This document shows, piece after piece, positions 1 through 64,000 of a DNA stretch of 64,000 nt. Below the pieces are notes generated by a model, which saw nothing but the letters and a program-made list of their open reading frames with translations, made no database searches and had not been told where the DNA came from. The translations under genes were made by a program, and so were the position numbers. Numbering within the stretch: the stretch's first letter is position 1; each line of letters opens with the position of its first letter. Where the stretch lies: the NCBI RefSeq assembly GCF_011039275.1, contig NZ_JAAKGB010000001.1, positions 1,736,001 to 1,800,000 of the forward strand. The letters are read 5' to 3'. The stretch is from Streptococcus hyointestinalis (lineage in GTDB: Bacteria; Bacillota; Bacilli; Lactobacillales; Streptococcaceae).

Positions 1-429
1 CGTCACATGCATGCGCTCTGTCAGCTCTGCTAGATAGGCAATGGTCTCATCTGGCAGACAGTCTGGGCGTGTCCCGATGTTGATACCAACCACACCAGGT
101 TCGTTGATCGCCTGCTCGTAGCGCTCACGGATAACCTCCACACGGTCGTGTGTGTTGGTAAAGTTTTGAAAATACACCAGATATTTCTTGACCTCGGGCC
201 ACTTGCGGTGCATAAAGTCAATTTCCTTGTAAAATTGCTCACGAATGGGTGCTTCAGGGGCAACGATAGCGTCGCCAGACCCTGACACTGTACAAAAAGT
301 ACAGCCGCCGTGCGCTACCGTACCGTCACGATTGGGACAGTCAAATCCAGCGTCAATCGGCACTTTGAAAATCTTTTCACCAAAAATTAAACGATAATAG
401 TCATTTAGGGTGTTGTAACGTTTTTTCAT
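1..429 (-). CDS. TIGR01212-type radical SAM protein (YtqA/YhcC family), 5' part only
   Basis: The first 143 codons are present; the rest lies beyond the left edge. The N-terminus reads MKKRYNTLNDYYRLIFGEK, followed by FDCPNRDGT and GGCTFC, the unusually spaced cysteine cluster this radical SAM family uses for its 4Fe-4S centre, and then NIGTRPDCL. These are family hallmarks; the substrate is not known to me. The ATG at 427-429 has no Shine-Dalgarno sequence. A TG-T-TACAAT extended -10 ends only 6 nt before it, so the mRNA may be leaderless. The gene lies downstream of the ribU-PAP2 operon, whose terminator separates the two units. Confidence 0.85.
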   Translation of the reverse strand, partial: MKKRYNTLNDYYRLIFGEKIFKVPIDAGFDCPNRDGTVAHGGCTFCTVSGSGDAIVAPEAPIREQFYKEIDFMHRKWPEVKKYLVYFQNFTNTHDRVEVIRERYEQAINEPGVVGINIGTRPDCLPDETIAYLAELTERMHVT

Positions 430-434
430 GACTC

Positions 435-443
435 TATTGTAAC
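435..443 (-). promoter_or_regulatory. Extended -10 promoter of the radical SAM gene
   Basis: On the minus strand TGTTACAAT (TG-N-TACAAT) ends 6 nt before the ATG at 429. No good -35 is seen (best GTGAAA at 458-463). A start site at the usual 6-7 nt would fall on or beside the ATG. Confidence 0.5.
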
Positions 444-474
444 ACAAATCATGAGATTTTCACCAAAATTGCTC

Positions 475-508
475 TAAAAAAGAGACCAGAAGCAAGCTTC
501 TGGTCTCT
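475..508 (-). terminator. Rho-independent terminator of the ribU-PAP2 operon
   Basis: A 13-bp perfect stem (AGAGACCAGAAGC and its complement, 3-nt loop) is followed on the minus strand by a run of U. It lies 9 bp after the PAP2 stop codon. Confidence 0.9.
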
Positions 509-516
509 TCTTAAAA

Positions 517-1167
517 TTACTTTTGTTTACCCTGAAAGCGCCACTTAAAGCGCAATTGGTCATAGTAAGGAAACACTAAGTTATGGATAGCATAGGCGAG
601 TAAAAAGCCACCTATGATATCACTTGGGTAATGCACGCCCAGATAAATCCGTGATAAGGCAATACAGAAAATCAAAAGCCCTAAAAGGATAGCCACCGTC
701 CATTTGGCAGTCTGTGAGGACAAGCGCTGGAAGCAAATAACAAGGATACTTCCAATAATCAAAAAGGTCCCCGTAGCATGACCACTCGGAAATGAATTGC
801 CACTCGCATAGACCAAGTGCGTAATGCTAGGTCTTGGGCGCTGGTAGATATACTTGAGCGACACGATACAAATACCCGCTAAAATGCTGTTTGTAGCGAC
901 GTAAATCGCCTCGGCATACCATTTTTTCAGCCATAAGATAATGACCGCAACAGCGGCAATGATAGCCTGGGTACTTGGATTTCCAATAACGGTTATGGTT
1001 TTAAAGAAAGCCGTTAGAGGCTGGGGAAGATCCCCTCTGATGGCACTTTGCACACTAGTATCAAATGGCCGTAAAGCTTCAGGATAAAATTTGACCACAT
1101 AACCTAGCATGACAAAGAATAAAAAAGCAAAAGAGGCAATTACCCAATAGTGTTGTCTTTTTTTCAT
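517..1167 (-). CDS. PAP2-family membrane phosphatase
   Basis: This 216-residue membrane protein has all three phosphatidic acid phosphatase type 2 motifs: KYIYQRPRP (residues 105-113), PSGH (127-130) and SRIYLGVHYPSD (172-183), with the catalytic histidines present. Hydrophobic segments occur near residues 7-25, 60-80, 87-104, 134-148 and 156-172. Family members remove phosphate from lipid phosphates or undecaprenyl pyrophosphate at the outer membrane face. The start ATG overlaps the ribU stop (ATGA), so translation is probably coupled and the gene falls under the FMN riboswitch. That context suggests a possible role with flavin phosphates (inference); a general lipid phosphatase is equally possible. 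Confidence 0.9.
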   Translation of the reverse strand: MKKRQHYWVIASFAFLFFVMLGYVVKFYPEALRPFDTSVQSAIRGDLPQPLTAFFKTITVIGNPSTQAIIAAVAVIILWLKKWYAEAIYVATNSILAGICIVSLKYIYQRPRPSITHLVYASGNSFPSGHATGTFLIIGSILVICFQRLSSQTAKWTVAILLGLLIFCIALSRIYLGVHYPSDIIGGFLLAYAIHNLVFPYYDQLRFKWRFQGKQK

Positions 1168-1736
1168 TTCAATTGATATCTTTCTATAAACGGTTTACAA
1201 GACGTATAGACGATATAAAAAACCAGAGCCAAAAGCACACCCTCAATGATATTAAAAGGAATAACCATGGCTACAATGTAGCGACTAACCCCAATCGTTG
1301 CTGCAATGTCAAAATTAGCAAAGGTGGCATACAGCGGCACGGCATAAAAGAGATTTATCAATACCATAGCAACCGTCAATATCAGCGTCCCTAATACAGT
1401 TGCTTTTAGATAGGCTGTAAGCACCATATGTTTTTTCCAAATAAAGGCAAATGCCCACAGAAAAACAAATAAAGCTACCATATTCATCGGAAGCCCGATG
1501 TAGGTTTCCACCCCTTGATTATTGAGCACCAGTTTTAAAAGCGAGCGTAAAAAAAGAACGACCACGCTACTCTTAAAATCAAAAAGTGCCAAGGCTAAAA
1601 GCATGGGAATCACACTAAAGTCGAGCTTTAGAAAGTTTGCCCCTGGAATGAGGGGAAAACTCACATACATGAGCACAAACGATAGTGCAGAGAGTACCGC
1701 TAAAAGCGTCAAACGTCTTGTGTTTGTCATTGTCAT
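1164..1736 (-). CDS. ribU: Riboflavin ECF transporter substrate-binding component RibU
   Basis: A hydrophobic protein of about 190 residues with five to six membrane segments, beginning MTMTNTRRLTLLAVLSALSF, typical of ECF S components; the segment LIPGANFLKLDFSVIPMLLA matches RibU proteins. It would bind riboflavin and work with the shared EcfAA'T module encoded elsewhere. I chose the ATG at 1736 because GGAGG lies 8 nt upstream; an ATG at 1751 would sit inside that ribosome binding site. An FMN riboswitch about 70 bp upstream supports the assignment strongly. PAP2 follows with an ATGA overlap. Confidence 0.92.
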   Translation of the reverse strand: MTMTNTRRLTLLAVLSALSFVLMYVSFPLIPGANFLKLDFSVIPMLLALALFDFKSSVVVLFLRSLLKLVLNNQGVETYIGLPMNMVALFVFLWAFAFIWKKHMVLTAYLKATVLGTLILTVAMVLINLFYAVPLYATFANFDIAATIGVSRYIVAMVIPFNIIEGVLLALVFYIVYTSCKPFIERYQLK

Positions 1737-1805
1737 AAAAAATTCCTCCAATTTTTACAAATTGAAAGAAGGCCAAAAGGTATGTGCGTACACAAAAAAC
1801 CTTTG

Positions 1806-1925
1806 TCTTCTCCCATCCAGACTATACTGTCGGTCGTGGAATCTCACCACGTCAGCTTGCGCTCGCGGACTTCACTCATCATATAAGTGTCACCGCCGGT
1901 CGGGAATCTCACCCTGCCCTGAAGA
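1806..1925 (-). promoter_or_regulatory. FMN riboswitch (RFN element)
   Basis: On the minus strand the conserved RFN pieces appear in order: GGGCAGGGTGAGATTCCCGA, CCGGCGGTGACA, then AGTCCGCGAGCGC, GACGTGGTGAGATTCCACGA, CCGACAGTATAGTCTGGATG and GGAGAAGA. It lies in the ribU leader. Binding of FMN is expected to turn off ribU (and PAP2). A short hairpin (AAAGGT/ACCTTT) between it and the ribU ribosome binding site may be part of the expression platform. Confidence 0.97.
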
Positions 1926-1940
1926 CATTTCCATGATAAC

Positions 1941-1967
1941 AAAAAAGCCCTGCAAATGCAAGGGCTT
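1941..1967 (-). terminator. Terminator of the surface-protein gene
   Basis: On the minus strand a stem AGCCCTTGCA with its complement is followed by TTTTTTG, 6 bp after the surface-protein stop and just before the FMN riboswitch. Confidence 0.85.
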
Positions 1968-1972
1968 CATAC

Positions 1973-4900
1973 TTAGATATCTGTAATCTTGATAAAGGTT
2001 GAAGGGAGACCAACACGGTCTTCTGCATAACGACTTTGTTCAGACCAGAGTTGAGAGATAGGGTACCAACCAGATAACATTGGTGTATAAGGGTCAGATA
2101 CATAAGTCTTGCCATTATTGTAGCCTTTTAGGACAAGCTCATGGCTACCATTTCTGACAAAAATGTCATTTTGCACAGCTGCCATCACATGATAGCCTTC
2201 TTGCAGAGCGGTTGCAACAGCAGAAAGACTTGGTAGCGGTGTTGCTGTGTAGCCCCAATGGTCAACAGCTTTTAGTAACCCTACAGCTCCTGTACCTGTC
2301 CACTGCTTGTTGAACTGGTCAGTGTTATTGTAGAGATAATCTGCCACAGTTGTTGGAAGGACTTCTTTTCCTGACAAGGAACTAAAGACCATAGCAAGGC
2401 TTGTTGGCACACAGCCTGTTTTATCTAGATTAGACAAGCCATAAACCTTACTTGCCCATCTTGGATCACGTTGACGGTAGTAAGGAGTCTTATAATTGAC
2501 TCGATCAACAGTGAAGGTATTCGCAACCAAGAAATTAGACTTGCCATTTTCTACTTGATAGACATGGACATGATAAGTGCCTGTATCGGCATGGTCAGTG
2601 ACGTTGATTCTTGTCACAGCTTGGCTATTTTGATGGCTAGAAGCATACCATTTCAAATCATCTTGTCCCTTGGCATCAGACCAAACGGCAAACAAAATAT
2701 CTCCTGAACTTGGCACAGCAGTTGCTCTTAGCTCGTAATTACCAGTACCTTTGTAGGTGGCAGTGACTGCTTTAGGCACTTCAAAGCGGTAAGTACCTAG
2801 GCTGACAGCGTAGGTCGTGCCGTCTGTAAAGTCGGTGTAGACATGCACATAGTAGTCATCGCTATTGCCTGCATGATTTTTAATGTCTACCGTTTGACGG
2901 ACTTGATTGTTGTTAGCTGTTGGGGTGTACCACTTGACGTCATCTTGGTCTTTGTCCGCTGACCAAACAGCGATACGAGAGCCCTTAATTTGTTTCGTCT
3001 TGTCACTTCCTGTTACAACCACATCAAAAGTCGTTTTGGTCTTATCATAATTGACTACCTTAACTTCTGGCTTAGCTGGTTCTGGTACATCAATGTGGTA
3101 AGTACCTAAGCTGACAGCATAAGTCGTGCCATCTGTGAAGTCAGTGTAGACATGCACATAGTAGTCATCGCTATTGCCTGCATGGTTTTTAATGTCTACC
3201 GTTTGACGGACTTGATTGTTGTTAGCTGTTGGGGTGTACCACTTGACGTCATCTTGGTCTTTGTCCGCTGACCAAACAGCGATACGAGAGCCCTTGATTG
3301 GTTTCGTCTTGTCACTTCCTGTTACAACCACATCAAAAGTCGTTTTGGTCTTATCATAATTGACTACCTTAACTTCTGGCTTAGCTGGTTCTGGTACATC
3401 AATGTGGTAAGTACCTAAGCTGACAGCATAAGTCGTGCCATCTGTGAAGTCAGTGTAGACATGCACATAGTAGTCATCGCTATTGCCTGCATGGTTTTTA
3501 ATGTCTACCGTTTGACGGACTTGGTTATTGCTGGCTGTTGGGGTGTACCACTTGACGTCATCTTGGTCTTTGTCCGCTGACCAAACAGCGATACGAGAGC
3601 CCTTGATTTGTTTCGTCTTGTCACTTCCTGTTACAACGACGTCAAAAGTGGTCTTGGTCTTATCGTAGTTAACAACCTTAACCTCTGGTTTGGCGGGTTC
3701 TGGAACGTCAATGTGATAAGTACCTAAGCTGACAGCGTAGGTCGTGCCGTCCGTAAAATCGGTGTAGACATGCACATAATAATCATCGCTATTACCTGCA
3801 TGATTTTTAATGTCTACCGTTTGACGGACTTGATTGTTGTTAGCTGTTGGGGTGTACCACTTGACGTCATCTTGGTCTTTGTCCGCTGACCAAACAGCGA
3901 TACGAGAGCCCTTAATTTGTTTCGTCTTGTCACTTCCTGTTACAACGACGTCAAAAGTGGTCTTGGTCTTATCGTAGTTAACAACCTTAACCTCTGGTTT
4001 GGCGGGTTCTGGAACGTCAATGTGATAAGTACCTAAGCTGACAGCGTAGGTCGTGCCGTCCGTAAAATCGGTGTAGACATGCACATAATAATCATCGCTA
4101 TTACCTGCATGATTTTTAATGTCTACCGTTTGACGGACTTGATTGTTGTTAGCTGTTGGGGTGTACCACTTGACGTCATCTTGGTCTTTGTCCGCTGACC
4201 AAACAGCGATACGAGAGCCCTTAATTTGTTTCGTCTTGTCACTTCCTGTTACAACCACATCAAAAGTCGTTTTGGTCTTATCATAATTGACTACCTTAAC
4301 TTCTGGCTTAGCTGGTTCTGGTACATCAATGTGGTAAGTACCTAAGCTGACAGCGTAGGTCGTGCCGTCCGTAAAATCGGTGTAGACATGCACATAATAA
4401 TCATCGCTATTACCTGCATGATTTTTAATGTCTACCGTTTGACGGACTTGGTTATTGCTGGCTGTTGGGGTGTACCACTTAATGTCATCTTGGTCTTTGT
4501 CCGCTGACCAAACAGCAATACGAGAACCCTTGATTTGTTTCGTTTTGTCGCTACCTGTTACAACGACGTCAAAAGTGGTCTTGGTCTTATCGTAGTTAAC
4601 AACCTTGACCTCTGGCTTAGCGGGTTCTGGAACGTCAATGTGATAAGTACCTAAGCTGACAGCGTAGGTTGTGCCGTCCGTGAAGTCGGTGTAGACATGC
4701 ACATAGTAGTTATCACTATTGCCTGCATGATTTTTAATGTCTACCGTTTGATGGACTTGGTTATTGCTGGCTGTTGGGGTGTACCACTTAATGTCATCTT
4801 GGTCTTTGTCCGCTGACCAAACAGCAATACGAGAACCTTTGATTTGTTTTGTCTTATCGCTACCTGTTACAACCACATCAAAGGTTGTTTTAGTTTTGTC

Positions 4901-5794
4901 ATAATTAACGACCTTAACCTCTGGTTTGGCGGGTTCTGGAACGTCAATGTGATAAGTACCTAAGCTGACAGCGTAGGTCGTGCCGTCCGTAAAATCGGTG
5001 TAGACATGCACATAATAATCATCGCTAGTACCGGCATGGTCTAAAATATTGATGGTTTGGCGGATTTGGTTGTTAACGGCTGCTGGCGTGTACCATTTGA
5101 GGTCGTCTTGACCTTTGTCGGCTGACCAAACGGCGATACGAGCGCCTTTGACAGCTTTAGTGCTAGCGTTTCCCACAACGGCAACATCAAAAGTAGTTTT
5201 ATCTTTGTCATAGTTGATAACGCCAACTGCTGGATTGCTAGACTCTTCGTTACCTGCAGAAGCTTTTTCTTCTGCTACTGTGGCAGTTGCTGGCTCCAAT
5301 CCTTCGCTAGCAGATCTTTGTGTAGTCGCACTTGTGTCAGCTGACTTAGCTACTTCTGATGTTTCTTGCGTAGTGACTGCTGTAGCGCTAGCAGCTTCCG
5401 AAGCAGCAACGCTCTCTGTGCTCGCTACACTACTAGCACTTTCGCTAGTACCTGTTGTGCTAGCTTCCTCGCTCGTTGCTGCAACAACCGCTACTTCTGA
5501 CGTCTGCTCAACGGCTTGACTGGCTGCTTCAGAAGAAGTTGACGTAGCTGCGGTTGAAGTGTCACTTACCGTCTCTTGCGGACTTGCGACAACGGTCTCA
5601 GTGTTACTTGCTTGTGGCTGCGTTGCTGTCACTTGGTCGGCTTGTACACCACCAGAAAAGAAAACAGCTGTCCCAAGCAAAGCCGATACGGCACCCAAAG
5701 TAGACACTTTGCGAATACCGAAGCGTTGCTTACGAACAGTTCTGTGTTGATGTAATCTCTCCATACGTGAATAGTGCATCCTAAATATCCTCAT
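1973..5794 (-). CDS. Large secreted protein: YSIRK-like signal, GBS Bsp-like repeats, C39-family peptidase domain
   Basis: 1273 residues. Residues 20-52 form a long signal peptide with a YSIRK-type variant (FGIRKVSTLGAVSALLG), probably cut after VQA. Residues 53-190 are Ser/Thr/Ala/Glu-rich. Residues 192-1015 hold eight near-identical 103-residue repeats (core IAVWSADKDQDDVKWYTPT, YYVHVYTDFTDGTTYAVSLG), which I recognise as GBS Bsp-like repeats; a divergent ninth follows. Residues 1099-1273 are a C39_2 peptidase-like domain with Cys1128 (TGCVPTSLAMV), His1218 (GSHELVLKGY) and Asp1234. There is no LPXTG sorting signal or C-terminal membrane anchor; LPSTF near the end is not followed by a hydrophobic tail. 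It is probably a wall-associated or released enzyme. The promoter is TTGAAA (5838-5843), 17 bp, TAACAT (5815-5820). Confidence 0.88.
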   Translation of the reverse strand: MRIFRMHYSRMERLHQHRTVRKQRFGIRKVSTLGAVSALLGTAVFFSGGVQADQVTATQPQASNTETVVASPQETVSDTSTAATSTSSEAASQAVEQTSEVAVVAATSEEASTTGTSESASSVASTESVAASEAASATAVTTQETSEVAKSADTSATTQRSASEGLEPATATVAEEKASAGNEESSNPAVGVINYDKDKTTFDVAVVGNASTKAVKGARIAVWSADKGQDDLKWYTPAAVNNQIRQTINILDHAGTSDDYYVHVYTDFTDGTTYAVSLGTYHIDVPEPAKPEVKVVNYDKTKTTFDVVVTGSDKTKQIKGSRIAVWSADKDQDDIKWYTPTASNNQVHQTVDIKNHAGNSDNYYVHVYTDFTDGTTYAVSLGTYHIDVPEPAKPEVKVVNYDKTKTTFDVVVTGSDKTKQIKGSRIAVWSADKDQDDIKWYTPTASNNQVRQTVDIKNHAGNSDDYYVHVYTDFTDGTTYAVSLGTYHIDVPEPAKPEVKVVNYDKTKTTFDVVVTGSDKTKQIKGSRIAVWSADKDQDDVKWYTPTANNNQVRQTVDIKNHAGNSDDYYVHVYTDFTDGTTYAVSLGTYHIDVPEPAKPEVKVVNYDKTKTTFDVVVTGSDKTKQIKGSRIAVWSADKDQDDVKWYTPTANNNQVRQTVDIKNHAGNSDDYYVHVYTDFTDGTTYAVSLGTYHIDVPEPAKPEVKVVNYDKTKTTFDVVVTGSDKTKQIKGSRIAVWSADKDQDDVKWYTPTASNNQVRQTVDIKNHAGNSDDYYVHVYTDFTDGTTYAVSLGTYHIDVPEPAKPEVKVVNYDKTKTTFDVVVTGSDKTKPIKGSRIAVWSADKDQDDVKWYTPTANNNQVRQTVDIKNHAGNSDDYYVHVYTDFTDGTTYAVSLGTYHIDVPEPAKPEVKVVNYDKTKTTFDVVVTGSDKTKQIKGSRIAVWSADKDQDDVKWYTPTANNNQVRQTVDIKNHAGNSDDYYVHVYTDFTDGTTYAVSLGTYRFEVPKAVTATYKGTGNYELRATAVPSSGDILFAVWSDAKGQDDLKWYASSHQNSQAVTRINVTDHADTGTYHVHVYQVENGKSNFLVANTFTVDRVNYKTPYYRQRDPRWASKVYGLSNLDKTGCVPTSLAMVFSSLSGKEVLPTTVADYLYNNTDQFNKQWTGTGAVGLLKAVDHWGYTATPLPSLSAVATALQEGYHVMAAVQNDIFVRNGSHELVLKGYNNGKTYVSDPYTPMLSGWYPISQLWSEQSRYAEDRVGLPSTFIKITDI
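2761..5240 (-). repeat. Tandem 309-bp coding repeats in the surface-protein gene
   Basis: Eight full units of 309 bp (103 codons) are in frame, plus a diverged ninth at the 3' end of the gene. The same site recurs at 3091 and 3400. Units differ mainly by silent changes that fall into two sequence classes (for example ccacatcaaaagtcgtt versus cgacgtcaaaagtggtc), mixed in a mosaic along the array. Confidence 0.95.
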
Positions 5795-5814
5795 TTCTAT
5801 TTTCCTATATGTTT

Positions 5815-5843
5815 ATGTTAGCATGATTTTAGGCATTTTTCAA
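5815..5843 (-). promoter_or_regulatory. Promoter of the surface-protein gene
   Basis: TTGAAA (minus strand, 5838-5843), 17-bp spacer, TAACAT (5815-5820), about 20 bp before the ATG at 5794. Confidence 0.65.
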
Positions 5844-5890
5844 GGAATTTTAAGATTTTTTTAAGCTGGTAGACACGCAATTGTAATACT

Positions 5891-6439
5891 TTATTTCAAC
5901 TTGTCTTTTTCATAGACATGGCTCAACTCTAGATTTGGAAATGACTGCTGGCGCAGCGCTTCATAGACAATCATGCAGGCAGTGTTTGAGAGGTTGAGGC
6001 TTCTGACGTGCTGGTCATTCATAGGGATACGCAGAGCCTTGTCAGCATGTTGGCGCATAAAATCCTCTGGCAAACCCTTATCCTCACGCCCAAACAAAAA
6101 GTAGTGGGCACAGCCATCGTTATACTTTTCCTCAGAATAAACACGACTAGCAAACTTACTAATCAAGTGGAGTTTGCCATCACAAGCCTCTAAAAACTCC
6201 TCTAGACTATCGTAAAACGTCACATCAAGCTTGTCCCAATAATCAAGCCCAGCACGCTTCATTTTCTTGTCATCAATAGGAAAACCCATAGGGCGAATGA
6301 TATGAAGGGGGCTGTTGGTCGCAGCGCAGGTACGGGCGATATTGCCAGTATTAGCTGGAATCTGTGGTTCAAATAAAACGATGTGGTTAGAACTGCTGTC
6401 ACTGCGGTGGTTTTGCTGGCTGAGTGCTTCGATATTCAT
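5891..6439 (-). CDS. trmL: tRNA (cytidine(34)-2'-O)-methyltransferase TrmL (SpoU/SPOUT family)
   Basis: 182 residues. After a 20-residue streptococcal-style extension the protein shows [20 protein letters not shown] (SPOUT motif 1), then LIFG-like [16 protein letters not shown] (motif 2) and [28 protein letters not shown] (motif 3), the knotted SAM site of TrmL. The enzyme 2'-O-methylates the wobble base of tRNA-Leu isoacceptors. It is transcribed alone from a strong promoter through a roughly 120-nt structured leader that ends in a terminator-like hairpin just before the start codon, so read-through control is likely. Confidence 0.92.
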
Positions 6440-6462
6440 GCTGATCCTCTCTTAAACATAAT

Positions 6463-6561
6463 AAAAACCACATTGCCCGGAGTCAAGCTCAGCAAACAAT
6501 GTGGTTGTGGTTGCTCGCTACCTTAAATCATAACAGGTTTGATTTAAAACAACGAATCGTT
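6463..6561 (-). promoter_or_regulatory. Structured 5' leader of trmL with terminator-like hairpin (possible attenuator or small RNA)
   Basis: On the minus strand the leader holds a 7-bp hairpin (TTAAATC/GATTTAA, 6523-6547) and then a 10-bp stem (AACCACATTG/CAATGTGGTT, 6466-6506) followed by TTTTTATTATG. The second hairpin looks like an intrinsic terminator located before the trmL start rather than after a gene. It could be an attenuator or end a short independent RNA. A link to the Lactobacillales '23S-methyl' type of leader is possible but not tested. Confidence 0.6.
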
Positions 6562-6567
6562 ATCACT

Positions 6568-6595
6568 ATTATAACACTTATGGACTATCTGTCAA
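6568..6595 (-). promoter_or_regulatory. Strong sigma-A promoter of the trmL leader
   Basis: TTGACA (minus strand, 6590-6595), 16-bp spacer, TATAAT (6568-6573): both hexamers are consensus. Confidence 0.85.
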
Positions 6596-6631
6596 TAGCT
6601 TTTTGAGGATTTTTTAGGCGAGATATGATTT

Positions 6632-6985
6632 TTATCTTTGCTTATCCCCATAAGTCAAAATCCCATCAATGACAAAACCATAGCTTAAGCTCATGAAGTT
6701 GACTGCAAGAGTTAAGACCCAGCCATAGCCCATCATATAATCAAAATAAGTCACGCAAAGTCCAATAACAAAAGCAATCATAGGTCCTCTTAGATACCAC
6801 TTACCCTCTAAAGCTATATGACCTAGCGCAACAGCAAGACCTAGCCCCATGCGATTAAGCATCAAAAAGAAAAGATTGTCCAATGTGAACGGTACTTGTA
6901 AAAAGAAGATAGCAGACCACCAGCAAAAAACTCCGCAGATAAGTCCTAATAATAGCCCTACTCCTATTGTTGTTCCTTTTTTCAT
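6632..6985 (-). CDS. Small membrane protein, unknown function
   Basis: 117 residues with four hydrophobic segments (roughly 8-30, 38-58, 66-86 and 88-110). I recognise no motif. It starts 1 bp after the stop of the DJ-1/PfpI gene and is last in the ArsR-controlled operon, so it is probably co-expressed with that protein. A transport or membrane stress role is conceivable but unsupported by sequence. Confidence 0.75.
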   Translation of the reverse strand: MKKGTTIGVGLLLGLICGVFCWWSAIFFLQVPFTLDNLFFLMLNRMGLGLAVALGHIALEGKWYLRGPMIAFVIGLCVTYFDYMMGYGWVLTLAVNFMSLSYGFVIDGILTYGDKQR

Positions 6986-6986
6986 G

Positions 6987-7676
6987 TTAGTTTTCCTCCA
7001 ATGCTTTGACTAATAAATCAGCGACACCTGCTGGTGACTGTGGGTTTTGTCCTGTAATCAAGCGTCCATCACGCACGGCATGGCTTGAGAAAAAACGACG
7101 CTTCGTAAACTGTGCCCCCATGCTTTTGAGCGCTGTTTCGGTCAAAAAAGGCACAAACTTGGTCGTTCGATTGAGAGCTTCCTCGGTATTAGTAAAGCCG
7201 GTCACATGACGTCCTTTGATAAGTGGTTCTCCATTTTCAGCTTTGAGATTGAGAAGTCCTACCACACCATGACACACGGCTGTGACGTAACCGCCATTTT
7301 GATAAATGCTCTCTGCAATTTTTTGAAGGGCTTGATTATCTGGAAAATCCCACATGACACCATGTCCACCTGTGTAGTAGATCGCCACATACTGGCTTGG
7401 GTCAATTGTGTCAACAGACAAGCTAGTAGCTAGAGCTTTCTGTCTAAAGTCTTCATCATGATATAAAGCCCAGTCCGTCTCATCTGCAAAACGCAGGCTG
7501 TGGGGGTCAAGAGGTACATAACCACCCTTTGGACTAGCAAAATCAACGTCGTAGCCTGCACGGTGAATCTTGTCATAAAAATGAGTCAGCTCACTCAACC
7601 AAAGACCCGTTGCACGGTTTGTTGTAGCGTATTTTTCAACATTTGTCATCACAATTAAAATCTTTTTATTGCTCAC
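6987..7676 (-). CDS. DJ-1/PfpI superfamily protein (HchA/Hsp31-like glutamine amidotransferase fold)
   Basis: 229 residues. The nucleophile elbow AVCHGVVG places Cys135 and His136; YYTGGHGVMWDFP (101-113) and the early Glu29 complete the pattern seen in the Hsp31-like, type 1 glutamine amidotransferase branch. Such proteins act as glyoxalase III, deglycase or holdase chaperones; which applies here cannot be told from sequence. The start overlaps the end of the ArsR regulator gene by 11 nt, so the two are translationally linked and the regulator likely senses the same stress. Confidence 0.85.
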   Translation of the reverse strand: MSNKKILIVMTNVEKYATTNRATGLWLSELTHFYDKIHRAGYDVDFASPKGGYVPLDPHSLRFADETDWALYHDEDFRQKALATSLSVDTIDPSQYVAIYYTGGHGVMWDFPDNQALQKIAESIYQNGGYVTAVCHGVVGLLNLKAENGEPLIKGRHVTGFTNTEEALNRTTKFVPFLTETALKSMGAQFTKRRFFSSHAVRDGRLITGQNPQSPAGVADLLVKALEEN

Positions 7677-8001
7677 GGTTTTCCTCCAAAATGACTTGCT
7701 TGACCAACTGAATCAACTCCTCCAACTGAGAAAGTGACGTCAGGTCAGAGTCTAAAAAATAGTAATTCTTCGTTCCCTCACGGCGTAGCCCGATGATGCC
7801 CGCCTCTTTTAAAATACCCAAATGATGAGACACTGCTGGTCGTGATAAATGCGTGTGCGCCGTAATCTCGCCCACTCGCACACCATGGCAGTCCAGCTTT
7901 AGCATGGTCATCACGATGTGTAACCTTGTTTCATTGCCCATAGCGAGTAGGCTGGGCTTGCTTTTTTCAAACAAATCAGCAAGTTTTAACAGTTTTTCCA
8001 T
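7666..8001 (-). CDS. ArsR/SmtB-family transcriptional regulator
   Basis: 111 residues with a winged helix: VGEITAHTHLSRPAVSHHLG is the recognition helix region and REGTKNYYFL the wing. There is no CxC metal-binding pair in alpha-3 (one cysteine, Cys34), so a metal sensor of the ArsR type is unlikely; a redox or electrophile signal is more probable (inference). An imperfect 22-bp palindrome overlaps its promoter, which suggests autorepression of the three-gene operon. Confidence 0.85.
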   Translation of the reverse strand: MEKLLKLADLFEKSKPSLLAMGNETRLHIVMTMLKLDCHGVRVGEITAHTHLSRPAVSHHLGILKEAGIIGLRREGTKNYYFLDSDLTSLSQLEELIQLVKQVILEENREQ

Positions 8002-8013
8002 AGCGTTTTATCT

Positions 8014-8062
8014 TTCGTTTAATTTTTTGAACGAATATAAGTCTAACATAGCCATTTCTCAA
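8014..8062 (-). promoter_or_regulatory. Promoter and palindromic operator of the ArsR-PfpI operon
   Basis: On the minus strand TTGAGA (8057-8062), 17 bp, TATATT (8034-8039). Overlapping the -10 and running downstream is an imperfect palindrome with arms TTCGTT and AACGAA (8014-8035). A repressor bound there would block RNA polymerase. Confidence 0.65.
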
Positions 8063-8078
8063 AAACAAGAAAAAGAAC

Positions 8079-8104
8079 CATTGGGAAAGAAAGTCTTTCC
8101 CAAT
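8079..8104. repeat. Perfect 10-bp inverted repeat between the divergent arsR and trkA genes
   Basis: Arms ATTGGGAAAG and CTTTCCCAAT with a 5-nt loop. On the minus strand it is followed by a T-rich stretch (GGTTCTTTTTC), so it would terminate transcription entering from trkA in the antisense direction. On the plus strand no U run follows directly. Confidence 0.6.
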
Positions 8105-8232
8105 AGCTTTAAGTTATTTTTTAGATTTATTACAAAACGTAAACAGTTCCATGTATTTTATATCTTTTTGCTCGTGGGTAGTTACTTTTTTGCAAAAAAA
8201 GAGTATGATAGAAAGATAACTCGGAGGTAAAT

Positions 8233-9582
8233 ATGAAGATTATTGTTGTCGGTGGCGGCAAGGTGGGTACAGCACTTTGTCGCTCACTTGTCGGCGAAAA
8301 ACATGATGTTATTCTCATTGAGGAAAAAGAAAGTGTCCTCAAGCGTGTCACTAAGCGCTACGATATCATGGGGATTGTCGGCAATGGTGCAAACTTTAAG
8401 ATTTTAGAGCAGGCTGAGGTCAAAAATTGTGATATTTTCATTGCCCTCACCGATAAGGATGAGCTTAATATGATTGCGGCTGTTTTGGCTAAGAAAATGG
8501 GCGCCAAAGAAACCATTGTGCGTGTGCGTAATCCTGAATACTCAAACGCCTACTTTAAGGAGAAAAACTTCCTTGGCTACTCCATGATTGTCAATCCAGA
8601 GCTTTTATCAGCACGTGCGATTGCCAATATCGTTGACTTTCCAAATGCCCTGTCTGTTGAGCACTTTGCCAATGGGCGTGTCATGCTGATGGAGTTTAAG
8701 ATTTCTAAAAACAGCAAGCTCTCTGACCTGACCATGAGCCAGTTTAGAAAACGCTTTGGCAATATCGTCATTTGTGCTATCGAGCGTGATGGACGTCTGC
8801 TCATCCCAAATGGTGAGGCGACTATCCAAGAGGGCGACACCATTTTTGTAACGGGAAATCGAATTGAGATGGTGCTTTTTCACAACTCCCTCAAATCCAA
8901 AATGGTTAACAGCATGATGTTGATTGGAGCAGGGCGGATTGCGTATTATCTGCTTAGTCTCCTAAAAGACACGCACATCAAGGTCAAACTCATCGAGATT
9001 AACCGCCAACGTGCCGAACTCTTTAGTCAGGAATTTCCAAATGTCAATATCGTCCTTGGTGACGGGACAGCAAAACCTATCCTCATGGAGGAAAACGTCA
9101 CCCACTACGATGCGGTCGCTACCATGACAGGGGTTGATGAGGAAAATATCATCACGTCCATGTATCTAGAATCACTCGGTGTCAGCAAAAACATCACCAA
9201 GATTAACCGCACCAGTCTCTTAGAAATCATTGATCGCAAGGAGTTCTCAACCATCATCACGCCTAAGAACATCGCAGTGGATAGTATCATGCACTTCATC
9301 CGTGGGCGCTACAATGCTAAGGACTCCAACTTAGAATCGCTTCATCACGTGGCAAATGGTCGCATTGAAGCGCTGGAGTTTGAGATTACAGAGGCGACAA
9401 AGATTGTGGACAAGCCACTCTCCAGTCTCAAACTTAAATCAGATATTCTGATTGCAGCTATCATCCGACATGGAAAAGCTATCTACCCAACAGGTGAGGA
9501 CAAACTGCAATGTAATGACAAAATTGTCGTGATTACACTCAAACAAAACATCACACAGCTGAGTGATTTGATTGCGAGGTAG
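8233..9582 (+). CDS. trkA: Trk potassium uptake system peripheral protein TrkA
   Basis: 449 residues with duplicated RCK units. The first Rossmann motif is VVGGGKVG (5-12), the second LIGAGRIAYY (about 231-240); each is followed by a TrkA-C domain. It binds NAD(H)/nucleotides and gates the TrkH channel on the cytoplasmic side. RBS GGAGG lies 7 nt before the ATG. trkH follows 3 bp downstream. A second potassium system, ktrB-ktrA, is encoded at 39.3-41.3 kb. Confidence 0.93.
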   Translation: MKIIVVGGGKVGTALCRSLVGEKHDVILIEEKESVLKRVTKRYDIMGIVGNGANFKILEQAEVKNCDIFIALTDKDELNMIAAVLAKKMGAKETIVRVRNPEYSNAYFKEKNFLGYSMIVNPELLSARAIANIVDFPNALSVEHFANGRVMLMEFKISKNSKLSDLTMSQFRKRFGNIVICAIERDGRLLIPNGEATIQEGDTIFVTGNRIEMVLFHNSLKSKMVNSMMLIGAGRIAYYLLSLLKDTHIKVKLIEINRQRAELFSQEFPNVNIVLGDGTAKPILMEENVTHYDAVATMTGVDEENIITSMYLESLGVSKNITKINRTSLLEIIDRKEFSTIITPKNIAVDSIMHFIRGRYNAKDSNLESLHHVANGRIEALEFEITEATKIVDKPLSSLKLKSDILIAAIIRHGKAIYPTGEDKLQCNDKIVVITLKQNITQLSDLIAR

Positions 9583-9585
9583 AGT

Positions 9586-11025
9586 ATGAATCGACATATG
9601 GTACGTTATCTTCTCTCAAAATTGCTCTTTATCGAGGCTGCACTCTTAGTTGTCCCACTGATTGTGGCGCTAATCTATCATGAGTCGCCTAAGATACTTC
9701 TGAGTATCCTTGCGACCATAGCCATCTTGCTGGTCATTGGAGCGATTGGAAATGGCTTTAAGCCTCGTGATCATCACATCTACACCCGTGAAGGGATGTT
9801 GATTGTCGCTCTTTGTTGGATTCTCTGGTCTTTCTTTGGAGCTTTGCCTTTTGTCTTTTCAGGGCAAATTCCAAATATCATTGACGCTTTTTTTGAGACC
9901 AGCTCAGGATTTACAACGACGGGGGCGACTATCTTGCCAGATGTGAGTGTGCTATCGCATTCGCTGCTTTTTTGGCGGAGCTTTACCCACCTCATCGGAG
10001 GGATGGGAGTGCTGGTTTTTGCCCTTGCCATTATGGAAAATAGCAAAAGCAGCTACCTTGAGGTCATGCGGGCTGAAGTGCCTGGACCAGTTTTTGGTAA
10101 GGTCGTCTCTAAGCTAAAGGAAACCGCACAAATCCTCTACATTCTCTACTTGATTATGTTTGCTATTTTTACGGTTATCCTTATTTTTGAGGGCATGCCT
10201 GTCTTTGATAGTTTTGTGACCGCTATGGGAACGGCAGGGACTGGAGGCTTTGCTGTTTACAACGACAGTATGGCTCACTACAACAGCCCACTCATCACCA
10301 ATACCGTGGCTATCGGTATGCTGGTCTTTGGGGTCAACTTTAACCTCTACTACCTGCTCTTACTGGGTAAACTCAAAGCTTTCTTTAAAGACGAGGAATT
10401 GCGCACTTATCTGGGTATCGTGCTTGCGGCAACTGCTCTCATTGCGCTGAACGTCCTTGGTATGTATGATAACTTCACAGACGGTTTAGAGAAGGTCTTC
10501 TTTGAAGTGTCAACCATCATCACAACGACCGGTTTTGGGATTACAGACCTTGCGCATTGGCCGTTATTCTCCCAATGTATCTTGCTTCTTTTGATGTTTA
10601 TCGGAGGTTCAGCGGGCTCAACAGCTGGGGGGCTCAAGGTCATGCGGGCTTTGATTTTAGCCAAAATCTCACGCAATCACATCCTCTCAAATCTCTACCC
10701 TAACCGTGTGCTGTCTCTACATATCAACGGCAGTGTCATCGACAAGGAAACACAGCACGGCGTGCTCAAGTATCTGACCATCTACGGAGCGATTTTCTTG
10801 GCGCTTACTCTCTTTTTGAGCCTTGATAACAACAACTTCATGGTGGTGGTCAGCGCAGCAGCCTCTTGCTTTAACAATATCGGACCTATGCTAGGAACGA
10901 CAGATACCTTTGCTATCTTTAGCCCCTTCTCAAAACTCCTGCTCTCCTTTGCCATGATTGCAGGGCGTCTTGAGATTTATCCTATTATCCTGTTACTCCT
11001 ACCTAGAACATGGTCTAAACTATAA
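9586..11025 (+). CDS. trkH: Potassium uptake protein TrkH
   Basis: 479 residues, with the repeated M1-P-M2 architecture of the SKT superfamily. Selectivity-loop-like segments are visible: ETSSGFTTTGATIL, GTAGTGGFAVYN, STIITTTGFGITD and a degenerate fourth in AASCFNNIGPMLGT, each with the key glycine. GGSAGSTAGGLKVMR is the intramembrane loop conserved in TrkH. It forms the potassium pore with TrkA, its operon partner 3 bp upstream. Confidence 0.93.
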   Translation: MNRHMVRYLLSKLLFIEAALLVVPLIVALIYHESPKILLSILATIAILLVIGAIGNGFKPRDHHIYTREGMLIVALCWILWSFFGALPFVFSGQIPNIIDAFFETSSGFTTTGATILPDVSVLSHSLLFWRSFTHLIGGMGVLVFALAIMENSKSSYLEVMRAEVPGPVFGKVVSKLKETAQILYILYLIMFAIFTVILIFEGMPVFDSFVTAMGTAGTGGFAVYNDSMAHYNSPLITNTVAIGMLVFGVNFNLYYLLLLGKLKAFFKDEELRTYLGIVLAATALIALNVLGMYDNFTDGLEKVFFEVSTIITTTGFGITDLAHWPLFSQCILLLLMFIGGSAGSTAGGLKVMRALILAKISRNHILSNLYPNRVLSLHINGSVIDKETQHGVLKYLTIYGAIFLALTLFLSLDNNNFMVVVSAAASCFNNIGPMLGTTDTFAIFSPFSKLLLSFAMIAGRLEIYPIILLLLPRTWSKL

Positions 11026-11058
11026 AAAATAGCGTGTGTCATTGACACCGCTATTTTT
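11023..11058 (+). terminator. Terminator after trkH (possibly shared with yidD)
   Basis: AAAATAGCG and CGCTATTTTT flank an inner GTGTC/GACAC stem with one bulged base. The inverted repeat overlaps the yidD stop codon on the other strand and may terminate both convergent units. Confidence 0.8.
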
Positions 11059-11290
11059 GTGATCGTCTGAGTGTAAAATGGTCTGGGACAGGGTCGTCTC
11101 CTCCCTTGACAAAGGGATGGCAACGCAAAATGCGAGCAATTCCCATGACAAACCCTTTTAAGCCATGCTTTTGCAGCGCCTCAATCATGTAGGCTGAGCA
11201 GGTGGGACGATAGCGACAAGTCGCTGGAAAGGCTGGGGAAATGTAGCGCTGATAGAGCCTAACAAGCCAGATAAAAAAACGTGTGATCAT
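11051..11290 (-). CDS. yidD: Membrane protein insertion efficiency factor YidD
   Basis: 79 residues with the family signature [19 protein letters not shown] and [14 protein letters not shown]. YidD is a small amphipathic inner-membrane-associated protein that helps YidC/Sec-dependent insertion. The start overlaps rluB by 4 nt (ATGA), placing it last in the scpA-scpB-rluB run. Confidence 0.95.
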
Positions 11291-12009
11291 TTGTTGTTGA
11301 TGGCTGCGTTGTGCAGCTGACTGATTTCTTTTTTGCTTAATTTTCTAAACTCACCAGGTCGAAGCCCTGCCAAATCCAGTGTCCCAAAGCGAATGCGTGA
11401 GAGCTTGTCTACCAGAAGCCCCACTTCTTCAAACATTTTCTTGACTTGGTGATTGCGTCCTTCGTGGATCGTCAGCTCCACAACAGAGCGGTTTTTGTCC
11501 TTGTCTACCTTGACGATATGATAGTGTGCTGGTTTTGTTTTCTTGCCATCAACCATAACCCCACGGGTCAAAGGGCGCAAGTTCTCCTTGGTCGCAATGC
11601 CCTTGACACGTGCCAGATAGACCTTGTCAATCTCATTTCTTGGGTGAATCATCTTGTCAGTAAAATCACCATCATTCGTTAGAATAAGCAGCCCAGATGT
11701 GTCCCAATCGAGACGCCCAACAGGATAGATACGCTCTCTCACCTCAGGCAACAAGTCCACAACAGTCTTACGTCCCTTTTCATCAGAGACACTTGAGATA
11801 ACCCCACGAGGTTTGTTGAGCAGGTAGTAGACCTTTTCTTCGTTGTAGATAGGACTGCCATCAATCTCGACACGGTCGCTTGCTTTGACTTGTGTAGCGA
11901 GATTGTCAACGACCGTACCATTGATCGTGACATGTCCATTTTTGATCAGTTCTTCTGCCTTTCTTCGGCTAGCAACACCAGCATGTGCGATGTATTTGTT
12001 TATTCTCAT
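11287..12009 (-). CDS. rluB: 23S rRNA pseudouridine synthase RluB
   Basis: 240 residues. An N-terminal S4 RNA-binding domain ([20 protein letters not shown]) precedes the RsuA/RluB catalytic domain with [18 protein letters not shown], whose first Asp is the catalytic residue. It forms pseudouridine at position 2605 (E. coli numbering) of 23S rRNA in the family. It overlaps scpB upstream by 4 nt, the usual streptococcal order scpA-scpB-rluB. Confidence 0.93.
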
Positions 12010-12578
12010 TCTTGTTCTTCCCTTTCGTCTTCTTCGAGATTAAAAAGTGTCAACTCTTGGTCAACCAACTGGATATTAGAAGCGTCTACTAACTCATCAA
12101 GGTGATTGATTCCCATGTAATCTAAAAAATAATCCGTCGTTGCATAGAGCTTTGGACGTCCAATAACCTCTTTTTTCCCTATTTCCTTAATCAATCCAAA
12201 GGCTTGCAGTTTGCTAATGGCACCGCTTGAATTAACCCCTCGAATGGCGTCAACCTCAATGCGGGTAATTGGCTGCTTGTAGGCAATAATCGAGAGCACC
12301 TCAAGGCTAGCTCGTGACAAGGTTTGATTGATTGGTGAGCTGGCAAAATCCCTAAGCAAGTCTGAAAAACTGTCCTTTGTCACTAGCTTGTAGGTCTGTG
12401 AGGTCTCTAACAAGCAAAGACTAGAGTCTGCATCCTCTTCATAACGACTCGCTAATTTTTCCAGCTGCTGTGTGAGTGCTGTCGGTGTCAGCTCCAATAG
12501 CTCCGCTAACTGGCGTAAACTAAGCCCATCCTCACCTGCCACAAAAAGAAGTGCCTCTAATCGTGCTAAATAATTCAT
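12006..12578 (-). CDS. scpB: Segregation and condensation protein ScpB
   Basis: 190 residues, two winged-helix domains; the segments [22 protein letters not shown] and [21 protein letters not shown] are diagnostic, with a Glu-rich tail. ScpB dimers bind the kleisin ScpA in the SMC complex that compacts and separates the chromosome. It lies 7 bp after scpA. Confidence 0.95.
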
Positions 12579-12585
12579 CTCACCT

Positions 12586-13311
12586 TTATACCTTTTCTGT
12601 TTTATTTTCCTTAGGAAGTGCTAGGTAAATCTTACCAAAGTTTTCAGACTGCTTGACATCTACTTGCTGCAGCTTTATCAGCTCAAGCGTCGCTAAAAAG
12701 AGGGTAATCATCTCGTTTTTTTGCTGGCATGCCTCAAAAACCTCTTGTAAGCAGAGCTTTTGTTGACTGCCCAAGCGATACAGAAGATCCTCCATCATAT
12801 CCTCAATGCGATAGTCATCTCGCTCAACGACCGTATGCTGCTGCATAAGCGTCTCTTGCCGACTCGCCATGACCTTTGAAAAGGTCAAAAACAAATCCAT
12901 AATGGTCTTGTCATGCGCTAGCGTCGTCTCCTCAAAGATGAGTTCTTGCTTGGGTTTGGAGTAAAATTGAGCCCGCTTATTGTGTTGCTTACCAAGCTCT
13001 TCGCTCAGCTCTTTAAACTTGCGATACTCCTCAATCTGACTGAGCAGCTCCTGCTCCAAGTCCTCCTCATCAGGGAGATTTTCAACAACTGTGGGCAATA
13101 ACTTCTGACTCTTTATCAGCATGAGTTGGCTTGCCATGACCATATATTCGCTAGCAATCTCAAGACGCATGGCTTTAAGCGTAGCGATGTAAGCCAGATA
13201 CTGCTCGATAATCTCTACAATCGGAACATCGTAAATATCCACTTCGTATTTTGAAACAAGATGAAGAAGAAGATCCAGCGGACCTTCAAAATCTTTTAGC
13301 TTAATATCCAT
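12586..13311 (-). CDS. scpA: Segregation and condensation protein ScpA (kleisin)
   Basis: 241 residues: [12 protein letters not shown] at the N-terminus (SMC neck contact) and a C-terminal winged helix ([20 protein letters not shown]), as in bacterial kleisins. Its ATG overlaps the stop of the XerD-like gene (TAATG), so translation is coupled. Confidence 0.95.
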
Positions 13312-14090
13312 TAAAAATATTTCTCCAGTGTCACTGCGCTTTTCAGTCCTAACTGCTGTGCGATTTCTTGTGCTGTCTTTCCGGCAGCTTTTTCACCCAA
13401 GATATACTGCGTACGAAGCGACTGAGCTGTCTCATTGGCGAGACCAATCGTCTCCAAATAAGCGCTCAATTTTTTAAAATACCACTGCCTTGAGTAAGGC
13501 TTGCCCTTATGAGAAAAGAGGTAGCCTGTGTTTACCAGTTTTTTTTCAAGACAGCTAACCAAGGGCTTAGGCAACTTGACAATACGCACACAGTCCTTTT
13601 TCTCAAGGCGGATAATGCCAAACTCAAGGTCAATACTCTCACTGTCAAGGCGGGCAATTTCAGTCGGTGTCAGCCCCAACTCTATCATCAACAGCGCTAT
13701 CAGCTGACCATCTGTATCAGGAGTATCAGCGTAAAAGAGAGACTTATCTAAAAGCTGTGGCTGCTTTGTGAGCTGAGGAGAGCTCGCTTGAGAGGCGACA
13801 TGAAACTTATAAGCATAATCAAGAACTCCCTTGCTATACAAAAACCATAAAAACTGATTGAGCGTGGATTGTCTTCGCTTTTTGACAGCTGGTGACTTGG
13901 TCGAGAGCTTTTGCTCATAGAGACGCAATTTCTCAAGCGTTAATTGATTATCAACATCTTCTAAAAACTGCTTGATGTCGTAGCGATAGTTCATTTGCGA
14001 ATTTTGCGACAAACGCTTGTGCGCTAAAAAGTCATCTAACCAGTCAGTCAGTCTCTTTTGGGATGAGGTCATAGTCATTGGTAAAGTCAT
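13311..14090 (-). CDS. XerD-like tyrosine recombinase with atypical active site
   Basis: 259 residues from the ATG at 14090; ATGs at 14078 and 14072 are possible alternative starts, since no clear ribosome binding site decides and the gene overlaps cbpB by 47 nt. It has an N-terminal SAM-like core-binding domain ([11 protein letters not shown]) and a C-terminal integrase domain ending in LEKYF, with Tyr near the end. The first catalytic Arg is not seen: the usual TGLR reads LGLTP. The box-II segment SLRTQY keeps an Arg but lacks the flanking His. This matches the 'XerD-like' streptococcal group, which is distinct from XerS, the dif recombinase. It may not be an active recombinase. Confidence 0.85.
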
Positions 14091-14514
14091 GAAGCAGGCT
14101 GTTAACAGCTTTTAGGATAGATTTTCGTGTGATAATCCCTTGAAAGACACCCTCGTCATCTACGACAGGCAAGAAAGGATAATCCACAAGCTTGTGCATA
14201 ATCTCAGTCAAGTCAGCGTCCTTATGCAAAGGCTCAATCTTGGTATTGACCATAGGCGCAATATCACTGCCAGTCACTTCCCAGTCTGACAAGTGGTGTT
14301 TAGCCTTATAGCTTAGCATATCAGCTATGCTAATCGTACCCACATAAATCTTGTCTTTTGTGATAACAGGGACACGTGACAAGCCATTAGCACTCAAAAC
14401 CAGCATGACATGGTCTGCATTGTGCGTATCAATAAAAATCGCCAGCTCATCCGCAGGAATCAGATAGTGCTCCAAATGTTTTAATAGAAAATCTTCAAAC
14501 GGTTTTGCAATCAT
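14044..14514 (-). CDS. cbpB: CBS-domain protein CbpB (probable cyclic-di-AMP-binding protein)
   Basis: 156 residues with two CBS motifs: first around ANGLSRVPVITKDKIYVGTIS, second around YPFLPVVDDEGVFQGIITRK. Streptococcal and other Firmicute homologues in this context bind c-di-AMP and, when unbound, stimulate the stringent-response enzyme. Its start overlaps yfcE by 4 nt. The family assignment rests on size, CBS pair and synteny; ligand binding is inferred. Confidence 0.8.
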   Translation of the reverse strand: MIAKPFEDFLLKHLEHYLIPADELAIFIDTHNADHVMLVLSANGLSRVPVITKDKIYVGTISIADMLSYKAKHHLSDWEVTGSDIAPMVNTKIEPLHKDADLTEIMHKLVDYPFLPVVDDEGVFQGIITRKSILKAVNSLLHDFTNDYDLIPKETD

Positions 14515-15029
14515 CGTGTAAACTCCTGTGATAATTGTGGGTATAGCTCATGGTTGCGGGTGTAAAAGTCTACTTTTATGGTCGTATCTGTCACTGTGAC
14601 AAGAGCATAAAGTTTTTCCATCACCTCACCTCGTGGCTGCAAGACACTTCCAGGATTGATAAAGACAATATCCTCCATGCGCCAAGCACTAGCTCTATGC
14701 AAATGCCCATACAGACAAATATCAGCGCCAGCCTCTTGGGCAAATAAGTCCAGTCTATCCCACATAAAGTTAATCTGATAGAGGTGTCCGTGTGTCTGTG
14801 CAATGGTTACACCATTAAGCTCGACGACATTATTTTCAGGATAGCCGTCATCATAGTCACAATTGCCACGCACCACATAAATCCCATCCCAAACAGGGTC
14901 AGAACTCTTGAGCTCAGAGTCTCCATTATGAAAAATAGCATCCACCTTGCCTTGATATCTGTCCTTGATATCTTTGACAATGTCATAATCACCGTGTGAG
15001 TCACTCATTACTACAAATTGTGTTGCCAT
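14511..15029 (-). CDS. yfcE: YfcE-type metallophosphoesterase
   Basis: 172 residues with all calcineurin-like motifs: [27 protein letters not shown] and YGHLHRA, which together bind the two metal ions. YfcE enzymes hydrolyse phosphodiesters; the natural substrate is not settled. It overlaps the rdgB gene by 19 nt at its start and cbpB by 4 nt at its end. Confidence 0.9.
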
Positions 15030-15979
15030 TGTGGAAATACCTCCATCAGTTTTTTCACTGCCTGTCCTCTGTGAGATTGGGCATTTTTTTCTTCAGCAGA
15101 GAGTTCTGCTGCTGTACGTCCTGTGTGTCCAACCAGAAAAAGTGGGTCATAGCCAAAGCCGTTTTCTCCTCTTGGCTCCACACCGATATAACCTTCCCAG
15201 TCTGCTTCAACCACTAAGCTCTCTTTGTTGGGTGCTGCAACGACCAAGGTCGTGTGAAATTGAGCGCTTCTGTCTTCTGGCTCAAATACCATAGCCAGCT
15301 CATGGAGGAGCTTAGCGTTGTTCTTAGCGTCTGTGGCATCTGGTCCTGAAAAGCGAGCGGACCACACGCCTGGAAGCCCACCTAGCGCATCCACCTTGAG
15401 TCCTGAGTCGTCTGCCAGCACCATTTTACCGGTTAAGCGTGAGATGGTTTCTGCCTTGAGGCGAGCATTTTCCTCAAAGGTCATGCCTGTCTCCTCAACT
15501 TCTGGTAAATCTGGATAGTCGTTGAGGTTCTGAACGCTGATACCGAGCTTAGCAAACAACTGACGAAATTCTTTGGTTTTGCCTTCATTGCGTGTCGCAA
15601 TCAAAATGGTATCGCCAAAATCAAGCTCAGCACCGTCTAAGAAAGCGGACACTTCTATCCCACCTTTTGGTACATGAACAAACAGCACCTTATCATCCTC
15701 AACAACAAGCACCGCACCTTTATGAGCCACCGCTTTTAACGAACGGTTTTCAAGCGCATTTATCAACTCCAAGTAAAAACGAATCAAGCGATAAGGCGAG
15801 CTGTATTTAATCACACCCAGTGCAATTTTAAAGTGATTGTCCTCATCTAATAGGAGATTGTTTAAAGACATCACAATCATATCAATTTCATCTGAGAATG
15901 AAAATCTACACCCATCAATTTCGAGTTTTGCGACATACCAGTCTTTGTCATCTTTATATTCAAATATTTTTTCTGTCAT
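15011..15979 (-). CDS. rdgB: RdgB/HAM1 nucleoside-triphosphate pyrophosphatase with N-terminal extension
   Basis: 322 residues from the ATG at 15979, which overlaps the murI stop (ATGA); a longer frame reaching 16018 would run into murI. Residues from about 127 form the Ham1 domain: [12 protein letters not shown], then [22 protein letters not shown] in which DDSG binds metal, and FGYDPLF. It removes dITP/XTP from the nucleotide pool. The first 125 residues ([20 protein letters not shown] and onward) are an extra domain characteristic of streptococcal versions, of unknown function. Normal Ham1 proteins have about 195 residues. Confidence 0.9.
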
Positions 15980-16770
15980 AAATCGATATGCTCCACAGTA
16001 ATTTTTCTTCCCATCCATTGCTCGGCAATTTCTTTAAAGCCCTTGGGACTGGCTGTTGTGTAAAAGTGATGCTGTGCTTCTTTTTGCTTACGGTTGCGGT
16101 TAATCTCAAAGTAGTTAAGCAAGACGGAAATATCATGCACCGTCTCTGCTCCGCTATCAATGAGTTTGACTGATTGTCCCATCACATTTTGGATAATCGG
16201 TCTTAATAAAGGATAATGCGTACATCCTAGAATGAGCGTATCAACCTTGCCCACTAGAGGCGCCAAGGTCTCATAGACTACCTTTTTAGCGACACTTGAG
16301 GTCATCTGATTGGACTCAACGATAGGCGCAAACTTGGGACAAGAAAGGCTCTCCACCTCCATCTCAGGCGCTAGGCGCTGGATTTTCTCACGATAAGTGT
16401 CGGATTTAACCGTCATGGGAGTGCCGATGACGCCGATTTTTCCTGTCTGCGTAGACTTAATGGCTGCGCTAGCACCGGGCAAGATAACCCCCAAAACAGG
16501 AATGGTCAGCTGCTCTTTGATTTCCTTCCAGACAACAGCCGTTGCGGTATTGCAGGCAATGACAATCATCTTGACATTTTGTGTTAATAAGAAATTGACC
16601 ATCTGCCAAGTGTATTCTCTGATTTGCTCGGCTGGTCTTGGACCATAGGGAGCACGTGCTTGATCCCCGATAAAAATAATCTCTTCTTCTGGCAGTTGCT
16701 TAAACATTTCTTTGACGACAGTCAAGCCACCAACACCAGAGTCCAAAAAACCGATTGGACGATTATCCAT
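15976..16770 (-). CDS. murI: Glutamate racemase MurI (RacE)
   Basis: 264 residues with [17 protein letters not shown], the catalytic pair ACNTATAV (Cys near 74) and GCTHYPLL (Cys near 184), and the N-terminal Asp and Ser. It makes D-glutamate for peptidoglycan. It heads the run murI-rdgB-yfcE-cbpB-xerD-like-scpA-scpB-rluB-yidD, all overlapping or nearly touching, typical of streptococci. Confidence 0.95.
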
Positions 16771-16794
16771 ATCTTCTCCTTCTTTGCCTATCTT

Positions 16795-16829
16795 GCTAAA
16801 AAAGAGTTTGAGACCTCTGCCCCAAACTC
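16795..16829 (-). terminator. Terminator after yneF
   Basis: Stem GAGTTTG/CAAACTC followed on the minus strand by TTTTTTAG, between yneF and murI. Transcription from the yneF promoter would stop here, so murI likely has its own promoter or depends on read-through. Confidence 0.75.
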
Positions 16830-16910
16830 TCTCATCATCTGAGCTAAGTCTGACCCGTTTTCAAGTTTAGTGGACACTGACTCACTCTTTTGGACAATCT
16901 TGTTGACTGT

Positions 16911-17153
16911 CTATTTTTTGCCTTTATTGGCAGCTGCTTTTGATTGTCTGATAATGTTGCGATAGGTTTGTTGAATCTTAGCTTCGCTTGGTTTTTGTCC
17001 CATTTGGCTCATCATCTCACGAATAGCATCTGGTGTTAGGCGAGGATATTCACTGACTTCCTTGGTGAACTGACGGCGAGCAATAAAAATTCCCCCAACA
17101 GCTCCCGCAAAAAGCGCAATGATAACCAATAAAATCCAAAGTGCAGTATTCAT
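16911..17153 (-). CDS. YneF family (UPF0154) single-span membrane protein
   Basis: 80 residues with one N-terminal membrane helix ([20 protein letters not shown]) and a conserved tail ([23 protein letters not shown]). Function unknown; the family is widespread in Firmicutes. Promoter TTGTCT (17209-17214), 17 bp, TATAAT (17186-17191), with AGGAG before the ATG. Confidence 0.9.
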
Positions 17154-17185
17154 TCTAGCATTCTCCTCTATAAATTCTCTTACCC

Positions 17186-17214
17186 ATTATACCAAAATAA
17201 AGAAAGGGAGACAA
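17186..17214 (-). promoter_or_regulatory. Promoter of yneF
   Basis: TTGTCT, 17-bp spacer, consensus TATAAT on the minus strand. Confidence 0.7.
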
Positions 17215-17238
17215 GAAAACAAGCGCTTCCTTGCTATC

Positions 17239-18489
17239 TTATTTGTCAAAATCAAAGCCATACAAAGTGTTGAAATAATCCTCTGGCATCTCGGCACGTC
17301 GAATCATACGAGCGGTGCCATCTTCTTGCAGGAGAATCTCAGCCGAGCGCAAACGACCATTGTAGTTGTAGCCCATTGAAAAGCCGTGCGCTCCCGTGTC
17401 GTGAATGACAAGTGTATCGCCGATTCTTGCCTCAGGCAATTCACGATTTTTGGCAAATTTATCATTATTTTCACATAGAGAGCCAACCACATCAACTGTC
17501 TCCAGTTTACCGTTTGGGTTAGTGAGATTGGTGATGTGATGATAAGCATCATACATGGCAGGGCGCAGGAGATTGACTGCACAAGCGTCCAGTCCGATGT
17601 AGGTGCGATAGGTTTCTTTTCGGTGCAAGACCTTTGTGATGAGATGACCGTGTGGCGCTAGCATGTAGCGCCCAAGCTCTGTGTAAATGCTGATATGACC
17701 TAGACCATTTGGCACCAAAATCTTATCAAACTGTTCATGGACACCTTGTCCAATCGCAGCGATGTCATTTTGACGATTTTCTGGCGTGTAATCTACACCG
17801 ATACCACCAGACAGATTGATAAAGTCAAGCGAAATACCAAGTTCATTTTTCAGCTCAACAGCCAGCTCAAAGAGCTGAGCGGCAAGCGTTGGATAGTAGT
17901 CATTGGTCACTGTATTTGACGCCAGAAAAGCATGGAGCCCAAGGGAAGTGACGCCCTTTTCTGTCAATTCTTTGTAGCCTTTAAAGAGCTGTTCTTTGGT
18001 CATCCCAAACTTGGACTCCTCTGGATGATCCATGATGTCTGTGCCTAGCGCAAAGACACCCCCAGGATTGAAGCGAAGCGATACTTTATCTGGCAGACCA
18101 CATGCTTTTTCTAAAAAGGCAATGTCCTCATAAGCGTCAAGGTTAATAGTTGCTCCAATCTCACGGGCATAGACAAACTCTTCTGGGCGTGTGTCGTTTG
18201 AGGTGAAGCTAATCTCAGAAGCGCTAAAGCCTACTTTATGGCTCATCATCAGCTCCACATCTGTCGCACAGTCAACACCACACCCCTCTTCTTTTAAAAT
18301 CTTCAAAATCGTTGGATTGGGTGTTGCCTTGACCGCAAAATATTCTTTAAATCCCTCGTTCCATGAAAAGGCTGCATTCACTGCACGAGCCGTCTCCCTG
18401 ATACCTTTTTCATCGTAGAGGTGAAAAGGTGTTGGAAATTGCTCGGTGATAAGGTCTACTTGCTCTTTGCTCACAAATGGTGTCTTCAT
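17239..18489 (-). CDS. lysA: Diaminopimelate decarboxylase LysA
   Basis: 416 residues, fold-type III PLP enzyme. YFAVKATPNP carries the PLP-binding Lys54; NLSGGIGVDY, ELGRYMLAPHG and GSLCENNDKFAKNR (Cys of the partner active site) are visible. It converts meso-diaminopimelate to lysine, which these bacteria use in peptidoglycan cross-bridges. It stands alone. Upstream is an extended -10 (TGCTATAAT, about 18 bp before the RBS). An AT-rich sequence near 18538-18553 resembles a CodY box only loosely. Confidence 0.93.
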   Translation of the reverse strand: MKTPFVSKEQVDLITEQFPTPFHLYDEKGIRETARAVNAAFSWNEGFKEYFAVKATPNPTILKILKEEGCGVDCATDVELMMSHKVGFSASEISFTSNDTRPEEFVYAREIGATINLDAYEDIAFLEKACGLPDKVSLRFNPGGVFALGTDIMDHPEESKFGMTKEQLFKGYKELTEKGVTSLGLHAFLASNTVTNDYYPTLAAQLFELAVELKNELGISLDFINLSGGIGVDYTPENRQNDIAAIGQGVHEQFDKILVPNGLGHISIYTELGRYMLAPHGHLITKVLHRKETYRTYIGLDACAVNLLRPAMYDAYHHITNLTNPNGKLETVDVVGSLCENNDKFAKNRELPEARIGDTLVIHDTGAHGFSMGYNYNGRLRSAEILLQEDGTARMIRRAEMPEDYFNTLYGFDFDK

Positions 18490-18570
18490 ATCGTATTCTC
18501 CTTTGGTGTGTTGCTCCTATTATAGCATAAAAATGATAATTTTATAGAAAATTCTGACAAGAAAGCCCAC

Positions 18571-18592
18571 AAAAAAACTGGGTTGCCCCAGT
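18571..18592 (-). terminator. Terminator after the BI-1 family gene
   Basis: Stem ACTGGG/CCCAGT with a 4-nt loop and a following run of seven T on the minus strand. Confidence 0.85.
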
Positions 18593-18600
18593 TTTTACTC

Positions 18601-19287
18601 TTAATCGTTATCACCAAAGAGGCGTAGTAAACTTAGAAACAGGTTGATAAAGTCAAGGTAGAGGTTTAGTGCCATCGAAATCGCCCAACCGTCTGTTGTA
18701 CGACCGCCTGTAGATTGGTAAACACGCTTGATGAGTTGATTGTCATAAGCAATCAAGCCTGAAAAAATCGCAACTGATAAGAGACTGATGATATAGCTCA
18801 TCGTGCCATTAGCAAAGAAGATATTGAGCACACTTGCGATAATAATACCAATCAAAAGCGCCATAGCCGCCTTAGCAATGCCTGACAAATCACGCTTGAC
18901 AACCACACCGATCAACGCCATCACTAAGAACACGCCCATAGCTGATAAAAATGCCTGCAAAACAACAGCCTGCGCATAAGTAGCAATGATAAAGCTAAGC
19001 GTAAAGCCATTGAGCGCTGAATAAACTAAAAATAAAGGCAGAGCTGCTGGCGTGTTCTTGCGAGCTGCACTACTTGCGCTAAAGACCAAAACCAACTCCA
19101 AAATACACGCCCCGTAGTAAATCACAGGATTAGAGTAGCTGGCAATCAAATTATCTGTAAAGACATAAAGCATTAAGTACGACACAAAAGCAGACAGACC
19201 AATCCCCATGCCAACCAGTCCATAAATCTTGGCAAAGAAACGATTGAGACCAGCGTCGCTCTGTGTATAAATCACATTATCATTCAT
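18601..19287 (-). CDS. Bax inhibitor-1/YccA family membrane protein
   Basis: 228 residues with seven hydrophobic segments and the family features [21 protein letters not shown] at the N-terminus and [12 protein letters not shown] plus [20 protein letters not shown] at the C-terminus. Bacterial members are pH-sensitive calcium leak channels or protease modulators; the role here is unknown. Single-gene unit with its own terminator. Confidence 0.9.
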
Positions 19288-19405
19288 ATCAATGTCCTCT
19301 CAACTTGTAATAGTCCTATTCTAACATAAAAGCTTCTTAAACGTCTATTATTTGTACCCTTTTTGAAAAGTCAGGGAGAAGAAAAAGCCAAGCAAAGCCC
19401 AGCTT

Positions 19406-19909
19406 TTAATGATGATGACTACCTAGCAGTTTTCTGCTATAGGCAATCGGTTTTTTGAACCATTTTTTCAAGGGACGAGACGCTTCACGCACCGCCCAGT
19501 ATTTGTCAACCATGGTGACGATATAGCCTTCTTTATAGCGTGGCGGCGCGATAGTCGCTCCCCACATATGTTTTAGGATAATATCTTCTTCACGTTTATT
19601 CAGTGTCGTGACTTTTCTAGCGTTACGCACGGCAATACGTGGATGTACCCAAGCATGTCCTTTGTTGAACTTGGTTGTGCGCCAATCGTAGTAGAAAAAG
19701 TCATGTAGCAGCCCACCACGTGCTGTACTTTTAGCGTCCCAACCGAGACGCTTGGCAATCTTATAGCTGGTGTAGCTGACGTTTATCGAATGTTCTAATC
19801 TAGTAGAGTGGTGATGTTGGACAATACCATCTAACTTTTGAAAGCGAGGATGGTCAATGAGTGGTCCAACAAGAGACATGTATTCTTTATCTTTTTTATA
19901 AGATTTCAT
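19406..19909 (-). CDS. HD-domain phosphohydrolase
   Basis: 167 residues from ATG 19909, which has AGGTGA 5 nt upstream; a GTG at 19918 lies inside that ribosome binding site. The HD motif is in GGLLHDFFYYDW, with HHHSTRLEHSINVSY supplying the first His and ILKHMWG and the second His farther on. HD proteins hydrolyse phosphomonoesters or nucleotides. Substrate unknown. TATAAT lies at 19930-19935, inside the end of the neighbouring methyltransferase region. Confidence 0.85.
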   Translation of the reverse strand: MKSYKKDKEYMSLVGPLIDHPRFQKLDGIVQHHHSTRLEHSINVSYTSYKIAKRLGWDAKSTARGGLLHDFFYYDWRTTKFNKGHAWVHPRIAVRNARKVTTLNKREEDIILKHMWGATIAPPRYKEGYIVTMVDKYWAVREASRPLKKWFKKPIAYSRKLLGSHHH

Positions 19910-19945
19910 CACAATCACCTCTATAGTCTATTATACCACTTTGAC

Positions 19946-20683
19946 TTAAATAAGGCTGAAAATAAGAATACCCGCAGCGACAGCGACATTGAGGCTTTCA
20001 GCCTGCCCAGGCATGTCGATATGCACCAGATAATCGGCACGCTTTGCCATCTCGTCTGAGATACCCTGTCCTTCATTTCCCATGACAAGAGCAAAGGAAG
20101 AAAATTTGTCAAGCTGACGATAGTCGATCGAGTCTTTTGACAAGGTACTGGCTAAGAGTGGAATCTTGTGCGCCGTCACATCATCCAGCACATGAGACAT
20201 GGGCATACGGTAGATGGGGAGATGAAAGTGGCTACCCTGCATGGAACGTAGCGTTTTTTGGCTGTAGATATCTGCTGACTTGTCAGAGACGATAACCGCA
20301 TCAAAACCAGCGGCGTCCGCTGTGCGAATCATGGTACCGACATTTCCTGGATCTTGCACATCCTCCAAAATCAAAAAACGCCCTGCGCTAGCTTGCCATT
20401 CCTTGCTCTCTAGCGCTATTTCAGCGACGATACCTTGTGGCGTTTGCGACTCTGTCAGCTCTTTTAGCACATCATAGGAAACCACAACTACTTGCTCTTC
20501 GTCACCCACACGCTCTAAAAACTCCTCCGTCACAAAGACACGTAAAATATCAGCTTTATTTGCTCTCGCTTCTTCGTATAAGTGCCAGCCCTCAATCAAG
20601 TAGGATGTCTTACGGTACTTTTTTTGGAGCAATTTTTTAGTCTTTTTGATGAGATTATTTGCTTTTGAGGTTATAATAGTCAT
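19946..20683 (-). CDS. TrmH/SpoU family RNA methyltransferase
   Basis: 245 residues from ATG 20683 (MTIITSKANNLIKKTKKLL). An N-terminal substrate-binding region (KTSYLIEGWHLYEEA) precedes the SpoU domain with LILEDVQDPGNVGTMIRTAD, LVMGNEGQGIS and IDMPGQAESLNVAVAAGI, the three SPOUT motifs. Likely 2'-O-methylates rRNA or tRNA ribose; the exact target is unknown. There is no ribosome binding site: TATACT ends 6 nt before the ATG, so the transcript may be leaderless. The promoter region overlaps the divergent acylphosphatase promoter. Confidence 0.88.
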   Translation of the reverse strand: MTIITSKANNLIKKTKKLLQKKYRKTSYLIEGWHLYEEARANKADILRVFVTEEFLERVGDEEQVVVVSYDVLKELTESQTPQGIVAEIALESKEWQASAGRFLILEDVQDPGNVGTMIRTADAAGFDAVIVSDKSADIYSQKTLRSMQGSHFHLPIYRMPMSHVLDDVTAHKIPLLASTLSKDSIDYRQLDKFSSFALVMGNEGQGISDEMAKRADYLVHIDMPGQAESLNVAVAAGILIFSLI

Positions 20684-20698
20684 AGAGAAAGTATAACA
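20672..20698. promoter_or_regulatory. Overlapping divergent promoters of the methyltransferase and acylphosphatase
   Basis: On the minus strand TGTTATACT (an extended -10) lies 6 nt before the methyltransferase ATG. On the plus strand TATAAT at 20672-20677 lies inside the first codons of that gene and can serve the acylphosphatase. No clear -35 on either strand. Confidence 0.5.
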
Positions 20699-20735
20699 CA
20701 AATCCCACAAGATTGAAAAAACAAAGGAGGAGAAC

Positions 20736-21014
20736 ATGAAAAAAGTACGTATGCTTGTGTCTGGGCGTGTTCAGGGAGTTGGCTTTCGCTACTCCACCTA
20801 TGCTCTCGCACTAGAAATTGGTGACATCTACGGTCGTGTCTGGAATAACGATGACGGTACCGTCGAGATTCTCGCTCAGTCCGATGATAACAGCAAAATG
20901 GCAGCCTTTATCAAAGGCGTCAGACAAGGCCCTTCTCAGTGGGCAAAGGTCACTTATGTGGATGTGAAGATGGACAACTTCCCCGATTACCACGATTTTA
21001 AAATCGCCAATTAA
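20736..21014 (+). CDS. acyP: Acylphosphatase
   Basis: 92 residues with the active-site loop GRVQGVGFRYST (Arg of the phosphate cradle) and the catalytic Asn in RVWNNDDGTVEI. Hydrolyses acyl phosphates such as acetyl or carbamoyl phosphate. AGGAGGAG lies 5 nt before the ATG. yidC follows on the same strand after an 86-bp gap. Confidence 0.95.
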   Translation: MKKVRMLVSGRVQGVGFRYSTYALALEIGDIYGRVWNNDDGTVEILAQSDDNSKMAAFIKGVRQGPSQWAKVTYVDVKMDNFPDYHDFKIAN

Positions 21015-21100
21015 AAATCCGTCTCAAGAACTATTGTATTCTACCTAAAAAAAAAGTAAAATAGTAAGGTAAGACTAAATTTAGAAAAAGGATTATATCA

Positions 21101-22024
21101 TTGAAAAAAAATACGAAGCGTCTTCTCTTTTCAGGGTTAGCTCTATCCATGCTAGTGCTACTCTCTGGCTGTGTCAACGTTAAAAATGGTCAGCCAACTG
21201 GAACGGTTTGGAATGTCCTTGGTGTTCCCATGGCAAATCTCATTACTTTCTTTGCCAAAAATCAAGGTTTAGGATTTGGGGTTGCTATTATCCTTGTAAC
21301 CATCATTGTTCGTTTGATTATCTTACCACTAGGGCTCTATCAGTCCTATAAGGCAAGCTACCAAGCTGAAAAGATGAACTATCTCAAACCTATCTTTGAG
21401 CCAATCAACGAGCGTATCCGCAATGCCACAACACAAGAGGAAAAAATGGCTGCGCAGACAGAGCTCATGCAGGCTCAACGTGAAGCTGGCGTTAGCATGT
21501 TTGGTGGTATGGGATGTCTGCCACTGCTCATCCAAATGCCTTTCTTCTCAGCCATCTTTGTGGCGACTCGCTACACTGCAGGGGTTTCAGAAGCGACCTT
21601 CCTTGGGATGGACCTTGGTAAGCAAAACCTCATCTTGGTACTTATCATCGCTGCTCTCTACTATGTGCAATCTTGGCTGTCACTCCAGGCTGCTCCTGAA
21701 GCGCAACGCAGTCAGATGAAGACCATGACTTATACCATGCCACTGGTCATGCTCTTTATGTCTATCAGCCTTCCAGCGAGTGTCGCTCTTTACTGGTTTG
21801 TCGGTGGTATCTTTAGTATCATCCAACAGTTGATTACAACCTACATCATGAAACCACGTTTACGTCAGCGTGTTGAGGAAGAATACAAGAAAAATCCTCC
21901 TCGTGTCTCTACACCAAAACGTCGTAAAGATGTCACACAAAAACCAAAGAACGCAAATCAAGCAGCTATCTCACAACAGCACAAAAAACGCAACGCTGGT
22001 AAACAGAAAAAACGTAAGAAATAA
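21101..22024 (+). CDS. yidC: Membrane protein insertase YidC (lipoprotein form, YidC/OxaA)
   Basis: 307 residues starting with TTG at 21101; AAGGA lies 8-9 nt upstream and the signal peptide begins directly ([20 protein letters not shown]). The lipobox LSGC gives a lipid-anchored Cys23. Hydrophobic segments follow near 52-75, 125-150, 174-190 and 206-240, and the tail is strongly basic ([13 protein letters not shown]), which contacts the ribosome. It inserts membrane proteins with or without Sec. Streptococci normally carry two YidC proteins; the other is not here. Confidence 0.93.
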
Positions 22025-22030
22025 AACAAA

Positions 22031-22058
22031 ACTCTCAAGGCTAACTTGAGAGTTTTTA
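22031..22058 (+). terminator. Terminator of yidC
   Basis: Stem ACTCTCAAG/CTTGAGAGT followed by TTTTT, 7 bp after the yidC stop. Confidence 0.9.
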
Positions 22059-22065
22059 GATAGCA

Positions 22066-22097
22066 GAAAATCCCAAGAGTGTCTCTTGGGATTTTTC
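22066..22097 (-). terminator. Terminator of greA
   Basis: Stem AAAATCCCAAGAG and its complement, 3-nt loop, with U-rich tails on both strands; on the minus strand it sits directly after the greA stop. It marks the convergent end of yidC and greA. Confidence 0.85.
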
Positions 22098-22580
22098 TTA
22101 GTTTGTTTTTTCAACGCTGATAATCTCAACAGTGTAATCACCAGCAGGTGACTCGATGACTGCTTGGTCACCAGTCTTTTTACCGATAAGGGCTTGTGCG
22201 ATTGGGCTTTCGTTTGAAATCTTACCTGAGAAGATGTCTGCTCCCGCTGCACCCACGATAACGTAAGTATCTTTGTCCGTTGTTCCCACTTCTTGAACAA
22301 CAACTGTTTTTCCGATAGCCACTTCATCTTTGGCAACGGCATCGCTATCGATGATTTCTGCGTAGCGGATTTTGGTTTCAAGAGTTGAGATTTGTCCCTC
22401 AACAAAGGCTTGCTCATCTTTTGCTGCATCGTACTCGCTGTTTTCAGAAAGGTCACCGTAAGAGCGTGCAATCTTGATACGCTCAACGACCTCTGGGCGA
22501 CGCACTAATTTTAACTCTTCTAATTCTTGTTCAAGCTGTTCTTTTTCAGCCTGTGTCATAGGATATGTTTTTTCTGCCAT
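22098..22580 (-). CDS. greA: Transcription elongation factor GreA
   Basis: 160 residues. N-terminal coiled coil ([19 protein letters not shown] to [20 protein letters not shown]) with the tip acidic residues that reach into RNA polymerase, and a C-terminal FKBP-like domain ([20 protein letters not shown]). It rescues stalled polymerase by stimulating transcript cleavage. It follows mltG by 18 bp, the standard streptococcal arrangement. Confidence 0.96.
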
Positions 22581-22598
22581 TGTTAATTACTCTCTTTT

Positions 22599-24917
22599 CT
22601 AATTTGAAATTTGACTGTTGACATATTTTTCAACATTTTTCTGATGGGTTTCATAGTCATTTGCATAATAAACCTTACCAGTCTTGACATCCGCTACAAA
22701 GTAGTAATAATCAGTACTTTCAGGATTGAGTACTGCCTTGATAGCTGAAAGCCCCGGACTGTCTACAGGTCCTGGCATGAGTCCTGTATGAGTATAATCA
22801 TTATAAGGCGAATCAATGCTTGTGTCAATATTAGCGTCTTCAGAAAGTGTGGTGGTCTCACCAAGTTTACCCATCGCATACAAAACAGCAATGTTACTTT
22901 GAAGCGCTTGTCCAGCATTTAGACGGTTATAAAAGACGCTAGCAATGGTTCTTCTATCCTCATCGGTTTGCCCTTCCTTCTCAACAAGAGAAGCAAGCGT
23001 CAAGACTTGATTGACCGTCATGCCCTTTTCTGAAATGGTTGTGTAGTAGTTTGCAAGTGTCGTGTCCATGGTCTGAAGCATGGTATCGACCAAGTCCTTA
23101 AGGCTCGTCGCCTTATAGTAGTCATAGGTCGCTGGGAAGAGATAACCCTCAAGCTGGTAAACCGCTTCGTCTTTTGACGGTAAATTCGCCAAAAGCTTAG
23201 GATATTTCTCAACCATCTCCTTGATAAAGGATTCGTCTTTCATCAACTTCAAGAAATCACTAGCGCTATACGGTGTCTTACTTGATTTCTTGCTGTTGGC
23301 ATTGACCTCGATAGCTTTTGCAATCTGCTCGATAGTGTAGCCTTCTTTGATGAGGACTTTACCAAGTACAGGCTGGGTTGGGCTGGTTGTTCCTTCCTTT
23401 TGGAGCGCTTTTGCAATCTCATCTAGCGACATACTCTTTTGCAAGTTAAAGTAGCCACTTTGGTAATTGCTATAATTTTTAAACTTAGAATAATAGTTGA
23501 AAATCGTAGCATTTCGGATGAGACCTTTTTTCTCTAAAATTTGCCCAATCATCTTGGTACCAGAGCCTGCTGGGATCTCGACTTGTACATAGTCTGTTGA
23601 CTTGCTATTAACTGGTTTTAGGCTGTTTGAGATATAGTAAGCCCCAAATCCACCAACCGCTAATAAAATAACTAAGGTTATGGAAATGATATACAAGGCT
23701 AACTTTTTAGCGAGACTTTCACGTCTCTGGCGCTTCTTTTGCACCAACTTTTTCTTTCTACGTTTCCCCACACTCTCCTCCAACTCTTCCTCATCTGACT
23801 CAGATACGGCTACTTCGCTAGAACCTTCAGAAACAGGAGTCTCTGTTGAAACCTCTTGTTCCGCTTCTACTGTAGGCTTGTCCTCAACTGGTGGAAAGGC
23901 TACAGGAGTGTCGCCCTCGAGTTCAGGGCTAAAGACTTTCTCCAAGTTATCTAGCACTTGGTGTACCTCGGTACGTCCTGCAGTCACATCAAGTAGCGAC
24001 TCGCTTTCAGATGAGATTTCCTCTTCAAACTCTTCAGATTGAGCGTTCTTGACTTCGATGGACTCAGTTTCTGGCTGTTCATCAGAGACGCTAGGAGTGC
24101 TCTCAAGGGGCACTTCTGAGTTAGTTTGCTCTATCTCAAATACTTGAGGTTCTGTCGGTAGCTCGCTAGCAGGCTCCACAGCAGAAGCTTCAGATACTTC
24201 AAGCTCTGGGCTAAAGACTTTTTCTAAGTTATCCAGTACTTGATGAACCTCGGTACGTCCTGCAGTCACATCAAGCAGTGAGTCAACTTCTAGCCCTGCA
24301 TTGTCATTAGCAGAGAAATTATCGACTTCTATCTGGTCATCAGAGACTGAGATGGGATGGACTGCAAATGTTTCTGACGCTTGGTCTGCACCAGCATCAG
24401 ATTCAGACGTTGTCCTATCATCCTGCTCAACTTCTTCTATATTTCCCAAGAGTTGATGAACATCATCTTCTGAAGTCTCATCAATTGAAGGTTCACTCTC
24501 TTGCGACGCACTTTTTTCAACCTGAGCAAGGTCTGTCTCATTCCAATCAGGAACAAAGGTCGCACGAGGCAAGCTGCTCTCACTCGCAAGCTCAGAAGTC
24601 TCCTCTAAAGGTTGACTTAAATCTTCCGAGGAAACTGGCTGATCGTCACTTTCTGAGGTCCTAAGAAGCTCTGTCTCCTGAGTCTCAAAATTATCACTGT
24701 CAGATGATGTCGTATTGATAAGATTAGGTTGGGAATCCTTTTCCAATTGTTGTGCTAACAGGTTGGCTTCTTCTTGCTGTTTTAGCTGTTCTTGGTAAGC
24801 TCTCTCCTCACGCTCCTGTCTGATACGGGTGGCTTCTTCCAACTCCGCTAGGATGCGCTCTTTAAAGCTGCCAAACTCCCGTTTAGCCCTCTGCTTGTCG
24901 TCTTGATTATCCGCCAA
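22599..24917 (-). CDS. mltG: Endolytic murein transglycosylase MltG with long repetitive acidic N-terminus
   Basis: 772 residues. Residues 1-385 are cytoplasmic, acidic and low-complexity, with a 28-residue segment (core VTAGRTEVHQVLDNLEKVFS) present twice, at about 213-240 and 307-334, and a decayed third near 152-165 (VHQLLGNIEE). A basic stretch (GKRRKKK) precedes one membrane helix (about 406-429). The extracellular part holds a LysM-like region and the YceG domain with LASLVEKEGQTDEDR, whose Glu is catalytic, and NDYTHTGLMPGPVDSPGL. It cleaves nascent peptidoglycan in peripheral growth. The N-terminal region is longer than in pneumococcal MltG (about 550 residues in total). Confidence 0.93.
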   Translation of the reverse strand: MADNQDDKQRAKREFGSFKERILAELEEATRIRQEREERAYQEQLKQQEEANLLAQQLEKDSQPNLINTTSSDSDNFETQETELLRTSESDDQPVSSEDLSQPLEETSELASESSLPRATFVPDWNETDLAQVEKSASQESEPSIDETSEDDVHQLLGNIEEVEQDDRTTSESDAGADQASETFAVHPISVSDDQIEVDNFSANDNAGLEVDSLLDVTAGRTEVHQVLDNLEKVFSPELEVSEASAVEPASELPTEPQVFEIEQTNSEVPLESTPSVSDEQPETESIEVKNAQSEEFEEEISSESESLLDVTAGRTEVHQVLDNLEKVFSPELEGDTPVAFPPVEDKPTVEAEQEVSTETPVSEGSSEVAVSESDEEELEESVGKRRKKKLVQKKRQRRESLAKKLALYIISITLVILLAVGGFGAYYISNSLKPVNSKSTDYVQVEIPAGSGTKMIGQILEKKGLIRNATIFNYYSKFKNYSNYQSGYFNLQKSMSLDEIAKALQKEGTTSPTQPVLGKVLIKEGYTIEQIAKAIEVNANSKKSSKTPYSASDFLKLMKDESFIKEMVEKYPKLLANLPSKDEAVYQLEGYLFPATYDYYKATSLKDLVDTMLQTMDTTLANYYTTISEKGMTVNQVLTLASLVEKEGQTDEDRRTIASVFYNRLNAGQALQSNIAVLYAMGKLGETTTLSEDANIDTSIDSPYNDYTHTGLMPGPVDSPGLSAIKAVLNPESTDYYYFVADVKTGKVYYANDYETHQKNVEKYVNSQISN

Positions 24918-24998
24918 AGCATCGTCCTCCTAATAGTAATCAAGCTATTATACCTTAAAAAGCTAGTAAAATCAAGCTCTAGCGCTGTAGCGAGCTGC

Positions 24999-25481
24999 TT
25001 AGCAGTACCAGAGCATATTGTACCAAGTCGCTTGACCGTGCGTTGAGAGTGACTGTCCTTCATCGCAAAAGCCATTCATCTCATAGTAGCCAATCAGCTC
25101 CTCATGGCAAGTAAGCGTAATGCCTTTAGCCTGTCTAGCTACAGCCACATCCTTTAGCGCAGCAAGCAGAGCTGTTCCAATACCTTGCTTTTTATAGTCT
25201 TTTGAGACCGACAGACTCATCACAGCAATAAAGCCACCCTGCGCTGGATTTTTAGTGACTGTCTCAAACAGAGCGTCGTCTAGGTACTTATCAAAAGTCA
25301 CAGCACCCACAACATAGCCAGCAATCTCGCCCTCTATCTCAGCAACTAAAAAAGTATCTGCTAGACGCTCTATCCGCTCTTTCATCGCCTGTGAGCTTGC
25401 TGCCTCACTGGCTGAGAAATTTGCTCTCTCAATCTGACAGATGGTCTCAAAATCATCTGGTTTTACATTTCTAATCATCAT
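24999..25481 (-). CDS. GNAT family N-acetyltransferase
   Basis: 160 residues. The acetyl-CoA loop is in AVMSLSVSKDYKKQGIGTALLAAL, with the Q/RxxGxG/A signature KQGIGT. The C-terminus (CHEELIGYYEMNGFCDEG) is typical of AANAT-like acetyltransferases acting on small amines. Substrate not known. It lies between murC and mltG, the usual streptococcal position. Confidence 0.9.
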   Translation of the reverse strand: MMIRNVKPDDFETICQIERANFSASEAASSQAMKERIERLADTFLVAEIEGEIAGYVVGAVTFDKYLDDALFETVTKNPAQGGFIAVMSLSVSKDYKKQGIGTALLAALKDVAVARQAKGITLTCHEELIGYYEMNGFCDEGQSLSTHGQATWYNMLWYC

Positions 25482-25498
25482 ATACTTCTCCTACAAAC

Positions 25499-25527
25499 AA
25501 GACTGAGTCTTACTAGACCCAGTCTTT
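25499..25527 (-). terminator. Possible weak terminator between murC and the GNAT gene
   Basis: AAGACTGGGT and ACTCAGTCTT form an imperfect stem followed by a short T-rich tail on the minus strand. It may only attenuate within the operon. Confidence 0.45.
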
Positions 25528-25551
25528 ACTATCAACCGTTGTGGTGAAAGG

Positions 25552-26883
25552 TTATTGTCTATTTTTAGTCAAGCTTGCAAGCAACTCCTCAAAAGAGCGC
25601 TCGTAGAGCTGAATGTCCCCCGCTCCCATAAAGACGTAGACAGCGTCGTCATGGTCAAGTAGTGGTGAGACATTTTCCACTGTAATCACCTGTGCTGGCT
25701 TGACAATCTTGGCTGCCAAATCCTCAACCTTAACATCGCCGTGGTCCACCTCACGTGCAGAGCCGTAAATCTGTGCTAGATAGACACTGTCCGCTTGGTT
25801 GAGTGCTTCTGCGAACTCATCTAAGAGAGCAATGGTACGTGTAAAGGTATGCGGTTGGAAAATCGCCACAATCTCACGAGATGGGTATTTTTGACGTGCC
25901 GCATCCAGTGTTGCGATGATTTCAGTTGGGTGGTGGGCAAAGTCATCAATGATGGTAGCGCCGTTGACAACCTTTTCAGTAAAGCGACGTTTAACGCCAG
26001 AGAAGGTCTTTAAGTGCTCAGCTACTAGCTCCATATCAATCCCTAAGACATACAAGTTAGCAATAACAGCCGTCGCATTGAGGATATTGTGACGTCCAAA
26101 AGCTGGCACATGGAAAGTCCCTAAGACTTTTCCATCGTGCTTCACCTTGAAATCAGAACCGCTTGTTGTACGTGTGATGTCAAAAGCAGTAAAGTCGTCA
26201 TTATCATTGAAACCATAGTAATAAATCGGTGCGTCAGACTCAATCTTGCGAAGATAAACATCGTCTCCGTAAAGGAACAAGCCTTTTTTCACCTGCTTAG
26301 CATAGTCGTTAAAGGCATTAAAGACGTCATCAATGCTTGTAAAATAGTCTGGATGGTCAAAGTCAATGTTGGTGATGATGGAGTACTCTGGGTGATATGG
26401 CATGAAATGGCGCTCGTACTCGTCAGACTCAAAGACAAAGTACTTAGCATCCTTAGAGCCACGCCCTGTCCCGTCCCCAATGAGGTAAGACGTATCTGTG
26501 ATGTTTTTGAGAACATGTGATAAAAGCCCCGTCGTTGAGGTCTTACCGTGCGCTCCAGCCACACCTAGGCTTGTAAACTGCTCCATAAAATGCCCTAAAA
26601 ACTCATGATAGCGTTTAAACGGGATATTATTGTTAATAGCGTAAGCAACTTCTACATTGTTATCTTCACGAAAGGCATTTCCAGCAATCAACTCAACATC
26701 TTCTGTGATATTTGCCTCAGAGAAAGGAAGAATGGTAATCCCTGCTTGCTCCAAGCCACGCTGTGTGAAATAATACTTTTCAACGTCGCTTCCTTGAACC
26801 TTGTAGCCCATTTGATGAAGCATTAGAGCAAGCGCACTCATTCCTGAGCCTTTAATTCCGATAAAATGATAGATTTTTGACAT
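25552..26883 (-). CDS. murC: UDP-N-acetylmuramate-L-alanine ligase MurC
   Basis: 443 residues: N-terminal Rossmann motif [15 protein letters not shown] loop [20 protein letters not shown] and the C-terminal ligase domain with [10 protein letters not shown]. It adds L-alanine to UDP-MurNAc, committing the precursor to the pentapeptide. Second or third gene of the cell-wall cluster ending in mltG-greA. Confidence 0.96.
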
Positions 26884-26912
26884 ATTTTTTCCTCTTTAAG
26901 ATAACAGATAAA

Positions 26913-27491
26913 CTAGCCTTCAAAACGAGCTAAGTTCAGCTCTTGAGCAGGCTCATGGAGTGTTTGTTTATCTTTTGGATTATAGATTTGACTTGTTTTC
27001 AAGAAATCATAATTATTTTTTTTCGACTTGATAGCTGGCTTGTTTTGAGGTTCTTTGTAAACCGTTGGCAACTCGGCTAAGATATAGCTGTCTTGCGATA
27101 GTCTGCTAGAGTACTTGGCATAATCGCCTTGACGTTTCTTTTTGGCAGGCACAGAAACCACTTTTTTAGGCATTTCAAAGCCTGTGGTTTTAGTGATGTC
27201 CTTGGTCAGATAGGTCTGACGTTTCTTTTTGACATCTACTTTTGCCTGCTGTCTTGCTTGTCTAGCGTAGGACTTACCACTATCAATGTCTTTTTGATGA
27301 CGCTGGGCTTGTCTTTGATTTGGCTGCAAGGTCTTGTGACTTGGTTTGATGTCATCGTAAGATTTTTCATGGTAAACTCCATGAATATTACTAATCAAAT
27401 CTTCGTTGTCATACAAGGACATTACAGTCTCTTCTGTACTGACTGGCTCACCATCCGCTACTAGCGGAAACGGTCTTCTGTCTTTGTGCAT
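26913..27491 (-). CDS. Basic hypothetical protein of the murC cluster
   Basis: 192 residues from ATG 27491 (MHKDRRPFPLVADGEPVS). There are no membrane segments, many Lys, Arg and Gln residues, and several RQAR/KKKR clusters, which suggest a disordered, possibly nucleic-acid- or membrane-binding protein. No known domain recognised. It lies 29 bp before murC and after the SNF2 helicase, a position conserved in streptococci, so it may share their transcription. Confidence 0.8.
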   Translation of the reverse strand: MHKDRRPFPLVADGEPVSTEETVMSLYDNEDLISNIHGVYHEKSYDDIKPSHKTLQPNQRQAQRHQKDIDSGKSYARQARQQAKVDVKKKRQTYLTKDITKTTGFEMPKKVVSVPAKKKRQGDYAKYSSRLSQDSYILAELPTVYKEPQNKPAIKSKKNNYDFLKTSQIYNPKDKQTLHEPAQELNLARFEG

Positions 27492-27633
27492 AGCGTCACC
27501 CTCTCTAATACAATTTCTTTTAAACATGGCAGCAAGATTTTCTTGCTACGACGTGTCATCCTTTATCACCTCTAAGTGACAACATTCCCATTATAAACTA
27601 AAATCTATCATTTTTCAAAGTTTAATAGCAGAT

Positions 27634-30600
27634 TTAAGTGACTGGTTCATCCACACCGAGTATTTCACGGATTTCCTCAGCAGATAGAGAGCTTCTGCTT
27701 TCATTGCCATCAAGGACTGTGGTGACTAGATTTTTCTTGCTTTCTTGCAGTTCAAGAATTTTTTCCTCGATGGTGCCTCGTGTGATTAGGCGGTAAACTT
27801 CAACGGTGCTTTTTTGCCCGATACGATGGGCACGGCTAATGGCTTGCATTTCAACTGCTGGATTCCACCAAAGGTCAATCAAGATAACCGTGTCTGCACC
27901 TGTGAGATTGAGCCCAACACCGCCTGCTCTTAGTGAAATGAGAAAGACGTCCTTAGCTCCTTTGTTAAAGGCTTTGGTCATCTCTTGGCGGTCAACAGAT
28001 GAAGTTGAGCCTGTGAGTTTGTAGCTGGTCATCTCAAGGGCTTTGAGCTCTTTTTCAGCAATATCCAGCATACCTTTAAATTGTGAGAAGATAAGCGCAC
28101 GGTGTCCATTTTCCTTTAGCTGGGCAAGCAGCATGCGAAGACTCTCCACTTTACCACTTTCCCCATCATAATCCTCCATAAAAAGACTTGGTGAGTCGCA
28201 GATTTGACGTAAGCGAGTGATACCTGATAGGATCTCGATTTTCTGACGGCTGATACTCCTATCACTAGCACCAGCGATACTTTGCTGCATTTGACGCAAT
28301 TGCGCTAGGTACATGGCTTTTTGTTTGTCTGCCAGTTCATTGGTATAGGTCATCTCAAGCAACTCTGGCAATTCTGGTAACACATCCTCTTTACGACGGC
28401 GTAGGATAAAAGGCTTGATGTAGCGGGCAACCTGTGCTGAACTCAACTTGAGAAACTCACGTTTGCTTGGCAAAAGCCCTGGCATGACAATAGAAAAAAT
28501 AGACCAGATTTCTAATAATTTATTTTCAATCGGTGTTCCAGAAAGGGCAAAGCAGTGTTTGACCTCAAACTGGTGTAGGCGTTTTGAAATCTTGGTCTGG
28601 GCATTTTTCATGACCTGCGCCTCGTCTAAAATCAAATAATCATAGGCAAAACCTTGAGATTGGTAAGTCTCAAAGTCCTGACGAAAAGCAGCATAGCTTG
28701 AGATGATGACTTGGTGATTTTCAGATATGATACTGTCTCGTGCTGGCTTTAAGCCGTAAGAAACAGCCACATCTAACTGCGGAGCAAATTTCTTAAACTC
28801 ATCCTGCCAGTTAAAAATCAAACTAGACGGCGCTAGGATGAGAACACGTGACTGCTCAGTCAAGCGTGAGCTCAAAAAAGCAATAGTCTGCAAGGTCTTA
28901 CCTAGCCCCATATCATCTGCCAAAATCCCACCAAAGCCATAGTCAGAAAGCATGGACAGCCAGCGTACCCCTAACTGCTGATAGTCTCTAAGTGTCGCCT
29001 GCACACTAATATCTGGCAGGGCGTACTCTTCTGGGTACCTAAGGTCATGTACAAGCTGCTCAAAGTTCTTAGAAAATACCACCTGACTCTCAGAAGATAG
29101 CAGATGAGACAGCCTATAAGCCTCTGCTTGGTGCACCTTCAAGTGTCCATCCGAAAGCGTGCTGGTTTGTAAAGTCTGCAAGACTTTACTGACCTTTTGT
29201 GTGTCCTCATCAAAAACCAGTAGCTTCCCTTTTTTATTGACGAAGTAAGATTGATTATCAAGAAGAGCATCAAGGGCTTTGTCGATATCCTTTTCATCAA
29301 GACTTGAAAAGTCAAAGGAAATATCCAAAAAACCGCCTTGAAAATCAAGGGCAATTCTAGGTTGCTCTTGGATACGTTGACTAGCTAGGCGAAGGGATAA
29401 ATGCACAACGCCTCGTTTTTCAAATTCTGGCAACCACTCTACAAAAAAGTAATAGATATCTTCTGCATTTTCTAAGACGAGGCTGGTCTTAAAGCGCTTA
29501 TCAAAGCCTTTACTGACCAAAAAGCGGAAAAGACGCTCTTGATGGCGGTAATGACTGGTAAAGGGCAACTCCTGCAAATCCTTTTGATTGTCTACCAAAA
29601 GACCGTCCCCATAGTCAAAAACGAGCTGCAAACTAATCCTATCATCCTCTGGCATGTCCAAGTAAAAATGCGTCGTAAAGTCCTTAACCTGATAGTTTTT
29701 AGGGGCATGCACCACTCCTAAAAGCTGAAAATCAAGTAAACTCATGGCAAGAGAAGGCTGGTCATTATGCGTGAAGAAAAGATGACGCTTATCATCCGTC
29801 TCAATCGGCAAACTGTGAATGGCTTGTAGGATTCTAAGCTGCTTAGGATCGAGCAGGTAAAAGGTATTGTCACGACGCAAAATACGACTGCCATAGAGCG
29901 TGTCAAAATCATGCTCAGCAATGGTCAAAACAACACTATGACGCTCTACAACCACTGTAAAAACAAAAAGATTGTCCTTGCCTTCTAGTCGCTTGGTCAC
30001 AAGTTTTGCGTAGGACTTATTGTCCGCTTCAAAGTTAAAGTCATAAAGAGCCTGTAAATAAGCAACGCCCTCAGTGAAAAAACCACTACTAAAAAAGAGA
30101 TAGCGTCCGTTGTGACGTAGACAGTTCTCAGCCCCAAACTGGTCAGAGTCTGGCAACAATTTTGCTAAAAAGCAGAGTAACTCTTGACTCTTCTCATCAA
30201 ACTGCCCATAAGAGAGCGATTCAAAATAGTGCTTACCAATCTGATAGAAGCCTTCTTTTTGAACCGTTGCTAAAAAAGCTCTGATGTCTCTGATGACATA
30301 GCTTTTACTATCTGGCAGGCGATTTAGCTTGAGTGTCCACCAAACCTCGTTGCCATTAGCGTTTATCTCGCCATAAGCACAAAGACGGTAGCGTGTCGTA
30401 TCATCATCACTACCTAACAAACTATCTAAAAAGAGGTTGCTAAAAGAAGCTTCCTTAGGAAGTTCGACTTCTTCTTTTGGAGCTTCCAAGCTCTCAACAA
30501 GCGCTTGCCCAGTTGGAGCGTTCTTGAGGTAATACTCTAAGGCTGCTAAATGCTCACAGTAGCCCTTACTCGAAAAAAGCGGGCACGTACAGTCTACAAC

Positions 30601-30744
30601 ATCACCATTTAAAGTGTATTGGAGTTTTTCATTTTGAATATTGGCGATAATTGTCCCATTTTGCTCTGAAACAGATGCGATTGAACCATCGTCGTAAAGA
30701 GCAATTCCTTGATTGCGGACACGCCCTGGAATCATTCTACTCAT
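27634..30744 (-). CDS. SNF2-family DEAD/DEAH helicase with N-terminal SWIM zinc finger
   Basis: 1036 residues from ATG 30744 (MSRMIPGRVRNQGIALYDDG). A SWIM motif lies near residue 60 (DCTCPLF...GYCEHL, CxC...CxH). After a long middle region the helicase core carries Walker A DDMGLGKTLQT, DEAQ box LILDEAQVMKN, SGTPIENKL, and the C-terminal lobe with SLRAGGVGLNLTGADTV and SRAHRIGQ. Such proteins remodel protein-DNA or protein-RNA complexes with ATP; the bacterial target is unknown. First gene upstream of the hypothetical-murC cluster. Confidence 0.92.
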   Translation of the reverse strand: MSRMIPGRVRNQGIALYDDGSIASVSEQNGTIIANIQNEKLQYTLNGDVVDCTCPLFSSKGYCEHLAALEYYLKNAPTGQALVESLEAPKEEVELPKEASFSNLFLDSLLGSDDDTTRYRLCAYGEINANGNEVWWTLKLNRLPDSKSYVIRDIRAFLATVQKEGFYQIGKHYFESLSYGQFDEKSQELLCFLAKLLPDSDQFGAENCLRHNGRYLFFSSGFFTEGVAYLQALYDFNFEADNKSYAKLVTKRLEGKDNLFVFTVVVERHSVVLTIAEHDFDTLYGSRILRRDNTFYLLDPKQLRILQAIHSLPIETDDKRHLFFTHNDQPSLAMSLLDFQLLGVVHAPKNYQVKDFTTHFYLDMPEDDRISLQLVFDYGDGLLVDNQKDLQELPFTSHYRHQERLFRFLVSKGFDKRFKTSLVLENAEDIYYFFVEWLPEFEKRGVVHLSLRLASQRIQEQPRIALDFQGGFLDISFDFSSLDEKDIDKALDALLDNQSYFVNKKGKLLVFDEDTQKVSKVLQTLQTSTLSDGHLKVHQAEAYRLSHLLSSESQVVFSKNFEQLVHDLRYPEEYALPDISVQATLRDYQQLGVRWLSMLSDYGFGGILADDMGLGKTLQTIAFLSSRLTEQSRVLILAPSSLIFNWQDEFKKFAPQLDVAVSYGLKPARDSIISENHQVIISSYAAFRQDFETYQSQGFAYDYLILDEAQVMKNAQTKISKRLHQFEVKHCFALSGTPIENKLLEIWSIFSIVMPGLLPSKREFLKLSSAQVARYIKPFILRRRKEDVLPELPELLEMTYTNELADKQKAMYLAQLRQMQQSIAGASDRSISRQKIEILSGITRLRQICDSPSLFMEDYDGESGKVESLRMLLAQLKENGHRALIFSQFKGMLDIAEKELKALEMTSYKLTGSTSSVDRQEMTKAFNKGAKDVFLISLRAGGVGLNLTGADTVILIDLWWNPAVEMQAISRAHRIGQKSTVEVYRLITRGTIEEKILELQESKKNLVTTVLDGNESRSSLSAEEIREILGVDEPVT

Positions 30745-30875
30745 GCTCTCATACCACCATTTCCTTATCACTCTATTATAACAAATATATGTGAAAAATG
30801 TCTTTAATTTGGCTTAAAAGTAAAAATTGTTTTGCTTATTAAATGGAAATGAGACGTTTTTTGACGTTGTGTAAA

Positions 30876-30901
30876 GAAAAAACCAGCTAACGCTGGTTTT
30901 T
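30876..30901 (-). terminator. Terminator after the der-GNAT genes
   Basis: Stem ACCAGC/GCTGGT with 4-nt loop and T-rich tails on both sides, 26 bp after the GNAT stop. Confidence 0.85.
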
Positions 30902-30926
30902 CAGTTTATTTTTGAATGCTAGAGGA

Positions 30927-31373
30927 CTAGTCCTCAAACGTATAGACCATTATCTGCTCACCTTTGGTATCTAGCCGACCATTAAACTGAAAGCCTAAGT
31001 TTTGATAGAGGTAGATAGCTGAGTGATTGTCCGAAAAAACGCTGAGATAGACAGGCTTACGCAAATAGCGCTCGGCTAGTAGCTCTAAGAGCTGCTCTAG
31101 AAGCTTGCGACCGTAACCCTTACCTTGATAAAAGCGGTCAATCACAATGGTATCAATCCACAGCTCACTATCCTCAGCGAAATAACCATACATGGTAAAG
31201 CCGACAAGCTCCTCTCCATGATACACCGCACAAGGCTGCCACTCTGGGTGTTTTCCTGCCTCTTCTAAGCTCTCTTCTATTGACTCCGTGTAGCCTTTTT
31301 GAAAGGAGTGAAGACGCAAAGAAAGAACTGCTGCTTTATTACTCTCTGTAACCTTTTCAAAGCGAAGCGGCAT
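30927..31373 (-). CDS. GNAT family N-acetyltransferase
   Basis: 148 residues. WIDTIVIDRFYQGKGYGRKLLEQLLEL carries the acetyl-CoA loop QGKGYG. The C-terminal FSDNHSAIYLYQNLGFQFNG resembles diamine N-acetyltransferases. Substrate not defined. It starts 2 bp after der and shares its transcript. Confidence 0.88.
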   Translation of the reverse strand: MPLRFEKVTESNKAAVLSLRLHSFQKGYTESIEESLEEAGKHPEWQPCAVYHGEELVGFTMYGYFAEDSELWIDTIVIDRFYQGKGYGRKLLEQLLELLAERYLRKPVYLSVFSDNHSAIYLYQNLGFQFNGRLDTKGEQIMVYTFED

Positions 31374-31375
31374 GG

Positions 31376-32686
31376 CTATTTTCTCTTTCGTGCAATCAAG
31401 TGAATCGGTGTGCCTTCAAAGCCAAAGGCAGCACGGATTTGATTTTCCAAAAAGCGTAGATAAGAGAAGTGCATGAGCTCTTCTTCATTGACAAAAATGA
31501 CAAAGGTCGGTGGTTTGACAGCAACTTGTGTGCCGTAGAAAATCTTCAAGCGTTTGCCCTTGTCCGTTGGCGTTGGGTTGGTTGCGATAGCGTCCATGAT
31601 GACATCGTTCAAAACAGCTGACGGGATACGTTTGTTTTGACTTTCGCTGATTGCCTTGATCATATCTGGCAGTTTATTGAGACGTTGCTTGGTCAGCGCT
31701 GATACAAAGATAATCGGAGCGTAGCTGATGTATTGGAAGTTATCACGGATATCATCCTCCCATTCTTTGACGGTGCGATTGTCCTTTGTGATGGTGTCCC
31801 ATTTGTTGACAACGATGATAATGCCTTTTCCAGCTTCGTGGGCAAAACCAGCGATACGCTTGTCATACTCACGAATGCCCTCTTCAGCGTTAATCACCAT
31901 GAGGACAATGTCACTGCGGTCAATAGCTCGCATGGAGCGCATGACAGAGTATTTTTCCGTGTTTTCATAGACCTTGCCAGACTTGCGCATACCAGCGGTA
32001 TCAATCATCAAGAACTCTTGACCAGAGCTGTCTGTGAAATGCGTATCAATCGCATCACGAGTCGTTCCAGCGATAGGACTGGCAATCACGCGCTCCTCAC
32101 CAAGGATAGCATTGATAAGACTTGATTTTCCGACATTGGGACGACCGATGAGACTAAACTTGATGATGTCTGGATTTTCTTCGACCGCTTCGACAGGGAG
32201 ATTTTCCACGATAGCGTCTAGCACATCACCGGTTCCGATACCGTGAACAGACGACACTGGATAGGGGTCACCAAGTCCGAGTGAGTAAAAATCATAAATA
32301 TCGCTTCTCATCTCTGGATTGTCCACTTTATTGACCACCAAAATCACGGGTTTGTTGGTGCGGTAGAGGATTTTTGAGACGTACTCGTCAGCGTCTGTGA
32401 CACCTTCTTTTCCAGACACGACAAAAACGATGACATCTGCTTCTGTCATGGCAATATCAGCTTGATGTTTGATTTGCTCCATAAAAGGCGCATCTACATC
32501 ATCAATACCACCTGTATCGATCAGCGAAAAAGAGCGATTGAGCCACTCACCAGTCGCATAAATACGGTCACGAGTCACCCCTTCGACATCCTCGACAATC
32601 GAAATGCGCTCTCCTGCAATACGATTAAACAATGTTGACTTCCCGACATTGGGACGACCAACAATGGCAACTGTTGGTAATGCCAT
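31376..32686 (-). CDS. der: Ribosome biogenesis GTPase Der (EngA)
   Basis: 436 residues from ATG 32686 ([18 protein letters not shown]), with GAAGG 5 nt upstream; a longer frame to 32749 would overlap dnaI. Two GTPase domains in tandem, each with G1 GRPNVGKS and G4 NKVD or NKWD, followed by a KH-like domain ending [12 protein letters not shown]. Essential for 50S assembly. The gene order dnaB-dnaI-der is conserved in streptococci. Confidence 0.96.
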
Positions 32687-32714
32687 AAAAACCTTCTTTC
32701 TTTTATAATTTATT

Positions 32715-33620
32715 CTATTCTTCCATAGCGTCGTGGCGGCGGTTGCCACCTTCTAAGTGAAATTCATTAGCCAGATAGCGTACACGCTCTAAGACACGTC
32801 TTGCCTGCCAGGTCTCGTCATTGCCCTTGATATTTGCCCACTTGGCTTCCAAATCTAAAAAGGAATAGTTAGAAGTGAAAAAGGTCGGCAAATTCTCCGT
32901 CATGCGGTACTGTAAGATGACCTGCAAGACCTCGTCACGCACCCAAGACGTCGCCTGCTCTGCACCAATATCATCTAAAATCAACACTGGAGCTAACTTG
33001 ATAGCGTCCACCATTTCCTTTACCGTGCCAGTTGAGATGGCATTTTTGACATCAAGGACATAGCTTGGAAAATGCACCATGGTCGTAGCAACCCCTAAAA
33101 CAGACATCTCATGCGCTAGTGCCGCCATAAAATAGGACTTCCCAATACCCATATCGCCGTAAAGATAGAGCCCTTTTTGCCCTTCTTTTGGATACTGCTC
33201 GACAAAATCCACCAAGATATTGAGAACAGCTAACTTAGACGCTGTTGGGTCAATATCTCTAAACGTAATGTTTTTATACGATTTTGGAAGGTTGACAAGA
33301 TTGATATTCTTAGTAATAGCTTGCGCTTTTTGCGCTTCAATGAGCTCTTTTGTCTCTTGATAAGTGACGTCAGCATAGCCTTCATTCATCACCAGTATAG
33401 GACGATAGCCCTTAGCGTGATAAGTCGCATCGTTTGTCTCATATTTCCTGCGCTCCAGCAAAAATTGGTTAAATTTTGACAAACTAATGTTGATTTCGTG
33501 CTGTGTCAGTTGGTAGCTTGTGATGAACTCTGCCACCTGCGGGTCTGACAAAATCGCCTGCACCCAGTCAGTATCAACCTGACGATTAAGCTCGCCCATA
33601 GACTCTCCTACAGACTTCAT
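32715..33620 (-). CDS. dnaI: Primosomal protein DnaI (helicase loader)
   Basis: 301 residues. The N-terminal helicase-binding region ends near 130; then the AAA+ domain has Walker [11 protein letters not shown], Walker B ILDDIGAE and sensor FFTSNYSF. It loads the replicative helicase DnaC with DnaB. It abuts the dnaB stop codon. Confidence 0.94.
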
Positions 33621-34799
33621 CTACTCACCAGCCTTTCTTAGTTTCTCGAGCAAGCCTTGCTTTTGACTATCAAGTTTAGCTTGCATTTCAGGTGTTGTAT
33701 TGTCTTTAAAATCTGGATTGCTCCAAGATGGAACATTGGTTTTGGTTTTTGGTTTTGCTTGTTTAGAGGGTGATTTTTTGCGCTCTGTGAAGCTGCGCAT
33801 CTTTAGCACCGCTTCTTCTGCACTCGTGATTTTCTGATAAGAAAAATCATTTGCCACCTTCATGAGATAAGGTTTGTTGAGATTAGCGGATTTGGTTTTA
33901 TTGAGCGTGTAGAGGACCATGATATTGATGACCTCGTCTAAAAAGCTCATGGCAGCTAGGTCTTTAAGCAGCTGCTTCTCGCTAGAGGTCACAACGGCAC
34001 GTCTCGTTTGCTTGATTTTTTCTAAAAATGGCAGAGCAGCACAGGATTTTGCTTCACGGATGAGCGCTTGCTCACTCTCTGTAAAGCTTGTTGTCGTTGT
34101 TTGCTGCGTCTCTTTTTGACGGTCTTTGACCATTCTTTTAGGTGCAATCTCGCCATCGATGGCTGTTTTTTTAGCAAGCTGGTAAGTGTCAAACCAGTTG
34201 AGATGGTAGCGCTCAGCTATCGAGTACAAAGTCACCACATCCGCCTGCTCATCCTTAAAGAACAAACCATCACGCTGCATAAGGCGCTTGAAACTCTCCA
34301 AGTCAAACTGCACAGCTGCTGAAGACGTCACCGTTTTAGCAGACGCACTTTTTTCTACATGCCCAAAAACATCTGAAAAACGTTTGGACTGATTGGTCAC
34401 ATCCTTAGGCAAAACATACTCCAACTCCTTGACAGCTACCTCACCGATCCTAGCTTCTAAAAGCTTACGATAAACAGCATGCGCTAGAAAATGCTCTCTA
34501 TCAAGAGGTGAGTTGAGCTTGACCAGATAAACACCCTCCACAGTCTGGTAGAGAGCAACCAAACTCATGGCTGTCAAAAAATCAAGAGCTTCATTTAAGC
34601 GAGGAGCCCCAAACTGCAAATGGTTCAAAATATCTGTGACCTTGTGGTCGTAATTCCCATTGTCAAAAAAACTTTGAAAATAAAGATAGAGCGCCTGTGC
34701 GTCATTGCCGATAATCGGCTGATAGAGCTGTGTGAGATTGTCTAGGTCTCGACTCGTTTGATTATTTTTGACGTAGCGAAAGGTGTCAATCGGCATCAT
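33621..34799 (-). CDS. dnaB: Replication initiation and membrane attachment protein DnaB
   Basis: 392 residues from the ATG at 34799 (two adjacent ATGs, 34796 also possible), which overlaps nrdR by 14 nt. [29 protein letters not shown] is the conserved start, followed by a winged-helix DDBH1 region and a C-terminal DDBH2 region ([24 protein letters not shown]). Firmicute DnaB helps helicase loading at oriC and restart. A longer frame to 34961 is a shadow of nrdR. Confidence 0.92.
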
Positions 34800-35283
34800 C
34801 TTTGACTTCCGCCTTCTTTTTCTTTCCACGCACACGCTTAGTGATTTGCTGCAATAAATCCTCAATCTCATCCACATCCTTAAAGGACTTGTAGACACTA
34901 GCAAAGCGCACGTAGGTAATCTCATCAAGCTCTGCCAACTCATCCATGACAAGATTTCCAATCACGGTACTTGGTACTTCATTTTCATAGTCTGCTCTGA
35001 CTTGCTGCTCAATACGACTAATCACAGACTCGATATCATCGCTAGAGACAGGACGTTTTTGGGCTGACTGCACAATCCCATTCAAGATTTTCTCACGTGA
35101 AAACTGCTCACGTGTGCCGTCTTTTTTGACAACAAGTAAGGGCAACAACTCCACACGCTCAAAGGTCGTAAAGCGATAATGGCAGTTCTCGCACTCCCTA
35201 CGACGTCTAATAGTTGCCCCTTCTTCTGCTTGACGGCTATCAATAACACTCGATTTATTAAAATGACACTTCGGACAACGCAT
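34786..35283 (-). CDS. nrdR: Transcriptional repressor NrdR
   Basis: 165 residues: zinc ribbon [20 protein letters not shown]...[17 protein letters not shown] (four Cys) and ATP-cone domain. It represses ribonucleotide reductase genes in response to (d)ATP. A TATAAT lies about 70 bp upstream. In streptococci with a full covRS pair, covS sits just before nrdR; here the space between covR and nrdR is only 136 bp. Confidence 0.96.
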
Positions 35284-35377
35284 ATAAGACCTCCATTAGA
35301 TACTAGCTAGCAAATTAGCCAACACAAACCATTTTACCATAATAGTGTATTATACCATGTTTTCGTCTAAAATACCA

Positions 35378-35416
35378 GAAAACAAAGCAGGCTGACTGCT
35401 TGCCAACCTGCTTTTA
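35378..35416 (-). terminator. Terminator after the CovR-like gene
   Basis: AGCAGG/CCTGCT stem with a 15-nt loop, followed on the minus strand by TTTGTTTT. It separates the regulator from nrdR. Confidence 0.65.
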
Positions 35417-35419
35417 TCA

Positions 35420-36109
35420 CTAATTATCACGAATAATGTAGCCAACGCCACGAACCGTTTGGATAAAGGAATCTTTACCTGGAATATCGATTTTACCACG
35501 CAGATAACGCACGTAAACATCAACGACATTGGTTTTGGCTTCTAAGTCATACTGCCAAACATTTTCAAGCAGACTCTCACGACTCATGGCTTGTCCCATA
35601 TTTTGCATCAAGATACTCAGCAAATCAAACTCACGCTTGGTCAGAGCGATTTCCTTATCGCCACGCTTAACAGAGCGGTTTTGTTTGTTTAATACCAAAT
35701 CGTGTGCTGCCACTTTAGGCTCAACAGGACTATCGTGACCTGTTTTGCTTTGACGACGGAAAATAGCATGAATATGTGCCATCAACTCCTCAATGGCAAA
35801 CGGCTTTGTGATGTACGCATCTGCGCCATCCTCAAGCACAGAGATAACATCCATCGCCGAGTCACGTGACATGAGCATGATGATATAGCCGGATTGCTTT
35901 TCTTGCAGACGATGTACTAGCGTCTCCTCACCATCCGTTGACAATCCAGCATCCAGCAAAATCAGGTCATAGTCTTTTTCTAGTGCACGCTTCAAGCCAG
36001 ACTGCGCACTGTGCGCTGTCTCAGCGATATGACCTTCATTCATCAACTCCAAAGATAAAAGGCGTGCCAAACTTTTTTCTGGCTCAATAATAAGTACCTT
36101 TTTTTTCAT
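35420..36109 (-). CDS. covR: Orphan CovR-like response regulator (OmpR family)
   Basis: 229 residues from ATG 36109. The phospho-acceptor Asp53 (LILLDAG), Ser81 and Lys102 (ITKPFA) are present, but the acidic pair at residues 9-10 is Glu-Pro (LIIEPEKSLAR) instead of Glu-Asp, and the usual LMLPEMDG after Asp53 reads AGLSTDGE. The winged-helix DNA-binding domain (LTKREFDLLSIL, TNVVDVYVRYLRGKIDIPGK, QTVRGVGYIIRDN) is close to CovR. Synteny (lemA, htpX, DUF177 upstream; nrdR, dnaB, dnaI downstream) equals the covRS locus, yet covS is absent. Phosphorylation may be weak or come from another kinase. Alternative: a RitR-type orphan. Confidence 0.85.
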   Translation of the reverse strand: MKKKVLIIEPEKSLARLLSLELMNEGHIAETAHSAQSGLKRALEKDYDLILLDAGLSTDGEETLVHRLQEKQSGYIIMLMSRDSAMDVISVLEDGADAYITKPFAIEELMAHIHAIFRRQSKTGHDSPVEPKVAAHDLVLNKQNRSVKRGDKEIALTKREFDLLSILMQNMGQAMSRESLLENVWQYDLEAKTNVVDVYVRYLRGKIDIPGKDSFIQTVRGVGYIIRDN

Positions 36110-36189
36110 GTGGTAAAACACCCCCAACCCACTAAATTATTTTCTCACTAACCCTTTAACATTAAAACTGCTCCCAAACAGTTACTGAA

Positions 36190-36726
36190 CTAATCCTCAA
36201 AAAGACCATCTAAAGCTGAAAACGGATTAGCTTCTTTTTGTTTTTCAGCTTGCAGTGAAGCGTATTGCTCCTCAGTCATAACTGTCCAATCCTTGCCAGA
36301 TGGCAAGCCTTCTCCAGCTATCTCCTCCTCAGTCAATACACTTAATGGAATCGAAAGTAAAATATTATCAGCAACACTCTCTTTCAAATCAATACTATCG
36401 CCTTCAAGGACTAAAGCTAAATTTTGCTCGATAAGGTCTTTTTTAGAGACAAGATGACTCGTCTCAACAAATACCTCATCAACCACCTCTTTTTCTGCAA
36501 GAGTAACGGGCTGCATCGAGCGACTTGAAGGTAGGGTAATACGATAAGTCAACTGATAATGTAATAAGTAAAGTCCGTCATCATAAGAAGCAAGACCTAC
36601 CGCATGAATATCATCTACTGAAATAATATCTGCATTACGTTTTTTTAATACATCATTTAAATCTAAGGTTACATCAAACGCTAAACCTTCGGCTTGCTTA
36701 CGAATCTCTGCTAGTGTGAGCATCAT
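36190..36726 (-). CDS. DUF177 (YceD) family protein
   Basis: 178 residues, with the DUF177 core EVVDEVFVETSHLV and IDLKESVADNILLSIPLSVL, and a C-terminal SALDGLFED. YceD proteins often precede rpmF and have been linked to rRNA maturation; here the next gene is the CovR-like regulator. An extended -10 (TGTTATAAT, TATAAT at 36768-36773) lies about 40 bp upstream of the tandem ATG start. Confidence 0.88.
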   Translation of the reverse strand: MMLTLAEIRKQAEGLAFDVTLDLNDVLKKRNADIISVDDIHAVGLASYDDGLYLLHYQLTYRITLPSSRSMQPVTLAEKEVVDEVFVETSHLVSKKDLIEQNLALVLEGDSIDLKESVADNILLSIPLSVLTEEEIAGEGLPSGKDWTVMTEEQYASLQAEKQKEANPFSALDGLFED

Positions 36727-36851
36727 TTCTCCTCATCTTGTTTTAGAAGTCTGTAATCTCCCATACAATTATAACATATTAAATTAAAAAAGAATAATAA
36801 TTTGTTTGTTTTATTAATCTAATTATTTTGAAGTCAAATCATTCATTTAGC

Positions 36852-36884
36852 GAAAAGAGTTTGAGATACTTTTTCTCAAACTCC
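36852..36884 (-). terminator. Terminator after htpX
   Basis: Perfect 10-bp stem GAGTTTGAGA/TCTCAAACTC followed by TTTT on the minus strand. Confidence 0.88.
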
Positions 36885-36929
36885 ACTAAGTGTTATATGT
36901 GCCCAAAAAGCCTATAGCAACTTAGAAAA

Positions 36930-37823
36930 CTACATGTGCTTTAAACGCTCAATCCGATCAGCAATCGGAGGGTGCGTGTAAAATAGTGATTTCATTCCCT
37001 CTTTTTTCTTGGGATCATTGATAAACAAGGCAGCGCTTGCAGAATCAACAGGCTGTTGCATGGGCTGCGACTGTTCTAATTTTTCTAACGCTCTAATCAT
37101 CCCTTGAGGGTTTCTAGTGAGCTCTACTGAACTAGCGTCTGCTAGGTACTCCCTTTGGCGTGAAATCGCTAGTTGAACAAGCGTTGCAGCTAGCGGCGCT
37201 AAAATCAGAGCCAAAATCGAAAAGATAAGAATGAAAATATTTGCTCCGCCTTCTTCACGGTCGTCATTACGACGTCTACCGCCTCCATACCACATCATAC
37301 GGCTACCAAGACTAGATAACAGCGTAATGGCACTGGCTAGAGCCACAGCAATGGTTGAGATACGGATATCATAGTTGCGAATATGGCTAATCTCATGCCC
37401 GATAACCCCTTCGAGTTCTTCACGATTCATAATCGCTAAAAGCCCACTCGTTGCAGCAACCGCAGCGTTTTGTGGACTTGAACCTGTCGCAAAGGCATTT
37501 AAAGATGGGTCATCAATGATAAAGACACGTGGCATAGGAATCTGTGCTACCATCGCCATGTCCTCAACGATATGATACAGGTCTGGTACTTCCTCTTCGG
37601 TCACCTCACGTGCATTGTTCATAGACATGACGATATTGGTGGATTGAAAAATCATAGAAACCGCATAGATAAAGCCAATAACTAGAGCAATCAGCACGCC
37701 ACCTGTGACATTGCCTAGCCAAAGATAGCCAACCGCAGCCCCAATCGCACCTAGCAGTAAAAAGAAGAAAAAGAGCAAGACAACAGTTCGCCTTTTGTTT
37801 TGAGCGATTTGGTTGTAAAGCAT
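36930..37823 (-). CDS. htpX: Zinc metalloprotease HtpX
   Basis: 297 residues, M48 peptidase. Two N-terminal membrane segments, then [13 protein letters not shown] (HExxH zinc site), two further hydrophobic stretches and [13 protein letters not shown] with the third zinc ligand. It degrades damaged membrane proteins. It follows lemA by 31 bp, the usual pair. Confidence 0.95.
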
Positions 37824-37854
37824 GATTGTCCTTTCTAACCCTTAAATGGCATTC

Positions 37855-38406
37855 TTAAAAATCAAATGATACTTTAGGAACTTCTTTTTCTTCTTCTGGA
37901 ATTTCCAAGAACTGACTGGCTTTAAAGCCAAAGAGATTACCTACGATGTTAGATGGAAATGTTTCCAGTTTGACATTGTAGTTCGCTGTAGTGGTGTTAT
38001 AGAGTTGACGGGAGTAAGAGATTTTATTTTCTGTGTTTGTCAACTCTTCTTGCAATTTAACAAAGCTAGCATTAGCTTTTAGGTCAGGGTAGTTTTCAGC
38101 GACTGCAAAGAGACCTGTCACCTGACGGCTAAGCTCATTACTTGCTGCCATAGCATCCACAGGATTTTGCGCTTTAGCCACTTGTGCACGCAACTCTGAA
38201 ATCTTCTCTAGTGTTTTTCCTTCGTAAGCTGAGTAACCTTTTACGGTCTCAATCAAGTTCGGAATAAGATCATTACGACGTTTAAGCTGCACATCAATCT
38301 GACTCCACGCTTCTTGTGTGTGCATACGACTTCTAACAAGACCATTGTAGCTGATGATCAGCCAAAGGACAATAATCACAATAATAGCCAAAATAATCCA
38401 GATCAT
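37855..38406 (-). CDS. lemA: LemA family protein
   Basis: 183 residues. One N-terminal membrane helix, then the helical LemA domain ([52 protein letters not shown]). Function poorly defined; commonly paired with htpX. Promoter TTGAGT, 16 bp, TATAAT upstream. Confidence 0.93.
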
Positions 38407-38436
38407 TGTAGAACCTCCATTTATCTGTTTTATTAT

Positions 38437-38464
38437 ATTATAACAATTTTTTAGATAAACTCAA
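38437..38464 (-). promoter_or_regulatory. Promoter of lemA-htpX
   Basis: TTGAGT (minus strand, 38459-38464), 16-bp spacer, TATAAT (38437-38442). Confidence 0.75.
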
Positions 38465-38541
38465 GATAAAGACATTGTTTCTGATATATTTTTTACCAGC
38501 ATTTTGGTACAATAAAAGCCTATAGACCTAAAGGAGGACAC

Positions 38542-39255
38542 ATGACACCTAAAGAATTTTACCAACAGTTAGAGCAGCAAAATATCCATCTGACGCAAGA
38601 GCAAAAAGAGCAGTTTGAGCGCTATTTTGAGCTACTTGTGGAGTGGAATCAAAAGATAAATCTCACAGCCATCACAGAGAAAAATGACGTTTATCTCAAG
38701 CACTTTTACGACTCTATTAGCCCTATTTTATTTGGGGATATTAAGAATGAAGACATCCGATTGCTTGATATTGGAGCGGGTGCTGGCTTTCCTAGCCTGC
38801 CTATGAAAATCATCTTTCCTAAACTTGATGTGACCATCATCGACTCGCTCAACAAGCGCATCACTTTTTTAAAGCATTTAGCAGAGGAATTAGAGCTTGA
38901 CGGTGTGCATTTTTACCACGGACGGGCTGAGGATTTTGGACATGACAAGGCTTTTCGTGGGCAATTTGACATCGTCACCGCACGTGCCGTCGCTAGAATG
39001 CAAGTGTTGTCAGAGCTGACGATTCCTTTTCTAAAACTCAATGGACGCCTCATCGCTCTCAAAGCTTCGGCAGCAGGTAGTGAACTGAGTGAGGCTAAAA
39101 CTGCTTTGACCCTGCTTTTTGCTAGCGTCATCACCAGTCGTGACTACCAACTACCAAACGGTGATAAGCGCAATTTGACAATCGTCGAAAAGAAAAAAGA
39201 AACGCCAAATAAATACCCTAGACGAGCTGGGCTTCCTGCTAAGAAGCCACTGTAG
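38542..39255 (+). CDS. rsmG: 16S rRNA (guanine(527)-N7)-methyltransferase RsmG (GidB)
   Basis: 237 residues with SAM motif [17 protein letters not shown] and [12 protein letters not shown]. Methylates G527 of 16S rRNA. AAGGAGG lies 6 nt before the ATG. ktrB follows 10 bp downstream, so rsmG and the potassium genes are one unit. Confidence 0.95.
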
Positions 39256-39265
39256 TGAGGTTTTT

Positions 39266-40645
39266 ATGTTTTCGATTTTTAATATCCATCGCATGTCTGT
39301 TACCAAACAGCTGAGCTTTAGCTTTTTGGTGGTTATCTTTATCGGTAGCCTCTTGCTATCGCTGCCTATTGCGCACTACCACAACGCTCCTGCGACAACT
39401 TATCTCGACCATCTTTTTACCGCTGTTTCTATGGTCTGTGTGACAGGGCTTTCTGTTTTTCCTGTTGCAGAGGTCTACAATGGCTTTGGTCAAGTAATCT
39501 CCATGTTTTTGATGCAGATTGGCGGTCTCGGTCTTGTGACTTTGATTTCCATTTCGTATTTTGTCTTAAATCGCAAGATGTCCTTGCGGGACCAAAATCT
39601 ACTGCAGAGTGCTATCACCTACGACAGCGCCAACAATCTAAAGAGTTATCTCTTTACCATTTACCGAGTCACTTTGATTATCGAGAGTATCTGTGCTCTT
39701 CTTTTGATGATTGACTTCATCCCACGTTATGGGCTAGCTCATGGGATATTTAACAGCCTGTTTCTCGCTATCTCAGCCTTTTGTAATGCTGGTTTTGACA
39801 ATCTCGGAGGAAGCAGTCTCCAACATTTTCAAACCAACACTTTGGTCAATCTGGTTATTGCCTTTCTCATCATTTCTGGTGGGCTTGGCTTTATGGTTTG
39901 GCGAGACCTCTACCATGCAGCAAGGCACTTTTTTAAAAGCAAACCAAGACGATTGCGAGCTTTTACAAAGCAGCTCAACAATCACACCCTGCTCGTACTA
40001 GAGACAACAGCTGTGCTTCTCATCCTAGGAACGGTCCTCTCATGGCTCCTAGAAGCCTCCAATCCTAAAACCATCGGACAGCTTTCCTTTGCTAAGCAAG
40101 GGCTTGTCAGCTTTTTCCAGACAGTCACTATGAGAACGGCTGGTTTTTCCACTATCAACTACGCTCAAGCGGAAAACTCGACCAATCTCGTTTATATCAT
40201 CCAGATGATGATTGGAGGAAGCCCAGGGGGGACAGCTGGGGGAATGAAAGTGACCGTTGTCGCTGTTCTGTTTCTCCTCTTAAAATCTGAAGTCAGAGGG
40301 CAAACACAGGTGACCTATCGTTTTCGGACAGTACCTCGAAAGATTATCCGACAAACTTTGGTTGTTCTGATTTTCTTCTTTAGCGTCCTTTTGACAGCTT
40401 ATCTCTTACTGCTAGAGTTTGAGCCGCATTTGAGTCCGTTTGCTCTCTTTTTTGAAGCCACTAGTGCTCTTGCGACCGTTGGTGTATCTATGGACATCAC
40501 GACTAAGCTATCCACAGTTGGACGCATTATCATTATGGTTTTGATGTTTATCGGACGGGTCGGACCGATCACTGTCATCATGGCGCTTCTCCAAAATCGA
40601 AGAAAAGAAGTGACCTATGCAAAAACGGATATTATCCTTGGCTAG
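39266..40645 (+). CDS. ktrB: Potassium uptake protein KtrB (TrkH family)
   Basis: 459 residues with four P-loop segments: FTAVSMVCVTGLSVF, ISAFCNAGFDNLGG, TVTMRTAGFSTINY and ATSALATVGVSM, each with the filter Gly; GGSPGGTAGGMKVT is the gating loop. It is the Ktr-type sodium-coupled potassium channel subunit, partnered with KtrA 16 bp downstream. Confidence 0.92.
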   Translation: MFSIFNIHRMSVTKQLSFSFLVVIFIGSLLLSLPIAHYHNAPATTYLDHLFTAVSMVCVTGLSVFPVAEVYNGFGQVISMFLMQIGGLGLVTLISISYFVLNRKMSLRDQNLLQSAITYDSANNLKSYLFTIYRVTLIIESICALLLMIDFIPRYGLAHGIFNSLFLAISAFCNAGFDNLGGSSLQHFQTNTLVNLVIAFLIISGGLGFMVWRDLYHAARHFFKSKPRRLRAFTKQLNNHTLLVLETTAVLLILGTVLSWLLEASNPKTIGQLSFAKQGLVSFFQTVTMRTAGFSTINYAQAENSTNLVYIIQMMIGGSPGGTAGGMKVTVVAVLFLLLKSEVRGQTQVTYRFRTVPRKIIRQTLVVLIFFFSVLLTAYLLLLEFEPHLSPFALFFEATSALATVGVSMDITTKLSTVGRIIIMVLMFIGRVGPITVIMALLQNRRKEVTYAKTDIILG

Positions 40646-40661
40646 ATATAGAAAGGCAATT

Positions 40662-41333
40662 ATGAAACCAAAAATTTTTGGCGTTTTAGGCTTGGGGATT
40701 TTCGGACAAACCGTTGCCCAAGACCTCAGCAAGTTTGACCAAGACGTTATTGCTTGTGATACTCATTCTGAAAAAGTCCAAGCAGTCGCAGACTATGTGA
40801 CAAAGGGAGCGATTGGTGATATTACGGACCTTGATTTTCTCAAACGGGTCGGTATTGCAGATTGTGATTGTGTGGTCATTGCTACTGGAAATAGCTTAGA
40901 GAGCTCGGTTTTAGCGATTATGCACTGTAAAAAACTAGGCGTGCCTAAGATTATCGCTAAAGCTCGCAACACCCTTTTTCAAGAGGTTCTCTATGAAATC
41001 GGAGCGGACACGGTCATCTCACCTGAGCGTGAGTCGGGGAGCTACCTCGCTTCTCAGCTTTTACGCCACCGTATCACTGATGTGTTTGAGATTGAGTCTG
41101 ATGTCAAGGTTATTGAGTTTGCTGTCCCTAAAACTTGGGCAGGCAAAACCGTCGTTGAACTTGATGTTCGCAAGCAGTATAATCTCAACCTTATCGGTAT
41201 CAGACGCTCTAAAACCAACAAACTAGAGACCAACATCGCCCTTCAAGAACCCCTCAAAGAAGGCGAAATCATCGTCGCTATCGCTAACAACGACACTTTT
41301 GAAAAGTTTGATTATCTGGGGTATTTTGATTAA
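40662..41333 (+). CDS. ktrA: Potassium uptake regulatory protein KtrA (TrkA family)
   Basis: 223 residues from ATG 40662 (MKPKIFGVLGLGIFGQTVAQ); a longer frame to 40617 overlaps ktrB and would break the usual length of about 220. One RCK-N domain (GLGIFG nucleotide loop) and one RCK-C domain near the end. It binds ATP/ADP at RCK-N and, in the family, c-di-AMP at RCK-C, and gates KtrB. Confidence 0.93.
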   Translation: MKPKIFGVLGLGIFGQTVAQDLSKFDQDVIACDTHSEKVQAVADYVTKGAIGDITDLDFLKRVGIADCDCVVIATGNSLESSVLAIMHCKKLGVPKIIAKARNTLFQEVLYEIGADTVISPERESGSYLASQLLRHRITDVFEIESDVKVIEFAVPKTWAGKTVVELDVRKQYNLNLIGIRRSKTNKLETNIALQEPLKEGEIIVAIANNDTFEKFDYLGYFD

Positions 41334-41366
41334 AAATAGACTAGCAGGATTGCTAGTCTATTTTTT
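41333..41366 (+). terminator. Terminator of rsmG-ktrB-ktrA
   Basis: AAAATAGACTAGCA and TGCTAGTCTATTTTTT form a long stem right at the ktrA stop. Confidence 0.9.
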
Positions 41367-41461
41367 GTCTCTTAAATTTCTGCTTGGAAGTCACTCTCCA
41401 AATTCGCTTTAAAAAGTATTTTTTAATCCGACCCCCAAAAGTCATGGTGAGTCTAACAGCA

Positions 41462-42703
41462 TTATTGTAGCTGCGCTTTAGCTTGCGTTTGTCTTTTTTT
41501 CTTGCCCCAAACAGACTTTTCAGCAATGGCTGTAAAGAGGACGTCTGTTGATGAGTTGAGGGCAGTCTCGCAAGAATCCTGCACCACACCTACGATAAAG
41601 CCAACACCCACGACCTGCATGGCAAGGTCATTAGAAATGCCAAACAAGCTACAAGCCACAGGAATCAACAGTAGTGAACCACCTGCAACACCTGACGCTC
41701 CGCAGGCTGAGATAGCTGCAACGATACTTAATAACAGCGCCGTTGGAAAATCAACTGAAATCCCTAACGTATTGACCGCAGCAAGTGTTAAAACGTTAAT
41801 GGTCACCGCAGCCCCCGCCATATTGATGGTAGCACCTAGTGGAATGGATACTGAGTAAGTGTCCTTATCCAGTCCCAAGTCCTCGCAGAGTTTCATATTG
41901 ACAGGGATATTGGCTGCTGAACTTCTGGTGAAAAAGGCAGTCACGCCTGATTCTTTCAAGCAACGAAAAACAAGCGGATAAGGATTTTCCCTAGTCATGA
42001 TAAAGGCGATGAGCGGATTCACCACAAGCGCTACAAAGAGCATGGTGCCTACCAAGGTCACGATAAGGAGACCATACTTGGCTAAAATGCCAATCCCATT
42101 ATCAGAAATGGTCGTAAAGACAAGCCCCATGATACCAAATGGTGCAAGATTGATAATCCAGCGCACAACCTTTGACGTGACTTCTGCCATGGTCTGCATC
42201 AAGTCCTTGGTGTGCTGACTAGCAGTTCGCATCGCTAAGCCAAAGACAACTGCCCATGCTAGGACACTAATGTAGTTAGCTGTCGCTAAAGCATTGATAG
42301 GGTTGTCCACCACCTTGAGCAATAAATCATGAAAGACCTCTCCCACTCCTTGTGGTGCTGATAGATTAGACTTGGTTGACTTGGTCAAAACAAGCGTTAG
42401 CGGGAAGATATAATTGACCAAAACAGCCACTAAAGCCGCTGCAAATGTCCCAAATATGTAGAGAAAAATGACAGTGCTCATATTGGTCTTTTGACCCGAC
42501 TGGTGCTGCGAGAGAGCACTAGCAACCAAGGTAAAGACAAGAAGTGGTGCAACCGCCTTGAGTCCACCGACAAACAAATCCCCCAAGATACCAATAGCGC
42601 TCACCTTTGGTAGTAATAATCCTAACAAAAGCCCCACAATAACACCTATTGTGATACGCTTGATAAGGCTCGTTTTGTTCCATGTTCGAATAATGCGTTT
42701 CAT
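41462..42703 (-). CDS. sstT: Serine/threonine:sodium symporter SstT
   Basis: 413 residues, dicarboxylate/amino acid:cation symporter family. Hairpin and binding motifs include [14 protein letters not shown] (SS in HP1), [10 protein letters not shown] (transmembrane 7) and [14 protein letters not shown] (HP2). It imports serine and threonine with sodium. Promoter TTGACG, 17 bp, TATCAT. The small region downstream (41367-41461) has no gene. Confidence 0.93.
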
Positions 42704-42731
42704 AGTGTCTCCTTACTATTTCAATGTTTTT

Positions 42732-42760
42732 ATGATAGCACATCCAAGAAAAGTCGTCAA
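42732..42760 (-). promoter_or_regulatory. Promoter of sstT
   Basis: TTGACG (minus strand, 42755-42760), 17-bp spacer, TATCAT (42732-42737). Confidence 0.75.
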
Positions 42761-42810
42761 TCTTATCAAAATTTTCTCATTATTCTTTCTCTTAGTATTT
42801 TTTAAAAAGA

Positions 42811-42833
42811 CAAGGCATGAACCTTGTCTTTTG
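42811..42833 (-). terminator. Terminator of the methionine transport operon
   Basis: AAGACAAGG/CCTTGTCTT stem with a 6-nt loop and TTTTTAAAA tail on the minus strand, just after metI. Confidence 0.88.
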
Positions 42834-42835
42834 CT

Positions 42836-43528
42836 TTATTTATGACTCAATTTACGGGTGAGAAAATCGCCCACAAACTGGATAAGGAAAATCAAAATCA
42901 TAATTAAGAGCGTCGCTACTAGTGTGATGTCCTCACGAGAGTAGTTGTAACCTTTTGCAATTGCTACAGAACCTAGACCACCACCGCCGATAGCACCAGC
43001 CATAGCTGTTTCACCAACCAGTGAAATCAAGGTCACTGTTGACACACGGATAAGCTCAGGAAGTCCCTCTCTCAGATAGACGAGGATAATATCCCAAAGG
43101 GTCGCACCAGAAGCCTGTGCTGCTTCGATAACCCCACTATCAAGCTCTGATAGAACCACCTGAACCTGACGAGCAAAGAACGGAAATACCGCCAGTGACA
43201 AAGGCACAAGAGCCGCATCAGACCCTAGCGTCGTTCCCACAATAGCTCGTGTCACAGGTGAGATAAAGGCTAAGAGGATAATGAAAGGAAATGCCCTAAA
43301 AACAGAGACAACCTTGTCTAAGATATTAAAGACCAAGCGGTTTTCAATGACACCACGAGGTCCCATCAAAACAAGAAATAGCCCACCGACTAAGCCCATA
43401 AAACCACCGATGATAAATGACCAGAAAGTCATGTAAAGTGTCTGTGTGATAGCTGTCTGCCAGCCATAAGGACCGCTCCAGCCCATCTGATACACATAAG
43501 GTAAATGTGTCTGAATCCATTCCATCAT
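42836..43528 (-). CDS. metI: Methionine ABC transporter permease MetI
   Basis: 230 residues, five to six membrane segments and the EAA loop [24 protein letters not shown]. Together with MetN and MetQ it forms a D/L-methionine importer. Start overlaps metN by 4 nt. Assignment as methionine permease rests on the NIL-containing ATPase and MetQ next door. Confidence 0.9.
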
Positions 43529-44595
43529 GCCTTTTGCCCCTCTTTCAATACTGTAATCTGTACATCCATCTCTTCAATGGCAGCACAAGCCGCTTCGACC
43601 TTGTCCTTTTCACCAGATAAGACCACAATCATCTCACCAACAGGCACATTATCCAAAATCTCGATGTTACCGTAGAGGATATTTGTCTCAACGTTGAAAC
43701 GTTTGTAGATACCATTTAACAGTGGCTCGTCTGTGCTGTTTCCAGCGTACTTGAGTAGCACTAAGCGGCTGTTTGCTGATAGGTCTTTGATAATCGATTG
43801 TTGCTTAATCTTAGCTAGCGCTTCATCGATACCTGTCGCTGTTTTGATAAAGTCTTGCGTCAGCTCTTCTTTAGGATTTGTAAAGATGTCTAGGACGCTG
43901 CCTTCTTCGATGAGATGACCGTTTTGCATGACCGCTACACGGTTTGCGATGTCTTTGACGATTTGCATCTCATGCGTTATAAGGACAATGGTCAAGCCCA
44001 ACTTTTCATTGAGTTCTTTGAGTAATGCTAAGATCTGCTTAGTTGTCTTAGGGTCAAGCGCAGAGGTGGACTCATCAGAGATGAGGATTTTTGGGTCATT
44101 GGCTAGCGCACGTGCAATAGCGACACGCTGTTTTTGCCCACCTGAGAGCTGCGATGGATAATTCTGCGCACGGTCCGACAAGCCAACCAAATCCAAAAGA
44201 CGAGCGACTTTTTCTTTCTTTTCAGCTTTTGACAAGCCTGAGTGCTTGAGGGCAAAGGCAACATTTTGCTCTGCAGTCATCTGACTCATCAAGTTAAAGT
44301 GCTGGAAAATCATCCCGATATCACGGCGTTGCTGACGCAACTGGCTACCGCTTAGCTTGACTTTATTGTCATAGATGACTTGCTTGTCAATAGTGATTGT
44401 CCCACGGCTTGGTTCTTGCAATAAATTGACCACACGCACAAGTGTTGACTTTCCTGCTCCAGAATAGCCAACAATCCCGTAAATATCGCCTTTATTGATC
44501 TGCAAACTCACATCCTTAACCGCCTCAATTATGCGTTTTTTCTGATGAAAAGTCACATCAATATGACTCAAATCAATCATTACTTCATTACTCAT
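43525..44595 (-). CDS. metN: Methionine ABC transporter ATPase MetN
   Basis: 356 residues. Walker [13 protein letters not shown], signature [13 protein letters not shown], Walker [13 protein letters not shown] and an H-loop; residues from about 265 form the NIL domain ([23 protein letters not shown]) that senses methionine and inhibits transport in MetN proteins. It overlaps the M20 peptidase gene by 8 nt. Confidence 0.93.
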
Positions 44596-45964
44596 AAGAT
44601 TTTATCAAAGCCTCCACTAATTCAATATGTGTATAATAATCTGCGATGCTGACATTTTCATCTCCGCCGTGATCACGACTATTGACATTACCAATGCCAA
44701 AGGCTGCCATCGGAGCGCCTAGTGCCTCATAAACGGTGTGCATAGGACCCGTTCCAGCCGATGTCGGAAGTACGGAAACACCTTTTTCATAAAACTGCTC
44801 TGCCAGTTGGATGACCTTCAGAACTGACGGAGCTGACATGTCACTGCGATAACTCATCTCACCAAGCGTGAACTCCAACTGAACAGCAGAAAAACCTTCT
44901 TTGTCTAAATGCGCTCGAATCGCCTCTAAGACTCCTTCTGGCGTCAAGCCAGGAACCAGACGAACCTCTGCTTTACAAGAAGCATGCGCAGGCAGAATGG
45001 TCTTGACACCATCGCCTTGGTAGCCAGTGGTGATACCCTCAATCGTCAGAGACGGCTCAAAGAAGAAATAGCGCAGCAACTCTTCTGTATCCGTTTTTAG
45101 CATAGGCAATTGCAAGCCATATATTTCTGTCAATGAAGAAGCAGAGCGATTGGCATAGCGCTTGACCAGAGCCAACTCACGCTCATTTGGCGGAATCACC
45201 TGATCATAAATACCATCCACTAAAATCTTGCCCTTATCATCTCGTAAGCTAGCTAAGGCTCTCACCAAATACCAAGCAGCCGAGTCAATGACACCGCCAA
45301 AAGAAGAGTGAATGTCCACATCAGCCGAGTCTACATGGAGATTAAAGGTGACAATCCCTTTGTTCCCTCCTAAAATCTCAAGCTGATCTTCTTTATTTTT
45401 CGAGCCATCCTCCCAGACCAGTAAGTCAGCTCCTTGCAGGCGTTTTTTGTACTTGGCGAGATAGTCCTCAAGATTCATCGAAGCGGACTCTTCAGCCCCC
45501 TCCATGATAAAGGTGATATTCACAGGCAAATCATCGCCATGTGCACGCATGTACTTTCTCACTGCAGACAAACGAGCTGTGATATTTCCCTTGTCGTCAT
45601 TAACACCACGTCCATACATCATACCATAATGCACAGACAAGGTAAATGGATCATCTGTCCAAGGCTGGTCATTGTCAGCTGGTACAGTATCATAGTGATT
45701 GTAAAAGATAATGGTCTTAGCGTCTTTTTTTGATGACTTGAACTCAGCGATGACAAATGGCGCTGTATAGCTATCATCTACGATAACATGAGCCCCCGCA
45801 GCTGTAAAGACCTCACCGAGATAAGTCGCTACCTCTTTTAGACCCACATTTTGCGCAAAGATAGATTTTTTAGAAATGAGTGTCCTCAGCACTTCAAAAT
45901 AGTGCTGGCTAATCTCATCCTGTTGAAATTTAGCAAGTTGTTCTTTTTCAGTGGAAAATGACAT
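44588..45964 (-). CDS. M20 family metallopeptidase in the methionine operon
   Basis: 458 residues. Metal ligands are seen in [11 protein letters not shown] (His, Asp), [11 protein letters not shown] (bridging Asp), [10 protein letters not shown] (Glu pair) and a C-terminal His ([11 protein letters not shown]). Such enzymes are dipeptidases or acyl-amino-acid hydrolases. Between metQ and metN the role may be release of methionine from peptides or N-acyl methionine (inference). Gene order metQ-M20-metN-metI is seen in other streptococci. Confidence 0.9.
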
Positions 45965-46043
45965 GCTTTTCTCCTCAATCGTTTAAAGAAGTTGAAACCA
46001 AAGTCCCAACTTCTTCTAGTTTATACTCTATAGATACTTACCA

Positions 46044-46880
46044 TTACCATTGTGGAATATCTGATGAGGTATCTTTGATAACTTTCTTCACTTCGTCCGT
46101 ATGGTAAGCGTCGATGATGGCTTGGATAGCAGCTGCATTCTTTTGTTTCTTCCAGTTTTTACGTGCTGCAATAACGTTGACCCATTGTTTAGAGTTTTTG
46201 TCTGACTTTTCAACGTAGATAGCATCATCTGTTGTCAAGTTTGCTTGTTCGATGTAAGTGTTGTTGATAACAGCAGCATCAACGTCTTTTAGCGAACGAG
46301 CTGTTTGGCTGGCATCCAACTCTTGGATGTTTAGATTCTTAGGATTTTTAGTGATGTTAGCCACTGTAGCAATCTCAGTTCCTGAGACATTTAGCTTAAT
46401 CAAACCTGCTGATTGTAAAAGATAAAGGGCACGGCTTTCGTTGGTCGCATCGTTTGGAATAGCGATTGTTCCGTTTTTAGGAATACTTTTCACTTTTTTC
46501 ACTTTATCAGAGTACAAACGAATAGGAGCAAGATAAGTGTCCGCAATGGCTACAAGATTTTGTTTGTTTTCTTTGTTCCAGTTTTCAAGGAAGTTGTAGT
46601 GCTGGAAAGCATTGATGTCAATTTCTTTGTTTGCTACGGCTTCATTGGGTTGTGTATAATCTGTAAACTCTGTAAATTCTATATTAGCTTTATCGCCGAC
46701 AAGTTCTTTGATTTTGTCCCAGCGTGCTTTTTCAGTGTCAGAGAAGGTCATAACCCCCACTTTAACTGTTTTACTGCTTGACTTGCTTGCTGCTTCTGCA
46801 TTTTGTGTTGTGTAAGCAGCTAATGACAATGCAGCTGCTGTTGCTAATGCAATTCCTGTAATGACTTTCTTAAACTTCAT
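46044..46880 (-). CDS. metQ: MetQ/NlpA-family methionine-binding protein without lipobox cysteine
   Basis: 278 residues from ATG 46880, which has AGAGGAG 5 nt upstream; a longer frame to 46913 would start beside the -10. The NlpA core is clear: VKVGVMTFSDTEKARWDKIK, DYTQPNEAVANKEIDINAFQHYNFLENW, AIPNDATNESRALYLL. The signal peptide reads LSLAAYTTQNAEAASKSS: Tyr (TAC) stands where the lipidated Cys (TGC) is expected, and AEA followed by Ala offers a signal peptidase I site. It may be soluble or released. See findings. Confidence 0.9.
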   Translation of the reverse strand: MKFKKVITGIALATAAALSLAAYTTQNAEAASKSSSKTVKVGVMTFSDTEKARWDKIKELVGDKANIEFTEFTDYTQPNEAVANKEIDINAFQHYNFLENWNKENKQNLVAIADTYLAPIRLYSDKVKKVKSIPKNGTIAIPNDATNESRALYLLQSAGLIKLNVSGTEIATVANITKNPKNLNIQELDASQTARSLKDVDAAVINNTYIEQANLTTDDAIYVEKSDKNSKQWVNVIAARKNWKKQKNAAAIQAIIDAYHTDEVKKVIKDTSSDIPQW

Positions 46881-46915
46881 GGAGACTCCTCTTTCTCTCT
46901 TTTTGATATGCATTT

Positions 46916-46944
46916 ATTATCGCATAGATTATTTTATCTTTCAA
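46916..46944 (-). promoter_or_regulatory. Promoter of metQ-M20-metN-metI
   Basis: TTGAAA (minus strand, 46939-46944), 17-bp spacer, GATAAT (46916-46921). Confidence 0.75.
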
Positions 46945-46958
46945 ATTGTTATTTTGAT

Positions 46959-46991
46959 GGGTTAGTTATAGCTAAAAACTATAACTAACCC
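46959..46991 (-). promoter_or_regulatory. MtaR/MetR-type operator upstream of metQ
   Basis: On the minus strand TATAGTTTTTAGCTATA (46967-46983) matches the streptococcal MtaR box TATAGTT-tnaaa-CTATA at all but two positions. It is nested in a 13-bp inverted repeat (GGGTTAGTTATAG and its complement, 46959-46991). Its centre is about 66 bp before the likely start site, as expected for a LysR-type activator. Confidence 0.7.
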
Positions 46992-47002
46992 GCTAAACCT
47001 TA

Positions 47003-47038
47003 TAAAAAAACACCTCAAAATCACTTTTGAGATGTTTT
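47003..47038 (-). terminator. Terminator of the cystine-type binding protein gene
   Basis: AAAACATCTCAAAA and TTTTGAGGTGTTTT form a stem followed by TTTT on the minus strand, 7 bp after the stop. Confidence 0.88.
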
Positions 47039-47044
47039 GGTAGA

Positions 47045-47890
47045 TTAACTTGCTGAAGGCACTGTCAATTCATCCGCACTTGGGGCGTAATCGCCACCGA
47101 GATATTCTTTAGAGAGTTTAGCTAGTGTGCCGTCTTTTTGAAGTTCTTTCAAGCGTTTATTGACAAAGGTTTGAAGGTCTTTTTGGTCTTGACCAAAGAT
47201 GAAGTAGATATACGGTTTTTCATCTGATGGCAATTCAATAGTTTTAAGATTAGTCAAGCCTTGCTCTTTGATGATAGAGTTTACAGACGGCGCATCAAAA
47301 ATCTTGAAGTCGTATTTACCACTGTTTAGGTTTCCAAGAATTTGACTGATAGTTTCTTCTGTGTAGTTGATTTTGACGGGGTCACTGCTGTGATCTTTGT
47401 TAAAGTTCTCTAGCTGAGTCGCTGTTGATGTCCCTTGCACCACTTGTGTTGAGTGTCCTGCGATGTCGTCATAGGACTTGATATTGCTGTTTTTTGGTAC
47501 CACTAGAACTGCTGGTGTTGAGCCGATAGGGGTTGAGAAGAGGTACTTGCTAGCACGCTCTGCTGAGAAGCTGATGTTGTTGCCGCCCATTTGGTATTTA
47601 CCGGCGTCGATGCCGGTAAAGATAGAAGACCACTCTGTTTTCTTGAAGGTTACAGAATATTTGTCGGAACCTTTAAAGACAGCTTTTGCCACCTCGACGT
47701 CATAACCTGTCAATTTGCCATCTTTTTCGTATGAGAATGGCTTTGTTGTCCCAACAGTCGCAAAGGTAATTTCTGTTTTACCACTTTTGCTGCTAGATGA
47801 GTTACTATCTGACTTTGAGCTGCAAGCCGCTAAAAGCGCTCCAGCAGCCAATGTCAAACCTGCAATACCCAATAATTTCTTCACTTTCAT
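47045..47890 (-). CDS. Amino-acid ABC transporter substrate-binding lipoprotein (cystine-type, TcyA-like)
   Basis: 281 residues. Lipobox LAAC (Cys23) after MKVKKLLGIAGLTLAAGALL, then a Ser-rich linker and the SBP family 3 fold: TTKPFSYEKDGKLTGYDVEVAKAVF, FTGIDAGKYQMGGNNIS, YDIAGHSTQVVQGT, KDGTLAKLSKEYLGGDY. No permease or ATPase follows in its own unit. A CmbR-type site upstream points to cystine or another sulfur amino acid (inference). It may feed a transporter encoded elsewhere or the divergent fused permease. Confidence 0.88.
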   Translation of the reverse strand: MKVKKLLGIAGLTLAAGALLAACSSKSDSNSSSSKSGKTEITFATVGTTKPFSYEKDGKLTGYDVEVAKAVFKGSDKYSVTFKKTEWSSIFTGIDAGKYQMGGNNISFSAERASKYLFSTPIGSTPAVLVVPKNSNIKSYDDIAGHSTQVVQGTSTATQLENFNKDHSSDPVKINYTEETISQILGNLNSGKYDFKIFDAPSVNSIIKEQGLTNLKTIELPSDEKPYIYFIFGQDQKDLQTFVNKRLKELQKDGTLAKLSKEYLGGDYAPSADELTVPSAS

Positions 47891-47968
47891 GAGATTATCT
47901 CCTTTTTTCTGAAATCAATATGCTTATATGATAGCACGTTTACCTTTATAACACTAATATAAAATTAC

Positions 47969-47995
47969 TATCATGGCGATAACAAATACTTATCA
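47969..47995 (-). promoter_or_regulatory. CmbR-type operator upstream of the cystine-type binding protein
   Basis: On the minus strand TGATA, 9 nt, TATCG, 3 nt, TGATA. This fits the streptococcal CmbR box (TGATA-N9-TATCA-N2-4-TGATA) with one mismatch. It is centred about 61 bp before the probable start site (TATCAT at 47928-47933), with a poor -35, as at an activated promoter. Confidence 0.65.
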
Positions 47996-48030
47996 CCCTT
48001 GATTTTGACACCGTGTCTTTTAATGCTCTA

Positions 48031-48059
48031 TTGCCTTTTGTGGTATTTTCTTATAAAAT
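48031..48059 (+). promoter_or_regulatory. Promoter of the fused amino-acid ABC transporter
   Basis: TTGCCT, 17-bp spacer, TAAAAT, about 35 bp before the ATG at 48093. Confidence 0.65.
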
Positions 48060-48092
48060 AGAGTTGGTATTTTATTTTACAGGAGTTATGTC

Positions 48093-49652
48093 ATGAAGAA
48101 ACTTTTTCTAAGTATCACAGCAGCTCTTTTTATTCTTTTTGGAGGGGTGTCTACAGCTCAAGCTGATGATTACCTCCGTGTAGGGATGGAAGCAGCTTAT
48201 GCCCCTTTTAACTGGACGCAAAATGATAATAGTAATGGCGCTGTCAAGATTGAAGGGACTAACCAATACGCTAACGGTTATGATGTGCAAATCGCCAAAA
48301 AAATCGCTAGCGCTCTTAATAAAAAAGTCCTAGTTGTCAAAACCAAATGGGAAGGACTCGTACCTGCCCTTACTTCTGGTAAGATTGACATGATTATCGC
48401 TGGGATGAGCCCTACTGAAGAACGTAAAAAAGAAATCGCCTTCTCAGATGCTTACTATATCTCAGAGCCTACTCTAGTGGTCAATAGCAAAGGCAAATAC
48501 GCTAACGCTACAAAACTGAGTGACTTCAAGGGAGCAAAGGTCACTGCTCAACAAGGAGTTTACCTCTATGACCTTATCTCTCAAATCAACGGCGTGCAAA
48601 AAGAAGTCGCTATGGGGGACTTCACACAACTTCGCCAAGCCGTCGAGTCTGGTATCATCGACGCTTACGTCTCTGAGCGTCCTGACGCCCTATCAGCGCA
48701 AAATGCTAATCCTAATCTCAAGATGATTACGCTAAAAGATGGCTTTAACACATCTGAGTCTGATACCAATATCGCTGTTGGTCTTCGTAAGAACGACCCT
48801 ATCATCACAAAGGTCAACAAGGTTCTTGATGGCATTTCAAAAACCGAGCAAATCAACTTGATGGACGATATGATTTCACGTCAGCCTGCAACGGTTGCTA
48901 CCGATGAAAAATCATCTTTCTTTAAACAAGTGGTAACCATTTTTAAAGAAAATTGGCAACAATTCCTACGTGGAACAGGAATCACCTTACTTATCTCTAT
49001 CGTTGGGACAATCGTTGGACTCTTTATCGGTCTTTTAATCGGAGTCTATCGTACAGCCCCTCTCGCAGCAAATCGAGTGCTTGCTATTTTGCAAAAAGCC
49101 TTTGGCTGGTTGCTCAATGTCTATATCGAAATCTTCCGTGGAACACCGATGATTGTACAAGCTATGGTTATCTACTACGGAACGGCTCAAGCCTTTGGTA
49201 TCTCGCTTGACCGTACATTAGCTGCGATTTTCATCGTCTCTATCAACACAGGTGCTTACATGAGTGAGATTGTGCGTGGTGGTATCTTCGCTGTTGACAA
49301 AGGACAGTTTGAAGCCGCTACTGCTCTTGGCTTTACGCATAACCAGACCATGCGTAAAATCGTCCTACCACAGGTTATCCGCAACATCCTTCCAGCAACT
49401 GGTAATGAATTTGTCATCAACATCAAGGATACGTCTGTCTTGAACGTTATCTCCGTTGTTGAGCTCTACTTCTCAGGAAATACTGTGGCTACACAGACCT
49501 ACCAATATTTCCAAACCTTCTTTATCATCGCTGTCATCTACTTCATTTTGACCTTTACGGTAACACGTATCCTTCGCTACATTGAAAAGCGTTTTGACTC
49601 AGACGACTACACGACTGGCGCAAACCAAATGCAAACAAAGGTGGTAAACTAA
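48093..49652 (+). CDS. Fused substrate-binding/permease subunit of a polar amino-acid ABC transporter (GlnP type)
   Basis: 519 residues. Signal peptide (cut near AQA, about residue 24), then an SBP family 3 domain ([49 protein letters not shown]) to about 265, then a HisM-type permease with five membrane segments and EAA loop [20 protein letters not shown]. Fusion is usual for glutamine/arginine importers of lactic acid bacteria. Substrate specificity cannot be read directly. The ATPase gene overlaps by 1 nt. Confidence 0.92.
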
Positions 49653-50392
49653 TGACACAAACAATTCTTGAGATTAAACATCTAAAAAAATCCTTTGGAG
49701 CAAATGAAGTTTTAAAAGACATTTCTCTGTCTGTCAATAAAGGTGAGGTCATCTCTATTATTGGCTCATCTGGTTCTGGGAAGTCAACCTTTTTACGCTC
49801 TATCAACTTACTGGAAGAGCCAACTGCTGGTGAGATTCTCTTTCACGGACAAAACGTCCTTGAAAAAGGGTATGATTTGACCGCTTATCGTGAAAAACTC
49901 GGCATGGTTTTCCAATCCTTTAACCTTTTTGAAAACCTCAACGTCCTTGACAATGCTATTGTCGCACAAACGACTGTCCTAAAACGCAGTTACGAAGAAG
50001 CAAAAGCCATTGCCCAAAATAATCTAAATGCTGTCGGTATGACAGAGCAATATTGGAAAGCCAAACCTAAACAACTATCTGGTGGGCAAAAGCAACGTGT
50101 CGCTATCGCACGTGCTCTGTCTGTCAATCCAGAAGCTATGCTCTTTGACGAGCCTACCTCTGCTCTTGACCCTGAGATGGTCGGAGAGGTACTCAAAACC
50201 ATGCAAGAACTCGCCAAATCTGGTCTTACAATGATTATTGTAACCCATGAGATGGAATTTGCACGTGACGTTTCTGACCGTGTCATTTTCATGGATAAAG
50301 GGGTTATCGCCGAGCAAGGCACGCCTCAGCAAATCTTTGAGAATCCACAGGAAGAACGTACCAAAGAGTTCTTACAACGCTTCTTAGGTTAA
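49652..50392 (+). CDS. Polar amino-acid ABC transporter ATPase (GlnQ type)
   Basis: 246 residues: Walker [13 protein letters not shown], signature [13 protein letters not shown], Walker [14 protein letters not shown]-loop VTHEMEFA. It powers the fused permease encoded immediately upstream. Confidence 0.94.
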
Positions 50393-50395
50393 CCC

Positions 50396-50433
50396 AAAAG
50401 GAAATGGCAAAACAATCTGCCATTTCCTTTTTT
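50396..50433 (+). terminator. Terminator of the fused ABC transporter operon
   Basis: AAAAGGAAATGGCA and TGCCATTTCCTTTT form a long stem followed by T residues. Confidence 0.9.
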
Positions 50434-50450
50434 AGTTTTCTTTAAGACTA

Positions 50451-50480
50451 TTGACAAGCTGTCATAAAACTTGTTATAAT
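50451..50480 (+). promoter_or_regulatory. Promoter of brnQ
   Basis: Consensus TTGACA (50451-50456), 18-bp spacer, consensus TATAAT (50475-50480). Confidence 0.85.
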
Positions 50481-50525
50481 AATTGTCATACAATTACATT
50501 CAATTTTATACAATTAGGAGGTCCT

Positions 50526-51902
50526 ATGCGTCACAAATCAACTTACTGGATTGTTGGTCTCATGCTTTTTGCGCTCTTTTTTGGAGCTGCCAATCTCATT
50601 TACCCAGCGCTGCTTGGGATTTACTCAGGTAAAAACCTCTGGCAGTCCATCCTAGGCTTTATCATTACAGGCGTTACCTTGCCACTTCTTGGTGTGGTTG
50701 CTGTCGCTTATTCTGGTAAAAACGATATTGAGAGCATTACTCAGCCTGCTTCAAAGTCTTACGCTCGCTTTTTTGCGATTGCTCTCTACCTCTCTATTGG
50801 TCCTTTCTTTGCCATTCCAAGAACAGGAGCCACCTCTTACTCTGTCGGTATTGCCCCTATTTTTGGAAATGGTTTGGCTATCAAAATCACCTACGGGCTC
50901 TTTTTCTTTGGCTTATCATACATTCTAGCCATTCGTCCTAGCAAAATCGCTGACCGTATCGGTAAGTATCTGACACCGACGCTACTCATCATCCTTGCCA
51001 TTTTGATTATTGCTTCCTTCGTCTCTCCAGCAGGACATTTGGGGCAAGCTGTTAATGCTAGTGCCAGCGTTAGTGATAGTTTTCATGATTTACCTTTTGT
51101 GGCTGGACTTATCCAAGGTTATGGAACAATGGACGCTCTGGCAGCGCTTGCCTTTGCCATTTTAGTCATCGAGTCTGCCAAAGGCTATGGAGCTAAGACT
51201 CCCAAAGCTATCGCACAATTAACCTTAAAATCTGGTATCATCGCAGCTGTTCTCCTTGCTGCTATCTATATCTTTATCGCACGTATCGGAGCTACTTCTC
51301 AGTCCCTTTTCACTTTCGCAAATGGTGCCTTCCAGCTCAATGGTAAACCGATTGACGGAGGAAATGTCCTGAGTCAGTCTGCCGCCTACTACATGGGGAC
51401 AATCGGTCAAGCGATTTTAGCCATGGCAATTTTCCTCGCCTGCTTGACAACATCAACTGGGCTTATCACTGCCTGTGCTGAGTATTTCCACAAGACTTTC
51501 CCAAAACTGTCTCACGTCACATGGGCAACACTCTTTACCCTTATCGCTACTGTTTTTTACTTTGGCGGTTTGTCAGAGTTGATTAAATGGTCACTTCCTG
51601 TCCTCTATCTTCTCTACCCATTGACCATGGTGATTATTATTCTGGTTTTCCTAAAACCTTTTATCGCAGAGAGCCCGCTGGTTTATAAGACGACAATTGC
51701 CTTTACAGCCATTCCAGCGTTTTATGATGCGATGAGTACCCTAGCTGGTCAAACGCAGCTCTTTACCATTCCTCAGTCCATCTCGCATTTCTTTACTAGC
51801 GTCGTGCCACTTGGTAGCTACAATATGGGCTATATCAGCTTTGCTCTTTTAGGATTTATCATTAGCTTTATTCTTTATAAGATTTTACCGCAAAAAGCTT
51901 AA
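50526..51902 (+). CDS. brnQ: Branched-chain amino acid:cation symporter BrnQ
   Basis: 458 residues from ATG 50526 (MRHKSTYWIVGLMLFALFFG), with AGGAGG 5 nt upstream; a frame reaching back to 50451 would begin in the promoter. About 12 membrane segments, with the LIVCS family motifs FFGAANLIYPALLG and GPFFAIPRTGATSYSVG. It imports Leu, Ile and Val. It lies near the ilv operon, so uptake and synthesis of branched-chain amino acids are neighbours. Confidence 0.94.
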   Translation: MRHKSTYWIVGLMLFALFFGAANLIYPALLGIYSGKNLWQSILGFIITGVTLPLLGVVAVAYSGKNDIESITQPASKSYARFFAIALYLSIGPFFAIPRTGATSYSVGIAPIFGNGLAIKITYGLFFFGLSYILAIRPSKIADRIGKYLTPTLLIILAILIIASFVSPAGHLGQAVNASASVSDSFHDLPFVAGLIQGYGTMDALAALAFAILVIESAKGYGAKTPKAIAQLTLKSGIIAAVLLAAIYIFIARIGATSQSLFTFANGAFQLNGKPIDGGNVLSQSAAYYMGTIGQAILAMAIFLACLTTSTGLITACAEYFHKTFPKLSHVTWATLFTLIATVFYFGGLSELIKWSLPVLYLLYPLTMVIIILVFLKPFIAESPLVYKTTIAFTAIPAFYDAMSTLAGQTQLFTIPQSISHFFTSVVPLGSYNMGYISFALLGFIISFILYKILPQKA

Positions 51903-51908
51903 CAGAAA

Positions 51909-51952
51909 TACACCAAAACCTCCGTATGAATCTTTCATACGGAGGTTATTTG
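51909..51952 (+). terminator. Terminator between convergent brnQ and the SPFH gene
   Basis: Perfect 14-bp stem AACCTCCGTATGAA/TTCATACGGAGGTT with 3-nt loop and a short T-rich tail. It can serve both strands. Confidence 0.85.
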
Positions 51953-51957
51953 TTGGG

Positions 51958-52854
51958 CTAGGATTTAACTTTCAAAGCGGATAAAACTTGTGTGCGAATA
52001 TCCTCCACACCCTCTGGGCTGTTAGGTAAAAATAGTGTCTGATTGCCGTTATCAGCAAAGTTATTGAGGGTATCCAGATATTGATTGGTCAGCAAAATAG
52101 CCATAATCTGCTCTTCGGTTAAGCCGACATTCGCCTCTTTGAGCTCTTGGATAGACTGCGCCAAACCATCGACGATAGCCTTACGCTGCTGGGCAATTCC
52201 GACACCGTGCAGGCGGTCTTTTTCAGCTTCGGCTTCTGCTGCAGTGACAATCTTAATCTTGTCTGCTTCTGCAAGCTCTTGAGCAGCTACACGCTTGCGT
52301 TGAGCAGCGTTGATTTCATTCATGGATTGCTTGACCTCGGCGTCTGGCTCCACTTTTGTAATCAAGGTCTTGACAATAATGTAACCATACGTAGACATTT
52401 CCTCTGCCACTTGATGTTGTACTTCAAGGGCTATCTCGTCTTTTTTCTCAAAAAGCTCATCAAGCGTCAATTTAGGTACAGAAGAGCGCAGTGCATCCTC
52501 GATATATGACTTAATCTGTGCTTCGGGCTTCATCAGTTTGTAGTAGGCATCTGTGACATTTTGCTCATTAACACGATACTGAGTCGCCACATTTAGCGTT
52601 ACAAAGACATTGTCCTTAGTCTTTGTCTCAACAACAATCTCACTTTGTAAGAGTCTTAGCTGTACACGGGCTGCAATCTTATCAATGCCTAAAGGCAAAC
52701 GCAGATGAATACCGCTTGTCGCTGTTTTCTGGTATTTCCCAAAGCGCTCAATAATAGCAACCGACTGCTGCCTGACGACATACAAACTGCTAGCCACCAC
52801 ACCAATAACCATGAGAAGCAAAAGACATAAAACAATCAGCGCTGCAATAACCAT
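51958..52854 (-). CDS. SPFH/Band 7 (stomatin-like) membrane protein
   Basis: 298 residues. One N-terminal membrane helix, then the SPFH domain (VAIIERFGKYQKTATSGIHLRLP, VFVTLNVATQYRVNEQ) and a long helical region rich in Ala and Glu (AQRKRVAAQELAEADKIKIV). Stomatin/QmcA proteins form oligomeric membrane scaffolds and can modulate proteases. Partner unknown. Confidence 0.92.
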   Translation of the reverse strand: MVIAALIVLCLLLLMVIGVVASSLYVVRQQSVAIIERFGKYQKTATSGIHLRLPLGIDKIAARVQLRLLQSEIVVETKTKDNVFVTLNVATQYRVNEQNVTDAYYKLMKPEAQIKSYIEDALRSSVPKLTLDELFEKKDEIALEVQHQVAEEMSTYGYIIVKTLITKVEPDAEVKQSMNEINAAQRKRVAAQELAEADKIKIVTAAEAEAEKDRLHGVGIAQQRKAIVDGLAQSIQELKEANVGLTEEQIMAILLTNQYLDTLNNFADNGNQTLFLPNSPEGVEDIRTQVLSALKVKS

Positions 52855-52939
52855 AGCATACTCCTCTCAAAAATTCCTTTTTACTCTATTACTGACACTA
52901 TAGCGCTTTTTGAAATCGCTGTCAAGTAAAAATCAGCCC

Positions 52940-54190
52940 TCAAACAAGCATATTGTAAAGACTTTCGTTTCCGTGCAAGTTGATATAATTGGGGTCAAAC
53001 TGAGCTAGACGCTCCAGCAAGGCAGCGTAATCATTTTTATCATCCAAGGTAATCCCTATCAAAACTGGTCCCTTTCCTTTATTGGCACGTTTGATGTACT
53101 CAAAACGTGTGATGTCATCCTTTGGTCCTAAAATGTCATTAACAAATTCTCTAAGAGCACCTGGACGTTGTGGGAAATTCACCACAAAATAATGTTTGAC
53201 ACCATCGTAGATGAGCGCACGCTCTTCCATTTCCTGCATACGGTTGATGTCGTTATTTCCACCTGAGATGATGCAGACAACCGTTTTTCCTTTGATATCG
53301 TCCTTCATCACCTCAAGTGCTGCAATCGAAGCTGCACCAGCTGGCTCAGCGATAATCCCCTGCTTAGAGTACATATCAATCAAGGTTTCAGAAATCAAAC
53401 CTTCATCAACGCCGATGAGCTTATCCACATATTTTCTAGCCACTTCATAAGTGCGTTGACCGACTTTCTGAACAGCGATACCATCAGCAAACTTATCGAT
53501 ATTCTCCAGTTTGACTGGATAGCCCTTATCAAAAGCAGCACGCATGCTACGAGCACCGCTAGCTTCGACACCAATGACCTCGATTTCTGGCGACACATCC
53601 TTGATATAAGCTGAAACCCCAGAAATCAAACCGCCACCACCAACAGGGACAAAAATCTGGTCAAAAGAGACCCCTTCTTCTTGTGCTTGCTCGTAAATTT
53701 CATAGGCGACCGTTCCTTGCCCTGCTTGGACATTGTCGTCATCAAAAGGATCGATAAAGGTCATACCTTCTGCCTTTGTAAAATCCTGCGCTGCTTGTGC
53801 AGACGCATCAAAGGTATCTCCCACCAATTGGATATTGACAAACGAGCCACCAAAAAACTGGACCTGTCCGATTTTTTGCTGCGGAGTGGTTACTGGCATG
53901 AAAATAGTTGCAGGGATTTTCATCTCATTGCAGGTATAAGCCACACCTTGGGCATGATTTCCCGCACTGGCACAGACGACACCACGTTTTTTCTCCTCGT
54001 CTGACAACTGTGAAATGGCATAGTAAGCCCCACGAATTTTAAAAGAGCGCACTTTTTGCATATTTTCACGTTTTAAATAAATAGTTGCTCCGTATTTTTC
54101 TGACAAATAGCGGTCAAAATCAAGTGGTGTTTTCTCAACAACTGATTTCAAGACCTTGTGAGCATCGACAATATTTTTTGCTGTTATCAT
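52940..54190 (-). CDS. ilvA: Threonine ammonia-lyase IlvA
   Basis: 416 residues. PLP Lys in VRSFKIRGAYYAI, SAGNHAQGVAY and the glycine loop PVGGGGLISGV; C-terminal regulatory ACT-like region (FVVNFPQRPGALREFVNDIL). It makes 2-oxobutanoate for isoleucine. Last gene of the ilvB-ilvN-ilvC-ilvA unit. Confidence 0.95.
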   Translation of the reverse strand: MITAKNIVDAHKVLKSVVEKTPLDFDRYLSEKYGATIYLKRENMQKVRSFKIRGAYYAISQLSDEEKKRGVVCASAGNHAQGVAYTCNEMKIPATIFMPVTTPQQKIGQVQFFGGSFVNIQLVGDTFDASAQAAQDFTKAEGMTFIDPFDDDNVQAGQGTVAYEIYEQAQEEGVSFDQIFVPVGGGGLISGVSAYIKDVSPEIEVIGVEASGARSMRAAFDKGYPVKLENIDKFADGIAVQKVGQRTYEVARKYVDKLIGVDEGLISETLIDMYSKQGIIAEPAGAASIAALEVMKDDIKGKTVVCIISGGNNDINRMQEMEERALIYDGVKHYFVVNFPQRPGALREFVNDILGPKDDITRFEYIKRANKGKGPVLIGITLDDKNDYAALLERLAQFDPNYINLHGNESLYNMLV

Positions 54191-54276
54191 TTTTCACCTT
54201 TTCTAGTCTTATCGCAATGTTTCAAACCTCTAAAAGAAAAGAGCCAGTAGGCTCTATTTCTCCACTAATCCTTGAA

Positions 54277-55314
<1,038 letters not shown>

Positions 55315-55350
55315 CTAAATTATTTTATATCATTTTGTTGTCAAAGATTT

Positions 55351-55833
55351 TTAGGAAAAATCTCTTGAAAAACCTGTCGCACCTGTCCGTGCAACATTTT
55401 GAATGCCATACGGTCGAATGACACGCAAGAGCGCTTCAATCTTCTCGCTATCACCTGACATTTGAATAGTGATGGATTTCGGTGCGACATCAACGACACT
55501 CGCTCTAAAAGGCTGAATAATCGCTAGTATCTCTGCTCGTTTAGCTGGAGGAGCAGAGAGCTTGACGAGGATAACCTCACGCTCCAGATGGGGAATATCC
55601 GTAATATCACGAACACGCACCACGTCTATCAAGCGATTAAGCTGCTTGATAATAAGCTCAGACTCTTCCAAAGTCTCCACATCAATGATAATCGTGATAC
55701 GAGAGATTTCAGGCTCATCTGTATGTCCGACAGAAATTGACTCAATATTGACCTGACGACGAGATAAGACACCAGTGAAACGATTGAGGACACCCGTTGA
55801 ATTTTTGAGCTTTGCGGTTAACATTCTACGCAT
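55351..55833 (-). CDS. ilvN: Acetolactate synthase small subunit IlvN
   Basis: 160 residues from ATG 55833 (MRRMLTAKLKNSTGVLNRFT), overlapping ilvB by 8 nt; a longer frame to 55899 is a shadow of ilvB. ACT domain with GVLNRFTGVLSRRQVNIESISVG. It gives valine feedback control to the large subunit. Confidence 0.95.
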   Translation of the reverse strand: MRRMLTAKLKNSTGVLNRFTGVLSRRQVNIESISVGHTDEPEISRITIIIDVETLEESELIIKQLNRLIDVVRVRDITDIPHLEREVILVKLSAPPAKRAEILAIIQPFRASVVDVAPKSITIQMSGDSEKIEALLRVIRPYGIQNVARTGATGFSRDFS

Positions 55834-57529
55834 TAAAGACCACCCCCAACATCTCACTATTACTCTTGCCTGTCGGCACCATTGGATAAACGTGCTCACG
55901 ATTAGAAATATTTATCTCAATAAGCATTGGTCGATTTTCCGTAATCACTTCCAAATCTTTTTCTAGGGTATTTGGATCTGAAAACTTGTAATGTGCAATG
56001 CCATAAGCTTCTGCTAACAGCTGGAAATTCGGCTCGTCATCAAAGGTAGACTCACTGCGATGTTCATCGTAGAAGGACTCTTGCCACTGACGAACCATCC
56101 CAAGAGAGTGGTTATTGATGAGCACAACCTTGATTGGAACACCATATCCATTTAAAATAGCCAATTCTTGGTTGGTCATCTGAAAACCACCATCACCAAC
56201 AAATAAAATAACTTCTTTGTCTGGATTAGCCAGTTTAGCACCGATAGCTGCAGGAATACCAAATCCCATCGTTCCAAGACCACCAGACGTGATAATCTGA
56301 CGTTCATTCTTGAAAGGGTAAAATTGAGCTGTCCACATCTGATGTTGTCCAACATCCGTCACCACAATGGCGTCGCCACGTGTCAATTTTCCGATGGTTT
56401 CAATCGCATGTTGAGGCTTGATGATCGCTTCATCAAATTTATAACTAAAAGGTGCTCTCGCTTTATTGCCTAGCACTTTTTCTGTCCAAGCACTAAAATC
56501 TGTCTCAACCGTCTCAGACTCAAGCAAAATCTCTAAGGCTCTCTTAGCATCGCCAACAATTGGAATCTGTGTCGTGACCACTTTACCAATCTCTGCTGGA
56601 TCGATATCAATGTGAGCAACAACCGCCTTTTTAGCAAAAGTTGCAGGATTTCCAGTCAGACGGTCTGCAAAACGAGAACCAAAGTTAATCATAAAATCAC
56701 ATTGGGACAGTGCCATGTTAGAAGCATAAGAACCGTGCATGCCTCCCATACCAAGTGATAGCGGATGCTCAATTGGCATAACCCCTAAGCTTAATAGGGT
56801 TGATACGACAGGAATCTGGTAACGCTCAGCAAATGCGACTAACTCATTAGCCCCTTTTGCGTAATTGACACCACCACCAGCGACAATCAACGGCTTTTTA
56901 GCTTTTTTAAGCTGCTCCAAGATTTTCTTGACCTGCAAACCATTTGGCTCAACAGTCGGTTGATAACTAGGAAGATGAACCGTCGGATCGTAGTAAAAGT
57001 CCGTCTCATCTTCTGAGATATTCTTTGGGAAATCAATGACAACCGGACCAGGTCTACCAGTTGTTGCTATATGAACTGCCTCTGTCACAATCCTTGGAAT
57101 ATCCGCCACATCACGCACTTGGTAGTTATACTTGGTAATAGGCATGGTAATACCAATAATATCAGCCTCCTGAAAGGCATCCTTACCAATACCTCCTGTT
57201 CCAACCTGACCAGTAAAGACCAACATCGGAACACTATCACTCATACCATCAGCAATACCTGTGATGGCATTAGTCGCTCCAGGTCCACTGGTAACAACTG
57301 CCACACCTAATTGACCTGTTGATTTTGCAAAACCTTCTGCTGCATGGAGGGCACCTTGCTCATGTCTCGCTAGAATATGACGAATACCATCAAAATTATA
57401 AATAGCATCATACAAAGGCAAAACAGCTCCACCAGGATAACCAAAAATGGTCTCAACACCTAGGTTTACTAAGGTTTCAAGAACAAGTTCTGAACCTTTT
57501 TTACGCTTTTCTAGTTTGATTTTTTTCAC
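55826..57529 (-). CDS. ilvB: Acetolactate synthase large subunit IlvB
   Basis: 567 residues. I place the start at the GTG at 57529 because AGGAGG lies 5 nt upstream; the ATG at 57547 lies before that ribosome binding site. TPP enzyme: FGYPGGAVLPLYDA, catalytic ARHEQGALHAAEG (Glu), and the TPP-Mg motif GDGGFQMTNQELA...NNHSLGMV. Condenses pyruvate or 2-oxobutanoate. First gene of ilvBNCA, with a CodY box at its promoter. Confidence 0.94.
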   Translation of the reverse strand: MKKIKLEKRKKGSELVLETLVNLGVETIFGYPGGAVLPLYDAIYNFDGIRHILARHEQGALHAAEGFAKSTGQLGVAVVTSGPGATNAITGIADGMSDSVPMLVFTGQVGTGGIGKDAFQEADIIGITMPITKYNYQVRDVADIPRIVTEAVHIATTGRPGPVVIDFPKNISEDETDFYYDPTVHLPSYQPTVEPNGLQVKKILEQLKKAKKPLIVAGGGVNYAKGANELVAFAERYQIPVVSTLLSLGVMPIEHPLSLGMGGMHGSYASNMALSQCDFMINFGSRFADRLTGNPATFAKKAVVAHIDIDPAEIGKVVTTQIPIVGDAKRALEILLESETVETDFSAWTEKVLGNKARAPFSYKFDEAIIKPQHAIETIGKLTRGDAIVVTDVGQHQMWTAQFYPFKNERQIITSGGLGTMGFGIPAAIGAKLANPDKEVILFVGDGGFQMTNQELAILNGYGVPIKVVLINNHSLGMVRQWQESFYDEHRSESTFDDEPNFQLLAEAYGIAHYKFSDPNTLEKDLEVITENRPMLIEINISNREHVYPMVPTGKSNSEMLGVVFNA

Positions 57530-57559
57530 AAGTTCCTCCTTTAACATTTTTCTTATCCG

Positions 57560-57613
57560 AATTTTCTAAAAATTCAAAGTCTTATATATTATGATAACAC
57601 TTTATTTAAAAAA
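57560..57613 (-). promoter_or_regulatory. ilvB promoter and CodY box
   Basis: A promoter is suggested by TTGAAT, 16 bp, TATCAT on the minus strand (about 57591-57618). Just downstream, at 57560-57574, AATTTTCTAAAAATT matches the CodY box AATTTTCWGAAAATT at 14 of 15 positions. CodY with bound branched-chain amino acids would block transcription. Confidence 0.75.
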
Positions 57614-57783
57614 TTCAAGCCCCATAAGTCATTTTAAATGATTTCTTATAAAACTTTTGTCAACTTTCCTAAGACATCCCTTAAAAATAGGATTTCTATC
57701 GGCTTAATGAGTCAACATACTTTAAATAGTAACATTTTTACGACAATTGTCAATAATTATCTGAAAACTTTGTAAGATAGTCA

Positions 57784-57820
57784 AAAAAAGAACACCTGCT
57801 CATATCAATGAACAAGTGTT
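57784..57820 (-). terminator. Terminator of the gls24-like/fakA operon
   Basis: AACACTTGTTCA and its imperfect complement TGAGCAGGTGTT, followed by CTTTTTTT on the minus strand. Confidence 0.8.
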
Positions 57821-57826
57821 TGTCTA

Positions 57827-59491
57827 TTATTCAACGCTCATCAAATAAGGATAAACAGGCTGCTTACCATCATGAATTTCAACTTCTACATCTTCGTAAG
57901 TCTCTTCCAGATCATCAGCTAAAGACTCAGCAAAAGCCATATCCCCATCCTCACCAACAAAAATAGTAATAATCTCACTATCTTCATCAATCATCTGAGC
58001 AAATGTATCTTTCAACGTTTTCTCGACATCTGGGTTAGAGACAACAATTTTGCCATCTACCATACCAAGATAATCATTTTCATGGATAGCCAAGCCATCA
58101 ATAGTCGTATCACGGACAGCTAGTGTAATGCTTCCGCTAACAACATCCTCAAGACTTGATGACATAGCTTCTTTATTATCCTCTAAAGTCTTTGTTGTAT
58201 CAAAAGCTAGGAGAGACGTTAGACCTTGTGGAATGGTTTTTGTCTCAATAACTGCTGCTGGTTTATCAACCACCTGTGCAGCACTTTGTGCAGCCATGAA
58301 GATATTTTTGTTGTTTGGCAAGATAATGACATTTTTAGCATTCACAGACTCAATCGCTTTTACGATATCTTCTGTTGATGGATTCATCGTTTGACCACCT
58401 GAGATGATATAGTCTGCTCCTTGCGCCTTAAAGATTTCTGCCAAGCCATCACCTGCAACAACTGCAATAATACCAAATTCTTTTTCTTCTTGGCTAACTT
58501 CTTCGTCAGCTTCTTTTTGCACTTGCGCTTCGTGTTGGTTACGCATATTATCCACTTTAACTTTGACAAGTGAACCGTATTTCAAACCTTCTTGAAGCAC
58601 CAACCCTGGATCTTCCGTATGTACATGGACTTTGACAATTTCATCATCATTGACGACAAGAAGAGAATCACCTAAGTTACTTAAATACCCTTGAAATTCC
58701 TCGTAGTTAAACTCTTTAACGTAGGTAGGACCTTGTTTAAGAGCAACCATGATTTCAGTACAATAACCATAAGTAATGTCTTCAGTTGCCATATGACTAG
58801 CAACAGACTTATGATGTTCAGCGTTAATCATCTCGGTCATGGTCGCAGGAGTCGCTTTGAACTCCTCAGAAGCGATATATTCACCTGTCAAGGCTGCTAA
58901 AAATCCTTCATAGATAAAGACTAATCCTTGTCCACCAGAGTCAACAACACCTACTTCTTTAAGTACAGGCAACATTTCTGGAGTTTTTGCTAAGGCATTT
59001 TTAGCACCCTCAAGGGCTGCACGCATGACTTCAACAGCATCATTGGTCTCTTCAGCTTGCTTTAGGGCTGCAATCGCTGCACCACGTGAAACAGTCAAAA
59101 TAGTCCCTTCAACAGGTTTCATAACTGCCTTGTAAGCAACCTCTACCCCAGCTTGAAAGGCATGCGCTAAATCAAGACCATCCAGTTCTTCTTTGTCTTT
59201 GATGCTTTGACCAAACCCACGGAAAAGTTGTGATGTGATAACACCAGAGTTTCCTCTAGCTCCCATCAACAGACCTTTAGCTAAGATTTGACCAACTTCG
59301 CCAACAGTTGCAGCTGGTTTATCAGAAACCTCCTTAGCTCCGTTTTCCATTGTCATACTCATATTTGTTCCTGTATCGCCATCTGGAACAGGAAAAACAT
59401 TGAGTGAGTTCACATATTCTGCTTGATTTCCAAGTCTGGTACTTCCTGATTGGACCATTTCTTGGAATAAACTTGTTGTTATATTTGACAC
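57827..59491 (-). CDS. fakA: Fatty acid kinase catalytic subunit FakA (DAK2/YloV family)
   Basis: 554 residues. The N-terminal DAK2/DhaL domain has FPVPDGDTGTNMSMTM, in which Asp residues bind Mg-ATP, and GARGNSGVITSQLFRG. A middle domain and a C-terminal DegV-like region follow (to YLMSVE). It phosphorylates fatty acids held by FakB proteins for phospholipid synthesis. It begins 1 nt within the gls24-like stop. Confidence 0.94.
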   Translation of the reverse strand: MSNITTSLFQEMVQSGSTRLGNQAEYVNSLNVFPVPDGDTGTNMSMTMENGAKEVSDKPAATVGEVGQILAKGLLMGARGNSGVITSQLFRGFGQSIKDKEELDGLDLAHAFQAGVEVAYKAVMKPVEGTILTVSRGAAIAALKQAEETNDAVEVMRAALEGAKNALAKTPEMLPVLKEVGVVDSGGQGLVFIYEGFLAALTGEYIASEEFKATPATMTEMINAEHHKSVASHMATEDITYGYCTEIMVALKQGPTYVKEFNYEEFQGYLSNLGDSLLVVNDDEIVKVHVHTEDPGLVLQEGLKYGSLVKVKVDNMRNQHEAQVQKEADEEVSQEEKEFGIIAVVAGDGLAEIFKAQGADYIISGGQTMNPSTEDIVKAIESVNAKNVIILPNNKNIFMAAQSAAQVVDKPAAVIETKTIPQGLTSLLAFDTTKTLEDNKEAMSSSLEDVVSGSITLAVRDTTIDGLAIHENDYLGMVDGKIVVSNPDVEKTLKDTFAQMIDEDSEIITIFVGEDGDMAFAESLADDLEETYEDVEVEIHDGKQPVYPYLMSVE

Positions 59492-59856
59492 TAACCTTCT
59501 CCTACGACTTTGATATTTTGCACATAAACAGTAACCGCATCAACACTTAAACCTAGCTGTTGTTCTAGGTTAAATTTGACACGCTCTTGAATATTTTTAG
59601 AAACTTCGCTAATCTTAACACCATAGCTCATCACTGTGTAAACATCAACAGTAATACCGGCTTCTGTTGACTTGACAACAACACCTTTAGCAAAGTTTTC
59701 ACGACGTAATAAAGCTTGAAAATTATCTTTAAATGCGCTCTTGCTAGCCATACCTACAACACCAAATATTTCCGTTGCAGCACCGCCAACAACCGTAGCA
59801 ATAACGTCATCAGACAGTTCAATTTGCCCATCTTTTGTATTAATTTTTACAGTCAT
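59491..59856 (-). CDS. Asp23/Gls24 family envelope stress protein (YloU)
   Basis: 121 residues with the family core IATVVGGAATEIFGVVGMASK and VDVYTVMSYGVKISEVSKNIQE. In Firmicutes it precedes fakA (yloU-yloV), as here. Function poorly known, probably envelope-associated. Promoter TTTACA, 17 bp, TAAAAT. Confidence 0.92.
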   Translation of the reverse strand: MTVKINTKDGQIELSDDVIATVVGGAATEIFGVVGMASKSAFKDNFQALLRRENFAKGVVVKSTEAGITVDVYTVMSYGVKISEVSKNIQERVKFNLEQQLGLSVDAVTVYVQNIKVVGEG

Positions 59857-59886
59857 ATTATTACCTCAAAAAGTTTCTATCACCTT

Positions 59887-59915
59887 ATTTTACCACAGTT
59901 TAGGTGACTTGTAAA
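59887..59915 (-). promoter_or_regulatory. Promoter of the gls24-like/fakA operon
   Basis: TTTACA (minus strand, 59910-59915), 17-bp spacer, TAAAAT (59887-59892). Confidence 0.7.
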
Positions 59916-59950
59916 AACTTAAATATAGAGACTACGACTGAATGGCAATT

Positions 59951-59972
59951 AAAAAAGCTCCAACGGAGCTTT
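59951..59972 (-). terminator. Terminator of rpmB
   Basis: AAGCTCC/GGAGCTT stem and following T run on the minus strand, 13 bp after the stop. Confidence 0.85.
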
Positions 59973-59984
59973 GATCAATTGAAA

Positions 59985-60173
59985 TTAAACGCGTTCAACT
60001 TTACCAGATTTAAGCGCACGAGCTGAAGCCCAAACTTTTTTTGGTTTACCATCAATAAGTACTGTAACTTTTTGGAGGTTAGGTTTAACGCTACGTTTTG
60101 TTTTATTCATTGCGTGTGAACGGTTGTTTCCTGATACCGTTTTACGACCTGTAAAATAGCAAACTTTAGCCAT
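59985..60173 (-). CDS. rpmB: 50S ribosomal protein L28
   Basis: 62 residues: [52 protein letters not shown]. Single-gene unit with its own promoter and terminator. Confidence 0.97.
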
Positions 60174-60227
60174 GATTTTCCCTTCCTTTTGATTTATTAC
60201 GGATGTGCTAGCACCACATACCTTACT

Positions 60228-60256
60228 AGTATATCATAGCTAACCAAGAATTGCAA
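60228..60256 (-). promoter_or_regulatory. Promoter of rpmB
   Basis: TTGCAA (60251-60256), 17-bp spacer, TATACT (60228-60233) on the minus strand. Confidence 0.75.
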
Positions 60257-60294
60257 TACCTTCTTGAAAATATTATCCACTTTACAATTACTTC

Positions 60295-60367
60295 TGCCGA
60301 TTGCAGGGCTCGAACCTGTGACCTACGCGTTACGAGTGCGTTGCTCTACCAACTGAGCTAAATCGGC
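60295..60367 (-). tRNA. tRNA-Thr (CGT anticodon)
   Basis: 73 nt. Acceptor GCCGATT/AATCGGC, D arm GCTC..GAGC, T arm ACAGGTTCGAGCCCTGC (GGTTCGA), anticodon loop CTCGTAA giving CGT with U33. One mismatch at the base of the anticodon stem is tolerable. Gene-encoded CCA is not present. It has its own promoter. Confidence 0.92.
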
Positions 60368-60382
60368 TTTTTACTTGATGTC

Positions 60383-60411
60383 ATCTTATCACAATAGCCT
60401 AGCTCCGTCAA
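60383..60411 (-). promoter_or_regulatory. Promoter of tRNA-Thr
   Basis: TTGACG (minus strand, 60406-60411), 17-bp spacer, TAAGAT (60383-60388). Confidence 0.7.
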
Positions 60412-60454
60412 GCTATACCAATCAAAAATTTTAAAATAAAGATTACTCCTCTCT

Positions 60455-60506
60455 AAAGGGCTTCTAATCTCTTACAATCACGACTAAAACAACACAAAAA
60501 GCCCTT
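60455..60506. repeat. Long-loop inverted repeat upstream of fba
   Basis: AAAGGGCTT and AAGCCCTT arms about 32 bp apart. It lies between the divergent tRNA-Thr and fba promoters. No known function; possibly an old terminator or protein site. Confidence 0.35.
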
Positions 60507-60543
60507 AAATGACAAAAAGACTAGAAATTTTTTCAATTTGTGA

Positions 60544-60592
60544 TATAATTTACTATGTAAATGGGATAATTCCCAAAAAAATAATTAGGAGG
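60544..60592 (+). promoter_or_regulatory. fba -10 element and ribosome binding site
   Basis: TATAAT at 60544-60549 (no obvious -35) and AGGAGG at 60587-60592, 8 nt before the ATG. Confidence 0.6.
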
Positions 60593-60599
60593 CCTTAAA

Positions 60600-61481
60600 A
60601 TGGCAATCGTTTCAGCTGAAAAATTTGTCCAAGCTGCTCGTGATAACGGCTATGCAGTTGGTGGATTTAACACAAACAACCTTGAATGGACTCAAGCAAT
60701 TTTGCGTGCTGCAGAAGCTAAAAAAGCTCCTGTACTTATCCAAACTTCAATGGGTGCTGCTAAATACATGGGTGGTTACAAACTTTGTAAAGCACTTATT
60801 GAAAACTTAGTAGAATCAATGGGAATCACTGTTCCTGTTGCTATTCACCTTGACCACGGTCACTACGAAGACGTTCTTGAATGTATCGAAGTTGGTTACA
60901 CTTCAGTTATGTTTGACGGTTCTCACCTTCCAATTGAAGAAAACCTTGAAAAAGCTCGTGTAGTTGTTGAAAAAGCACATGCTAAAGGTATCTCAGTTGA
61001 AGCTGAAGTTGGTACTATCGGTGGTGAAGAAGACGGTATCATCGGTGACGGTGAATTGGCACCAATCGAAGATGCTAAAGCAATGGTTGAAACTGGAATC
61101 GACTTCTTGGCTGCAGGTATCGGTAACATCCACGGACCATACCCAGCAAACTGGAACGGTCTTCACCTTGACCACCTTGAAAAAATTACAGCTGCTATCC
61201 CAGGAACTCCAATCGTTCTTCACGGTGGTTCTGGTATCCCTGATGATCAAATCCAAGCAGCTATCAAACTTGGTGTTGCTAAAGTTAACGTAAACACTGA
61301 GTGCCAAATCGCATTTGCAAACGCTACACGTCAATTTGTACGTGAATACGATGCAAACGAAGCTGAATACGATAAGAAGAAACTCTTCGATCCACGTAAA
61401 TTCTTGAAACCAGGATTCGAAGCTATCACTGCAGCAGTTGAAGAACGTATCGACGTTTTCGGCTCAGCTAACAAAGCTTAA
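60600..61481 (+). CDS. fba: Class II fructose-1,6-bisphosphate aldolase
   Basis: 293 residues. Catalytic and zinc-binding motifs: AIHLDHGHYEDVLECI (Asp and His), AEVGTIGGEEDG, GIGNIHGPYP (His) and LHGGSGIPD. It splits FBP into DHAP and GAP. The codon use is that of a highly expressed gene (few rare codons). It is a single gene with a terminator. Confidence 0.97.
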   Translation: MAIVSAEKFVQAARDNGYAVGGFNTNNLEWTQAILRAAEAKKAPVLIQTSMGAAKYMGGYKLCKALIENLVESMGITVPVAIHLDHGHYEDVLECIEVGYTSVMFDGSHLPIEENLEKARVVVEKAHAKGISVEAEVGTIGGEEDGIIGDGELAPIEDAKAMVETGIDFLAAGIGNIHGPYPANWNGLHLDHLEKITAAIPGTPIVLHGGSGIPDDQIQAAIKLGVAKVNVNTECQIAFANATRQFVREYDANEAEYDKKKLFDPRKFLKPGFEAITAAVEERIDVFGSANKA

Positions 61482-61501
61482 TACGCCTGCTTGTAAAACG
61501 A

Positions 61502-61536
61502 AAATACTCTACTAAACTAGTAGAGTATTTTTTATT
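61502..61536 (+). terminator. Terminator of fba
   Basis: AAAATACTCTACT and AGTAGAGTATTTT form a strong stem followed by TT. Confidence 0.92.
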
Positions 61537-61891
61537 CTTTTTCTTGATGGATATTTTCCAAAATACTTGTAAGAACAACATTTTTTTATGGAGGCCCGCA
61601 TGTACGCATAGTATCTTTGGATAAAACAATACTATGAATATACTTGGATAAAATATTTTTTTACATAAGGAACCTATGTTTCATGATGTATCATTCCCTA
61701 AAAAATTGCCAAATTCACAATACCCATATCACTATTATTTTAGCGATCCATGAATCAAAATAAGAATTTCATGTTTTGTTAAACCTCTAGCTAGCATAAC
61801 CCTTTTATCCATAGAATACGACTTCCTATAGCTGTATGAGTTTACTAACTAGACTGTTGAGAGATTTTCTTACTACCAATCTGAACATGTT
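61537..61891. other. Gene-free AT-rich stretch between fba and the ComX-like ORF
   Basis: No open frame of useful length with a ribosome binding site was found; the largest piece is about 25 codons on the minus strand (MDKRVMLARGLTKHEILILI and a few more). There is a perfect 8-bp inverted repeat (CATAGTAT at 61607-61614 and ATACTATG at 61629-61636) and TTGGATAAAA twice, about 30 bp apart (near 61617 and 61645). This is where the rest of a full-length comX would lie, but I see no clear remnant of it. Confidence 0.6.
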
Positions 61892-62113
61892 TTATTTTCC
61901 TGCCATAAACTCTCTCTTCACCGCCCAGATATAATAACGATAGAAACGTTCCTTGTCCTCCAACAACTCTGGATATTGTTGCACCAATCGGTAGAACAAC
62001 AACTTGCTCTCTCTCAGGATATCTTCTCTTCTTTCCTCATCACACCCCACCTGCAGTTGACAAATCAGCGGCTTAACAACCCAAAACAAATAATCAAAAT
62101 CTAAAGTATTCAT
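61892..62113 (-). CDS. Short ComX/SigX-like protein (N-terminal part only)
   Basis: 73 residues from ATG 62113, with AAGGAG 6 nt upstream; a longer frame to 62248 would run through the promoter. Against streptococcal ComX (recalled, not searched) the match runs along the whole ORF: DFDYLFWVVKPLICQL with DFEIVFNKVKPIVWKL, and REDILRESKLLFYRLVQQYP, ELLEDKERFYRYY with REDWQQEGMLILHQLLREHP, ELEEDDTKLYIYF. The ORF stops after FMAGK, about 90 residues short of a ComX, so sigma region 4 is missing. A perfect ComR box and TATAAT precede it, and it abuts an rRNA operon, as comX genes often do. It is either a truncated sigX or a short regulator. I do not claim sigma activity. Confidence 0.65.
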   Translation of the reverse strand: MNTLDFDYLFWVVKPLICQLQVGCDEERREDILRESKLLFYRLVQQYPELLEDKERFYRYYIWAVKREFMAGK

Positions 62114-62144
62114 TACTAACTCCTTCGTTATATTTGATAAATCT

Positions 62145-62191
62145 ATTATAGCGTCTCCCCTAAAAAAAGAACATGACATTTTTGTCATGTT
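62145..62191 (-). promoter_or_regulatory. ComR box and -10 of the ComX-like gene
   Basis: Half-sites AACATGACA (62170-62178) and TGTCATGTT (62183-62191), separated by TTTT, match the ComR consensus AACA-N-GACA-N4-TGTC-N-TGTT at every fixed position. On the minus strand a T run follows, then TATAAT at 62145-62150, 19 bp from the box, with no -35. This is the layout of XIP/ComR-activated sigX promoters. The flanking A and T tracts extend the palindrome, so it may also terminate rRNA transcription. Confidence 0.75.
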
Positions 62192-62230
62192 CTTTTTAAC
62201 GAAAATAGTGTAGATACAGAAGTATAGTAC

Positions 62231-62251
62231 AAAAAAAGAGGTAAACACCTC
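62231..62251 (-). terminator. Terminator of the rRNA operon
   Basis: GAGGT/ACCTC short stem followed by TTTTTTT on the minus strand, 16 bp after tRNA-Asn. Confidence 0.7.
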
Positions 62252-62266
62252 TCATTTGTTTATCAA

Positions 62267-62340
62267 CTCCGCCAGTAGGACTCGAACCTACGACATCATG
62301 ATTAACAGTCATGCGCTACTACCAACTGAGCTATGGCGGA
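62267..62340 (-). tRNA. tRNA-Asn (GTT anticodon)
   Basis: 74 nt: acceptor TCCGCCA/TGGCGGA, anticodon stem CATGA..TCATG with loop CTGTTAA, T arm with GGTTCGAGTCC, discriminator G. It follows 5S rRNA by about 6 nt, the usual streptococcal arrangement at the 3' end of rRNA operons. Confidence 0.96.
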
Positions 62341-62345
62341 TAAGA

Positions 62346-62461
62346 GCCAAGCGACTACCATATCTAACAGGGGGCAACCCCCAACTACATCAGGCGTTCT
62401 AGGGCTTAACTACTGTGTTCGGCATGGGAACAGGTGTATCTCCTAGGCTATCGTCACTTAA
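62346..62461 (-). rRNA. 5S ribosomal RNA
   Basis: About 116 nt. Contains the conserved loop GAACACAGTAGTTAAGCCC, the pieces ATACACCTGTTCCCATGCC and GGGGGTTGCCCCC, and paired ends near AAGTGACGA and TCGCTTGG. End coordinates are approximate by a few nt. Confidence 0.95.
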
Positions 62462-62540
62462 CTATTGAATAGATCTCTTGTCTACTCAAAATTGAATAAC
62501 TATCTAAACAAGTTAACCTTACGCTACTTCTTTATGACTC

Positions 62541-64000
<1,460 letters not shown>

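Follow-up and report, generated by a model that had tools for sequence, protein, structure and literature searches.

A 23S-methyl RNA with a conserved terminator tip upstream of trmL in Streptococcus hyointestinalis and its relatives

Background

TrmL and QueG are enzymes of tRNA wobble position 34. In a stretch of 64,000 nucleotides from Streptococcus hyointestinalis (contig NZ_JAAKGB010000001.1, positions 1,736,001 to 1,800,000 of the forward strand; referred to as the window), trmL is preceded by a strong promoter and by a leader with a terminator-like hairpin just before the start codon. This raises the question of what such a leader does in front of a tRNA-modification gene, and whether it controls trmL or is an RNA in its own right. 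A first-pass annotation, made from the sequence alone, regarded the arrangement as uncommon and proposed either that the leader senses tRNA, translation or a metabolite, or that it is a small RNA with trmL expressed by read-through.

Several published reports contain observations on the RNA family concerned, 23S-methyl, which was originally described in 2007, as cited in PMC7724050. In Enterococcus faecalis and E. faecium the motif corresponds to sRNA_111 and sRNA_106, respectively, which are about 90% identical and, according to the authors, were validated by northern blotting (PMC7724050). In S. pyogenes M49, an 84-nt RNA labelled 23S-methyl (sRNASpy490305) was seen on a tiling array, with log2 values for rich versus defined medium of -2.50, -3.03, -2.10 and -3.59 over two media and two growth phases (PMC3542284). 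The RNA is also listed in the core regions of S. agalactiae (PMC6064168). No mechanism for 23S-methyl or TrmL leaders was found in the literature searched, which covers few subscription journals.

In this study, we report a comparative analysis of the leader in the window and of its counterparts in related genomes, and weigh the explanations that have been or can be offered for it.

Methods

Families of genomes were labelled f1 to f9; "lactic-acid bacteria" and Streptococcus, as names for them, are our own inference. Gene calls around the motif, including those of upstream neighbours and convergent genes, are longest-ORF guesses. Eight loci in which the motif was judged absent or cut by a contig end (L075, L076, L078 and L080-L084) were excluded from the tip-pattern search, the promoter and U-tract counts and the comparison of rRNA positions. 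Four second copies (L073, L074, L077 and L079) were excluded from the own-versus-swapped, antiterminator, promoter and U-tract, and rRNA-position tests. The tip-pattern search missed seven sequences, which are absent from the hairpin-2 alignment and from the own-versus-swapped and antiterminator tests. The f4 loci and L061 were omitted from the own-versus-swapped and alternative-hairpin tests, and L055 was omitted from the promoter count as it had too little upstream sequence.

Results and discussion

Promoter, leader and terminator in front of trmL

The features of the locus, in window coordinates, are as follows.

6568..6595, minus strand: promoter; -35 TTGACA at 6595-6590, -10 TATAAT at 6573-6568, TG at 6576-6575, spacer 16, 12/12 consensus
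6461..6558, minus strand: Rfam RF01065 23S-methyl RNA; 87.7 bits (gathering score 50), full-length match
6514..6556, minus strand: hairpin 1, from the fold; 17 pairs, 9-nt loop AACCUGUUA at 6539-6531
6466..6506, minus strand: hairpin 2, from the fold; terminator stem with conserved tip, 2-nt bulge CU at 6492-6491, GAG/CUC, loop CUUGA
6458..6467, minus strand: U-tract TTTTTATTAT, from the sequence; expected 3' end of the terminated RNA
6446..6451, minus strand: ribosome-binding-site-like GAGAGG, from the sequence
5891..6439, minus strand: trmL, tRNA wobble-34 2'-O-methyltransferase, 182 aa, by TIGR00185

The near-ideal promoter (TTGACA-16-TATAAT) claimed in the first-pass annotation was borne out, its site at 6595-6568 ranking first among ten promoter-like sites on both strands between 5000 and 8000, where shuffled sequences averaged 4.5 sites of at least 9/12. 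Transcription probably starts at about 6561, so that the leader up to the ATG at 6439 would span about 122 nt and the terminated RNA about 100 nt. The proposed leader of about 120 nt, with two hairpins of which the second is a terminator, was likewise recovered: the region 6561-6450 folds into two hairpins at -32 kcal/mol (z -3.12), a value equalled by 1 of 200 shuffles, the hairpin-2 terminator lies about 20 nt upstream of the trmL start, and the 3' end of the terminated RNA is expected inside the U-tract, at about 6464-6458. Since a consensus scan picked up no more of hairpin 2 than its inner 5 pairs as terminator-like (one of 5 sites, versus 2.9 in shuffles), it is the whole stem, the U-tract and their conservation that make the case for a terminator.

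Two other candidates at the locus were rejected. A promoter TTGACT-17-TATTAT within hairpin 2 appeared, by eye, not to be conserved in other sequences, and a plus-strand Rfam match at 6512-6615 (25.2 bits) fell below the gathering score and was read as an echo of the palindromes.

The trmL product scored 187.1 bits against TIGR00185 (E 1.7e-55), just below the model cut-off of 190.6. The same model was matched in all 295 genomes of the order and above its cut-off in 204; in a few genomes, for example G200, G365 and G383, the best match was weak (E 1e-10 to 1e-12) and may represent a paralogue.

Further along the minus strand of the window, an FMN riboswitch (RF00050, 120.1 bits) was found at 1801-1930, separated from trmL by a large gene at 1973-5794, also on the minus strand. 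Its product is a surface-type protein of 1273 aa that contains about seven tandem repeats, nearly identical to one another, and its C-terminal part resembles a cysteine peptidase by eye. A published table places the 23S-methyl RNA of S. pyogenes M49, the gene after it and an FMN RNA side by side (PMC3542284).

The leader is a 23S-methyl RNA

The first-pass annotation had suggested a covariance-model search against Rfam and had named 23S-methyl; the match obtained was to that family, RF01065, and aligned model positions 1-102 of 102. Besides the score, the element has two covarying hairpins, a U-tract after the second hairpin and a methyltransferase gene downstream, a position before a predicted RNA methyltransferase gene (here trmL) being a feature of the family. 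The leader element therefore belongs to an already catalogued Rfam family of lactic-acid bacteria and their relatives.

The motif was present in 190 of 196 genomes of the host's own family, where it is thus nearly universal, and in 194 of 295 genomes of the order. A laboratory strain of Lactococcus lactis, included as a control genome, also carries it. A class-wide draw recovered it in 21 of 250 genomes, all 21 belonging to the same order. The view that the arrangement is uncommon was accordingly not supported.

Conservation of the hairpins, tip, promoter and U-tract

Hairpin 2 was aligned in 43 sequences, hand-picked for diversity from seven families: 95.2% of cells hold standard pairs and both sides have changed in 12 of the 17 pairs, whereas pairing falls to 31-47% in slid controls. 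Hairpin 1, in 33 sequences (32 distinct) hand-picked in the same way from three families, is paired in 94.9% of cells, again with both-side changes in 12 of 17 pairs; its loop carries an invariant CUGU in these sequences and differs in other families. Conservation of the stems in other species, a point on which the first-pass annotation had made its proposal depend, is thus found for both hairpins and with covariation, which places the observation far beyond chance. The presence of a promoter, a two-hairpin leader and a terminator before trmL is confirmed as real.

The tip of hairpin 2 is nearly fixed, with the consensus U-Y-G, a 2-nt bulge C-N, G-W-G, a variable loop, C-W-C and C-G, its middle pair being U-A in 33 and A-U in 10 of the 43 sequences. 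The complete motif UYG-CN-GWG-loop-CWC-CG occurs in 145 of 153 genomes. A fixed tip on an otherwise freely varying stem is best explained as a recognition site. The comparison narrows the search for a mechanism, the most conserved feature being the small bulged tip of the terminator hairpin.

Just upstream of the motif, a promoter-like site of at least 9/12 was found in 98 of 131 loci, compared with 312 of 2620 shuffles; such sites were present at all 51 own-family loci and at 47 of 80 loci elsewhere, among them 1 of 6 in f6. A terminal U-tract (at least 6 T in 8) was present at every one of the 132 loci.

Genes next to the RNA

Next to the terminator, on its downstream side, 107 of 153 genomes have trmL, 24 queG, 9 ddl, 4 another non-convergent gene and 9 a convergent one, so that a co-directional trmL, queG or ddl comes next in 140. 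For the own family, trmL takes this place in 49 of 51 genomes, the upstream neighbour being variable in size and strand. All 24 queG genomes have trmL further along the same strand, 20 by the sequence of the locus itself and four by the genome positions of the TIGR00185 matches, as do five of the nine ddl genomes, the sequences of the other four ending too early to show it. The nine genomes with ddl directly after the RNA belong to f6 (L195-L199; L125-L127, L129), and queG then trmL follow ddl in the five with enough sequence. The neighbour proteins sampled had matches to QueG (405.5 bits with TIGR00276), to D-alanine ligase and to the RlmA family. As the usual downstream genes, trmL and queG, encode enzymes of tRNA wobble position 34, and not of 23S rRNA methylation, the family name 23S-methyl is misleading as to the target.

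Within the available sequence, 88 of 153 loci carry an RlmA-like gene upstream of the motif (86 of 102 outside the own family and 2 of 51 inside it), one locus having almost no upstream sequence. Two RlmA-like proteins scored 138.5 and 152.5 bits against PRK11088, well below its cut-off of 303, and the RlmA zinc ribbon (Pfam) was above cut-off in one of the two. The motif persists in genomes without an RlmA match at E 1e-10 (G000, which is 89.5% complete, G045, G275, G356 and G199), so RlmA is no needed partner; an RlmA match without the motif occurs in, for example, G198, G201 and G208. RlmA was rejected as a partner of the RNA, the association being positional only.

In the own family, by a rough start-codon rule, the distance from the U-tract to the trmL start has a median of 26 nt and is at most 40 nt in 38 of 49 genomes. 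This leaves little room for a second promoter, and trmL therefore most likely relies on read-through, a possibility that the first-pass annotation had raised.

A proposed terminated leader with a putative tip-binding factor

The best reading of the locus, to which we give an even chance of being correct, is that of a terminated leader in which a putative factor bound to the tip would set read-through into trmL. Transcription would start at the strong promoter about 122 nt upstream of trmL; most transcripts would stop at the hairpin-2 terminator, leaving a stable RNA some 100 nt long, and the fraction reading through would express trmL. The bulged tip of hairpin 2 would be the recognition site for a putative trans-acting factor, most likely a protein, and the factor, once bound, would set how often RNA polymerase passes the terminator. 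Hairpin 1 may shield the 5' end and could possibly provide a second contact for the factor.

This reading builds on what is visible in the sequences, namely the promoter, both hairpins with their covariation, the U-tract, the conserved tip and the gene order. It also builds on published work for the existence of the small RNA and its medium-dependent level. The factor itself, the direction of control and the absence of another trmL promoter are what we infer.

The reading is favoured because trmL, queG or ddl follows co-directionally in 140 of 153 genomes while the upstream neighbour varies within the own family, because the tip is kept in 145 of 153 genomes and lost more often at convergent loci, because all 132 loci have the U-tract and its gap to trmL is short in most own-family genomes, and because the 84-nt RNA listed for S. 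pyogenes M49 is medium-dependent (PMC3542284). Against it stand the retention of the tip at 6 of 9 convergent loci, where it would be needless for a purely cis-acting element, the occurrence of hairpin-2-like terminators also behind a tRNA gene in one genus, and promoter-like scores that are weaker in the other families, where 47 of 80 loci reach the threshold.

Uncoupled loci, second copies and a possible stand-alone RNA

Another explanation, possible but less than evenly probable in our judgement, is that of a stand-alone small RNA acting in trans, on a protein or a base-paired target, from which trmL would borrow its promoter through leaky termination. In its favour are the nine of 153 genomes, from five genera, in which the next gene is convergent: the RNA can therefore persist uncoupled from trmL, which is found 1.0 to 2.4 kb beyond it in three of these genomes, and six of the nine retain the tip. 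The promoter-like site in 98 of 131 loci, the universal U-tract and the single copy of the hairpin in most genomes would also suit an independent RNA gene, as would the Enterococcus RNAs sRNA_111 and sRNA_106, northern-validated on their authors' account (PMC7724050). With the S. pyogenes RNA (PMC3542284), these bear out the earlier suggestion that a small RNA is made, as far as the published data go.

Against an RNA acting on its own, trmL comes next in 49 of 51 own-family genomes, and the loops and linker vary across families, unlike an antisense seed, with only the tip conserved. The tip is moreover lost at three of the nine convergent loci versus 5 of the 144 others (Fisher p 0.007, uncorrected for kinship and overstating independence, as two of the three losses come from one genus), and four uncoupled loci score 7 to 11 of 12 as promoters. 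The loci L063, L067 and L071 combine a convergent next gene with an altered terminator tip, as if the tip decays without a direct co-directional target. The uncoupled loci point both ways, the RNA being able to outlast its direct link to trmL and the tip decaying more readily where that link is gone.

The hairpin-2 model matched 143 of 217 genomes, 136 of them with a single copy. A clear second copy with the same tip and without hairpin 1 was found in four genomes of one genus (L073, L074, L077 and L079; 1500-1580); in three of the four it lies behind the tRNA-Gln that ends a Glu-Thr-Tyr-Gln cluster (ARAGORN), the fourth locus being too short. The stems of these copies have diverged, with the tip nearly unchanged. 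Three weak extra matches (E 0.001-0.005) occurred in other genomes. A regulon built on the tip was rejected, given one copy in 136 of 143 genomes and a clear second copy in four only.

More tentatively still, and rather doubtfully, 23S-methyl, although classed as a cis-regulatory leader, may be a conserved small RNA gene of lactic-acid bacteria whose tip docks a putative RNA-binding protein, with trmL as a passenger and the terminator reused behind a tRNA cluster in one genus.

Alternative pairing within the leader

Were the leader a riboswitch or a classical attenuator, one of its two states would have a terminator arm paired with hairpin 1 or with the linker. The leader-plus-terminator architecture invites this explanation, but no conserved antiterminator was found: in 113 sequences, neither terminator arm paired with the upstream part of the leader any better than in dinucleotide shuffles (mean z for the 5' arm -0.15 in the own family and 0.23 in others; for the 3' arm 0.36 and 0.31). 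An attenuator with two exclusive folds is therefore unsupported, as is an RNA-only switch, and we consider the explanation improbable.

In some families an alternative hairpin is possible, in which the linker pairs with the 3' arm of hairpin 1 and about 3 nt at the base of the terminator are involved as well. It has 5 pairs or more in all 11 sequences from f3 (mean z -3.6) and in 14 of 15 from f8 (mean z -3.0). Examples of such pairs in f3 and f8 (e.g. L033, L111, L112) are GUUAGUGAA/UUCACUAAC, GUUGAUG/CAUCAAC and GUUGGUG/CGCCAAC. This hairpin could serve an attenuator in f3, f8 and some own-family members, but the version in the window is weak, at 3 pairs (z -0.24), and of 38 own-family sequences only 12 form 5 pairs or more. 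Judged from these sequences, it is clade-limited and outside the Rfam structure. Own pairing was better than swapped pairing in 60 of 93 sequences, a weak test in which the pieces cut some hairpins, so that the comparison with shuffles in 113 sequences carries more weight.

Of the earlier interpretation, the promoter, the hairpins, the terminator, the small RNA and, probably, read-through have stood, whereas the claim of something unusual or new and that of sensing by mutually exclusive folds have not. If a protein does set termination through the terminator tip, as in the terminated-leader reading preferred here, this would be a mode of attenuation without a competing RNA fold.

Feedback by TrmL or mimicry of rRNA or tRNA as an improbable alternative

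TrmL is the usual downstream gene, and the leader shares an 11-nt run with the host's own rRNA operon (maximum 10 in 20 shuffles; antisense 9, not above shuffles), while a 16-nt stretch at the tip of hairpin 2 matches 23S rRNA with two mismatches (window 63088-63103; chance expectation 0.54 at up to 3 mismatches). Feedback by TrmL, or mimicry of rRNA or tRNA by the leader, is nevertheless very improbable, as the 23S match lacks the family's invariant bulge and stem residues, the tip loop varies between families, and the tip is presumably unlike the anticodon loop of tRNA-Leu. Among 123 distinct leaders, the best shared rRNA position was common to 57 in sense, 61 in antisense and 72 when the leaders were reversed, compared with only 5 to 7 for independent shuffles, which break kinship; rRNA mimicry was rejected, since shared positions were no better than with reversed leaders.

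Comparison with known systems

T-box leaders are terminator leaders ahead of tRNA-related genes in Firmicutes. The element described here resembles them as a terminator leader before a tRNA-related gene and differs in having neither a T-box match nor antiterminator pairing, the T-box model giving no match in the window at its gathering score, nor at E up to 1 within 6300-6700.

With the L10, L20 and L21 ribosomal protein leaders, the element has in common a structured 5' leader RNA ahead of a translation-related gene; in contrast to them, no ribosomal protein gene lies downstream of it. We know of no protein that binds 23S-methyl RNA. In one published classification, 23S-methyl is placed among 5' UTR RNAs as a ribosomal leader, together with the ribosomal protein leaders (PMC6431027).

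The closest likeness is to RF01065 itself: a full-length match, two hairpins of which the second is a terminator, an RNA methyltransferase gene downstream and, in the class-wide sample, occurrence in the own order only. The window element departs nowhere from this family. What the present comparison adds to it is the consensus of the tip, the conservation of the promoter, the queG, ddl and RlmA-like neighbours, and the uncoupled copies.
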